Position numbers and translations under genes: made by a program
Assembly (NCBI GenBank): GCA_025933935.1
Contig: JAICYZ010000006.1
Location: forward strand, 1 to 42,594
Origin: Chitinophagaceae bacterium
GTDB lineage: Bacteria; Bacteroidota; Bacteroidia; Chitinophagales; Chitinophagaceae
Length of the DNA: 42,594 bases
Direction: 5' to 3'
Notes under the pieces: generated by a model
What the model saw: only the letters and a program-made list of their open reading frames with translations
What the model was told of the DNA's origin: nothing
Database searches by the model: none
In this document: one piece after another, positions 1 through 42,594 of the stretch
Layout of the letters: the number at the start of each line of letters is the position of its first letter
Numbering within the stretch: the stretch's first letter is position 1

Positions 1-729
1 ACAAGTTCCCGGGCTGCAATCAACTTCTTTATTCAATGCATGAACGGTGAACGTAGGAGTTCCGCCGGCAATAATTTTTACATCAGGTAAATCAGAATTC
101 GCAATGATTTGTTGCTTTACTGCACTTACTTTTTCAAATCCTTTTTGACATTGTTCTTTTCTCAATTCAAAATCTGCTTCACGAATATGTCCGTCGTAAA
201 CGTGCAGGCCTTCGAAATGAAGATTTGGTAGTTTTTGAATTTGCAAGAACAAATCTAAAATTTGTTCCGGCGCAATTCCTGTTCGATGCATCCCTGCATC
301 GACATCAATAAAAACATTTGCTTTCAGATTTTCGTTTTTAAAGAGGTCATTCAGCATTTTTGCAGAATCAACATTATCAATCAAAGAAGCAAAATGAATG
401 TCAGCATATTTTTTTACAAGAGAAATAAAACGTTTTGCTTTTGAAAAGTTTAATTGATAGGCAAACAGAATCTTTTTTGCTCCAGCCTCCGAAAGCATCT
501 CCGCTTCTGCGATCGTAGCACATTTGAATTGTGAAATTCCTACATTCAATTGCATTTTCACAATCTCTGCGGTCTTGTGCGTTTTCACATGCGGAACCAA
601 TCGTTTAGCGTCGCCTGCAATGTCAATCATTGTTTGAATATTTTGAACCACATGATCTTTATAGATCAGCAAAGCGGGGGAATCAATTTCATCAGGATCG
701 TTTAACTCATACCAATTTTTTTTGTTCAT
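1..729 (-). CDS. D-threonine aldolase / D-serine dehydratase-like PLP enzyme, 3' part outside window
   Basis: The minus frame is open from an ATG at 727-729 to the left edge (243 codons), so the C-terminus is missing. The protein starts MNKKNWYELNDPDEIDSPAL, and the motif PHVKTHKT near residue 50 carries the probable PLP-binding lysine of fold-type III (alanine racemase N-terminal) enzymes. FIDVDAGMHRTGI, GLHVYDGH and IIAGGTPTF follow, which is the usual order in D-threonine aldolases and D-serine dehydratases of this family. These enzymes cleave or deaminate D-hydroxy amino acids in the cytoplasm. The start is 17 bp after the RidA gene on the same strand, so the two are probably one transcript. 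The sequence does not decide between aldolase and dehydratase; the metal site lies mostly in the missing C-terminus. Confidence 0.85.
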   Translation of the reverse strand, partial: MNKKNWYELNDPDEIDSPALLIYKDHVVQNIQTMIDIAGDAKRLVPHVKTHKTAEIVKMQLNVGISQFKCATIAEAEMLSEAGAKKILFAYQLNFSKAKRFISLVKKYADIHFASLIDNVDSAKMLNDLFKNENLKANVFIDVDAGMHRTGIAPEQILDLFLQIQKLPNLHFEGLHVYDGHIREADFELRKEQCQKGFEKVSAVKQQIIANSDLPDVKIIAGGTPTFTVHALNKEVDCSPGTC

Positions 730-746
730 TTTATCATCTCATTTTA

Positions 747-1211
747 TCATGCCAGTTCAAAAATTGCTTCTATTTCTACAGGAATGTTTCCTGGCAAAGA
801 ACCCATTCCTACTGCGCTTCTTACACCGATACCGTCATCGCCCCACATCTGTGCAAAGAGCTCACTGCAACCATTGATCACAAAAGGTTGTTGTTCAAAG
901 TCAAGCGTACAATTTACCATACCAAAAACTTTTATTACCCGTTTTATTTTATTCAAACTTCCAAGATTTGCTTTCAAAGTAGCCAGTATGGTCAAACCTG
1001 TTTGCCTTGCTGCAAGCTTTGCCGCGTCTGCGTTCATATCAAAACCTACTTTTCCTTTTATCAGTGCGCCGTCTTCCATAACCGGCCCGTGGCCAGAAAC
1101 ATAAATTAAATTTCCTGTTTGCAGGAAAGGCTTATAAATGCCTCCAGGCTTTGGTTCTGGTGGCAAATTGAAACCTGCTTGTTGAAGTTGTTGGTCGGGA
1201 GTTTGTTGCAT
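747..1211 (-). CDS. RidA family protein (YjgF/YER057c/UK114)
   Basis: The 154-residue protein has the RidA fold signatures: a strand-rich core with NLIYVSGHGPV near residue 35, AAKLAARQTGLTILATLKA in the middle, and a C-terminal PGNIPVEIEAIFEL segment, where trimeric RidA proteins end with a P-x-xx-VEIE-A pattern. RidA hydrolyses reactive enamine/imine intermediates released by PLP enzymes, such as 2-aminoacrylate. This is one of the longer subfamilies (about 150 residues rather than 125-130), whose exact substrates are less certain. I do not see the canonical active-site arginine context (S-R-x in the last third) clearly: the segment reads GIGVRSAVGMGSLP, whose Arg is the best candidate. It lies immediately upstream of the PLP enzyme gene on the same strand, which suggests the two act together. 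Confidence 0.88.
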   Translation of the reverse strand: MQQTPDQQLQQAGFNLPPEPKPGGIYKPFLQTGNLIYVSGHGPVMEDGALIKGKVGFDMNADAAKLAARQTGLTILATLKANLGSLNKIKRVIKVFGMVNCTLDFEQQPFVINGCSELFAQMWGDDGIGVRSAVGMGSLPGNIPVEIEAIFELA

Positions 1212-1346
1212 AAAAATAATTTAGAGGTAATCTTTTATCTTACTTCACAGTGATAAAGATAAAATATTTTAACAGCAGGATGGAACCGGATTTTTTAAAA
1301 TCGAAGATTCTTATTATTTATGCTTTTACTGTTAACTGGAAATAAA

Positions 1347-1372
1347 AAAACAGGTCCTTCCCGGCCTGTTTT
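1347..1372 (-). terminator. Intrinsic terminator downstream of the YtxH-like gene
   Basis: The arms AAAACAGG (1347-1354) and CCTGTTTT (1365-1372) enclose a 10-base loop, and a run of A on the plus strand (1344-1350) gives a U tract on minus-strand transcripts. It lies 25 bp past the stop of the 1397-1681 gene, so it most likely ends that transcript. The T run on the other side would also let it work on plus-strand RNA. Confidence 0.7.
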
Positions 1373-1396
1373 TTTTATTGATACAATTTGAGAAGT

Positions 1397-1681
1397 TTAT
1401 AACAAATAATGTTTTCCCGAACCGTATAAATTCTTAAACATTTTCTTTAAAATATAGAGTTTATCTATCCATTCATTTTCGCCCTTGGATTTGTACTCGT
1501 CCATATAATGTTCTACTTTTTCCACAGTATCTTCCGCATTGTCCAGCAGTTCGCTGGTTCTGTTTTTTATATTTGCAAAAAATTCATCCCTTTCGTCTTT
1601 TGGCATGCTTAGGAATTTAATCAAAGCCACGCCTGCAGCGGCTCCTAGGATGATTGCCGCAACTTTATTTGTTTTTGCCAT
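1397..1681 (-). CDS. YtxH-like small membrane-anchored protein
   Basis: The 94-residue protein has a short N-terminal hydrophobic segment with small residues (VAAIILGAAAGVALIKFL, residues about 7-24). A charged helical tail of Glu/Lys/Asp follows and probably forms an amphipathic or coiled helix. This is the layout of the YtxH/gas-vesicle-GvpP-like family: one Gly/Ala-rich transmembrane helix plus a helical cytoplasmic domain. The family is often linked to general stress, but its biochemical role is not known. It is a single-gene unit: the divergent M23 peptidase starts 35 bp away and a terminator follows the stop. The family call rests on overall architecture rather than a catalytic motif. 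Confidence 0.6.
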   Translation of the reverse strand: MAKTNKVAAIILGAAAGVALIKFLSMPKDERDEFFANIKNRTSELLDNAEDTVEKVEHYMDEYKSKGENEWIDKLYILKKMFKNLYGSGKHYLL

Positions 1682-1702
1682 ATTCTTAAGTTTTTAAGTT
1701 CT

Positions 1703-1710
1703 TAGCTTTG
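1703..1710 (+). promoter_or_regulatory. Possible Bacteroidetes -7 box (TAGCTTTG) for the M23 peptidase gene
   Basis: TAGCTTTG matches the Bacteroidetes -7 consensus TAnnTTTG exactly and ends 6 bp before the ATG at 1717. A TTG lies at 1675-1677, 25 bp upstream, which is a rather long spacer. If it is used, the transcript would start at or next to the start codon. Confidence 0.3.
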
Positions 1711-1716
1711 TCCGAT

Positions 1717-3462
1717 ATGAAAAATACTTTTAAAAAATATACCATACACAAACCGTTCCTGTTTTTTTTGTTTTTCCTTTCTTATACAATTTCACAAGCA
1801 CAATTTTTTCCACCTAAAAATTATCCGGGAGATTATTTTATTTATCCTGTCGATGCAAGAATCAGCCTGGCTGCAAATTTCGGTGAGCTGCGTCCTAACC
1901 ATTATCACATGGGCTTGGATTGCAGAACCAACCAGGTAATTAACCGTCCGGTAAAAGCTGCCGCTGCGGGTTATATTGCCCGCGTTACTATTGCGCCTTT
2001 TGGTTTTGGACAAGCGATTTACATCAATCATCCAAATGGGTTGACAACTGTTTATGGCCACTTGCACAGCTTTTTTCCAGCTCTTGAAAAATATGTAAAA
2101 GAGCAGCAATACAACCAGGAATCATGGAATGTGGATTTAAAAATTCCTCCTGCACTATTTCCTGTAAAACAAGGTCAGTTCATAGCCAACAGCGGAAATA
2201 CCGGCGGCTCGCAAGGTCCTCATTGTCATTTCGAAATCCGGGATACGAAAACAGACAAAGTTTTAAATCCGCTTTTATTTAACCTGCCGATTCCGGATAA
2301 TGTTCCTCCAACGATCGTCCGCTTGTATATGTATGACAGATGCAAAAGTACCTACAGCCAAACGCCACTGCATCTTCCTATAAAAAAAGTCAATGAAAAT
2401 TATAAAACGGTTGAAAATTTGATTTCCGTTCATACTGATAAAGTTAGTTTTGGTATTTCGGCAAATGACAAGCAATCCGGTTCCAATAACCCGAATGGAA
2501 TCTATGAAGCGATTATTTACCTGGATGAGCAGCCGCTTTCAGCGTTTCAACTGGATAGCATTACTTATGATGAATCGAGGTATGTCAATGCAAATATTGA
2601 TTACAAAACCCGCGCTGCTGGTGGCCCTTACATTCAGCATCTTTCAAGGTTGGCGGGGTATCCTCAGGGAGTATATAAAGACATAAACGGCGATGGTGTT
2701 ATTGAATTAAAAGATACGAACGTTCACCAGGTAAAAATTATTGTAAAAGATGCGCGCAATAACGCTTCTGTTCTTCAGTTCAAAATAAAAAAAGGATTGA
2801 TTTATGAAAATGGGAAACCGGATGATATTGATTATCAGAAAAAAGAATTTCAGCCAGAATTTGTAAACGTTTTTGAGAAGGAAAATTTACAGGTTTATTT
2901 GCCTGTTGGTACATTATATGATTCGGTTGTCTTTTTTCATACAGAAAAAAAATCGGACGCTACGCAAAGTTTTTCCGGCATTCATTCTATACTTTCCGGG
3001 TTGATACCCGCTCAAAATTATTTTACGGTAAGAATAAAAGCTGACAAAAACATTCCCGAAAACCTGAGGGATAAAATTTTAATGAAAAGAAGCTGGAGCG
3101 GGAAAAGTGATGTAGTAAAAGCGACGAGGAGCGGCGATTGGTATTCAGCAAAATTTAATGCTTTTGGAAATTTTGAGTTAATAGCAGATGATCAGTCTCC
3201 GGTGATAAACGCAAATTTCCACAACAATGCCATTCTCTCCCATTCAAAAGAAATTGTAATTACTCCAAGGGATAATAATGATCAAATAAAAAATTTCCGT
3301 GCAGAACTAGATGGAAAATGGCTGCGTTTCAGCAACGATAAAGGCCGTTCATTTATTTATATTTTTGATGAAAAATGCACCTCCGGAAAGCATGAATTAA
3401 AAATTTCTGCAGAAGACGAAGCAGGAAATAAAACAAAACAAATTTTGAACTTTACCAGGTAA
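1717..3462 (+). CDS. Secreted M23 family (LytM-type) metallopeptidase
   Basis: I chose the ATG at 1717 over a TTG at 1708 because it starts directly with a signal peptide (MKNTFKKYTIHKPFLFFLFF..., cleavage probably after SQAQ). The result is about 581 residues. The M23 domain occupies residues about 45-200. HYHMGLD supplies the first His and Asp ligands, GHLHSF the conserved HxH-type segment, and GPHCHFEIRD the last metal/catalytic histidines. These enzymes are zinc endopeptidases that cut peptidoglycan cross-links. The 350-residue C-terminal part is rich in beta strands and carries Ig-like sequences (for example LKISAEDEAGNKT near the end); its role is unknown. The Bcp gene follows 13 bp downstream, so co-transcription is likely. 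Confidence 0.88.
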   Translation: MKNTFKKYTIHKPFLFFLFFLSYTISQAQFFPPKNYPGDYFIYPVDARISLAANFGELRPNHYHMGLDCRTNQVINRPVKAAAAGYIARVTIAPFGFGQAIYINHPNGLTTVYGHLHSFFPALEKYVKEQQYNQESWNVDLKIPPALFPVKQGQFIANSGNTGGSQGPHCHFEIRDTKTDKVLNPLLFNLPIPDNVPPTIVRLYMYDRCKSTYSQTPLHLPIKKVNENYKTVENLISVHTDKVSFGISANDKQSGSNNPNGIYEAIIYLDEQPLSAFQLDSITYDESRYVNANIDYKTRAAGGPYIQHLSRLAGYPQGVYKDINGDGVIELKDTNVHQVKIIVKDARNNASVLQFKIKKGLIYENGKPDDIDYQKKEFQPEFVNVFEKENLQVYLPVGTLYDSVVFFHTEKKSDATQSFSGIHSILSGLIPAQNYFTVRIKADKNIPENLRDKILMKRSWSGKSDVVKATRSGDWYSAKFNAFGNFELIADDQSPVINANFHNNAILSHSKEIVITPRDNNDQIKNFRAELDGKWLRFSNDKGRSFIYIFDEKCTSGKHELKISAEDEAGNKTKQILNFTR

Positions 3463-3475
3463 AAATTTTATAAAA

Positions 3476-3937
3476 ATGACTGATTTAACAGAAGGTGAAA
3501 AAGCGCCTGATTTTACAGCAAAAGATCAAAACGGAAACACGGTTTCTTTAAAAGATTTTCGTGGCAAAAAAGTAGTGCTTTATTTTTATCCCGAAGATGA
3601 TACCCCTACGTGCACTATTGAAGCCTGTAATCTGCGAGACAATTATGGTGAACTAAAAAAAGCGGGTTTTGTCATATTAGGCGTGAGCCCCGATGATAAA
3701 AGCAAGCACAAAAAATTTGAAGAGAAATACGAGCTGCCGTTCACATTATTAGAAGATCCGGAGAAGAAAATTATTGATAAATATGGCGTTTGGGGAGAAA
3801 AAAATTTGTATGGAAGAAAATATATGGGACTTCACCGGACTACTTTTCTGATAGATGAAAACGGCATTATTTTTAAAATTTTCAGAAAACCAAAATCAAA
3901 GATTCACAGTGAAGAAATTTTAAAAGTGGCTTCGTAG
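3476..3937 (+). CDS. bcp: Thioredoxin-dependent thiol peroxidase (Bcp/PrxQ peroxiredoxin)
   Basis: The 153-residue protein has the full peroxiredoxin domain: APDFTAKDQNGNTVSLKDFR at the N-terminus, then FYPEDDTPTCTIEACNLRD, where Cys46 is the peroxidatic and Cys51 the resolving cysteine (the CxxxxC spacing of atypical two-Cys PrxQ enzymes). GVSPDD and the later HRTTFLID segment also fit. It reduces hydrogen peroxide and organic hydroperoxides in the cytoplasm using thioredoxin. The common TPGCT motif reads TPTCT here, a mild variant. The length is normal for the family. It probably shares a transcript with the M23 peptidase gene 13 bp upstream. Confidence 0.93.
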   Translation: MTDLTEGEKAPDFTAKDQNGNTVSLKDFRGKKVVLYFYPEDDTPTCTIEACNLRDNYGELKKAGFVILGVSPDDKSKHKKFEEKYELPFTLLEDPEKKIIDKYGVWGEKNLYGRKYMGLHRTTFLIDENGIIFKIFRKPKSKIHSEEILKVAS

Positions 3938-4007
3938 TGAAAATTCGAATTAGCATTATTTCTTTGTTTGCTATAAAAAACCAGTTCTGAAAGTTCGATC
4001 TTTTTGT

Positions 4008-4295
4008 ATGCCCATTCAAATAAAAGAAAACTCATGGATTGCAAGAATTGCAGCGCGTAAATTGCAATCAGAAAATGTAGCGATTGTCATTGGCAAAACG
4101 ATTCATCTGCACAACGTTTCCAAAGAGGATTTTCTAAACGACAAAAAGTGGGTAAAACATGAAATGTGTCACATCAGGCAATTTCAAAAACATGGGTTTA
4201 CCCTTTTTATTTTCAAATATTTGTGGGAAAGTTTCAGGCGCGGATATCATGAAAATAAATATGAGGCAGAGGCGAGAATGGCAGAAAATGATTAA
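4008..4295 (+). CDS. Small HExxH-motif protein, DUF4157-like
   Basis: The 95-residue protein carries HEMCHIRQF (His51, Glu52, His55), an exact HExxH zinc-protease motif followed by the Q/R-rich helix seen in DUF4157-type domains. A later Glu in YEAEAR (residues about 85-90) is a candidate third ligand. There is no signal peptide; a hydrophobic patch FTLFIFKYLW at 64-73 could be core or membrane-associating. The whole protein is little more than the catalytic motif region, much shorter than true metallopeptidases, so activity is uncertain. It starts 70 bp after bcp on the same strand and ends 18 bp before the convergent kinase gene. The gene is clearly plausible; the protease role is inference from the motif only. 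Confidence 0.7.
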   Translation: MPIQIKENSWIARIAARKLQSENVAIVIGKTIHLHNVSKEDFLNDKKWVKHEMCHIRQFQKHGFTLFIFKYLWESFRRGYHENKYEAEARMAEND

Positions 4296-4313
4296 GCAGC
4301 AAATTTGAAAAGC

Positions 4314-5369
4314 TTACTTTTTGATCAAGTTTTTCAATGTGTTTTCTTTCTCTATTAATTTTTGAAGCAATGCGATCTGATTGCCGGCTCTTACGAAGTT
4401 TTGCCCTTCATATTTTGCTCCGTAATAAGTATCGTTATTCAAATGATCGGTAAGAAAACGAATGGCTTGCATATAGATCATGAATTTTCCGGCATAAATA
4501 AAATGCCGCCTTTCTTCTGCATTCAATTCGTTGCCCATTTCAGACATATAACCATCCCATATTGATTTGAAATATGCTTCGCGGATCTCTATTTTAGACA
4601 AATCTTTTTCTTCTTCGTTCACCGGAGACACATAAGTGCGGATCATATCGCCCACATCGCTGATAAAATATCCAGGCATTAAAGTATCTAAATCTATTAC
4701 GCATAATCCCCTGTTTTGCGAATCAAATAATACATTACTTATTTTGGTGTCATGATGTGTTACACGCAATTTGAAAGAAGGATTATTCAAAATACTTTCG
4801 TAAATGTCTACGATATTTTTTTGTTCTTTTATAAATTGAATGTATTCCTTCGATTGCTGCAATCGCGTTTTATTTCCATTTTCCAATGCTTCTGAAAATT
4901 GGCGGTATCTCAACGTAAGATTGTGAAAATCCGGCAAAGTAATTTTTAATTTTTCTACCGGAAACCCCGACAGCAATCTTGTAAATTCTCCAAATTTCTT
5001 TGCCGCTTCAAACGCCTGCTGAGGCATTTCTACCGTATTGATCGTGTGAGAATTTTTTACAAATGGAATGAGGCGAAAATAACCGTCATGGTCAATATGC
5101 ACCATCTCTTGCCCGTTCTTTGTTTGTATTGGAGAAATAAAAAAATAGTCAGGATAATTATTTCGCAAATAATCAGCTACGATTCTTACGTTTGATGCGA
5201 TACTTTCCGGGATTTTGAAAATCTGATGATTTACTTTTTGCAGAATATACGAATTGTGAGAATTGTTGATTCGCCATGTTGCATTGATAAGTCCGTTACC
5301 AATCGGCTCCATACGCACATCAGCTATTCTTAAATTGTATGCTGAAAGAATTTCATCGGTAAGTTCCAT
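4314..5369 (-). CDS. Phosphotransferase of the aminoglycoside/choline kinase fold, possibly an N-acetylhexosamine kinase
   Basis: The 351-residue protein has the protein-kinase-like fold of the APH family. IGNGLINATWRI near residue 22 is the nucleotide-binding loop, THHDTKISNVLFD (about residues 204-216) is the catalytic HxDxxxxN loop, and CVIDLDTLMPG carries the metal-binding Asp. The family phosphorylates small molecules such as sugars, choline or thiamine in the cytoplasm. The N-terminal NGLINATW pattern resembles sugar kinases of the NahK type found next to glycan-use genes, so a hexosamine kinase is a reasonable guess, but no substrate residue can be read from sequence. Antibiotic resistance is unlikely from context. 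It stands alone, convergent to the small HExxH gene. Confidence 0.75.
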   Translation of the reverse strand: MELTDEILSAYNLRIADVRMEPIGNGLINATWRINNSHNSYILQKVNHQIFKIPESIASNVRIVADYLRNNYPDYFFISPIQTKNGQEMVHIDHDGYFRLIPFVKNSHTINTVEMPQQAFEAAKKFGEFTRLLSGFPVEKLKITLPDFHNLTLRYRQFSEALENGNKTRLQQSKEYIQFIKEQKNIVDIYESILNNPSFKLRVTHHDTKISNVLFDSQNRGLCVIDLDTLMPGYFISDVGDMIRTYVSPVNEEEKDLSKIEIREAYFKSIWDGYMSEMGNELNAEERRHFIYAGKFMIYMQAIRFLTDHLNNDTYYGAKYEGQNFVRAGNQIALLQKLIEKENTLKNLIKK

Positions 5370-5386
5370 TAAACACTATTATCTAA

Positions 5387-5394
5387 CAAACATA
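5387..5394 (-). promoter_or_regulatory. Possible -7 box (TATGTTTG on minus) for the phosphotransferase gene
   Basis: Read on the minus strand, TATGTTTG fits TAnnTTTG and lies 17 bp upstream of the ATG at 5369. No TTG is present at the usual -33 distance, so the call is weak. Confidence 0.3.
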
Positions 5395-5544
5395 ATGTAC
5401 TCATATTAAAAACAGAAACGCAAACGGTTGTTTTATTTCTTTTCAAGAGAGTTTCTGAGTTTAAAAATTGCCAATTTCGAAGCATTCAAGTTTTTCTAAC
5501 ACCTTTAGGTTTTCTATAAATTGTAAAAAAACTTTGCAAACGAA

Positions 5545-6546
5545 TCAATCCTTTGGCGCTAACAGATTTTTGATCAAAGTGTCAGTCTCTAAAAAAACTT
5601 TTTCAAAATGCGGATGTCTTGTCCAGTCGATTACATGATGTAATTTTCTGTTTAACGGCGCCCATCTTTTTGGTTCGCCATCCATACTGATCACGACTGA
5701 CGGCGTATCAAAAGCGTCTGCTACGTGCGAAACGCCGGTACAATTACAAATGATGGCAAAAGCGTCTTTTATCAGAATTGCCATCGCCCCAAGAGAAGTT
5801 TTGCCGGTTAGATCTATCGGCACGTGATGCATGCATTTAACCAGTTCTCCTGTAATATCCGTTTCTTCTTTTGTACCTGTAATTACAATTGTAAACCCTT
5901 GCTCAATACAATGATCTGCTATTAATGCAAAGAACTTAGGTGGCCATTGCCGGTGTCGGCCGCGTGATCCGGGATGGATAATGATATAATTTTTAGGATA
6001 AACAGGCAACAATAAATCATCGAAATCTTTTTGGTCCTGTTTGGTTAGCGGGAATTCTAAATGATCTCCCTGCGCAGGAATTTGTAGATGTTGCATGAGC
6101 AAAAGATGGCGCCGTATTTCCGAGCCATGATCAGGATACGGCATAAAAAGCGGGGAATCCACAAAACTGGTTTCATTATAAAAGCCAGCAACGTTTTTTG
6201 CCCCGAACGTAAACATCAAAGGATTTACAATGGTACCATTTCCTTGCATCTGAAGCAGCAGATCGAATTTTTCTTTGTGCATCAGGTTTATAAATTCATC
6301 AAATTCATCTTTATCAAAATCTTGTTCAGGCAAGCCGGGGTAGCCGGGAAAATGGATGAATTTATCAAAATAATTTTTGAACCTTTCTACAAAATGTTTG
6401 GCCCAAGGCAAGCCCAGTAAAGTAATTTTTGCGGAAGGATATTCATGTCTTAATGCCCGGATGGCCGGAATTAGGCAAAGCATATCGCCGAGTTGCAAAG
6501 CCCGGAAAACCGCAATCTTCTTAATATTTTTAAGTTCTTCTCTCAT
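5545..6546 (-). CDS. Glycosyltransferase family 9 (ADP-heptose:LPS heptosyltransferase-like)
   Basis: The 333-residue protein has the GT-B layout of heptosyltransferases. The N-terminal IAVFRALQLGDMLCLIPAIRAL is the typical GT9 opening. IIIHPGSRGRHRQWPP in the middle starts the nucleotide-sugar binding half, and CNCTGVSHVADAFDTPSVVI near residue 265 corresponds to the conserved donor-binding G-x-x-H-x-A stretch. Such enzymes add heptose or a related sugar to lipopolysaccharide core or another surface glycan at the inner face of the membrane. The start overlaps the stop of the upstream GT2 gene by 4 bp (ATGA), showing tight translational coupling. A second GT9 lies at the far end of the divergent arm (12533-13615). 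Whether ADP-heptose is the real donor is not settled here. Confidence 0.88.
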   Translation of the reverse strand: MREELKNIKKIAVFRALQLGDMLCLIPAIRALRHEYPSAKITLLGLPWAKHFVERFKNYFDKFIHFPGYPGLPEQDFDKDEFDEFINLMHKEKFDLLLQMQGNGTIVNPLMFTFGAKNVAGFYNETSFVDSPLFMPYPDHGSEIRRHLLLMQHLQIPAQGDHLEFPLTKQDQKDFDDLLLPVYPKNYIIIHPGSRGRHRQWPPKFFALIADHCIEQGFTIVITGTKEETDITGELVKCMHHVPIDLTGKTSLGAMAILIKDAFAIICNCTGVSHVADAFDTPSVVISMDGEPKRWAPLNRKLHHVIDWTRHPHFEKVFLETDTLIKNLLAPKD

Positions 6547-7523
6547 ACGTGCAACACTTTAAATTTGAATGCTCCGTAGAGATTCCAGAAAACTGAAACA
6601 AATGGAATCAGCAGGGAAGTAGCCACCATTTCAGAAACATGTTTAAACGAACGGGAAGTATTTGCCAGCCTTTTTAAAATGAAAGATATCATCAAATAAG
6701 CCCATGCAAACAATGAGATAAATGCGATTATTTTATTTTGCTGATACCATTCGTAGAAAAAAGTAATAAAAAAAAGGATCATGAGGTAGTACGTGCGCAA
6801 AACTGGTGAACTGATCTTTTCTTTATAGAGTTGCGGATGTTTTTTAAACAGCAAAGCGTTGAACATCGATTTTCGTTGTTCCTTTAAACTTACACCCCAA
6901 GAGGCTTTGCGCGCAGGATGAACGACCACCGCTTCTTCTATTTTTTTAATCGGAACCTGTTCTTTCATCAATTGAAATTCAAGATCGCTGTCTTCACGCC
7001 AGGCCATCGTAAAAGCTTCATCAAAGCCATTCACCAGTTCAAGAGAACTTTTTGTGCAGGCACAATTGGCAGTAACAAATTCTGCTGTTTCAAGGTTTGC
7101 TGTGTTTAATTCAAAATCTGTCGGTTCCGCCGATAGAGGAACAACAACTTTTCCAGTCATGGCAATTGCCGGCTGCCCGTAAAACTCGTATGCATTGTAG
7201 AAATTTTTTATCCAGTTGGACGCAGGGATACAATCATCATCTGTAAAAAGGATTAATTGTCCTTTTGCTATACGCCAACCCGCATTTCTTGCTGCTGCAG
7301 GCCCTTTTTTTAAAGGCAAAGAATAGCAAAATATGTTTGAAAAAAAATCAAAAAAAGCCGATTCCGCCATCATGTTATTGGTATCTTCATCCAGGCCGTC
7401 GGTTACAATAATTATTTCATATTCATTTTCAGGAAAATCCTGAGACACCAATGCTTCCATGCATCTTTTTAATAACGCAGGCCGCTTATAAGTTGGAACA
7501 ATTATGGAAACTTTTACTGACAT
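6543..7523 (-). CDS. Glycosyltransferase family 2 with C-terminal membrane segments
   Basis: The 326-residue protein opens with VSIIVPTYKRPALLKRCMEAL, the classic GT-A start, and has the DxD-type motif ILFTDDDCIPASNW near residue 92 for metal and nucleotide-sugar binding. TMAWREDSDLEFQL near residue 168 matches the ED(D/S)xDL catalytic-base region of GT2 enzymes. The last 90 residues contain two hydrophobic stretches (about 240-285 and 300-320), so the enzyme is membrane-anchored. It presumably adds a sugar to a lipid-linked surface glycan. It is the middle gene of the minus arm, starting 24 bp after the carbamoyltransferase stop and overlapping the GT9 gene by 4 bp. Confidence 0.88.
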   Translation of the reverse strand: MSVKVSIIVPTYKRPALLKRCMEALVSQDFPENEYEIIIVTDGLDEDTNNMMAESAFFDFFSNIFCYSLPLKKGPAAARNAGWRIAKGQLILFTDDDCIPASNWIKNFYNAYEFYGQPAIAMTGKVVVPLSAEPTDFELNTANLETAEFVTANCACTKSSLELVNGFDEAFTMAWREDSDLEFQLMKEQVPIKKIEEAVVVHPARKASWGVSLKEQRKSMFNALLFKKHPQLYKEKISSPVLRTYYLMILFFITFFYEWYQQNKIIAFISLFAWAYLMISFILKRLANTSRSFKHVSEMVATSLLIPFVSVFWNLYGAFKFKVLHV

Positions 7524-7547
7524 ATTCCTTCAACAATTTATCATTAA

Positions 7548-9257
7548 TTATTTTTCTAATAAAAAAGAATTGATAACCAACGCATCAAACGGTGATGTCC
7601 AGAAACATTCAATAGCATCACGCGGCGTGCACACGATCGGCTCTCCGCGGGTATTGAAAGAGGTATTTACCAAAACCGGCACACCCGTTAATTTTTTAAA
7701 TTCTTCTAAAAGTGCATGATATCGTGGATGCTGAGCCTCATTCACTGTTTGAATTCTTGCCGTTCCGTCCACATGCCTTACTGCCGGGATTTTACTTGCT
7801 TTATCGGACCTCACGCAGTACACAAATAACATATACGGCGATTGTTCCGCTCCTTCAAACCACTCACCGGCTTCGCTTTCCAATACTACCGGAGCAACCG
7901 GTCTGAAATCTTCACGATCTTTTATCTCATTTAACTTTGCCTGCATTTCCGGGTGAATTGGAGAAGCAAGGATAGAACGGGCGCCCAAAGCACGCGGGCC
8001 GAATTCCATTCTTCCCTGGAACCAACCAATAATTTTATCTTCTGCTAAAATTGCTGCTGTTTCTTTAGCCACATTCTCTAATTTTCGGTAAGCAACTTTA
8101 GTCCATTTCAAAAAATTCTCTACTTCCTCATCAGAATATTCCGGTCCCCAATAGCAATGTTCCATGCTGAAAGATCTGCCTTCATCTTTTCTTAATTGCG
8201 CATCAATCCACATCGCAGCACCGAGCGCTGTTCCGGCATCTCCTGATGCAGGCTGAACCCAGATATTTTTAAAATTGCTGTAGTCGCGAATTACTCCATT
8301 CAATACGCAGTTGAGTGCCACACCGCCAGCCATACAAAGGTTTTCCTCACCGGTCTCTTTTTGAAACCAATTCACCAATTGTAAAACAGTTTCTTCCAAA
8401 ACCTTTTGTAAAGAATAAGCAATGTCAAAATGATGAGGCAAAAATGGTTCATCTCTTTTTCTGGCTTTCCCAAAACGTTCCTCCAGATTCAACTCACTGA
8501 TGGTGTATTTTCCGTTTTCTCCGACATGGATCATCGAGCGGAATTCATTCAAATAAACCGGTTTGCCGTAAGAGGCAAGCGCCATTACTTTGTATTCATC
8601 AGATGAATGCAAAAATCCCAGATAGCTCGTCACCTCTTCATACAATAGGCCGAGGGAATGCGGCATGAAAACCTCCGAGATTTTAGTGAGCTCCTTTCCT
8701 TCACCAGAATAATAACTGGTGGTTGTTTTTTCTCCTCTTCCATCAATGGTTAGAGCGGCCGCGTGTGAAAATGGTGACGGGAAAAAAGCGCTTGCTGCAT
8801 GAGCGATATGATGCTCCACATAATGCCATTTTTCAAGTGAAGGTTTTGCGCCGGCGAATCTTTTTTGCAAATGATGTGGATATCCATCTGCTAACTGCCG
8901 GGGGGCATTAATAATGAAAGACAAAAATAAAGGATTCCATTCTGCCTCTCCATCCTGTGGCTTTTCACGAACAGGTGAATACGGGATCGACACTTTAGGT
9001 TCATCTAAATTGTCAGCGAGAATTTTCGGATCAAAAGAATAAGCAATTTCATCGACATCCTTTAAATGAATGCCCGCCACACTCAGGCAATAGTCTATTG
9101 CATGGTAGGGCAATTGATAGGTAGAAAAAGGAACGGGCCTTTTACCATGCTTAATATGAGTAAACCGTTCTTCTTCGGCAGCCGCTAATAATTTACCATC
9201 TTTTAAAATACATGCCGCTGAATCGTGAAACACCGCATTAATTCCTAAAATATACAT
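7548..9257 (-). CDS. Carbamoyltransferase of the NodU/CmcH/TobZ family
   Basis: I start at the ATG at 9255-9257 rather than a TTG at 9320, because YILGINAVFHDSAACIL, the invariant family N-terminus, begins right there and an AGGAAA stretch lies upstream. That gives 569 residues, the usual length. The N-terminal Kae1-like domain shows HHIAHAASAF (metal-binding histidines) and MAGGVALNCVLNG. The C-terminal YrdC-like part shows EFGPRALGARSILA and NTSFNTRGEPIV. The family transfers a carbamoyl group from carbamoyl phosphate, via carbamoyl-adenylate, to a hydroxyl of a sugar or antibiotic. Its position as first gene of a glycosyltransferase arm points to carbamoylation of a surface glycan. Confidence 0.93.
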   Translation of the reverse strand: MYILGINAVFHDSAACILKDGKLLAAAEEERFTHIKHGKRPVPFSTYQLPYHAIDYCLSVAGIHLKDVDEIAYSFDPKILADNLDEPKVSIPYSPVREKPQDGEAEWNPLFLSFIINAPRQLADGYPHHLQKRFAGAKPSLEKWHYVEHHIAHAASAFFPSPFSHAAALTIDGRGEKTTTSYYSGEGKELTKISEVFMPHSLGLLYEEVTSYLGFLHSSDEYKVMALASYGKPVYLNEFRSMIHVGENGKYTISELNLEERFGKARKRDEPFLPHHFDIAYSLQKVLEETVLQLVNWFQKETGEENLCMAGGVALNCVLNGVIRDYSNFKNIWVQPASGDAGTALGAAMWIDAQLRKDEGRSFSMEHCYWGPEYSDEEVENFLKWTKVAYRKLENVAKETAAILAEDKIIGWFQGRMEFGPRALGARSILASPIHPEMQAKLNEIKDREDFRPVAPVVLESEAGEWFEGAEQSPYMLFVYCVRSDKASKIPAVRHVDGTARIQTVNEAQHPRYHALLEEFKKLTGVPVLVNTSFNTRGEPIVCTPRDAIECFWTSPFDALVINSFLLEK

Positions 9258-9674
9258 GCTGCAATTTTTCCTTTCTTTATAAAATGATTTTACAAATTGT
9301 AAATCCAAATAGTGCACCAACCGTTTTTCCGCTATAAGCCAGCTGATTATTTCTTTGATTCAATGAAAATAAATTGGTCTTTTATTTTCCAATTACGGTC
9401 CATTCTTTTGACGGATACTATTAGAAATCCTTGTTTTTTTGCTAACATAAAGGCAGAGAAAAATATCATGATTTTTTTTTAAGTACAACTTGAATTTTTT
9501 TTACTGAAGTATGTAGAAACACTTCTACAAACGTTTTGAGCCTAGTACCTTTTATTTCACAAAACTTCTTTTTTTAACAACACAGCTTGCTTTGCTAACG
9601 GCAGGAAGTTGTTGGCATATTTTTTACTTTTTAAAAGCGAAAATGTGGCCGTTGCTCATTATAATGAAAAGAAG
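9258..9674. other. 417-bp AT-rich spacer between divergent glycan arms
   Basis: This is the longest gene-free stretch apart from the riboswitch leader. It separates the carbamoyltransferase (minus) and GT4 (plus) starts, so it must hold promoters for both arms, but I find no exact TAnnTTTG box well placed for either. It contains a hairpin-forming inverted repeat at 9512-9529, a shorter palindrome TTACAAATTGTAA at about 9290-9302, and several poly-T runs. No small gene is convincing. Confidence 0.6.
9512..9529. repeat. Perfect inverted repeat, possible operator or RNA hairpin
   Basis: The arms TGTAGAA (9512-9518) and TTCTACA (9523-9529) flank the spacer ACAC. There is no T tract directly after either side, so it is not an obvious terminator. 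Lying centrally between the divergent glycan arms, it is a candidate protein-binding site or 5' leader hairpin. This is inference from symmetry and position only. Confidence 0.4.
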
Positions 9675-10670
9675 ATGAAAACCCAAAAACACCCGATTTC
9701 CATATTCACATGGCATATTCACGGAAGTTACCTTTATTATTTATCCCAGGGAGATTATCAGATTTATATCCCGGTTTCCACTCAAAGGCAGGAGGGCTAT
9801 TATGGAAGGGAAAGCACTTTTCCATTTGGAGATAATGTAATAGAAGTGCAGGCAGAAGAAGTAAAAGATTTACAGGTAGATGCGATTTTATTTCAGTCCC
9901 ATAAAAACTGGCTTGTAGATCAATATGAAATACTTACGGAAGAACAACGACGGTTACCTCGTATTTACCTTGAGCATGATCCTCCGCAACATTCACCTAC
10001 AGATACAAAGCATGTGGTAAATGATGCGGAAGTTGTGATTGTCCATGTAACACATTTTAATAAGCTGATGTGGGATAATAAAAACAGCAAAGTTGTTAAG
10101 GTGATTGAACATGGTGTTATTGAACCTAAAGTAAAATATAGCGGAGAACTGGAAAAAGGGATTGTCGTGGTAAACAATTTGCAACGGCGCGGCCGAAGAT
10201 TGGGCGCCGATATTTTTACCGAGGTAAGCAAACGCATTCCTCTTGATTTGATCGGAATGGAGTCGAAAGAAAATGAAGGTTTAGGCGAAATAACGCACAC
10301 ACAGCTTCCGGAATTTATAAGCCACTATAGGTTTTTCTTCAATCCTACCAGATATACGAGCATGGGTTTGGCAGTGATTGAAGCAATGATGACCGGTTTA
10401 CCCGTTTTGGCCCTGGCTACAACCGAACAGGCCAGCGTCATTAAAAACTATGAAACCGGATTTATTGACACCGATGTTGATTACCTGGTTCATAAAATGA
10501 AACTTCTTTTGGCTAACAAGTCATTAGCGCATGAAATTGGAGAACAAGGAAGAAAATACGCCCTTGACCGGTTTGATATATATCGTTTTACAGAAGAATG
10601 GAAAAATATTTTTGAATCAGCAGTTGCTAAAAATGAAAATTATGAAAAAGAGAATCGCATTTATCAGTGA
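9675..10670 (+). CDS. Glycosyltransferase family 4 (GT-B)
   Basis: I use the ATG at 9675, preceded by a purine-rich GAAAAGAAG, rather than a TTG at 9609, giving 331 residues. The N-terminal half is short and unusual (ISIFTWHIHGSYLYYLSQG, with LPRIYLEHDPPQHSP in the middle). The C-terminal half is a clear GT4 domain: GIVVVNNLQRRGRRLG, FFFNPTRYTSMGLAVIEAMMTGLPVLAL (the EX7E-type donor-binding region, with the first Glu apparently replaced) and LANKSLAHEIGEQGRKYALDRF. It likely transfers a sugar from a nucleotide donor to a surface glycan. Its end overlaps the next gene's start by 38 bp in another frame, so the two are coupled. Confidence 0.85.
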   Translation: MKTQKHPISIFTWHIHGSYLYYLSQGDYQIYIPVSTQRQEGYYGRESTFPFGDNVIEVQAEEVKDLQVDAILFQSHKNWLVDQYEILTEEQRRLPRIYLEHDPPQHSPTDTKHVVNDAEVVIVHVTHFNKLMWDNKNSKVVKVIEHGVIEPKVKYSGELEKGIVVVNNLQRRGRRLGADIFTEVSKRIPLDLIGMESKENEGLGEITHTQLPEFISHYRFFFNPTRYTSMGLAVIEAMMTGLPVLALATTEQASVIKNYETGFIDTDVDYLVHKMKLLLANKSLAHEIGEQGRKYALDRFDIYRFTEEWKNIFESAVAKNENYEKENRIYQ

Positions 10671-11988
10671 ACATGCATCACCACTTGCAACATTGGGCGG
10701 AGTAGATAGCGGTGGCCAGAATGTATATGTAGCGGAACTTCCAAAACAATTAGTGAAACTCGGTTATAATGTAGATATTTTTACAAGGAAAGAAAGCGCG
10801 GAAATAAATGAAATTATTACCTGGCTTCCGGGAATCAGGGTGATCCATATAAAAGCCGGTCCTGAGAAGATTGTAGCAAAAGAAAAATTACTTTCTCTGA
10901 TGGAAGAATTTGCAAACAATATGATCGCTTTCATCCGAAGAGAAGAAGTAGTATATGAGCTGATTCATGCAAACTTTTTTATGTCTGCTTTGGTTGCTTC
11001 CAAAGTGAAAAGAGTCTTTCATATTCCTTACGTCGTTACCTTCCATGCGCTTGGGCTTGTCAGGAAAATTCATCAAAAGGAAATGGATCAGTTTCCTGCC
11101 GAACGGATTGACATAGAAAGGCGCACCTTTAGAAACGCTGATCACATTATTGCCGAATGCCCTCAGGATAAAGAGGATATGATTCGGTTGTACCATGCAC
11201 CTCCTGAAAAAATATCCATTGTTCCTTGCGGATTTAGCGCTAAAGAATTTTATCCGATCGACAAAAAAAAGGCAAGGAGGATATTAGGATTTAACGAGAA
11301 TGAAAAAATTATTTTGCAACTTGGCCGGATGGTCCCGCGAAAAGGTGTGGACAACGCCATCAGGGCATTAGGGCAACTGAAAAATGACGCGAATTCGCTG
11401 CGACTGGTAATTGTAGGAGGCGAACATGATAAGCCGGATCCTTCATTAAGCCCGGAGTTGTCAAGATTAAAAAGCATCGCAGAAGAAGAAGGTGTAGATT
11501 CATCTGTTGTTTTTACAGGTAGAAAGCAAAGAGATGCGTTGAAATTCTACTACGCAGCCTCCGATGTATTTATTACAACTCCATGGTATGAGCCATTTGG
11601 AATTACCCCGCTTGAAGCGATGGCGTGTGGAACACCGGTGATTGGCTCAAATGTGGGAGGCATCAAATTTACAGTAGAAGAAGGAAAAACAGGCTTTCTT
11701 GTTCCGCCACACGACCCGAAGGCACTGGCAACGAAAATAGAAAAATTAATAGCAGATGAAAAACTTTTATCCTCCATGCATCATAACGCAGTAAAGCGTG
11801 TTAATAAATATTTTACCTGGAAGTCAGTTGCTCTTTCCTGTCATCATTTATATGAAAGTATCATATTGGCTAATCATAAACAAGCAACTCCTTCCAAACT
11901 CATCAGTATCGACACGTTGGCTGCCAATGCCGGTTATCTATTAGATCCTTTTTATTTAACCCATAATGTGCCGGCTATAAATGAATAA
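10633..11988 (+). CDS. Glycosyltransferase family 4, sucrose-phosphate-synthase/MshA-like
   Basis: The protein sequence that begins KRIAFISEHASPLATLGG starts at ATG 10633 (a second ATG is at 10642); an in-frame TTG 34 codons upstream would put the start inside the preceding gene. That gives about 451 residues. GGVDSGGQNVYVAELPKQL near residue 18 is the N-terminal signature of sucrose-phosphate-synthase-type GT4 enzymes. IILQLGRMVPRKGVDNAI opens the C-terminal domain, and TPWYEPFGITPLEAMACGTP is the EX7E donor-binding motif. The acceptor is unknown; given the cluster, an envelope glycan is more likely than sucrose. It overlaps the upstream GT4 by 38 bp and the downstream phosphatase gene by 8 bp. 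Confidence 0.88.
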   Translation: MKIMKKRIAFISEHASPLATLGGVDSGGQNVYVAELPKQLVKLGYNVDIFTRKESAEINEIITWLPGIRVIHIKAGPEKIVAKEKLLSLMEEFANNMIAFIRREEVVYELIHANFFMSALVASKVKRVFHIPYVVTFHALGLVRKIHQKEMDQFPAERIDIERRTFRNADHIIAECPQDKEDMIRLYHAPPEKISIVPCGFSAKEFYPIDKKKARRILGFNENEKIILQLGRMVPRKGVDNAIRALGQLKNDANSLRLVIVGGEHDKPDPSLSPELSRLKSIAEEEGVDSSVVFTGRKQRDALKFYYAASDVFITTPWYEPFGITPLEAMACGTPVIGSNVGGIKFTVEEGKTGFLVPPHDPKALATKIEKLIADEKLLSSMHHNAVKRVNKYFTWKSVALSCHHLYESIILANHKQATPSKLISIDTLAANAGYLLDPFYLTHNVPAINE

Positions 11989-12520
11989 AGCGGTTTTTAT
12001 TGATAAAGACGGCACGCTGATCAAAGACGTGCCGTACAATGTAAATCCTGCTCTCATCGATTTTGAAGACTATGCTTTTGAAAGTTTGTATTCTTTGCAA
12101 CAGAAAGGATACTATCTCATCATTGTTTCCAATCAACCGGGAATTGCACTTGGATATTTTAAAGAAGATGAACTTAAAAAGGTGGAAGAAAAAATTAAAA
12201 ATTCATTGTTGCAAAACAAAGTGAACCTGAATGGATTTTATTATTGTCCACATAGTCCCCAGGACAATTGTAATTGCCGCAAACCGAGACCCGGTATGAT
12301 TTTTAAGGCGGCAAAAGATTTGCAAATAGACCTTTCCAAATCCTGGATGATTGGTGATATTTTAAATGATGTGGAAGCGGGTAAAATGTCGGATTGTAAA
12401 ACGATTCTCATTAATAACGGCAACGAGACAGAGTGGGTATGGAATCAACAAAGGATGCCTGATTTTATCGCTAATAATTTAAAAGCCGCTTCCGAAATCA
12501 TCATGCTTAATCCGTCTTAA
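11981..12520 (+). CDS. HAD-IIIA phosphatase, GmhB-like (heptose 1,7-bisphosphate 7-phosphatase type)
   Basis: The 179-residue protein starts MNKAVFIDKDGTLIKD, with nucleophile Asp8 and acid/base Asp10 of the HAD motif I. YYCPHSPQDNCNCRKPRPGM is the zinc-binding loop and motif III region typical of GmhB and the HisB N-domain, and WMIGDILNDVEAGK is motif IV. GmhB removes the 7-phosphate of D-glycero-D-manno-heptose 1,7-bisphosphate on the way to ADP- or GDP-heptose. The neighbouring GT9 genes on both arms fit a heptose-containing glycan. HisB-N is less likely because no histidine genes are near. The gene overlaps the upstream GT4 by 8 bp and precedes GT9 by 12 bp. Confidence 0.85.
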   Translation: MNKAVFIDKDGTLIKDVPYNVNPALIDFEDYAFESLYSLQQKGYYLIIVSNQPGIALGYFKEDELKKVEEKIKNSLLQNKVNLNGFYYCPHSPQDNCNCRKPRPGMIFKAAKDLQIDLSKSWMIGDILNDVEAGKMSDCKTILINNGNETEWVWNQQRMPDFIANNLKAASEIIMLNPS

Positions 12521-12532
12521 AAATATTTTGTG

Positions 12533-13615
12533 ATGACTGATTGGACAAATTGTAAAAATATTTTGGTGATTCGCGCAGACAACATGGGAGATTTGCTCAT
12601 GTCGTCGCCGGCGATCCGCGCGTTGAAAGGAACATTTGGATGCAGGATTACTTTACTTACCTCGACAATGGGCAATCTAATTGCGCCATTTATTTCGCAA
12701 ATTGATGAAACGATTGTAGCCGATTTGCCGTGGATAAAAACAAACGAACCGGTAGATCAAAACGTCATTTTTTCTCTATTGGAAAAATTGAGAAATTATC
12801 AATTTGACGCAGCAGTGATATTTACTGTTTATAGCCAAAATCCTTTACCAGCAGCCATGTTGGCCTATATGGCAGGCATTCCCCGCAGACTCGCCTATTG
12901 TCGCGAAAATCCCTACAACCTTCTTACGAATTGGATGGTTGAAAAAGAACCGTATTCTTTCATACAGCACCAGGTAAAAAGAGATTTAGAACTGGTAGCA
13001 TCGGTGAAGGCAAAAACAAATGATAAACATATAAAAATAAATTTCTCAGAAACAGCGAAAAAAAATGTGCTAAAAAAGTTAAGCGACGAAGGCGTTAACC
13101 TCGAAAAAGATTGGATTATTATTCATCCCGGAGTGAGTGAAGCAAAAAGAGAATATCCGCAAGAAAAATGGATAGAAACAGGAAAACTGATAAGAGATGA
13201 ACTTCATTTTCAAATCTTAATTACCGGCTCAAAGTCTGAGGAGGAAGCAGCGACAAATATTCAAGAAGGTATAGGCGAAAGTTCATTTTCCATGGCCGGT
13301 ATTTTTACAATTGAAGAATTTATCGCACTCATCAGTATGGCGCCACTGGTAATTTCTGTAAATACCGGAACTGTTCACATTGCTGCAGCAACACAAACGC
13401 CGGTAATTGTTCTATATGCGCTTACCAATCCCCAACATACTCCCTGGGAAGTAGCTTCGAAAGTACTGTCTTATTCTGTTAAAGAAAATTTGGGCAGCAA
13501 AAACGAGATCGTTCAATATGTAACCGAGCAAATAATGGAAAAAAACCTGGAGCTGCCTGATCCTTTTCAAATTTTGCAGGAAGCTGAAAAATTGTTGAAA
13601 ATGGAAGAAGCTTAA
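12533..13615 (+). CDS. Glycosyltransferase family 9 (heptosyltransferase-like)
   Basis: I use the ATG at 12533; a GTG directly before it is also possible. The 360-residue protein has the GT9 opening ILVIRADNMGDLLMSSPAIRAL, the central IIIHPGVSEAKREYPQEKW, and ISVNTGTVHIAAATQTPVIVLY near residue 283, the conserved donor-site stretch. It is the last gene of the plus arm, 12 bp after the GmhB-like phosphatase, so donor supply and transfer are encoded together. It is distinct in sequence from the other GT9 at 5545-6546, so the cluster probably makes at least two different linkages of heptose or similar sugars. A weak hairpin follows at 13643. Confidence 0.88.
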   Translation: MTDWTNCKNILVIRADNMGDLLMSSPAIRALKGTFGCRITLLTSTMGNLIAPFISQIDETIVADLPWIKTNEPVDQNVIFSLLEKLRNYQFDAAVIFTVYSQNPLPAAMLAYMAGIPRRLAYCRENPYNLLTNWMVEKEPYSFIQHQVKRDLELVASVKAKTNDKHIKINFSETAKKNVLKKLSDEGVNLEKDWIIIHPGVSEAKREYPQEKWIETGKLIRDELHFQILITGSKSEEEAATNIQEGIGESSFSMAGIFTIEEFIALISMAPLVISVNTGTVHIAAATQTPVIVLYALTNPQHTPWEVASKVLSYSVKENLGSKNEIVQYVTEQIMEKNLELPDPFQILQEAEKLLKMEEA

Positions 13616-13642
13616 ATTTTAAAATAATTTTTCAGCAGATAA

Positions 13643-13661
13643 AGAAATAGGAGTTATTTCT
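13643..13661 (+). terminator. Weak AT-rich hairpin after the glycan plus arm
   Basis: The arms AGAAATA (13643-13649) and TATTTCT (13655-13661) enclose GGAGT, followed by T-rich sequence. The stem is almost all A-T, so termination here is uncertain. Confidence 0.35.
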
Positions 13662-13799
13662 ATTTTAAAATACTATTTTTTCGATCAATACATACTTCAG
13701 AAAGCAAAAACACAATTCACCTTATTTCTTTATTTGCTGTTTGTCAAAATATTTCCTCATCGCCTTTCTCTCATAATCCTTTTCAACTGCTCCCATACC

Positions 13800-13854
13800 T
13801 TGAATTTCCTTCTGAAATCTTTACCTTTGCATACTTTTATTTTTAGTGAAGGAG
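13800..13854 (+). promoter_or_regulatory. Promoter and ribosome binding site of ileS
   Basis: TTG at 13800-13802 and TACCTTTG at 13822-13829, separated by 19 bp, match the Bacteroidetes -33/-7 promoter pattern well. Transcription would begin near 13835. AAGGAG at 13849-13854 lies 8 bp before the ATG at 13863 and is an unusually clear Shine-Dalgarno sequence for this phylum, which supports that start. Confidence 0.65.
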
Positions 13855-13862
13855 TATAATTA

Positions 13863-16800
13863 ATGAAGCAGAAATATCGCGAATATAAGCAGTTGAATCT
13901 TACAGAAATAGCTGACGGAATTCTCAAAGTGTGGAGTGAAGAAAAAGCATTTGAAAAAAGTGTATCAAACCGGAATGGAAAAACGCCTTTTGTTTTTTAC
14001 GAAGGGCCGCCAAGCGCCAACGGAATGCCCGGTATTCACCATGTTATTTCCAGAACTTTAAAAGATTTGGTTTGCCGTTATAAAACCATGCAGGGTTTCC
14101 AGGTGAAACGCAAAGGCGGCTGGGATACTCATGGATTGCCTGTAGAGCTTGGCGTAGAAAAATTATTAGGAATTACGAAAGAAGATATTGGAAAATCTAT
14201 TTCTGTTGAAGAATATAATGCTACTTGCCGCCGTGAGGTTTTAAAATTTAAAGATAAATGGGATCAAGTAACGCAGAAAATGGGTTACTGGGTAGATTTG
14301 AAACACCCTTATATCACTTTTGAAAATGATTATATTGAAACACTTTGGTGGATTCTGAAAGAATTGTATAAAAAAGGCTATTTGTATGAAAGTGTTAGCA
14401 TTCAGCCTTATTCACCGGCAGCAGGAACAGGATTAAGTTCGCATGAACTGAACCAGCCGGGAACTTATAAAGATGTAAAAGACACCAGTGCAACGGTGAT
14501 GTTTAAGGTAAACAGGAATTCAAAATCTGAGTTTTTGTTTGAAAGTGATGAATCTGACGACGTGTTTTTCCTCGCTTGGACCACCACTCCCTGGACTTTG
14601 CCATCAAATCTTGGATTAACGGTCGGAGCGAATATTGAATATTCCTTGGTTAATACTTTCAATCCCTATACTCACTTACCAATTCGCGTAATTCTTGCTT
14701 CCGATTTGATTTCAAATTATTTTAAACCAGAAGCAGAAATTCTTCCATTGACAGATTATAAAGCAAGTGATAAGCTGATTCCGTGGGAAAAAGTTGCGAG
14801 TTTTAAAGGCGTTAATTTAGAAGGATTAACCTATGAGCAACTGATGCCTTTCGAAGCGAATACCTTAGAAAAGATCCGGCAAATAACTCCTGGCGCAGAA
14901 CCGTTCAAAGTGATATCAGGTGACTTTGTAACTACAGAAGATGGAACCGGAATTGTTCACACTGCTCCCGCTTTTGGAGCGGATGACTTCAGGGTAGGAA
15001 AGAAAAATAACCTCGGAATTTTAGTTCTGGTTGATAAAGAAGGAAAGTTTATAAACGGAGTTGGAGAATTTAGCGGTCGTTTTGTAAAAGATTACAAAGA
15101 CGACCCACATTACCAGGATGTCAATGTGGATATTTCGGTCAAATTAAAGAAAGAAAACCGCGCTTTTCGTGTCGAAAAACATCAGCACAATTATCCTCAT
15201 TGCTGGCGCACAGATAAGCCAATCATTTATTATCCTCTGGATGCGTGGTTTATAAAAACCACTGCTGTTAAAGACAGAATGGTAGAATTAAACAAAACCA
15301 TCAATTGGAAACCGGCTTCCACCGGCACCGGAAGATTCGGAAACTGGCTTGAAAATATGGTTGACTGGAACCTGAGCCGAAGCCGGTTTTGGGGAACGCC
15401 ATTGCCAATTTGGCGCACAGATGATCAAACGGAAGAAAAATGTATTGGTTCAATCGACGAATTGAAATCCGAAATAAAAAAATCTTTTGACGCCGGATTT
15501 TTAGTGAACGATAAAAATGCTAGCGTTGATTCCCGGATCGATGAAATGGTTTCTGATCTGCATAAACCGTTTGTTGATAATATTATCCTCGTTTCTTGCG
15601 AAGGAAAACCAATGAAACGCGTTCCTGACCTGATCGATGTTTGGTTCGATAGTGGCGCCATGCCCTATGCTCAATGGCATTTTCCTTTTGAAAATAAAGA
15701 AGAATTTGCGCAAAATTTCCCAGCCGATTTCATTTGTGAAGGAGTTGATCAGACGCGCGGCTGGTTTTATACTTTACACGCGTTAGCGGTTTTGCTTTTT
15801 GATAGTGTGGCTTACAGAAATGTAGTAAGTAATGGGTTGGTTTTGGATAAGAATGGCAACAAAATGAGCAAGCGTTTGGGGAATGTAGTTGATCCGTTTG
15901 AAACACTGGAAGTTTTTGGGCCGGATGCCACTCGTTGGTATTTAATTACCAATGCTTCGCCATGGGATAGTTTGAAATTTGATACAGAAGGGATCAAAGA
16001 AGTTCAGCGAAAATTCTTTGGAACACTGTATAATACATATCAATTTTTTGCTCTTTATGCAAATCTTGACGGATTTACTTTTAATGAAAAATACATTCCG
16101 GTAAGCGAACGGCCTGAAATAGATCAATGGATCATTTCTGCTTTAAATTCTTTGAAAAAAGAAGTAAGCAAAAGCCTTGACGATTATGAACCGACTCATG
16201 CAGGCAGAGCTGTTGAATATTTTTTAGACGAACAATTAAGCAACTGGTACGTTCGGCTTTGTCGCCGCCGTTTTTGGAAGCCTGCCGATAAGGACAATCC
16301 ATCGGCCCAAAAAGACAAGATTTCCGCTTATCAGACTTTATACGAGTGCCTTGAAACGGTTAGTGGCCTAATGGCGCCAATTGCTCCCTTCTTTGCCGAT
16401 TGGTTGTTTAAAAACTTAAATGAGGTAACCGGTAGAATAAATGTGAGTTCCGTTCATTTAACAGATTTTCCGAAAGCAGATGAAAGCTTAATTAATGAAG
16501 AACTTGAGGAACGAATGGAACTGGCTCAAAACATTTCCTCATTAATTCTATCGCTTCGCAAAAAAGTAAATATAAAAGTTCGGCAGCCACTTCAAAAGGT
16601 AATTATTCCTGCTATTGATACTGGTTTTGAAGAAAAAGTGCGACTGGTAGAAGGTATTATTAAGTCAGAAACAAATATAAAAGAAGTAGAAATTTTGCCT
16701 GCTCATAATGATTTTATCAAAAAGAAAGCAAAGGCAAATTATAAAACTCTGGGAAAAAGATTAGGAGGAAAGATGAAAGGTGCTGCAGACAAAATTCAGC

Positions 16801-17258
16801 AGTTGAATGATGAAGATATTAATAAAATCCAGGGCGGCGAATTTTTATTGAATGACGATTTTGAAAATAGAAAAGAAGAGCCTATTTTTATTTCCGCAGA
16901 GGATATTGAAGTTAGTACCAACGAGATTCCAGGGTTTGAAATAGCTGTAAAAGGAAATTTAACAGTTGCGCTGGACCTGATAATTTCAAGCGAATTGAAA
17001 AAGGAAGGTTTTGCACGGGAATTTATCAATCGGATTCAAAATATAAGAAAAGAAAGTAATTTGGAATTGACTGATAAAATACTGCTAAATATACAACAAA
17101 AAGACGGCATAGAAGGTATAATTACAGAATTTAATGAATATATTTGCGCCGAAATTTTGGCAGAAAAAATCGAGTTCGTTCCGAAAATTGAACAAGGAAC
17201 AATAATTGATGTCAATAACGACACTTTTACAGTAAATATTACTAAAAAAAGTATTTAA
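13863..17258 (+). CDS. ileS: Isoleucyl-tRNA synthetase, long (eukaryote-like) type
   Basis: The 1131-residue class I synthetase attaches isoleucine to tRNA-Ile in the cytoplasm. The HIGH-type motif reads GIHH within GPPSANGMPGIHHVISRT, and KGGWDTHGLPVELGVEK follows. The editing (CP1) domain includes FLAWTTTPWTLPSNLGL and GTGIVHTAPAFGADD. The KMSKS motif reads NKMSKRLGNV near residue 670. The C-terminus lacks the Cys-based zinc finger of the roughly 930-residue bacterial IleRS type and instead extends with a Lys/Glu-rich domain ending in a small beta domain. This is the long form common in Bacteroidetes and eukaryotes, a class that includes mupirocin-insensitive enzymes. The next gene begins 3 bp after the stop. 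Confidence 0.97.
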   Translation: MKQKYREYKQLNLTEIADGILKVWSEEKAFEKSVSNRNGKTPFVFYEGPPSANGMPGIHHVISRTLKDLVCRYKTMQGFQVKRKGGWDTHGLPVELGVEKLLGITKEDIGKSISVEEYNATCRREVLKFKDKWDQVTQKMGYWVDLKHPYITFENDYIETLWWILKELYKKGYLYESVSIQPYSPAAGTGLSSHELNQPGTYKDVKDTSATVMFKVNRNSKSEFLFESDESDDVFFLAWTTTPWTLPSNLGLTVGANIEYSLVNTFNPYTHLPIRVILASDLISNYFKPEAEILPLTDYKASDKLIPWEKVASFKGVNLEGLTYEQLMPFEANTLEKIRQITPGAEPFKVISGDFVTTEDGTGIVHTAPAFGADDFRVGKKNNLGILVLVDKEGKFINGVGEFSGRFVKDYKDDPHYQDVNVDISVKLKKENRAFRVEKHQHNYPHCWRTDKPIIYYPLDAWFIKTTAVKDRMVELNKTINWKPASTGTGRFGNWLENMVDWNLSRSRFWGTPLPIWRTDDQTEEKCIGSIDELKSEIKKSFDAGFLVNDKNASVDSRIDEMVSDLHKPFVDNIILVSCEGKPMKRVPDLIDVWFDSGAMPYAQWHFPFENKEEFAQNFPADFICEGVDQTRGWFYTLHALAVLLFDSVAYRNVVSNGLVLDKNGNKMSKRLGNVVDPFETLEVFGPDATRWYLITNASPWDSLKFDTEGIKEVQRKFFGTLYNTYQFFALYANLDGFTFNEKYIPVSERPEIDQWIISALNSLKKEVSKSLDDYEPTHAGRAVEYFLDEQLSNWYVRLCRRRFWKPADKDNPSAQKDKISAYQTLYECLETVSGLMAPIAPFFADWLFKNLNEVTGRINVSSVHLTDFPKADESLINEELEERMELAQNISSLILSLRKKVNIKVRQPLQKVIIPAIDTGFEEKVRLVEGIIKSETNIKEVEILPAHNDFIKKKAKANYKTLGKRLGGKMKGAADKIQQLNDEDINKIQGGEFLLNDDFENRKEEPIFISAEDIEVSTNEIPGFEIAVKGNLTVALDLIISSELKKEGFAREFINRIQNIRKESNLELTDKILLNIQQKDGIEGIITEFNEYICAEILAEKIEFVPKIEQGTIIDVNNDTFTVNITKKSI

Positions 17259-17260
17259 GT

Positions 17261-18295
17261 ATGGCTAAAAACATTAAAAAAGCAACAACCGTTGCGAAAA
17301 ATGCCAAAACAAAAAAAGCAGCCGGTAAAAAAACTACCGTTGCAAAAAAGGCAAGTCCGCCAAAAAAAGCGAATGTAAAGAAAGCTGCTTCTAAAGTAGC
17401 GTCGAAAAAGCCTGCTGCCAATACAAATGTAAAAAAAGCTGTACCAGGAAAAAAAGTGGCACCCGCCAAAAAAGCGGCACCTAAATTGAGTAAACAACTC
17501 AAATCATCTAACACTATTAAAAAACACGCTCCGGTTAAAAAAACTGCTAAGGCCGGGGAAAAAAAAGCAGTACCTAAAAAATTGGCTACCCCTAAAAAAA
17601 GCGCAGTGAAAAAGCCATCAACGGCTAAAGAAACGGCTTCAAAAAAAGATAAAACATTTTCAAAAAAAGAAACGACTACAAAAAATATCGTATCAAAACC
17701 GGATAAGCAGAAATCTGAAAAAGTAGCAGATAAACCAGTTCATGATCATAAAGCTGAATTGAAAAAAGCACTGGCAAAAGTGAAAGCGAAGACGAAAGAA
17801 GAAACTAAAAAATCAGACAAGCCATTTGTTATGCCGAAAACAAACACTGAAAAAGCACGGAAATATGAACCGGAATTCACGAAATCAGTGTTGGATCAAT
17901 CACAAACTGAAAACAGCGGTCCAACCATGCGGTACAGCGATAATGAACTGGTAGAATTCCGTGAATTAATTACCCGCAAATTAGAAACAGCTAAGAAGGA
18001 ATTGGGATACTTGCAAGGCCTTATTACCCGTAAAGATCAGATGGGTGGAGATGAAAGTGATAACCGCTACATGACAATGGAAGATGGCAGCCTTAGTATG
18101 GAAAGAGAACAGCTAAGCCAAATGGCCAGCCGTCAAATTACCTTCATAGATCATTTGGAAAAGGCATTGATGCGTATCGAAAACAAAACTTATGGAATTT
18201 GCCGGGTTACCGGAAAATTAATCGACAAAGCAAGATTAAGGGCTGTGCCTCACGCTACACTTTCTATTGAAGCAAAAATGGGCATTGCGCGTTAA
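17261..18295 (+). CDS. DksA/TraR-like protein with a long Lys/Ala-rich histone-H1-like N-terminus
   Basis: The 344-residue protein has two parts. Residues about 1-200 are low-complexity repeats of Lys, Ala, Pro, Thr and Val (for example VAKKASPPKKANVKKAASK), like histone H1 tails, which would bind DNA or RNA. Residues about 220-344 form a DksA/TraR-type domain: a helical pair (ELITRKLETAKKELGYLQGL) and a zinc-finger-shaped end, KTYGICRVTGKLIDKARLRA. Only one of the usual four Cys remains there; the others are Thr and Ser/Glu, so the zinc site is probably lost. DksA proteins act in the secondary channel of RNA polymerase. It starts 3 bp after ileS and is followed by a strong terminator. Loss of the finger makes the RNAP role uncertain. 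Confidence 0.82.
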   Translation: MAKNIKKATTVAKNAKTKKAAGKKTTVAKKASPPKKANVKKAASKVASKKPAANTNVKKAVPGKKVAPAKKAAPKLSKQLKSSNTIKKHAPVKKTAKAGEKKAVPKKLATPKKSAVKKPSTAKETASKKDKTFSKKETTTKNIVSKPDKQKSEKVADKPVHDHKAELKKALAKVKAKTKEETKKSDKPFVMPKTNTEKARKYEPEFTKSVLDQSQTENSGPTMRYSDNELVEFRELITRKLETAKKELGYLQGLITRKDQMGGDESDNRYMTMEDGSLSMEREQLSQMASRQITFIDHLEKALMRIENKTYGICRVTGKLIDKARLRAVPHATLSIEAKMGIAR

Positions 18296-18320
18296 ATTTT
18301 TACAACGTTTGTAAAACGGA

Positions 18321-18350
18321 AAGAACTGCTTTGCAGTTCTTTTTTTTTTT
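18321..18350 (+). terminator. Strong intrinsic terminator after the ileS-DksA-like unit
   Basis: A perfect 9-bp stem, AAGAACTGC (18321-18329) with GCAGTTCTT (18333-18341), has a 3-base loop and is followed by T up to 18350. It lies 25 bp after the DksA-like stop and ends the plus-strand operon. Confidence 0.9.
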
Positions 18351-18420
18351 GAAAAGAGTCAGTTGAATTGCAACAAACGGAATAAAGATTACTTGATATT
18401 AGGCGTAGCAATTTAGCCAC

Positions 18421-19119
18421 TCATTGAGACGTCATCGCCAGGGCAGCAACACTCAGTTTTACATTTTTTATTTTTAAGATTTCCGTAGCGCATGCGTCGA
18501 TTGTGGCGCCGGTTGTAATCACATCGTCTACCAATAAAATATGTTTTCCGGTTAATTCATCAGGAAAATTTACGTGGAAAATATTTTCAACATTTTTCCA
18601 TCTTTCCAGGCGGTGCTTCTTCGTTTGTGTTTCTGTAAATACCTTCCTGATTACATTGTTTTTTATGACAGGTTTGCCGATAATTTCTGAAATGCCGCGG
18701 CAAAGAATTTCGGATTGATTATAACCACGCATCTTTTCTTTCTTTTCAAACAAAGGAAGCGGGATAATCACATCTACATGGAACCTGTTGCTGTTGAGTA
18801 AACTTTTTCCTACGAGGTTCCCCAAAAAATAGCCGGCTTGTTTATTTCCTTTATATTTTAATTCGTGAACGATATTTTGAATAATAGATTCCTTTGAAAA
18901 ATAGAACTGGCTCATGGCAGATACAAGTCCAATCCTTCCCCAGAATTTTTTTTCTAATGGATTGTTTGCATGTTGTGCAAAATTGGTATGAGGCAGGTCG
19001 TCGAAGCATTGTAGGCACAAAAAATTTTCTTTATCAATCACATCACTTCCGCATCCGATACAATTATGCGGATAAAATAAATGAAAAAGCGGCGAGTTTG
19101 CAAAGAAAGATGTAAACAA
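18421..19119 (-). CDS. comF: ComF family phosphoribosyltransferase-like protein
   Basis: The 232-residue protein starts with a four-Cys zinc finger, NCIGCGSDVI and LCLQCFDDLP (Cys20, 23, 35, 38). It has the phosphoribosyltransferase motif HILLVDDVITTGATIDACA near residue 197, where the paired Asp and TTGAT loop bind PRPP. ComF/GntX proteins take part in DNA uptake during natural transformation, downstream of entry, although the phosphoribosyl reaction is unproven. DprA, another transformation protein, is encoded at 26466-27566. It lies 65 bp after ribD on the same strand and may share its transcript. The length is normal for the family. Confidence 0.9.
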   Translation of the reverse strand: MFTSFFANSPLFHLFYPHNCIGCGSDVIDKENFLCLQCFDDLPHTNFAQHANNPLEKKFWGRIGLVSAMSQFYFSKESIIQNIVHELKYKGNKQAGYFLGNLVGKSLLNSNRFHVDVIIPLPLFEKKEKMRGYNQSEILCRGISEIIGKPVIKNNVIRKVFTETQTKKHRLERWKNVENIFHVNFPDELTGKHILLVDDVITTGATIDACATEILKIKNVKLSVAALAMTSQ

Positions 19120-19184
19120 TGTTTTTGGTCCTGCTCCTTTAAAATGATTATGAAATAAAGTGAAACGCTAAATACGAATATAGT

Positions 19185-20240
19185 TTATTTGTTGTTTTGC
19201 TGAATACAATTTTCGTAATATGAAATAGAATCATCAAAAATAGTTTCGTGTTTTGACCACGAAAATTTTTTCATATCAGGCGCCGCAGTTCCATTTTCAA
19301 TAACCACGTTTTGGTTGGTAATAACTCTTGCTTCATCCCATAAACCTGAATCAATAAAGGATTGCAGCGTTTTTGCACCGCCTTCTACTAATACGCTTTG
19401 AATGTTTAATTTATAAAGAGATAGCAACATTTCCTGGAAAAAGTTATCCTTTTCTACTTTGATGAAACGAATATTGCCTTCAACAGCGTTTTTTACAAGA
19501 TTGAAAATGACTGTATTTGCTTCTTTGCTGAACAAATTTGCTGATGATGGCAATTTTAATTCTTTATCTATTACGATTCTCACCGGATTATTCCCTTTCC
19601 AGAATCTTGTTGTGAGCGACGGGTTGTCCTTTAAACCAGTATTTGTTCCAACCAAAATCGCTGATTCCTCGCTACGCCATTTATGCACAAGGCGGTTGCT
19701 GTAATCGTTGCTAATCAAAATTCTTTCATTATCATTCGCGCCAATCTTTCCATTGATACTTTGCGCCCATTTTAAAATAATATAAGGCCTTTGCTTTTGG
19801 TGAAAAGTAAAAAAGCGTTTGTTTAATTCTTTGCATTCTTTTTCCAGAACTCCTGTAATTACTTCTACGTCTGCATTTTGCAACTTTTCAATTCCTTTTC
19901 CCGCTACTTCTTTATAAATATCCTGGCAACCAATTACTACTTTTTTTATTTTATTTTTAATGATCAAATCAGCGCAGGGCGGTGTTTTTCCATGATGCGC
20001 ACAAGGTTCAAGAGAAACATAGATCGTACTTTTTTCGATTAAGGATTTTGCCTTTTTGTCTACATTATTAATACAATTTACTTCTGCATGCGCTTCGCCA
20101 TATTTCTGATGATAACCTTCGCCAATAATTTTATTTTGATAAACGAGCACAGCGCCAACCATAGGATTTGGTGCGACATCACCAGCGCCCATCTTCGCAA
20201 GTTGAATGCATCGGATCATATATTTTTCAGCAACGTTCAC
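19185..20240 (-). CDS. ribD: Bifunctional riboflavin biosynthesis deaminase/reductase RibD
   Basis: The 351-residue protein has an N-terminal deaminase domain with the zinc site HAEVNCI (His51, Glu53) and EPCAHHGKTPPCADLI (Cys80, Cys89). A C-terminal reductase domain starts at about residue 150, with RPYIILKWAQSINGKIG and VLVEGGAKTLQSFIDSGLWDE. It deaminates the pyrimidine product of GTP cyclohydrolase II and then reduces its ribose with NADPH, two steps of riboflavin synthesis in the cytoplasm. The gene faces prmC across a 50-bp divergent spacer and is followed by comF. No FMN riboswitch is visible upstream, so regulation is not shown. Confidence 0.95.
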   Translation of the reverse strand: MNVAEKYMIRCIQLAKMGAGDVAPNPMVGAVLVYQNKIIGEGYHQKYGEAHAEVNCINNVDKKAKSLIEKSTIYVSLEPCAHHGKTPPCADLIIKNKIKKVVIGCQDIYKEVAGKGIEKLQNADVEVITGVLEKECKELNKRFFTFHQKQRPYIILKWAQSINGKIGANDNERILISNDYSNRLVHKWRSEESAILVGTNTGLKDNPSLTTRFWKGNNPVRIVIDKELKLPSSANLFSKEANTVIFNLVKNAVEGNIRFIKVEKDNFFQEMLLSLYKLNIQSVLVEGGAKTLQSFIDSGLWDEARVITNQNVVIENGTAAPDMKKFSWSKHETIFDDSISYYENCIQQNNK

Positions 20241-20290
20241 CGGGTTATTTTTTAAATGCTTTACTTCACAAAATAATTAAGTTTGCGCGA

Positions 20291-21151
20291 ATGACAACAG
20301 GTGAAATTTATAATGATTTTAAAAGCAAACTAAAAACAATCTATGATGATCGGGAAGCTGAAAATATTGCAGATTGGGTTTTTGAAAATGTAACCCATTT
20401 ACAAAAATGGCAAAGGAGGGAAAATCAAAATAGACAATTGCCGAAAGCTGAGTATGAAAAATTAAAAAAGTATCTTGAAGATTTGCTCAAAGACAAGCCG
20501 GTACAATATGTTTTAAATGAAGTATGGTTTTATAAAACGAAGTTTTATGTGAATGAAAACGTTTTGATCCCACGGCCGGAAACGGAAGAATTGGTGCAAT
20601 GGATTGTCAGCGATTTTAAAAAAGAAAAATACAGTGAATCAATAAATATTATTGATATTGGAACGGGCAGCGGTTGCATTCCCATATCACTAAAAAAAGA
20701 GTTGGTCAAAACCACCATAACCGCGATTGATATAAGTAGAAAAGCATTGATGGTAGCGAAAAAAAATGCCGTAGAATTGGATGCAAAGATTGATTTTTTT
20801 CAAATTGATTTTTTAAAAGAAAATGAGGCAGAAATGCTTTCACAATATGATATCATTGTCAGTAATCCACCTTATATTCCTGTGAGCGAGAAAGAAATTC
20901 TTGCAAAAAATGTCACCGAGTTTGAACCGGAAATTGCCTTATTTGTAAAAGATAATGATCCTTTTATTTTTTATAAAAAGATTGTTGATTTTGCGGCGAG
21001 CCATCTAAAAGAAAATGGGAAAATCTATGTAGAAGTGCATGAGGAATATGCAGCTGAAGTGAAGAATATTTTTGATAAAGCAGGGTTTGCTTCAGAAGTA
21101 AAAAATGATATCTATGGCAAGGAAAGAATGATTCGAGGCGTGAGGGTTTAG
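20291..21151 (+). CDS. prmC: Peptide chain release factor N5-glutamine methyltransferase
   Basis: I use the ATG at 20291 because an upstream in-frame start at 20168 lies inside ribD. The 286-residue protein has the SAM-binding motif IIDIGTGSGCIPIS (about 120-133) and the catalytic SNPPYIPVSE (NPPY at 192-195) that binds the glutamine side chain. PrmC methylates the GGQ glutamine of RF1 and RF2 and so speeds translation termination. The N-terminal helical domain (residues 1-90, with VLIPRPETEELVQW just after) is typical. A TAAGTTTG sequence at 20278-20285 just before the start could be a -7 box with a near-leaderless start, but this is weak. Confidence 0.95.
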   Translation: MTTGEIYNDFKSKLKTIYDDREAENIADWVFENVTHLQKWQRRENQNRQLPKAEYEKLKKYLEDLLKDKPVQYVLNEVWFYKTKFYVNENVLIPRPETEELVQWIVSDFKKEKYSESINIIDIGTGSGCIPISLKKELVKTTITAIDISRKALMVAKKNAVELDAKIDFFQIDFLKENEAEMLSQYDIIVSNPPYIPVSEKEILAKNVTEFEPEIALFVKDNDPFIFYKKIVDFAASHLKENGKIYVEVHEEYAAEVKNIFDKAGFASEVKNDIYGKERMIRGVRV

Positions 21152-21191
21152 ATTGCTGAATGGCTGCAATGTTTATTGTTGAATTGTTGGG

Positions 21192-21215
21192 AACAATATA
21201 ACAATATAGCAATAT
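21192..21215. repeat. Three tandem octamers between convergent prmC and exbD-like genes
   Basis: AACAATAT, AACAATAT and AGCAATAT lie head to tail, followed by CGCTATTG, which can pair back with the last units to form a hairpin (TAGC/GCTA plus CAA/TTG). The position between two convergent 3' ends suits a weak bidirectional terminator or a minisatellite-like slip region. Confidence 0.5.
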
Positions 21216-21225
21216 CGCTATTGCC

Positions 21226-21627
21226 TTATTCCTTCACAGAAGCTGAAGTGGTCGCACCTAATTTTTTAGCCACCTGCATAATCCGAACGATGTCGCCCCA
21301 GTCTACCAACGAATCCGCGTTGATTACGACCGCCGGTTTTATCAGGCTATCACCAACTGGCAATCTCGATCTTAGAATTGATTCCAATGAATCAAACTGA
21401 ATTCGTTGCTGCCCGATGAAAAGTTCTTTTTCTTTATTAATGCTAACAATCACGCTTTGCTTGGCTTTCGTATCACTCGTTGCACGCGGATTGTTCATTT
21501 TGATCACATTCGGGTTGGCCATCGTTGAAATAATCAAAAAGAAGAACATCAAAATGAACAGAATATCATTCAACGGTCCGGTATCCAGTTCAGTATCATC
21601 GTTTTTAAATCTTTTTCTGATGCTCAT
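21226..21627 (-). CDS. ExbD/TolR family biopolymer transport protein
   Basis: The 133-residue protein has a short cytoplasmic N-terminus, one transmembrane helix (NDILFILMFFFLIISTM, residues about 19-35, with the Asp expected of ExbD/TolR near its start) and a periplasmic domain that ends VAKKLGATTSASVKE. It pairs with the ExbB/TolQ protein encoded 44 bp upstream to form a proton-driven motor that energises TonB-type or Tol-type envelope processes. The window also has a TonB-dependent receptor, but there is no evidence that this pair is specific for it. No TonB gene is adjacent. Confidence 0.9.
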   Translation of the reverse strand: MSIRKRFKNDDTELDTGPLNDILFILMFFFLIISTMANPNVIKMNNPRATSDTKAKQSVIVSINKEKELFIGQQRIQFDSLESILRSRLPVGDSLIKPAVVINADSLVDWGDIVRIMQVAKKLGATTSASVKE

Positions 21628-21671
21628 TTCTTAAATCTTAAGTGATAGATCATAAATCAGTAAAGCCTGCT

Positions 21672-22346
21672 TTATCTTGTTGGTTCCTGCAAAATATCGA
21701 CAAATTCTGCACTGGCAATTTCCATTTTGTTTTCAATCCGGTTTATTTGTGCAGCAAGATAACTGTGACCAATGTAAGCGAGGATACCAATAATTAATCC
21801 GGTAGCTGAAGTGATCATTTTAATGTAAATACCATCAGCGATTGTGTTGGGCGTATATTCTGTACTGGCAGCGATTCCTTTGAAAAGCGCGAGCATACCA
21901 ATGATCGTTCCGAGGAAGCCAAACAAGGGAGCAATTCGGGCTACAATAGAAATAATTGAAAGATTCTTTTCTAACTTATATAATTCCAGGGCACCAACGT
22001 TATCCATACTTTTTTCAATGGCATCAATTGGTTTGCCGATTCTTTGAATTCCTTTATCTATGATTCTTGCAATAGGGTTTTCATTATTTTTAGAAAAACT
22101 TCTGGAAGCAGCAACATTTCCGCTTACAATGTGGTCGCGGATAATGCGCATAAAATTATCGTCAATTTTTGAAACTTTTTTGATAACGATCAATCTTTCA
22201 AAAAAGAAATAAAGCGCAATAACAAACAGGATTGCGAGTGGAACCATAATAATGCCTCCGCTTACAAGAGTATCCCATAAGCTTTGGGTTTTAGGAGCAG
22301 TGTGGGTAATAGCGCTTGAATCGATCTGCAGAAAAAATAAGTCCAT
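21672..22346 (-). CDS. MotA/TolQ/ExbB proton channel family protein
   Basis: The 224-residue protein has three hydrophobic segments: GIIMVPLAILFVIALYFFF (about 30-48), IVARIAPLFGFLGTIIGMLA (about 135-155) and TGLIIGILAYIGHSYLAA (about 183-200). The LFGFLGTIIGM stretch is the hallmark of the ExbB/TolQ channel. Together with the ExbD-like protein downstream it forms an inner-membrane proton channel that drives outer-membrane import or envelope upkeep. The two genes are 44 bp apart, surely one operon. A TACATTTG box 17 bp before the start is a likely promoter element. Confidence 0.92.
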   Translation of the reverse strand: MDLFFLQIDSSAITHTAPKTQSLWDTLVSGGIIMVPLAILFVIALYFFFERLIVIKKVSKIDDNFMRIIRDHIVSGNVAASRSFSKNNENPIARIIDKGIQRIGKPIDAIEKSMDNVGALELYKLEKNLSIISIVARIAPLFGFLGTIIGMLALFKGIAASTEYTPNTIADGIYIKMITSATGLIIGILAYIGHSYLAAQINRIENKMEIASAEFVDILQEPTR

Positions 22347-22362
22347 TTAAATTGGTTTGGAA

Positions 22363-22370
22363 CAAATGTA
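22363..22370 (-). promoter_or_regulatory. Probable -7 box (TACATTTG) of the ExbB/ExbD operon
   Basis: On the minus strand TACATTTG matches the TAnnTTTG consensus 16 bp upstream of the ATG at 22346. A -33 TTG at the expected distance is absent. The same octamer precedes the MarC gene and the cobalamin riboswitch in this window. Confidence 0.45.
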
Positions 22371-22570
22371 AAAAGTAATTTGATAAATGTGCAGTGGTAA
22401 AAAAGGAAATTAAAACTTTAACGAAAATGTTAAGGTCTGTGCTTGAAGCAAGAATTGAGTTGCATATTAATTTTGATCTTGCAAGTTCTTCAATGAAAAA
22501 GGCATGTTCTTTGGCAAAAAGAAAGGCTGAAAAAGAATGAAACTTTAATGAAGTTGTTCTTCGATATTTG

Positions 22571-23818
22571 CTACGATTTCTCTTCCCATATCATGCACAA
22601 ATGGACAATCGTTTCTGCGGATTTAGCCATATCATTGACGCCAATCCACTCTAATTTTGAATGGATTCCATGCATTCCGGTAAAAAGATTCGGGCAAGGC
22701 AAACCCATATAACTAAGCCGGCTTCCGTCTGTGCCGCCACGGATACTTTCTGTTGTTACTTCAAGCCCTGCACGGGTAATGGCTTCTGCTGCGTATTGCA
22801 CTACTTCCGGATTTTTATCCAGAACCTTTTTCATGTTGCGATATTGTTCGCGAATTGAAATTTCGACGGAAGCTCCTTTATAATGGTTGACCACATCTTC
22901 AGCTATTTTTTTTAATCTTTCGCCATGCTGTTTTAATTTTTCATCATCAAAATCTCTTAAGATAAATTCAAGCGTGGCTCTTTCTGCAATTCCCTCAAAG
23001 CGAACCGGGTGAACGAAACCTTCTTTTTTTTCCGTTGCTTCAGGTGCCCATTCATTCGTTGGCAAGGCGTGTAAAATTTCCGCGCCTACTTTCAATGCAT
23101 TTACTAATTTATTTTTTGCATAACCAGGATGAGAGATAACACCATGAATGATTATTGTTGCTCCATCCGCACTGAATGTTTCGTCTTCCAGGCTACCGGC
23201 TTCGCCGCCATCTAAAGTGTAACCAAATTGAGCACCTAATTTTTCCATATCAACTTTTGCAGTTCCCTCACCTATTTCCTCATCCGGCGTAAAGAGTATT
23301 TTTATTTCTCCATGGTTTATTTCCGGATGAGCCATTAAATATTCTGCGGCCTGCATAATAACAGAAACGCCGCTTTTATCATCAGCACCAAGCAAAGTGT
23401 TTCCGCTGGCGGTGATGATGTCGCCGCCAATTTGTGTTTTTAAATACGGATAAACAATGGCCGATAAAACCTGACTTTTATCGTCGGGCAAAACAATATC
23501 TGCGGCATCATAATTTTTATGCAATATCGGTTTTACATTCGTTCCGCTGCAATCCGGCGCGGTATCTACATGACTGCAAAAACAAATAACAGGAACATCC
23601 TTTTTTGTATTTGAAGGAATTGTTGCATAAACATAACCATAAGCGTCCATTTCCGCATCCGATATTCCCATTTGTTTTAATTCATCCACCAGAATTTTGC
23701 TTAGATCTTTTTGCTTTTCTGTAGATGGGTGCGTGCCGCTTTGCGGATCGCTTTGCGTATCAATTTGTACATAACGCATGAAGCGGTTCGCAATATCGTT
23801 CTTGTTAATTTCAATCAT
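22571..23818 (-). CDS. pepT: Peptidase T (tripeptide aminopeptidase)
   Basis: The 415-residue M20 family enzyme removes N-terminal residues from tripeptides in the cytoplasm. Metal-site motifs are in order: ICFCSHVDTAPDCSG (His and Asp near residue 80), LLGADDKSGVSVIMQAAEYL (bridging Asp near 143), LFTPDEEIGEG (catalytic Glu pair near 176) and FTGMHGIHSKLEWI near the end with the last His ligand. The dimerisation domain sits in residues about 210-320. Length and motif order match PepT closely. It is a monocistronic gene; 223 bp separate its stop from the ExbB start region. Confidence 0.95.
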   Translation of the reverse strand: MIEINKNDIANRFMRYVQIDTQSDPQSGTHPSTEKQKDLSKILVDELKQMGISDAEMDAYGYVYATIPSNTKKDVPVICFCSHVDTAPDCSGTNVKPILHKNYDAADIVLPDDKSQVLSAIVYPYLKTQIGGDIITASGNTLLGADDKSGVSVIMQAAEYLMAHPEINHGEIKILFTPDEEIGEGTAKVDMEKLGAQFGYTLDGGEAGSLEDETFSADGATIIIHGVISHPGYAKNKLVNALKVGAEILHALPTNEWAPEATEKKEGFVHPVRFEGIAERATLEFILRDFDDEKLKQHGERLKKIAEDVVNHYKGASVEISIREQYRNMKKVLDKNPEVVQYAAEAITRAGLEVTTESIRGGTDGSRLSYMGLPCPNLFTGMHGIHSKLEWIGVNDMAKSAETIVHLCMIWEEKS

Positions 23819-24078
23819 TATAAGTAAATTTTACTGGTGAAAAACGAGAATTGAATGAATCATCTTTTTCAGGAATAGCTAATGATCCAAAATTAGAATT
23901 ATCTGATAATTATTGAGCTAATTTTTAAAAACAACTTTTTTTGAATGCAGCACAGCGGTAAACGAAAAAATAACCGGTATTCTCATTTACTTCATTGTAA
24001 AAACAATAACACAACTTAATAGTTCAATTAAATAATTTCATACGAAATTCGTTTCTTCGATAAAAGACAAGCCCTCAA

Positions 24079-25995
24079 ATGCAAAAAATATTACTTCTTG
24101 TTTTATTCATTTCTTTTTATTTATCATCCAAGTCACAATGGTATGACCCTGAAAAAGTGGACCATAAGGCTATTACAATCTATACCCTTGCTATCAATAA
24201 AGCCAGAAACGGCGATTATGCGTCTTCTGTAAAAATGATCAACGAAGCGCTGAAAATCGAGCCAAAATATGTAGATGCTTATCTCTCGTTGGCCGGCATT
24301 GACGCAGATTTGAAAAATTATACTTCTTCTGTTTCTTATTTTCAAAAAGCCTTTTCTTTGGATTCGGTTTATGCAAAAGATTTTCTTCTTCCCTACTCTA
24401 TTTCCTTAGCCGGGTGCGGCCGTTTTAATGACGCTTTAGATGCAGTGAACGCTTTTCTGTCTAATCCAAAATTAAATGAAAGAAGCATAAAATCAGGTGA
24501 ATTCAGAAAAAAAACTTATGAGTTTGCTATTGATTATGCAAAAGCCCACCCTGAAAAAAATTATGTTTTTGCTCCGGAAAATATGGGAGACAGTATCAAT
24601 ACCGCTGATCTTGAATATTTTCCTTCTTTAACCATTGATGGCAAAAAATTAATTTTCACCCGCAGGATGAATAATAAAGAAAGTTTTTATGAGAGTGATA
24701 AGCAAAACGAAGTTTGGGGAAAAGCATTTCCCCTTGCCGGTAAGATAAATTCACCGGATAACAACGTGGGAGCACAAAACATTTCGCAGGACGGGCAATG
24801 GCTGGTTTATACAGGCTGCAATTTTCCCCGCGGAATGGGTAGTTGCGATTTGTATATTTCATATCTTACAAAAAACGGCTGGAGCGAACCGCAAAATCTT
24901 GGCTGGAATGTGAACTCGGAATTTTGGGAATCGACTCCTTCGCTTTCTCCGGATAAAAGAGATTTATATTTTAGCAGCAACAGGCCTGGTGGCTACGGCG
25001 GCAAAGATATTTGGGTAAGTCACCGGACTGACAATGGAAACTGGAGCGTACCTGAAAACCTCGGACCGGATATCAACACTGCCGGCGATGAAAGCACACC
25101 TTTCATTCATGCCGATAACCAGACTTTATATTTTAATTCCAACGGCCTTCCGGGATACAGTGAAAAGCCTGATCTCTTTGTAACAAAAAAGCTTCCGGAT
25201 GGCAAGTGGAGCAAACCCGAAAATCTTGGTTATCCGATCAATACAATAGACGATGAAGGTTCGATGATTGTTGCTGCAGATGGTAAAACCGCGTATTATT
25301 CCAGTGACAAAATTGACACAAAAGGCGGATTGGACATTTACACGTTTACACTTCGGAAGGACTTGCGTCCATTAAGAACTTTATGGGCAAAAGGAAAGGT
25401 TTATGATAAAAAAACCAATGCCGGCCTGCCGTCTACAGTTGTTTTGACGGATATAAATTCCCGCCAGATCATCAGCAAATTACAAACAGATGAGGAAGGA
25501 AATTATCTAGTTACACTTCCTGTCGGAAAAGATTATGCCTTCAATGTTCACCGGAAAGGATATTTATTTTACTCGCAGAATTATAACATTGACTCTACTT
25601 CTACCGATTCGGTATTTAATGTAAATATTCCTTTGGAACCAATTGAAGCGAATGCGAAAATCATTTTGAAAAATGTATTTTTTGATACCAAAAAAACGCA
25701 ATTAAAACCCGCATCAATTACTGAATTGGATAATGTCGTGAGGCTGATGAATGAAAACCCCAACATGAAAATTATGATCAGCGGCTATACGGATAATGTA
25801 GGAAAACCTGCGGATAATTTAAAGCTTTCTTTAGGCAGGGCCGTGTCTGTTGTTAATTATTTATTGAGCAAAGGGGTAAATAATAACCGGCTTGCTTTTA
25901 AAGGCCTTGGCGAAGCAAATCCAATCGCAACAAACGATACAGAAGAAGGACGGGCGCAAAACCGACGCACTGAATTGACCGTAGTGAGTAATTAG
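24079..25995 (+). CDS. OmpA family protein with TPR, PD40 beta-propeller and CnaB-like domains
   Basis: The 638-residue protein has a signal peptide (ILLLVLFISFYLSSKS). TPR-like repeats span about 25-130 (YVDAYLSLAGIDADLKNY). A PD40/WD40-like propeller spans about 185-440 with repeated blades such as STPSLSPDKRDLYFSSNRPG. A carboxypeptidase-regulatory/CnaB-like domain lies at about 455-535, and a C-terminal OmpA peptidoglycan-binding domain (about 545-638) contains ISGYTDNVGKPADNLKLSLG and the final AQNRRTEL. This architecture is common in Bacteroidetes as a periplasmic or outer-membrane protein tied to the cell wall, often beside gliding or type IX secretion genes (none seen here). Its role is structural or scaffolding by inference. 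Confidence 0.9.
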   Translation: MQKILLLVLFISFYLSSKSQWYDPEKVDHKAITIYTLAINKARNGDYASSVKMINEALKIEPKYVDAYLSLAGIDADLKNYTSSVSYFQKAFSLDSVYAKDFLLPYSISLAGCGRFNDALDAVNAFLSNPKLNERSIKSGEFRKKTYEFAIDYAKAHPEKNYVFAPENMGDSINTADLEYFPSLTIDGKKLIFTRRMNNKESFYESDKQNEVWGKAFPLAGKINSPDNNVGAQNISQDGQWLVYTGCNFPRGMGSCDLYISYLTKNGWSEPQNLGWNVNSEFWESTPSLSPDKRDLYFSSNRPGGYGGKDIWVSHRTDNGNWSVPENLGPDINTAGDESTPFIHADNQTLYFNSNGLPGYSEKPDLFVTKKLPDGKWSKPENLGYPINTIDDEGSMIVAADGKTAYYSSDKIDTKGGLDIYTFTLRKDLRPLRTLWAKGKVYDKKTNAGLPSTVVLTDINSRQIISKLQTDEEGNYLVTLPVGKDYAFNVHRKGYLFYSQNYNIDSTSTDSVFNVNIPLEPIEANAKIILKNVFFDTKKTQLKPASITELDNVVRLMNENPNMKIMISGYTDNVGKPADNLKLSLGRAVSVVNYLLSKGVNNNRLAFKGLGEANPIATNDTEEGRAQNRRTELTVVSN

Positions 25996-26036
25996 GAAAA
26001 ATAATTTAGTAATTTTAAAAAAGTAAAAAATCAGAC

Positions 26037-26240
26037 ATGAAACTTACCATGGTAATAAGCAAAGGAGAAGAGTTTTTTATTGGAACAATAAAAGAAATTC
26101 CTGCTGTTTTAACACAGGGAAAAACAGTTGAAGAAACTAAAGCAAATGTATTAGATGCATTAGAATTATACCTTGAAGACATGCAAAGTGAGGAAGACAA
26201 TGCAAATAAAATTCTTGAAGAAGATTTAATTATTAGCTGA
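26037..26240 (+). CDS. hicB: HicB family antitoxin
   Basis: The 67-residue protein has the partial RNase-H-like HicB fold: MVISKGEEFFIGTIKEIPAV gives the first two strands, TQGKTVEETKANVLDALELY the helix, and an acidic tail follows. It is short: a C-terminal DNA-binding domain is absent, as in other minimal HicB proteins of Bacteroidetes. HicB binds and blocks HicA, an mRNA-cleaving toxin, and often represses its own operon. Its stop (TGA, 26238-26240) overlaps the ATG of the toxin gene by one base, so the genes are translationally coupled with the antitoxin first. HicB itself is intact, while the downstream hicA frame is broken. Confidence 0.82.
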   Translation: MKLTMVISKGEEFFIGTIKEIPAVLTQGKTVEETKANVLDALELYLEDMQSEEDNANKILEEDLIIS

Positions 26241-26430
26241 TGTCGATAAAAAGAAGCGAATTCCTTTCTCATGACATCAAAACAATTGTTTCCTTGATAG
26301 GAATGGCGGCAATCATGATATTTATCAAAATCGGTTAACAAAGAAAAAAACTTCTGTTCCAAGACATTCTCACTTGGATAAAAATCTTTGTATTTTAATT
26401 TGTAGACAATTAGAAATTCCAAAATTGTAA
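26240..26430 (+). pseudogene. hicA: HicA family toxin gene, frameshifted
   Basis: The ATG at 26240 opens MSIKRSEFLSHDIK in frame, then the frame runs on to a stop at 26336-26338 after 32 residues. In the -1 frame from 26281 a clear HicA sequence continues: NNCFLDRNGGNHDIYQNRLT, then KKKTSVPRHSHLDKNL and CRQLEIPKL, ending at TAA 26428-26430. GGNHDIY holds the catalytic histidine of HicA, and VPRH is the usual strand. The interval is 191 bp, one base short of 64 codons. One extra A in the AAAA run at 26279-26282 restores a 63-residue HicA. Either the toxin has decayed or the run was misread during sequencing. HicA cleaves mRNA on the ribosome-independent route. Confidence 0.85.
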
Positions 26431-26465
26431 GAGGAATTTTATTATTTTACAATCTAAATTTCAGC

Positions 26466-27566
26466 ATGCAAAAAGAACTGCTTTATCAGATTGCACTCAC
26501 GCTTATTCCGAACATTGGAGATGTAAATGCAAAAGCATTGCTGAACCATTTTGGAAGTGCCGAAGCAGTTTTTCATGCTCCGAAAAAAATACTCGATGAG
26601 ATAGAGGGGATCGGCCCAATTCGCGCTAATTCAATAAAGGATTTCAAAGATTTTTCGCGGGCAGAAGAAGAAATTGAATTTATTAAAAAATACAAAATCA
26701 CTCCACTCTTTCTTACTGATAAAAATTATCCTCACAGATTATTGAATTGCTATGATAGTCCACCCATGTTGTATTACAAGGGAAATGCTGATTTAAATTC
26801 ATCACAAATCGTTGCCATTGTTGGCACCCGAAACCATCATGAATATGGAAAAAACATGACTGAAAGATTGGTAGAAGAACTTGTTAATGAAAATGTTCTG
26901 ATCGTTAGCGGACTGGCTTTCGGAATTGACAGCATTGCCCATAAAACTTCAGTGAAATACAATGTGCCGACGATTGGCGTGTTGGCTCATGGGCTTGACA
27001 GAGTTTATCCCTCTCAAAATTCTGCCCTGGCAAAGCAAATGATTTCGTGTGGAGGATTGCTCACCGAGTTCAAGAGTAACACCATTCCTGACAAACAAAA
27101 TTTTCCCGGAAGAAACCGTATCGTGGCGGGAATCAGTGACGCGGTTATTGTTGTAGAATCAGGGATAAAAGGAGGTTCATTAATTACAGCCGAACTGGCA
27201 AATAGTTATCATAAAGACGTGTTCGCTTTCCCTGGAAGAGCGGATGATTCTAAAAGCATGGGATGCAATTACCTCATTAAAAATAATAAAGCGATGCTCA
27301 TTACTTCTGCCGATGATGTACTTGAGAATATGAGCTGGAAAGAAAATAAAAAGAAGCCTGTTAAAAAACAACGGGAATTATTTATCGAATTTTCTGCAGA
27401 AGAAAAAGTGGTAGTTGATATTTTGCAAACATTGGAACAAATTCATATCGATGAATTGTATTTCAAAAGCAAGCTTAGCAGCAGTGCCGTTGCACAGGCT
27501 TTGCTGATGCTGGAAATGCAGGGAATAGTAGCTTCTTTGCCGGGAAAAATTTATAAGATGACCTGA
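26466..27566 (+). CDS. dprA: DNA-processing protein DprA
   Basis: The 366-residue protein protects incoming single-stranded DNA and loads RecA during natural transformation. An N-terminal helix-hairpin-helix-like region (IPNIGDVNAKALLNHFGSAE and IEGIGPIRANSI, residues about 13-60) precedes the Rossmann-like core. In the core are IVAIVGTRNHHEYGKNM, VSGLAFGIDSIAHKTS (the SG-GID signature), FPGRNRIVAGISDAVIVVE and GGSLITAELANSYHKDVFA. A C-terminal winged-helix-like segment ends at about 360 (VAQALLMLEMQGIVASLPG). The gene lies 35 bp after the broken hicA. ComF in the same window belongs to the same process. Length and motifs are normal. Confidence 0.95.
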   Translation: MQKELLYQIALTLIPNIGDVNAKALLNHFGSAEAVFHAPKKILDEIEGIGPIRANSIKDFKDFSRAEEEIEFIKKYKITPLFLTDKNYPHRLLNCYDSPPMLYYKGNADLNSSQIVAIVGTRNHHEYGKNMTERLVEELVNENVLIVSGLAFGIDSIAHKTSVKYNVPTIGVLAHGLDRVYPSQNSALAKQMISCGGLLTEFKSNTIPDKQNFPGRNRIVAGISDAVIVVESGIKGGSLITAELANSYHKDVFAFPGRADDSKSMGCNYLIKNNKAMLITSADDVLENMSWKENKKKPVKKQRELFIEFSAEEKVVVDILQTLEQIHIDELYFKSKLSSSAVAQALLMLEMQGIVASLPGKIYKMT

Positions 27567-27740
27567 TAAAGAATTCACATTTTTGGGGATGTTGCCGGTC
27601 TGTGAGGAACGAAGATCAGGTAAACATACAAATATGGCCGGTTCCTAATTTATTTTTATTCTAAAACAAAAATAATCAATCGTCGTTGTCTTAGATTTAA
27701 AACGAATGCTAATCACACCGTTACGGTAGATCTAAAATAA

Positions 27741-27773
27741 AAAAAAGTCGCCTCACGAATGAGACAACTTTTT
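27741..27773 (-). terminator. Imperfect hairpin terminator after rpsP
   Basis: The arms around AGTCGCCTCA and TGAGACAACT pair with two mismatches around a CGAA loop, with A-rich sequence on the rpsP-distal side giving U residues in minus-strand RNA. It lies about 34 bp past the rpsP stop; T residues on the plus side could also serve dprA. Confidence 0.6.
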
Positions 27774-27806
27774 AAAGCTTTATTAAATTTTTTACTTTAA
27801 TACAGA

Positions 27807-28268
27807 TTATTCACCTTGTGCTGCTGCCGGAGTTTCCTGCTGCTTTGCTTTAGGCGCTTCTGCTTTTTTTACAAATGCAGGGCGGCTTGCGGCTCTTGCT
27901 TTTTTGTGCGTTTCCTGGCGTTTAGCAAATTCTGCGTCATGCTCGCTGCTCCATTTGGTGAATTTTTCCATTGCAGCTGCTTCGTCAAATAAGCCTAGTG
28001 ATACTCCACGAAGCAAATGCTTCAGATAAAGCACACCTTTAAAACTTAAAATACGACGAACTGTGTCAGTAGGTTGTGCACCTTTGTGCAACCATTCCAA
28101 TGCCTTCTGACGATCAACCTGTATTGTTGCAGGTACCGTTAAAGGATTGTAAGAACCGAGTTTCTGAATAAATTTACCATCGCGTGGGCTACGTGCATCC
28201 GCAACTACAATAAAGTAAAATGGTCTCTTCTTTGAGCCATGGCGTTGCAATCTCATTTTTACAGCCAT
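27807..28268 (-). CDS. rpsP: 30S ribosomal protein S16 with C-terminal extension
   Basis: S16 sits in the 30S body near the platform and helps assembly. The core is clear in residues about 1-80: [40 protein letters not shown] and [14 protein letters not shown]. The total of 153 residues is nearly twice the E. coli protein: the last 70 residues form a Lys/Ala/Glu-rich tail (ending [14 protein letters not shown]). Extended S16 is common in Bacteroidetes. On the minus strand ffh lies 139 bp upstream. The rimM and trmD genes that often follow rpsP in other bacteria are absent: a terminator comes instead. Confidence 0.95.
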
Positions 28269-28407
28269 AAAAAATAGAAATTTTCTTGGGTTGTGATTAA
28301 ATTTGGTTTATATAAAGGAAAGCGAAGATAAGGCAATACTTGAAACACGCAAAAGAATTATGTTATTTTTTCAAAAAAATGACCTTAATGCTTCATTTTT
28401 CAACAGT

Positions 28408-29730
28408 TTATCTTCTTCCTAATCCAGCCAGTTTTCCCATCGGCATTTTGTTCATCATCTTCATCATGGATTTCATCTGGTCAAATTGTTTGATAAATTG
28501 GTTCACATCAGCAATATCTTTTCCACTTCCCTTTGCAATACGCTGTTTCCGGCTGGGATTTATCAAATCCGGGTTGCGGCGTTCTTCCAAAGTCATTGAA
28601 TTAATCATCGCTTCAATTCCTTTAAAGGCATCGTCATTGATGTCAATGTCTTTTATTTGTTTTCCAACTCCCGGAATCATTCCCATCAGGTCTTTCAGGT
28701 TTCCCATCTTTTTTATCTGGTGAAGCTGTGTTTTAAAATCTTCAAAGTCAAACTGATTTTTACGAATTTTCTTTTCGAGCTTGGCAGCCTGCGCTTCGTC
28801 AAATTGCTCCTGTGCTTTTTCTACCAGGCTAACAATATCACCCATTCCCAAAATACGCTGCGCCATCCTCTCCGGATAAAACACATCGAGGGTTTCCATC
28901 TTTTCTCCACTGCTGACAAACTTGATCGGTTTATTTACCGTGTATTTTATGGAAATAGCTGCACCACCGCGGGTATCACCATCGAGTTTTGTAAGAACCA
29001 CCCCGGTATAATTCAATCGCTGATTGAACGCAGCTGCAGTATTCACCGCATCCTGGCCGGTCATGCTATCTACTACAAATAAAATTTCTTTTGGATTTAA
29101 AGCACTCTTAACATTCGCCACTTCCGTCATCATCACCTCATCAATGGCGAGTCGGCCGGCTGTATCAATAATAACTACATTTTTATTTTTTGATTTTGCT
29201 TCTTTCAAAGCATTCTGAGCGATTTCAACGACGTTTTTATTTTCAGGCTCGCTGTAAACTTCTACATGGATCTGTCCACCCAAAACTTTCAACTGTTCAA
29301 TTGCGGCAGGCCGATAAACGTCGCCCGCAACAAGTAGTGGCGATTTCCCTTTTTTCGTCTTCAGATAATTCGCCAGTTTTGCGCTAAAGGTTGTTTTACC
29401 ACTACCCTGCAAACCCGCTATTAAAATAATTGCCGGATTTCCACTAAGGTCCAAATCCGTTTCAACTCCACCCATCAAATCGGTTAATTCATCTTTTACG
29501 ATCTTAACCATCAATTGGCCTGGACTAACCGCGTTGATCACTTTTTCACCGGTAGCTTTTTCTTTGATGGTATCAGTAAATTCTTTTGCGATTTTATAGT
29601 TTACATCGGCATCGACGAGGGCACGACGAATATCTTTTACTGTGGAAGCGATATTTAATTCGGTAATTCTTCCTTGTCCTTTCAGGTTTTTAAACGCGGT
29701 ATCAAGCCGGTCGCTTAACGATTCAAACAT
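28408..29730 (-). CDS. ffh: Signal recognition particle GTPase Ffh (SRP54)
   Basis: The 440-residue protein binds signal peptides of nascent membrane and secreted proteins and delivers ribosomes to FtsY. The N domain (residues 1-85) starts MFESLSDRLDTAFKNLKGQG. The G domain has the P-loop GLQGSGKTTFSAKLA near residue 106, VVIIDTAGRL near 187 and VLTKLDGDTRGGAA near 247. The M domain (about 300-440) is Met-rich with the RNA-binding helix-loop RNPDLINPSRKQRIAKGSG and ends MGKLAGLGRR. A TAAATTTG box 69 bp before the start is a candidate promoter element. The gene is upstream of rpsP. Confidence 0.97.
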   Translation of the reverse strand: MFESLSDRLDTAFKNLKGQGRITELNIASTVKDIRRALVDADVNYKIAKEFTDTIKEKATGEKVINAVSPGQLMVKIVKDELTDLMGGVETDLDLSGNPAIILIAGLQGSGKTTFSAKLANYLKTKKGKSPLLVAGDVYRPAAIEQLKVLGGQIHVEVYSEPENKNVVEIAQNALKEAKSKNKNVVIIDTAGRLAIDEVMMTEVANVKSALNPKEILFVVDSMTGQDAVNTAAAFNQRLNYTGVVLTKLDGDTRGGAAISIKYTVNKPIKFVSSGEKMETLDVFYPERMAQRILGMGDIVSLVEKAQEQFDEAQAAKLEKKIRKNQFDFEDFKTQLHQIKKMGNLKDLMGMIPGVGKQIKDIDINDDAFKGIEAMINSMTLEERRNPDLINPSRKQRIAKGSGKDIADVNQFIKQFDQMKSMMKMMNKMPMGKLAGLGRR

Positions 29731-29799
29731 ATTACTGAGTAATTAAATTTTTTATAAAAACGATAAAAAAAGTGAACTGGATATATTCACTTAACATTG

Positions 29800-29807
29800 C
29801 AAATTTA
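29800..29807 (-). promoter_or_regulatory. Candidate -7 box (TAAATTTG) of ffh with leader hairpin
   Basis: TAAATTTG on minus fits TAnnTTTG and predicts a 5' leader of about 60 bases. Just downstream of the predicted start lies the inverted repeat AAGTGAA (29770-29776) / TTCACTT (29786-29792), which could fold in the leader or bind a protein. No clear -33 TTG is present. Confidence 0.4.
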
Positions 29808-29887
29808 CGAAAGTTGTATCTTTTTTTGAAAATACGAATTGTCCGAATTTGTTGCTTTACTGGGAAGATTTTAATAAAAATAATTGG

Positions 29888-29987
29888 TGGTCCCGCCAGG
29901 AATCGAACCTGGATCGGGACCTTCGGAAACTCTTATACTATCCCCGTCCGAACGGGTTCAGCCGGGCGGGCATTGTACTACGAGACA
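29888..29987 (-). pseudogene. tRNA-Arg(CCG) pseudogene with insertion in the D-loop
   Basis: Read on minus, this matches the intact tRNA-Arg at 30252-30323 through the anticodon loop (TTCCGAA, CCG anticodon) and the whole T arm and 3' acceptor strand. It differs in four ways. Position 1 is T instead of G, so pair 1-72 is lost. A 28-base insertion splits the D-loop between the two G residues. The 3' side of the anticodon stem reads GGTCC instead of GCTCC, removing the 30-40 pair. The variable loop also differs. CCA follows the discriminator base at 29885-29887, which the intact gene lacks. The combination argues against function. Confidence 0.8.
29943..29970. repeat. 28-bp GC-rich partly palindromic insertion in a tRNA D-loop
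   Basis: Compared with the intact tRNA copy, 28 extra bases lie between AATG and GATA of the D-loop (boundaries can shift by one base). About 79% are G or C, far above the surrounding DNA. The left half contains CCCGT-CCGA-ACGGG as a hairpin, and the whole insert can fold as CCCGTCC/GGGCGGG plus GAAC/GTTC with a bulge. Such a short palindrome recalls the palindromic repeat elements known from Rickettsia, though no kinship is claimed. Confidence 0.7.
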
Positions 29988-29988
29988 T

Positions 29989-30234
29989 CTATGGTTGAAA
30001 CATCTTGCTTTTCAGGAACCGTCGTCCGGCAGCTGTTTTAAAATATTTTTCTATTTCAATTGCTTCCCTTTCTGTATCAAACTCTTCAAAATAAACCATT
30101 TTAAAAGGAATATATGGGCGAATAGATTCTGTCATACCGGAATTATGCTGTTGCAAGCGAGTTGTTAAATTCTTACAGTGACCTTTGTAAAAATAATTAT
30201 GTTCAATACTTTTTAAAACATAAGCAAAAAACAT
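29989..30234 (-). CDS. GIY-YIG nuclease family protein (UvrC/URI-type domain)
   Basis: I start at the ATG at 30232-30234, giving 81 residues; the longer reading frame to 30309 would translate the tRNA gene and is not credible. The domain shows MFFAYVLKSIEHNYFYKGHC, where AYVL and YKG replace the GIY and YIG strands. NLTTRLQQHNSG follows with the catalytic-site Arg, and then FKMVYFEEFDTEREAIEIEK carries the metal-binding Glu region, and GRRFLK ends the fold. Free-standing GIY-YIG proteins of this size are DNA nucleases of mostly unknown role, related to homing endonucleases. The stop codon (29989-29991) lies one base from the tRNA pseudogene, and the start lies 17 bp after the intact tRNA, so it may be co-transcribed with the tRNA. 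Confidence 0.88.
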   Translation of the reverse strand: MFFAYVLKSIEHNYFYKGHCKNLTTRLQQHNSGMTESIRPYIPFKMVYFEEFDTEREAIEIEKYFKTAAGRRFLKSKMFQP

Positions 30235-30251
30235 AGGTTTGATAATTTTTG

Positions 30252-30323
30252 TGGTCCCGCCAGGAATCGAACCTGGATCTGGAGCTTCGGAAACTCTTAT
30301 ACTATCCATTGTACTACGAGACC
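30252..30323 (-). tRNA. tRNA-Arg, anticodon CCG
   Basis: The minus-strand sequence folds as a full cloverleaf. The acceptor GGTCTCG pairs with CGGGACC, the D stem is GTAC/GTAT with loop AATGGATA containing the GG pair, and the anticodon loop is TTCCGAA (CCG, reading arginine CGG codons). The T arm is CCAGG-TTCGATT-CCTGG and the discriminator is A. The anticodon stem has one A-C mismatch at 27-43. CCA is not encoded. It is followed at once by the GIY-YIG gene and then by a degenerate second copy. Confidence 0.92.
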
Positions 30324-30358
30324 AAACCTTTAACCTTTAAACAATTCACTTTAAACAA

Positions 30359-30952
30359 TCACGCCCCAAAAGCTGCAATATTACTTCCAAAAATTTTAAC
30401 GGCAATGGCAATTAATATGACGCCAAAAAATTTTCTGATTACTGACAATCCGCTTGGACCTAGAACCTTTTCTACCCAATTAAGTGACTTTAAAACAATA
30501 AAAATCACAATACAGTTAATCAAGATTCCGAGCAGGATATTAATGTCATGATAACCGGCTTTTAAAGACATAATCGTTGTCAGCGTTCCCGACCCTGCGA
30601 TTAAAGGAAACGCAATGGGAACCATACTTCCGCTTTTTGGATTGTTTTCCTGTTTAAAAAAATCAACTCCGAGGATCATTTCAAGGCCGATAATAAAAAT
30701 TACTATACTTCCGGCTACTGCAAAGGAATGTACATCAAGGCCGAGCAGGTTTAAAAATTGCTCACCTACAAATAAAAATAAAATCATCAAAGCGCCGGAA
30801 GCAATCGTTGCCTGAAGTGACCGTATTTGTCCACCCATTTTGTCTTTTAATGAAATCAAAACAGGAATAGATCCTAAAATATCAATTACCGCAAACAAAG
30901 TAAATGTGATAGTAATTAATTCGGTCTTTGAAATGTTGGCAATGCTTGGCAT
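30359..30952 (-). CDS. MarC family (UPF0056) integral membrane protein
   Basis: The 197-residue protein has about six transmembrane helices: TITFTLFAVIDILGSIPVLI (about 13-32), ASGALMILFLFVGEQFLNLL, SFAVAGSIVIFIIGLEMILG, then after a loop with the conserved PIAFPLIAGSGTLTTIMSL the remaining helices to GVILIAIAVKIFG. Both the D-x-x-G-x-x-P motif (DILGSIP) and the PLIAGPG-like motif (PLIAGSG) mark the MarC family. Its transport role is unknown; the old link to multiple antibiotic resistance in E. coli has been withdrawn. A strong promoter match precedes it. Confidence 0.92.
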   Translation of the reverse strand: MPSIANISKTELITITFTLFAVIDILGSIPVLISLKDKMGGQIRSLQATIASGALMILFLFVGEQFLNLLGLDVHSFAVAGSIVIFIIGLEMILGVDFFKQENNPKSGSMVPIAFPLIAGSGTLTTIMSLKAGYHDINILLGILINCIVIFIVLKSLNWVEKVLGPSGLSVIRKFFGVILIAIAVKIFGSNIAAFGA

Positions 30953-30963
30953 TCATTTTTTTT

Positions 30964-30995
30964 CAAATGTAGGAAAGATGAAACTACTGGAACAA
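30964..30995 (-). promoter_or_regulatory. Promoter of the MarC-family gene
   Basis: On minus, TTG (30995-30993) and TACATTTG (30971-30964) are separated by 21 bp, matching the Bacteroidetes -33/-7 layout. The -7 box ends 11 bp before the ATG, so the 5' leader must be only a few bases long. Confidence 0.55.
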
Positions 30996-31018
30996 TTCTA
31001 TCAGCAAATTAAAAAAAA

Positions 31019-32953
31019 TTACAACCGCATTTTTAAACCCGCATTAAAATTAAATCCTTTCGTTGTAAAACCGCGTGTTACAAAATATTTTTGATCAGTT
31101 ACATTTTGGAAATCTCCAAAAATATTAATGGCTTTATTAAAATTGTATTGACCATAGAACCCCAAAGTATAGTATCCTTTTAATTCATAAGAAGGTCCGT
31201 TGTATTGTGGCTCAAACGCTTTGCTCACAGCTTTAAAGGTTGCAGAGAGAAAAAGATCTTTTGTTGCCTGCAAGTTGAAAAAAATATTTAAAACGTTCTT
31301 TGGTCTTTTATACAAATTGAAATAAGAAGTGTCTTTTCCATTTGCCGCGGTTGTGGCTATTCTTCCATCTACATAAGTATAATTTAAAGAAGCAGAAAAT
31401 TGTTTAGAGAAATTAATTGTTGCTTCTGTTTCAACTCCATAATCATTTTGTTTATCTGCATTAATATATTTGCTTGAATAAGAAACCGGATCTGTATAAA
31501 AGTAAAAAACATCTCTGCCATCCCTGCTAAAGCTGGTTATTCTTCCGCTTATTTTGTCCGAAAAGTATTGGCCGCCAATTTCTAAACTGGTTGTTACTTC
31601 CGGTTTCAGATTCCTGTTGCCATATTCTGAATACAATTGATAAATGGATGGAACGCGATATCCGGAAGAAAGATTTGCATAAATTTTATAATGTTCGTCC
31701 AAAAGCAAAAACGGATTTACAGAAGAAGTGAAATTGCTGCCATAAATATTATGGTGATTCCATCTGCTGCCCAAATCAAGGTTGAAACCTTTCTTTTGTT
31801 TGTACATTAAAGATGCATAATAACTGAACTGACTTGTTTTAGCACTATCGGCGGAGATTGGCAATGCAGGAAATCCATAATCAGGGTAAAAAATATAAAG
31901 CTGGCTACTGGAGCTTTGCCTGTAATCTGCACCGGTCAACAGTTCTATCTGATCGCTCAAATCAAGATGCGTAAATATTTCTGCATAATTGGAAGTGCCA
32001 TTATATTTTCCCCTTTGATAATTTGAAAAACCGCCGACGTCAGTTGAGTCGTCTAAAAAATTTCTATTGAAGCGATTGTAAGAATATTGGAACCGGATAA
32101 AACCGTTTTTCACTTTATAGTCAACTACTGCTCCGGCTATCAAATTATCGTTGTGATTTGTATAATCTTTATCATCCTGGAAAGCACCTGCGTCAAGGTC
32201 GGCGTGGTTGTTATTGTATTTTCCGAAAAAGCTGATTGAAGTTTTTTTTAAGGGTTTAAAACCATAGTTAAATTGAAATACATCCTGGTTAAATCCATCT
32301 TTGTCAAAATGATTTTTTCCGGTGGAATCATATGCGGATGAAAATCCGGCACTTTTTATTTTGTTGTAAGAAACAAAAAACGTTTGTCCATGACCGTTAT
32401 TACCCGATAAAGAAACAGCACCTTTGTATGTTTCATAACTTCCGGCAGAAAGGTCGAGGTTAAAATTAAGCGGTTTTTTTCCGGATTTTTTCGTGATGAT
32501 ATTGATCACTCCGGCCACTGCATCAGAGCCGTATAAAGTAGATTGCGAACCTTTTAAAATTTCTACTTTTTCAATATTATCAAGCGCAAAGTTATTCAAA
32601 TCAAATTCGCTGCTGATGCCGGAAGGATCATATAAAGGAACACCATCGAGCAATATCAACGTATTGCCGGATGAAGCGCCGCGCATATACACAGTCTGGT
32701 TTGTTCCTAAAACGTTGTCAGCGCCATTAATGATCATTCCGACCTGCTGATTCAATACTTCGCCGAGAGATTTTCCAAAGCTTTTTTGCAATTGTTCCTG
32801 CGAAATGACATCTACAATTTTTCCTGTCTGGCTTTGTTTAATGGGACTTTTTGTTGCGGTTACAATTACTTCATTCAGTGTTTTTGCAGAATCTTGTCCA
32901 TAAGACGCAGCAGAAGCAAGCAAAAATAAAACAGTCATCATTTTACATTTCAT
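31019..32953 (-). CDS. TonB-dependent outer-membrane receptor, probably for cobalamin (BtuB-like)
   Basis: The 644-residue protein has a signal peptide (MTVLFLLASAASYGQ) and a TonB-box-like segment near NEVIVTATKSPI. The plug domain follows: GEVLNQQVGMIINGADN, VYMRGASSGNTLILLDGVPL and DNIEKVEILKGSQSTLYGSD. A 22-stranded barrel ends GFNFNAGLKMRL. The length is close to E. coli BtuB (about 600). A cobalamin riboswitch about 120 bp upstream on the same strand makes corrinoid uptake the best guess; iron or other ligands are less likely. No btuCDF-type ABC genes follow; the next gene on this strand is MarC. An AAGGAA sequence just before the ATG supports this start. Confidence 0.92.
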   Translation of the reverse strand: MKCKMMTVLFLLASAASYGQDSAKTLNEVIVTATKSPIKQSQTGKIVDVISQEQLQKSFGKSLGEVLNQQVGMIINGADNVLGTNQTVYMRGASSGNTLILLDGVPLYDPSGISSEFDLNNFALDNIEKVEILKGSQSTLYGSDAVAGVINIITKKSGKKPLNFNLDLSAGSYETYKGAVSLSGNNGHGQTFFVSYNKIKSAGFSSAYDSTGKNHFDKDGFNQDVFQFNYGFKPLKKTSISFFGKYNNNHADLDAGAFQDDKDYTNHNDNLIAGAVVDYKVKNGFIRFQYSYNRFNRNFLDDSTDVGGFSNYQRGKYNGTSNYAEIFTHLDLSDQIELLTGADYRQSSSSQLYIFYPDYGFPALPISADSAKTSQFSYYASLMYKQKKGFNLDLGSRWNHHNIYGSNFTSSVNPFLLLDEHYKIYANLSSGYRVPSIYQLYSEYGNRNLKPEVTTSLEIGGQYFSDKISGRITSFSRDGRDVFYFYTDPVSYSSKYINADKQNDYGVETEATINFSKQFSASLNYTYVDGRIATTAANGKDTSYFNLYKRPKNVLNIFFNLQATKDLFLSATFKAVSKAFEPQYNGPSYELKGYYTLGFYGQYNFNKAINIFGDFQNVTDQKYFVTRGFTTKGFNFNAGLKMRL

Positions 32954-33072
32954 TTCCTTAAGGTTTAATTTTTTTACATGAATAAAAAGGAAATCAGAAG
33001 AAATATAAAATGCATGAAGCCACTTTACATCTCCGCTTTTCTCCCGAAAGCATTGAATAAAAATTGATAAAT

Positions 33073-33262
33073 GGCAGGTCTTCTGGCTTAATGTTTACTT
33101 TCGCCTTCCCATCTGCGATTGGCAGACAGTGGTGTGAGAGAAATTACCTGTTGTTATTTTTTCAAAAATTAACAGGCCATATTACAGCTACGGGGATAGC
33201 TCCGGAATTTAACCGGATTCCCTTTTAACCCCGATATTTATCGGGGACCATTTACGGCTGCA
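33073..33262 (-). promoter_or_regulatory. Cobalamin (B12) riboswitch
   Basis: Read on minus, the motifs of the cobalamin riboswitch appear in order: GGGAATCCGGT, AAATTCCGGAGC, TATCCCCGTAGCTGTAAT, CACCACTGTCTGCCAATC, GATGGGAAGGCG and finally AAGCCAGAAGACCTGCC. CCGTAGCTGTAAT and GCCAGAAGACCTGCC are near-diagnostic. The element ends 120 bp before the TonB receptor start, so adenosylcobalamin or a related corrinoid should reduce receptor expression. Loop L5 and the kissing-loop pairing are not resolved by eye. One peripheral arm carries a perfect 18-bp palindrome at 33229-33246. The element lies directly after a good promoter. Confidence 0.95.
33229..33246. repeat. Perfect palindrome inside the riboswitch
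   Basis: CCCCGATA (33229-33236), TT, TATCGGGG (33239-33246) forms a perfect 8-bp stem. It lies in the 5' variable arm of the riboswitch, where the cobalamin fold tolerates a stem of any sequence, so it can be either the native arm or an inserted short palindrome. Confidence 0.6.
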
Positions 33263-33291
33263 AATGTAAAATCAATAAAGCCAAAATTCAA
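33261..33291 (-). promoter_or_regulatory. Promoter of the riboswitch-receptor transcript
   Basis: On minus, TTG within TTTTTTG (33291-33289) and TACATTTG (33268-33261) are 20 bp apart. Transcription would start near 33254, at the 5' edge of the riboswitch. Of the promoters in this window this is the best supported, because the RNA element begins where expected. Confidence 0.65.
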
Positions 33292-33389
33292 AAAAGGATT
33301 TTTCGGATCTAGATAGAGATTGGCGTTTTTCAATAAAATTTACGAATATTTCATAACAGGAACGCCACTGCAAACAAAAGTGGGGTTAC

Positions 33390-34553
33390 TTATAAAAACA
33401 ATTCAACAGCAATGGCATCGGCAAACAATTTTCCCTCATCAGTCAGAATTATTTTATTGTTTTTAATAGAATAATTTTCGGTTTTTATTTTTTGGCTTAA
33501 CACATTTTCAATCCTCGTTTTTTCTTTTTCGGAAAAATTATTTTGTATAAAATTTAAATCCACTCCCTCAATTGTTCGTAAAGAGGTCATGATATATTCA
33601 TTCATCTTTTGTGTTTCGTTAAGCACTTCTTTTTCAAAAGGAATGACATTTTGCTCCACAGATTTCAGATAGTACGTATTGTTTGCTTTATTCCACATGC
33701 GCATTTTTCCATTAAATGAATGTGCAGAAGGACCAATACCTATATATTTTTTTCCCTGCCAGTAGCTGCTGTTGTGTTTACTTCTGAAACCAGGTTTGCC
33801 AAAATTCGATATCTCGTAATGCTCATAACCAGCTTCCCGCAACGCTTTCATTAAAATTCCATATTGAACAGCCTGAGCATCATTGTTTATATTTTCTTTC
33901 TTTTTTAACTCGATCATTTTTTTTAAGGCAGTTTTCGGCTCTACCGTTAACGCATAAGAAGAAATATGTGGCACATTCAGATCTACCGCCGTTTCAATAT
34001 TCTTTTGCCATTCCTCGTCTGTTAAACCGGGTGTTCCGAAAATCAAATCAATAGAAAAATTATTATAACCGGCGCTTGTTGCCAGGTTGATGCAATCAAA
34101 AGCTTGCCTTGCATCATGGGCCCGGTTCATCCATTTTAAATCGCGCTCAATAAAAGATTGTATGCCGATGCTTAAACGATTGATGCCTGCATTTTTCCAA
34201 TCATATAACTTATCAAAGGTGATGTCATCCGGATTTGCTTCTAACGTTATTTCTGCGTTTGCTGCTACTTTATAATGTTTGTTGACTGAAGAGATAATTG
34301 AATGAATTTCTTTGTAAGAAAGCAAGCTGGGCGTGCCGCCGCCAAAATAAACGGTTTCTATTATTTCATCCTCTGAAGAAAGAATCGCTGTTTCATTTTC
34401 CTCATTTTGTTTTCCAATTTCGCTTCTTATTTCAATCTCTTTTAGCAGTGATTTCACCATTTCCTCTTTCATAATCAAGGATGTTGAAAAATGAAAGTTG
34501 CAGTAATAACACGCTTGTTTACAAAAAGGAATATGGATATAAATACCTGCCAA
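33390..34553 (-). CDS. hemW: Radical SAM heme chaperone HemW (HemN-like)
   Basis: The 387-residue protein starts MAGIYIHIPFCKQACYYCNF with CxxxCxxC (Cys11, 15, 18), which binds the 4Fe-4S cluster. VYFGGGTPSLLSYKEI, NRLSIGIQSFIERDLKWMNR and IDLIFGTPGLTDEEWQKNI follow the HemN/HemW pattern. The enzyme lacks the extended N-terminus and extra Cys of true coproporphyrinogen oxidase HemN, which fits HemW, a heme-transfer chaperone. The C-terminal HemN domain is present (about 310-387). The gene diverges from the BamA/TamA-like gene over a short spacer that includes the 128 bp upstream. Confidence 0.92.
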   Translation of the reverse strand: MAGIYIHIPFCKQACYYCNFHFSTSLIMKEEMVKSLLKEIEIRSEIGKQNEENETAILSSEDEIIETVYFGGGTPSLLSYKEIHSIISSVNKHYKVAANAEITLEANPDDITFDKLYDWKNAGINRLSIGIQSFIERDLKWMNRAHDARQAFDCINLATSAGYNNFSIDLIFGTPGLTDEEWQKNIETAVDLNVPHISSYALTVEPKTALKKMIELKKKENINNDAQAVQYGILMKALREAGYEHYEISNFGKPGFRSKHNSSYWQGKKYIGIGPSAHSFNGKMRMWNKANNTYYLKSVEQNVIPFEKEVLNETQKMNEYIMTSLRTIEGVDLNFIQNNFSEKEKTRIENVLSQKIKTENYSIKNNKIILTDEGKLFADAIAVELFL

Positions 34554-34680
34554 ATTTTAAAATTTAATGTTGCTACGATCGGCTTACGCGCTGTCGAAAA
34601 TAATTTTAGGTTATAAAAACTTAAAAACAGCTGGAATTTTCCCGCTTTGGCATTTTCAAATTAGATTTGAAAAATCAAAG

Positions 34681-36501
34681 ATGAACACCCGAATTCTCAA
34701 ATATCTGCGCCGCTTTGTGATGCCTGTTTTTTTAATTATATTTTTATTTGCGGCTACTGTTTTTTCTCAAAAAAAATACGCCGTTCAATATATTTCAGTC
34801 GGCAAAGATACTTCCTCTTCAATTCAGCAATTTAATTTTAAAACAATTTTTGATACGAGGGAATCAGCAGAAATTTACATCAGCAAATTGCCTGAATTGC
34901 TTGTGAACAGAGGTTTTGCAACAGCTTCGGTTGATTCGGTTTTTTATGATTCAACGAGCGCAACAGTGAAATTATATCTGGGTGAAAAGTATCAATGGGC
35001 GAAGATTTCAACGGATAGTGTTGAACCACACATTTTGGAAAATACCGGTTGGAATGAAAAGCAATTCGAAAATAAAAACATTGATTTTTCCCGCTTGCGT
35101 TTAGAGGAACAAAAAATTATTGAATATTTTGAAAATTCCGGTTATCCATTTGCAGCCGTTTCTTTAAAAAACGTTGAAATAAAAGGCCAAAAAATAAAAG
35201 CGGAATTGCACGTCACAAAAGGGCCATTATATCACATTGACAGCATCCATGTTTATGGAAAAGTAAAAATCAAAAATTTATTTCTTCAACATTATTTAGG
35301 AATTTATAATGGCAGCGTTTATAATAATCAAAAATTGCAGAAGATAAGCAAACTCATTCGCGATCTTCCTTTTTTGCAGGAACAACAGGGATGGGATGTT
35401 TCGATGCTTGGAACCGGTGCTACGCTGAATCTATATCTGGAACCAAAACGGAGCAGCCAGGTAAATGTCCTGATTGGGTTTGTACCGGCAAATACGATCA
35501 CCGGCAAAGCTCAAATTACGGCTGATGTTCACCTTGATTTAAAAAATGCTTTAGGAAATGGCGAAAGTATTTTGTTGAACTGGCAGCAACTTCAGCCACA
35601 ATCCCCCCGCTTAAATCTTGGATTTTCAAAGCCATATATTTTTAATTCGAACTTTGGAGTTGATTTCTCATTCCACCTGCTAAAACGCGATTCTTCGTAT
35701 CTCCAATTGAACGGAATTTTAGGACTTCAATATATCATTTCGTCTAACAAAACGTTTAAAATTTTTTATGAAAATGAATCGGATTTTTTACTTGCTGGTG
35801 GAGTGGATACAAACCAGATTATTTATTCCAAACAACTGCCGCCAAATATTGATGTGAGTTCCGGAAATGTAGGAATTGGTTATCATTTTGTAAATACCAA
35901 TTATCAGCTGAACCCAAGACGAGGAAATGAACTGCATATAACCGCGTCAGGAGGAATTAAAAAAACTACCAAAAATAATGACATCATAAATTTAAAAGAT
36001 CCTTTAAATCCCGGCTTTGATTTTAATTCGCTGTATGATTCTGTTAAATTAAAAACGTATCGTTTCAAAATCATCGCCAGCGGCGCACATTATTTTCCCC
36101 TGGGAAAAATGAGCACCTTGAAAACTGCTGCAAACATTGGCTTGCTGGAAAGTCCTCAAAATTTTCAGAACGAACTATTCCGCATTGGTGGATATAAAAT
36201 ACTTCGCGGTTTTGACGAAGAAAGTATTTATGCGAACCGGTACGCAGTTTTTACGGGTGAATACCGATATTTAGTGGGAACCAATTCGTATTTTTTTGGA
36301 TTTTCTGACTTTGGTTTTACGAAAACAGAATTTAATACGACGCGATATTCGAATTCATTCGCCAGTGGAGGAATCGGATTGGAATTTGAAACTAAATTTG
36401 GGTTACTAAATTTAAGTTATGCAGTAGGAAAAAGAAACGATGTAAATTTTGACATCAGAAATTCTTCTAAAATACATTTTGGATATATCAACTATTTTTG
36501 A
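34681..36501 (+). CDS. BamA/TamA-family (Omp85-like) outer-membrane protein
   Basis: I use the ATG at 34681, which begins right before a signal peptide (FVMPVFLIIFLFAATVFSQ), rather than an in-frame ATG or TTG 38 codons upstream. The product is 606 residues. Residues about 40-240 carry two or more POTRA-like units (ATVKLYLGEKYQWAKIS and IIEYFENSGYPFAAVSLKN). Residues about 260-606 form a beta barrel that includes FRIGGYKILRGFDEESIYAN, the RGF-type motif of Omp85 barrels, and ends in HFGYINYF with an aromatic C-terminus. It is shorter than BamA (about 850), so a TamA-like or patatin-less variant is likely; its substrate is unknown. Confidence 0.85.
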   Translation: MNTRILKYLRRFVMPVFLIIFLFAATVFSQKKYAVQYISVGKDTSSSIQQFNFKTIFDTRESAEIYISKLPELLVNRGFATASVDSVFYDSTSATVKLYLGEKYQWAKISTDSVEPHILENTGWNEKQFENKNIDFSRLRLEEQKIIEYFENSGYPFAAVSLKNVEIKGQKIKAELHVTKGPLYHIDSIHVYGKVKIKNLFLQHYLGIYNGSVYNNQKLQKISKLIRDLPFLQEQQGWDVSMLGTGATLNLYLEPKRSSQVNVLIGFVPANTITGKAQITADVHLDLKNALGNGESILLNWQQLQPQSPRLNLGFSKPYIFNSNFGVDFSFHLLKRDSSYLQLNGILGLQYIISSNKTFKIFYENESDFLLAGGVDTNQIIYSKQLPPNIDVSSGNVGIGYHFVNTNYQLNPRRGNELHITASGGIKKTTKNNDIINLKDPLNPGFDFNSLYDSVKLKTYRFKIIASGAHYFPLGKMSTLKTAANIGLLESPQNFQNELFRIGGYKILRGFDEESIYANRYAVFTGEYRYLVGTNSYFFGFSDFGFTKTEFNTTRYSNSFASGGIGLEFETKFGLLNLSYAVGKRNDVNFDIRNSSKIHFGYINYF

Positions 36502-36505
36502 CAAA

Positions 36506-37573
36506 ATGAAAATGAAAAGGATTATCCGTATTATCATCTGCGCTGTTGCTATTTTATTTTCTACTGCCTCGTCTGCCCAAAATACAAACGATAGTTTTTC
36601 TACTCAAAAAAGCGACACGAACCATTTACCCGCAAAGAAAAATATCGTTATTCCTAAACGAAGAGGAGCAGATACAACAAAAGCACATTTAACCCGGATT
36701 CCTGTTCACCAAACTACAGCACAGGCAAAAGATTCGATTGCAGAGACGCATCATATTGCTGTTCAAAAGCCAGATTCAGTTGAAAACCGCAGCGACAGCA
36801 GCCTTGTGGCAAAAGTTCAAGCGGTAAATCCGGACAATTTTGTTATCAATAAATTATTATTGAATAACAAATTTATCAATATAAAAGACAAGCCTGTTTA
36901 TTTTATCGAGCAGCCGCACCCGCGATCCGGTAAAGAATTTTTGTTCTATACTTTATGCACGGTTCTTTTAATTCTGGGGCTTTTTAAGACTTTTTTTCCT
37001 GCTTATTTTCAAAATCTATTCAGGGTTTATTTTAATACTTCGCTTCGACAGACACAACTGGCTGATCAATTAGAGCAGGCTAAGTTTCCTTCTTTTATAA
37101 TGAACATCTTTTTTGCAATTACAGCCGGAATATACATTTGGTTGCTCTTTAACTATTTTCATCCGCCGCGGTTCATTAGCAGCAAGCTTTTATTGCCTTT
37201 TTGTATTTTGAGCGTGGCCGCGTTATATTTCATAAAATTTTGTCTGATCAAATTTATGGGTTGGATGTCCGATATCCAGGAAACAACCAACAATTACATT
37301 TTTGCGATATTCCTTGTAAATAAAATAACGGGAATCATTCTTGTGCCAATTATCATTTTGCTTGCGTTTTTAAATCCCGGCTGGTTGCCGGATGTGATCA
37401 ATATATCTTATATGGTCCTGGGTTTGTTTTTTTTATCGAGGTATGTTAAAAGTTATGGCGCTATTGAACGCAAAATTCCTTTAAATGCTTTCCATTTTGT
37501 GATTTATATAGCAGGTGCAGAAATTATTCCCTTGTTCATTCTTTATAAAGTGGCTATTGATTATTTAGTATGA
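36506..37573 (+). CDS. DUF4271 domain-containing membrane protein
   Basis: I use the ATG at 36506 (a second at 36512), 4 bp after the stop of the upstream gene. The 355-residue protein has a signal or anchor segment (IIRIIICAVAILFSTASSAQ) and a long low-complexity Ser/Thr/Asp-rich region to about residue 120. A six-helix DUF4271 domain follows, including LFNYFHPPRFISSKLLLPF and KITGIILVPIIILLAFLNPG. DUF4271 is restricted mostly to Bacteroidetes and has no known function; it is regularly beside a HemD-like gene, as here. The N-terminal periplasmic linker may contact the cell wall or envelope. The assignment rests on the C-terminal domain and the neighbour. Confidence 0.82.
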   Translation: MKMKRIIRIIICAVAILFSTASSAQNTNDSFSTQKSDTNHLPAKKNIVIPKRRGADTTKAHLTRIPVHQTTAQAKDSIAETHHIAVQKPDSVENRSDSSLVAKVQAVNPDNFVINKLLLNNKFINIKDKPVYFIEQPHPRSGKEFLFYTLCTVLLILGLFKTFFPAYFQNLFRVYFNTSLRQTQLADQLEQAKFPSFIMNIFFAITAGIYIWLLFNYFHPPRFISSKLLLPFCILSVAALYFIKFCLIKFMGWMSDIQETTNNYIFAIFLVNKITGIILVPIIILLAFLNPGWLPDVINISYMVLGLFFLSRYVKSYGAIERKIPLNAFHFVIYIAGAEIIPLFILYKVAIDYLV

Positions 37574-37642
37574 TATTTAGCGTATTATTTTCAAAAGGCT
37601 TTGAACGGATATGGTTAAAAACACATAGCTTTGCATTACTGC

Positions 37643-38446
37643 ATGAACCCTAAAATGGATATAAATACTGCGCCTAAGGAACCCAAGACCGTAAAGGAAA
37701 TTCAGAATATCCTGATTACTCAGGCTAAGCCTGATAATGAGAAATCCCCATATTTTGAGATGGCAAAAAAGTATAAGGTGAATTTAAACTTTGCTCCATT
37801 TATTCGTGTACAACCAATTCCGTCAAGGGAATTCAGAAAACAAAAAATCGATATTCCTTCTTTTACTGCGATTATTTTTAACAGCCGTAATGCCATCGAT
37901 CATTTTTTCAGAACCTGCGAAGAAATGCGGATAACAGTCAGTCCGGAGGTTAAATATTTTTGTATTACAGAATCAGTGGCGCTTTATCTGCAGAAATTTA
38001 TTTTATACCGGAAACGCAAGGTTTTTTTTGCAGATGGTACCAACAAAAATCTTTTTGAAGTAATCACTAAATATAAAGAGCAGGAAAAATTTTTATATCC
38101 GTGTTCACATTCCTTTGACAGCGAAATTACCAATTGGCTTATTTCGAACAATTGCGTTTATGCCATCCCTGTTTTATATGAAATTATCTCCAATGATGTG
38201 AAAGACATCATTCAAAAGCATGATTATCAGATCATTTGTTTTTTTACTCCGCTGGGAGTAAAAAGTTTTACGGAAAATTGTCCTGATTTTAAGCAAAATG
38301 GTACTCTTATCGGCGCGTTCGGCGACAACACGCGAAAAGCAGTAATTAACGCCGGCTTTCAACCCGATATCATTGCTCCTCAACCCAAAGCGCCAAGCAT
38401 GGTTTCTGCACTGGAAAATTATCTTTCAGGATTGAAGAAAAAATAA
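37643..38446 (+). CDS. Uroporphyrinogen-III synthase family protein
   Basis: The start is ATG 37643 (MNPKMDIN); a TTG four codons earlier and an ATG at 37655 are alternatives. The roughly 267-residue protein has the two-lobed HemD fold: ILITQAKPDNEKSPYFEMA and TAIIFNSRNAIDHFFRTCEE in lobe one, VLYEIISNDVKDIIQKHDYQ and FFTPLGVKSFTENCPDF in lobe two, then GAFGDNTRKAVINAGFQPDI, which is the family's late motif. HemD closes hydroxymethylbilane to uroporphyrinogen III. In Bacteroidetes this copy typically sits next to DUF4271 and away from hemC, so it could be a paralog without full activity. It lies 69 bp after DUF4271 on the same strand. Confidence 0.85.
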   Translation: MNPKMDINTAPKEPKTVKEIQNILITQAKPDNEKSPYFEMAKKYKVNLNFAPFIRVQPIPSREFRKQKIDIPSFTAIIFNSRNAIDHFFRTCEEMRITVSPEVKYFCITESVALYLQKFILYRKRKVFFADGTNKNLFEVITKYKEQEKFLYPCSHSFDSEITNWLISNNCVYAIPVLYEIISNDVKDIIQKHDYQIICFFTPLGVKSFTENCPDFKQNGTLIGAFGDNTRKAVINAGFQPDIIAPQPKAPSMVSALENYLSGLKKK

Positions 38447-38473
38447 GTTTCGACACACTAAGAAAACGTCGTT

Positions 38474-39262
38474 TTATAAATCTTCCTTTGTAAATTTTTT
38501 CAAAGCAAAGAAATAATATCCGCAAATGTAGACGATGCTTGCAACTACCATAATCCATAAATCCGGCGCATGGTCATAAATGATTTTTGTGCCAAATGGA
38601 ACAGGAAGCATTACGTCAGTAACCTGCAACGGCAAAAAATATCCGACGGGTGATAATTCCAATTTGTGATTGATCAACATGCAGATGATAAATTCAAAAA
38701 TTAATCCGTATAAAAAAAATACCGCGATGGCGGCGCCGCTTTTTCTAAAAAGAATAGCCAGAAATTGGGCAAAAGTAATGTAAGCAACAGTTTGAATAAA
38801 TATATAACCAACATTTTCGATTCCTGAGAAAGAAAAATGAGAGCCGGTTGTAATTAAGCCGAATAACAAGGCTATCAGGAAATTAAAAACAGTAGCAACA
38901 ATAGAAAACAAAAGGGCAAAGACAAATTTTACGGTAATAAATTCTTTGCGGGTCCAGCCGTCAATAATATTCTGGCGGTGTGTTTTAAAATTAAATTCAT
39001 TGGTAAGCAGCATAATGAAAAGGATGCCGGGAAAATAGAGTAACCAGCTACTCATGAATCCTACTGTTTCCCATACTTTTGGAAATGCATACGGAGTTCC
39101 CAAAAGCATCTGGCTTGCCGGCATGTTTTCAACAGCGAGCTCGTTTATATAAAATCCGGTATAATTAATTCCAAGAATCGCGAATCCATAGAGAATAGTG
39201 AATACCCAGAAAGCTTTATAATTTTTTACTTTGAGCCATTCGATTTTTAAAAGATGTGTCAT
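38474..39262 (-). CDS. ABC-2 type transporter permease
   Basis: I start at the ATG at 39260-39262, 7 bp after the ATPase stop; the in-frame start at 39304 lies inside the ATPase gene. The 262-residue protein has about six helices: AFWVFTILYGFAILGINYTG, SSWLLYFPGILFIMLLTNEF, FVFALLFSIVATVFNFLIALLF, VAYITFAQFLAILF, IAVFFLYGLIFEFIICML and IMVVASIVYICGYYFFALK. EFNFKTHRQNIIDGWTRKEF is the cytoplasmic loop typical of bacitracin/lantibiotic-type or gliding-type ABC-2 permeases. Together with the ATPase it likely exports a peptide, lipid or toxic compound, or acts in envelope maintenance. The substrate cannot be read from sequence. Confidence 0.88.
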   Translation of the reverse strand: MTHLLKIEWLKVKNYKAFWVFTILYGFAILGINYTGFYINELAVENMPASQMLLGTPYAFPKVWETVGFMSSWLLYFPGILFIMLLTNEFNFKTHRQNIIDGWTRKEFITVKFVFALLFSIVATVFNFLIALLFGLITTGSHFSFSGIENVGYIFIQTVAYITFAQFLAILFRKSGAAIAVFFLYGLIFEFIICMLINHKLELSPVGYFLPLQVTDVMLPVPFGTKIIYDHAPDLWIMVVASIVYICGYYFFALKKFTKEDL

Positions 39263-39269
39263 AAGTTTT

Positions 39270-40160
39270 TTAATTGTTGGTAAGTTCGAAAAATCTTGCC
39301 TCAAGGCTTTTCTTCTTTAGCACAAGGTGATTTAGAATAATGCCATTATTAAAGCAATAATTATTTACCGCAGCAAGGTCAGCTGCGCCAACCGGGAAAA
39401 ATATTTTTATGACCGAATTATCATCGGTCACTTTTGTTTTACCGTTAATTGGCTGCAATATTTCGAATAATTTTTTATTGTCTGCAGATGAAACTTCAAC
39501 AATATCTTCGTTTGAAAGGATTTCGTTTACTTTTCCGGAAGTGATCAGCTCTCCTTTTTTTAAAATTGCCACATGGGAACAAACTTTTTCTACTTCGTCC
39601 AAAAGATGGCTGGCCATAATAATCGTTTTTCCTTCACGGTAAAGTTTTTTCATTAGCTCTCTGATCTCTGCGATTCCTACCGGGTCAAGCCCGTTGGTTG
39701 GTTCGTCAAAAACGAGTACTGATGGGTTACCGAGCAAACACGATGCTATCGCCAACCGCTGTTTCATTCCCAGGGAATAGGTGCTGAATTTCGAATCTTT
39801 TCTTCGTGTAAGATCGACCGTTTCTAATGCTTTTTCAATATCTTCTTTTCCATGCTTCTTTATTTCTGCGGCAATCTCAAGGTTCTTTACCCCTGATAAA
39901 TAATGATAAAAATTTGGCGTTTCCAGCAAGGTGCCAATTCTTCTGCGGCTCGCTGCGGATGGCGGTTCATCAAAAAGCCGGTAACTGCCGGAGGTTGGTT
40001 TTAAAATATCAGTAATGGTCCCGAGCGTGGTGGTTTTTCCACTTCCATTTGGTCCGAGAATTCCGAAAACGGTTCCTTCCGGTACAGAAAAACTGACGTT
40101 TTTCAGAGCCTGAATATTGCCATAAGTTTTGGATAAATTTTCGACAGTAAGTATTGACAT
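39270..40160 (-). CDS. ABC transporter ATP-binding protein (BcrA/DrrA-like)
   Basis: The 296-residue ATPase has Walker A GPNGSGKT at 36-43, the signature YSLGMKQRLAIASCLLGNP near residue 135, Walker B VLVFDEPTNGLDPVGIAE, and the H-loop IIMASHLLDEVEKVCSHVAI. A C-terminal domain of about 80 residues follows, as in the exporter ATPases of the drug/bacitracin class. It powers the ABC-2 permease encoded 7 bp downstream; the two genes form a simple operon. No regulator, two-component system or substrate gene is next to it. Downstream on minus comes nothing further in the operon. Confidence 0.93.
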   Translation of the reverse strand: MSILTVENLSKTYGNIQALKNVSFSVPEGTVFGILGPNGSGKTTTLGTITDILKPTSGSYRLFDEPPSAASRRRIGTLLETPNFYHYLSGVKNLEIAAEIKKHGKEDIEKALETVDLTRRKDSKFSTYSLGMKQRLAIASCLLGNPSVLVFDEPTNGLDPVGIAEIRELMKKLYREGKTIIMASHLLDEVEKVCSHVAILKKGELITSGKVNEILSNEDIVEVSSADNKKLFEILQPINGKTKVTDDNSVIKIFFPVGAADLAAVNNYCFNNGIILNHLVLKKKSLEARFFELTNN

Positions 40161-40252
40161 CGCGAATGATTAAAAAAATGATCATGCAATATAAGTGAAT
40201 GAGGTTAAATTATTGAAAGTTGAATGTTGAGCGGCACTTTTTGAATTTGCTT

Positions 40253-41101
40253 TCAACCCTGAGCGATAAACTTATTAAACCAGGTCATTTGCCTTTTTGC
40301 ATAATGGCGCGTATTTTTTTTAATTTCTTCAATTGCTTTCCCGAGTGAATATTTGCCTTCAAAATAATCAAACAATTCTTTGTAACCTACCGTTTGTAAG
40401 GCATTGAGATCTTTAAAAGGGAATAAGCTTTCTGCTTCTTTCAACAAACCTGCATCCATCATTTCATCCACACGATGATTGATATTTTTATAAAGTTGTT
40501 CGCGCGGAATTTCTAAATTGATATTTCTTATTTCGAAATGACGCTTTGTTTTTTTCCCGGACTGAAACTCAAGAATGGAATTTCCGGTAGAGAGTTTTAC
40601 TTCAAGCGCACGCAACATTCGTTGTGGATTTTGCATTTCCCCTTTGGCAAAAAAAAGCGGATCGTTCAATCGTATTTCGTTGCGCAGCCATTCAATTCCC
40701 GAAAGAGCGTATTGATCATTTAATTTTTGATGAATCGTCTCACTCACTTCCGGGATATCGTCCAAGCCCTCAGCAAAGGCTTTGATATACAAACCTGTGC
40801 CGCCAACGATTATCGCAACATCATTATTTTTAAAAATTTCTTGCGCAGCTTTTAAAGCGTACTCTTCAAATATTTTTACATTCATTTCTTCATGAATAGA
40901 ATGTGTATCAATAAAATAATGTGGTACTTTTTGCAGCTGTTCTTTTGAAGGCCTCGCTACGCCAATATCTAATTCTTTAAAACATTGCCGGCTGTCTGCA
41001 GAAATAATTTGTGTATTATGTTTTAACGCAAGTTCTATTGCGTAAGACGTTTTGCCAATAGCTGTTGGCCCGGAAATAATAAGGCAGGTTTTTTTATTCA
41101 T
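40253..41101 (-). CDS. miaA: tRNA dimethylallyltransferase MiaA
   Basis: The 282-residue enzyme adds a dimethylallyl group to A37 of tRNAs that read codons starting with U. The P-loop ISGPTAIGKTSYAIELA is at residues about 8-24, followed by IISADSRQCFKELDIGVARP with the catalytic Asp, then VPHYFIDTHS and AIIVGGTGLYIKAFAEG. LRALEVKLSTG and QTVGYKELFDYFEGK (late tRNA-binding region) and the final TRHYAKRQMTWF match MiaA precisely. The length is at the short end of the family (about 300). The next gene upstream on minus starts 33 bp away at 41134, so co-transcription is possible. Confidence 0.95.
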   Translation of the reverse strand: MNKKTCLIISGPTAIGKTSYAIELALKHNTQIISADSRQCFKELDIGVARPSKEQLQKVPHYFIDTHSIHEEMNVKIFEEYALKAAQEIFKNNDVAIIVGGTGLYIKAFAEGLDDIPEVSETIHQKLNDQYALSGIEWLRNEIRLNDPLFFAKGEMQNPQRMLRALEVKLSTGNSILEFQSGKKTKRHFEIRNINLEIPREQLYKNINHRVDEMMDAGLLKEAESLFPFKDLNALQTVGYKELFDYFEGKYSLGKAIEEIKKNTRHYAKRQMTWFNKFIAQG

Positions 41102-41133
41102 GATTGCCGGTTTGTATAGAACCGCAAATAAGT

Positions 41134-41706
41134 TTAAATCTCTTCAGCAGCGCTGTCGTCTACTTCCTCTTCTTCGTTTTCATTGCCATCTTCACTTTCG
41201 CCTTCTTCGCTGTAGCCGTCGGCGAGAATCGAAGTGTTTAAATCATACTTTTCTTCAATTTCCGAAAGTTTTTCATTGATCAGTCCTTTTGTGCCGTACT
41301 GGCTTGGCGCAATACCTTCACTGCGACTGCATGATGGATAAACGAGCTTCGGATTTTCTTCTTTATTTACATTGATCAACTCTACAAGAAACGTCCAGTT
41401 TTTATGAAAATCATAAACATAAATAAACTTTTGATTTGGTTCGCGTATTTCAGTTCCCAGAATGGTTTCGCTCATCAGCAAAGGCTGCGCTTTATATGTT
41501 TTGTCATATTTGTCCAATGTAATTTCTTTACCGCGCTGCCATTTATCATTGCTTCTGAAAAAAGTAGCCTCATGCTTGTTATCAAACTCAAAACATTTTA
41601 AAAGGCTATTATGAAGATCCAAAAATGTTTGAGTGTGTTTTATAACAAGATCACGATACACGCTGTCATCATCCTCCCAGTAAACTCTGAATTTTAAAAT
41701 TGCCAT
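41134..41706 (-). CDS. Plasmid pRiA4b ORF-3-like / IS1096 passenger TnpR-like protein
   Basis: The 190-residue protein starts MAILKFRVYWEDDDSVYRDL, then IKHTQTFLDLHNSLLKCFEF and EATFFRSNDKWQRGKEITLD. FIYVYDFHKNWTFLVELIN follows, the pattern of PRiA4_ORF3 (Pfam) proteins, where the Y-x-Y-D-F-x-x-x-W-x-F-x-V stretch is the core. The last 30 residues form an acidic tail (GESEDGNENEEEEVDD). The family name comes from a plasmid and an IS passenger, but it is a chromosomal housekeeping-like gene in many Bacteroidetes and no IS is here. Its biochemical role is unknown. It sits 32 bp upstream of miaA on the same strand, with a TAAATTTG box right at its start. Confidence 0.72.
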   Translation of the reverse strand: MAILKFRVYWEDDDSVYRDLVIKHTQTFLDLHNSLLKCFEFDNKHEATFFRSNDKWQRGKEITLDKYDKTYKAQPLLMSETILGTEIREPNQKFIYVYDFHKNWTFLVELINVNKEENPKLVYPSCSRSEGIAPSQYGTKGLINEKLSEIEEKYDLNTSILADGYSEEGESEDGNENEEEEVDDSAAEEI

Positions 41707-41710
41707 ATCA

Positions 41711-41718
41711 CAAATTTA
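41711..41718 (-). promoter_or_regulatory. Possible -7 box (TAAATTTG) at the start of the pRiA4b-like gene
   Basis: TAAATTTG on minus ends 4 bp before the ATG at 41706, so a transcript from it would be leaderless or nearly so. No TTG sits at the right -33 distance. Confidence 0.3.
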
Positions 41719-41850
41719 AGGCTTCCAGTTGAATTAAACATTTGAAAAGAAAGGCTTTGTTTTAAAAATACGTGGCAGTAAATAAGGAAATATCTGGAAT
41801 TTTTATTTATGAAAAGGAAAGCGATCTGACGGAAGAAATGGATTAACCAT

Positions 41851-42594
41851 TTATTTTTTTATACCTAAATCTTCTGCAATTTTTTTCATGTATTGAAATG
41901 CCGGTTCATAGTCATTGGGAATTTCCCCGTCCAATATTGCTTCACGAACTGCATTTTTTATTTCTCCAACAACTCTCGACGGTGGCAATCCGAACTCTTT
42001 CATAATAATTTCGCCAGTGATTGGTGGTTGCCAGTTTCGCAGGTGATCCGATTCCTCTACCTCTTTCAAACGCTTTTCAACGATTTCGAAATTGGCGAGG
42101 TAACGCTGAACTTTTTGCTTATTTTTTGAAGTAATGTCGGCTTTGCAAAGGATCATCAGGCTTTCTATATCATCTCCTGCATCAAACAACAGTCTTCGTA
42201 TAGCCGAGTCTGTAATATTTTCTTTTGTCAGACCTATGGGACGCAAATGTAATTCCACCATCTTCTTTACAAACTTCATTTTTTCATTTAAAGGAAGTTT
42301 TAATTGAGCAAATATTTTCGGAACCATTCTGCCACCAACTACTTCGTGTCCGTGAAAAGTCCAACCATGGCCTTCTTCAAATTTTTTTGTTGTAGGCTTG
42401 GCAATATCATGCAGAATTGCGGCCCAGCGAAGCCACAAATCATCGGTATTTGCAGATATGTTATCCAGCACTTGCAATGTGTGATAAAAATTATCTTTGT
42501 GCCCTTTACCATCGATATATTCAGCGCCCACGAGGGCAATCATTTGCGGGAAAATTATTTTTAATAATCCGGATTTGTATAAAAGATCAAAACC
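41851..42594 (-). CDS. cca: CCA tRNA nucleotidyltransferase, HD-domain C-terminal part (5' end outside window)
   Basis: The minus frame is open to the right edge (42594), so only the last 247 residues are seen. [20 protein letters not shown] and [20 protein letters not shown] carry the HD-domain histidines and the HD pair, and [16 protein letters not shown] follows. The C-terminal region ([20 protein letters not shown], then the linker to [12 protein letters not shown]) fits bacterial CCA-adding enzymes with an HD domain. These enzymes add or repair the 3' CCA of tRNAs. That fits this genome, as the intact tRNA-Arg gene does not encode CCA. The nucleotidyltransferase domain with the GGxVRD-type motif must lie beyond the window. 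Confidence 0.88.

Follow-up and report, generated by a model that had tools for sequence, protein, structure and literature searches.

Small GIY-YIG nuclease genes bracketed by copies of the same tRNA gene in Bacteroidota: a candidate minimal mobile element

A small GIY-YIG nuclease gene that lies between two copies of the same tRNA gene raises the question of whether these parts form a unit and, if so, how this unit came to reside there. The window examined here is the whole stretch of 42,594 nucleotides from a Chitinophagaceae bacterium (contig JAICYZ010000006.1 of assembly GCA_025933935.1, a draft that is 88% complete and consists of 452 contigs). On the minus strand of this window, marC is followed by tRNA-Arg(CCG), the GIY-YIG gene, a second tRNA-Arg copy and ffh, in this order:

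30359..30952, minus strand: marC, the upstream neighbour, which adjoins tRNA-Arg(CCG) in 16 loci and served as the anchor for calling occupied and empty sites
30251..30323, minus strand: intact tRNA-Arg(CCG), copy 1, on the 5' side of the nuclease gene (ARAGORN; Rfam RF00005, 59.2 bits, E=3.3e-12)
30235..30250, minus strand: spacer of 16 bp from the tRNA to the start codon, terminator-like site absent
29989..30234, minus strand: GIY-YIG nuclease gene, 81 aa (ATG at 30234, stop codon at 29991-29989; PF01541)
29887..29987, minus strand: second tRNA-Arg copy (remnant), identical to copy 1 at 70/73 positions, D-loop interrupted
29943..29970, minus strand: imperfectly palindromic 28-nt insert in the D-loop of the remnant, between what we take to be G18 and G19 in tRNA numbering
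28408..29730, minus strand: ffh, the downstream neighbour

This layout had been proposed from the sequence alone, and the succession of tRNA-Arg(CCG), GIY-YIG gene and second tRNA copy on one strand was borne out by ARAGORN, Rfam, the PF01541 match and the repeats. The second copy begins at 29987, one base past the nuclease stop codon, and the tRNA 5' ends are 336 bp apart, precisely as claimed. The nuclease gene does start shortly after the tRNA, but the gap is 16 bp and not 17 bp. A second tRNA copy exists as well, though it is less degenerate than claimed: with the insert set aside it is a full-length remnant that differs from the intact copy at only three of 73 positions. Neither ARAGORN nor Rfam called a tRNA in this second copy. 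The period of the unit is 336 bp when measured by the tRNA 5' sides and 364 bp when measured by the 3' sides, because the second copy contains the 28-nt insert. Direct repeats of 60 nt and 16 nt are present in register at the locus. The 336-bp unit contains no other plausible gene and thus no integrase or recombinase gene, and an Rfam search for group I and group II intron RNA in 29700-30400, with hits up to E=1, returned the tRNA, two matches to the tRNA-like mascRNA and nothing else. At the window locus, a promoter and terminator scan, which does not cover Bacteroidota promoters, yielded nothing above chance.

The profile match and the conserved residues place the window protein in the GIY-YIG superfamily. 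PF01541 matches residues 2-69 of 81 with 51.1 bits (cut-off 22.6, E=1.7e-13). Across 43 family rows, Y5, S9, Y16, G18, H30, N31 and E62 are invariant and R26 is nearly so; the window protein keeps Y5, Y16, G18, R26, H30, N31 and E62, and the catalytic positions are presumably found among these. The AlphaFold2 model of the window protein has a pLDDT of 90.6 and consists of one compact fold. Judging from the Pfam span and the model, the 81 residues represent the catalytic domain only and a separate DNA-binding region is absent; characterised homing enzymes have a separate DNA-binding part beside the catalytic domain. The nearest solved folds are UPF0213 proteins and Slx1, with Foldseek E-values that are 0.002 at best and thus all above 0.001. 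The family profile matches UPF0213 at 5e-14, and I-TevI is weakly similar. No match at E 0.01 was obtained for the window protein in NCBIfam, PHROGs or PADLOC. The nuclease is under purifying selection in close pairs, with dN/dS values of 0.09-0.39 in the eight distinct locus pairs that have a dS below 0.7. Pairs with higher dS, which we treated as saturated, reach dN/dS values of up to 1.17 among the 40 listed; for the full set of 139 retained pairs, the median is 0.65.

With the window protein as query, a match was found in 29 of 59 genomes, and a profile of 43 members matched in 251 of the 392 Bacteroidota genomes sampled. The genomic context was surveyed in 110 loci, namely the 30 best and 80 from the upper part of the matches listed, one per cluster, which makes this a high-scoring and not a random sample. 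A tRNA was present within 300 bp in 95 of these 110 high-scoring loci, with 21 tRNA species represented, and in all 95 cases the nearest tRNA was on the strand of the nuclease gene. In 82 loci the sequence extended for 900 bp or more on either side; a tRNA was located at 0-300 bp in 75 of these and at 301-900 bp in 4; the tRNAs at 0-300 bp were on the same strand 92 times and on the opposite strand once. As for the 15 loci in which no tRNA was called up to 300 bp, one has a tmRNA gene and four are true exceptions; several of the others have tRNA-like pieces in their flanks or are at contig ends, and the tRNA of L174 is at a greater distance. In the window's genome, all three short GIY-YIG frames are located beside tRNAs (Arg CCG, Arg CCT and Lys TTT), and both long ones are away from tRNAs. 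The third element of this genome (L005, G000:C423) is decayed: a tRNA-Lys is followed by a GIY-YIG frame that a TGA interrupts and, behind it, by a tRNA-Lys copy of 80% identity. No report of chromosomal tRNA-linked GIY-YIG elements was found in the openly licensed PMC literature, and the tRNA-linked family is apparently widespread and undescribed in the literature searched. Searches for relatives in phages and plasmids with two members as queries gave none, these being close-homologue searches that could miss distant carriers; likewise, in a close-homologue search of viral contigs, 41 stretches matched a pattern of alignment A3 and none was confirmed.

To what extent the tRNA on the far side of the gene is a general feature was assessed in 168 loci, which remained after 9 of 177 profile-hit loci had been removed as duplicates and which still include the duplicate pairs L007/L036 and L026/L208; the window's own locus is represented by none of its three copies in the linkage, insert and polarity counts from this set. 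A tRNA was present within 300 bp in 142 of the 168 loci, and in 133 of these 142 the same tRNA recurs on the far side of the gene, mostly as a partial copy. The short GIY-YIG genes beside tRNAs that the sequence-only reading had suggested looking for across Bacteroidota are, accordingly, bracketed by copies of the same tRNA. Where the intact tRNA is upstream of the gene, the remnant is its 3' part (66 versus 1), and an intact tRNA downstream is accompanied by a remnant of its 5' part (31 versus 1; Fisher P=2e-23 for these four main cells). Of the 137 remnant cases, 10 others reach both ends of the tRNA, 23 reach neither and 5 have no alignable remnant. The remnant thus corresponds to the tRNA half that is directed away from the nuclease, as expected from an insertion inside a tRNA gene of which one intact copy was restored. 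tRNA-integrating islands and phages leave an intact tRNA on one side and a remnant of it on the other; the loci described here share the regenerated tRNA and the far-end remnant and have no integrase gene. Tandem arrays repeat the nuclease together with the remnant. The largest array seen (L050, G017:C23:202500-212500) has 16 tandem GIY-YIG copies, 360 bp apart, behind a tRNA-Asp, with 15 remnants of the same 25-nt 3' part of this tRNA (nt 51-75).

The 28-nt insert in the remnant of the window also has counterparts, as 60 of 132 alignable remnants contain an insert of at least 8 nt. The inserts of at least 12 nt (n=59) are located in the T-loop in 29 cases, in the D-loop in 15, in the anticodon loop in 4 and elsewhere in 11, which places 48 of the 59 in tRNA loops. 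Many of them read as palindromes or as two tandem hairpins. When 54 unique inserts were compared with shuffled versions of themselves, 22 folded better than 95% of the shuffles and 32 did not; we call the inserts hairpin-like on the basis of those 22 and of the double stems seen by reading. Three hairpin types, set by our own rules on 37 rows with 14 unclassified ('other') remnants left out, require 3 changes on the nuclease tree versus 17.6 after shuffling and 11.9 after shuffling within family (0/500). The remnant is the sole match to the 28-nt insert pattern in the window's genome, and tRNA remnants account for 2 of 7 matches in G018 and 1 of 5 in G006. Given that the remnant comprises about 100 bp of sequence, these matches are strongly concentrated in it.

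The nuclease lineages were further compared with the identity of the linked tRNA and with the host family. On a quick tree of 163 nucleases, which is based on 75 columns and has many weak forks, the amino acid of the linked tRNA changes 30 times, compared to 92 times after shuffling and 80 times after shuffling within host family; none of 200 shuffles was as low as 30 under either scheme (138 and 136 labelled rows). The host family changes 80 times versus 115 after shuffling, again with 0/200 as low. Both factors therefore matter, tRNA identity much more than host family, and related nucleases sit on related tRNAs across different bacterial families.

A mobile unit should leave relatives with and without it, and relatives with one tRNA and no nuclease had been proposed as a check. 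The gene ffh was dropped as a synteny anchor for this comparison, since among 30 ffh loci compared (58 genomes with a match) tRNA-Arg(CCG) was found upstream in 2 only, namely in the window and in G014; marC served instead. In the window's genome and its relatives, tRNA-Arg(CCG) is located directly behind marC in 16 loci, of which 3 are occupied (the window's genome G000, G014 and G018) and 13 are empty, as judged with the window protein and the family profile over about 1.5 kb on each side where the contig allows. The occupied G018 and the empty G006 have both the marC upstream and the downstream flank in common, and the G006 sequence after the tRNA 3' end corresponds to the G018 sequence after the 3' end of the second copy. 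Because the flanks are continuous in this way, the difference between the two loci amounts to one nuclease gene plus one tRNA copy. A comparable result was obtained for a tRNA-Met locus that is present in 9 of the 10 genomes from one genus, which belongs to a different family of the phylum: with upstream flanks that are 75-78% identical, 5 of the 9 loci are occupied (one of them with three copies) and 4 are empty. Empty sites thus exist and homologues do occur near tRNAs, the opposite of either having been named as the outcome that would speak against the sequence-only reading. These comparisons of occupied and empty alleles are between species. Retention, loss and vertical descent can also yield occupied and empty species.

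In the occupied loci G018 and L047, the intact tRNA has the sequence that is most common at empty sites. The idea of a recoded rescue copy, as in cleave-and-rescue systems, is not supported, as no consistent tRNA difference was found between occupied and empty loci, L043 being a changed exception. At this locus the intact tRNA-Arg(CCG) beside the nuclease (2917-2989) is strongly changed in the anticodon arm and the T stem compared to its relatives, and these changes are largely present in its remnant too.

The present data show that the unit was gained or lost between relatives, that it is strongly tied to tRNA identity and that the tRNA copies are placed as expected after insertion with restoration. 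We favor, with a probability of roughly 0.6, the interpretation that the unit represents a minimal mobile element parasitic on tRNA genes, i.e. a homing-type selfish element and a chromosomal counterpart of the phage nuclease SegB. A standalone nuclease gene, a recurrent neighbouring target and empty alleles, as for a SegB-type system, were all found. The nuclease would recognise its own tRNA gene and cut it, the probable sites being the D-loop, the anticodon or the T-loop, in which the hairpin-like inserts are concentrated. Repair with an occupied copy as template would then install the nuclease together with tRNA sequence. The intact tRNA would be regenerated in the process and the host would remain unharmed, while the leftover tRNA copy would often be scarred by short hairpin-like inserts in its loops. 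Such scars would remove the cut site and lower the loss by recombination between the two copies. The selfish element that had been proposed from the sequence alone thus gains partial support from the empty sites and the bracketing, and we infer the cutting, the copying by repair and the use of the tRNA promoter. The gene would probably be expressed as part of the tRNA transcript, at least in loci that lack a terminator between the two. The idea of a tRNA promoter fits with the same-strand position of the nearest tRNA in 95/95 loci. In the case of tRNA-Met, the tRNA and the gene are separated by a stable hairpin with a T-run, which speaks against simple read-through at these loci; the consensus scan flagged only the duplicate behind the remnant. 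Several further points count against the homing interpretation, namely the presence of the catalytic domain alone with UPF0213 proteins and the structure-specific Slx1 as nearest structures, the clustering of host families on the nuclease tree, the lack of any phage, plasmid or viral relative as a vehicle in the close-homologue searches, and a clade of four loci without a tRNA. Moreover, as the intact tRNA is not recoded as a rule, the escape of the element from its own nuclease is unexplained, which also counts against homing.

The four loci without a tRNA (L215, L227, L246 and L256) form one clade in the quick tree (98% SH-aLRT). In three of them, the gene is located between inverted repeats of 12-14 bp, one pair having a mismatch, and these elements measure 272, 277 and 305 bp with two flanks that join as one reading frame. 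L215 interrupts a recombinase gene, whose two pieces, searched separately, correspond in Pfam to distinct portions of one N-terminal integrase domain. The flank pieces of L227 gave no match in Pfam, and we take the genes interrupted by L227 and L256 to encode four-helix-bundle-type proteins. Beside the fourth locus, there is a 95-bp hairpin with similar repeats and without a gene. This clade raises the possibility that such nucleases mobilise hairpin-ended DNA. The GIY-YIG protein would then be a structure-specific, transposase-like mover, tRNA genes would be favoured because their arms form DNA hairpins, and dispersed palindromes would be non-autonomous derivatives. The interrupted reading frames and the gene-less hairpin speak for this view, as do the hairpin types that follow the nuclease clades (3 changes versus 17.6 and 11.9), the 48/59 inserts in tRNA loops and the inclusion of Slx1 among the nearest folds. 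On the other hand, a hairpin that is inherited with the element would track the tree as well, type A and type B palindromes dispersed in genomes do not favour hairpin tips, palindromes occur in G008 and G012 (both incomplete) where no family member was found, and no terminal repeats were noticed at the tRNA-linked genes inspected by eye. We regard this view as unlikely. Equally speculative, and rather doubtful when taken as a whole, is a new one-gene transposable system, in which a bare, Slx1-like and structure-specific GIY-YIG nuclease would cut hairpin tips, tRNA and tmRNA genes would be hairpin targets that are split and restored, side lineages (elements of 270-305 bp) would have terminal inverted repeats and enter protein genes, and mobilised gene-less palindromes of 20-95 bp would be the non-autonomous partners that appear as scars in tRNA loops and as dispersed repeats.

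tRNA genes are classic attachment sites, and the unit could accordingly be a passenger or relic that was inserted by a recombinase acting in trans, with the nuclease as cargo. The intact tRNA on one side and the tRNA 3' part, down to 17-18 nt, on the other side would agree with this. We nevertheless consider such an origin improbable, since the 336-bp unit contains no recombinase gene, the remnants are either 5' or 3' parts with variable junctions, and the gene common to the loci is the nuclease, whose tree carries the tRNA preference. It is similarly improbable that the gene benefits the host, by amplifying tRNA copies or by countering tRNA-cutting toxins, and has spread mainly by descent. 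Tandem arrays, purifying selection in close pairs and the clustering of host families on the tree would fit with a host benefit, and SegB is reported to amplify the tRNA-segB segment and thereby escape a tRNA-cutting defence (PMC13096335). Yet the largest array repeats a part of tRNA-Asp (15 times nt 51-75) and not an intact tRNA, the presence of the gene is patchy even within a genus, and the window's own genome contains the decayed copy L005. Finally, the origin of the window from a fragmented and incomplete draft could raise the suspicion of an assembly error, an annotation artefact or chance. The same unit is present in G014, however, and the same arrangement recurs elsewhere in the phylum, including in the single-contig genomes G243 and G291, which makes an artefact untenable; the in-register repeats of 60 nt and 16 nt, together with the recurrence of the arrangement in 133 of 142 further loci linked to tRNAs, make chance unreasonable. 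The probability of such an explanation is practically negligible.

SegB is a free-standing homing endonuclease of T-even phages, phage-borne and larger than the nuclease described here, and it appears to be the closest functional parallel to the favored selfish element. In a survey of phages, SegB is described as a GIY-YIG nuclease encoded beside tRNA genes, with tandem amplification of tRNA and nuclease and without a reported tRNA isotype preference (PMC13096335). The gene position beside tRNAs and the tandem amplification are shared by the present family. In contrast to SegB in that survey, the nuclease lineages described here follow tRNA identity, and they further differ by their location in bacterial chromosomes, the bare catalytic domain, the split and restored tRNA genes and the scarred remnants. 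A standalone minimal GIY-YIG domain is also found in the prokaryotic Slx1-like proteins (PMC1564403). UPF0213/YhbQ-like proteins and Slx1 resemble the present nucleases in this respect and provide the closest solved structures; unlike these nucleases, they are not presented as mobile or tRNA-linked in the accessible part of PMC1564403. The resemblance to tRNA-integrating islands is limited to the intact tRNA plus remnant, whereas an integrase is lacking and the remnant can be a 5' or a 3' part. Short dispersed palindromes or double hairpins are known as REP/RAYT repeats, Rickettsia palindromic elements and mitochondrial double-hairpin elements. Like those, the palindromes encountered here are dispersed and some are located in long open frames; unlike those, they are concentrated in the loops of tRNA remnants, beside GIY-YIG genes and matched to nuclease clades.

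If the homing-type interpretation is correct, one-gene selfish units of about 340 bp inhabit tRNA genes across an entire phylum. With this size they would lie near the lower limit for a self-spreading element, and they may be among the smallest in bacteria. They would then offer a tractable system for the recognition of tRNA families by an 80-residue nuclease, for the invasion of an essential gene without host death, and for the origin of some short palindromic repeats.

Palindromes of 20-29 nt were also observed dispersed in L130-L161 and in G015, G009 and G028, several of them inside long open frames. Those in open frames are often 27 nt long, and a few have terminal direct repeats of 7-8 bp. 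The idea that palindromes generally insert at hairpin tips was not retained, as types A and B showed no tip preference (20 and 11 sites); a weak signal for type C (25 of 2000) came from sites that share repeated contexts. Among 59 genomes, palindromes were present in 18 of 20 versus 24 of 39 when compared with the presence of the family (P=0.03, relatedness uncorrected), which is a hint only; G008 and G012, the two incomplete genomes in which no family member was found, have palindromes as well. In G322, a tmRNA gene immediately precedes a family member (L185, 1124-1811), which has a partial repeat of the tmRNA 3' part behind it. For annotation, it should be noted that a frame opening within the tRNA can run into the nuclease gene; in the window, such a frame of 106 aa (29989-30309) opens inside the tRNA and continues into the nuclease, and it is an easy source of mis-started annotations.
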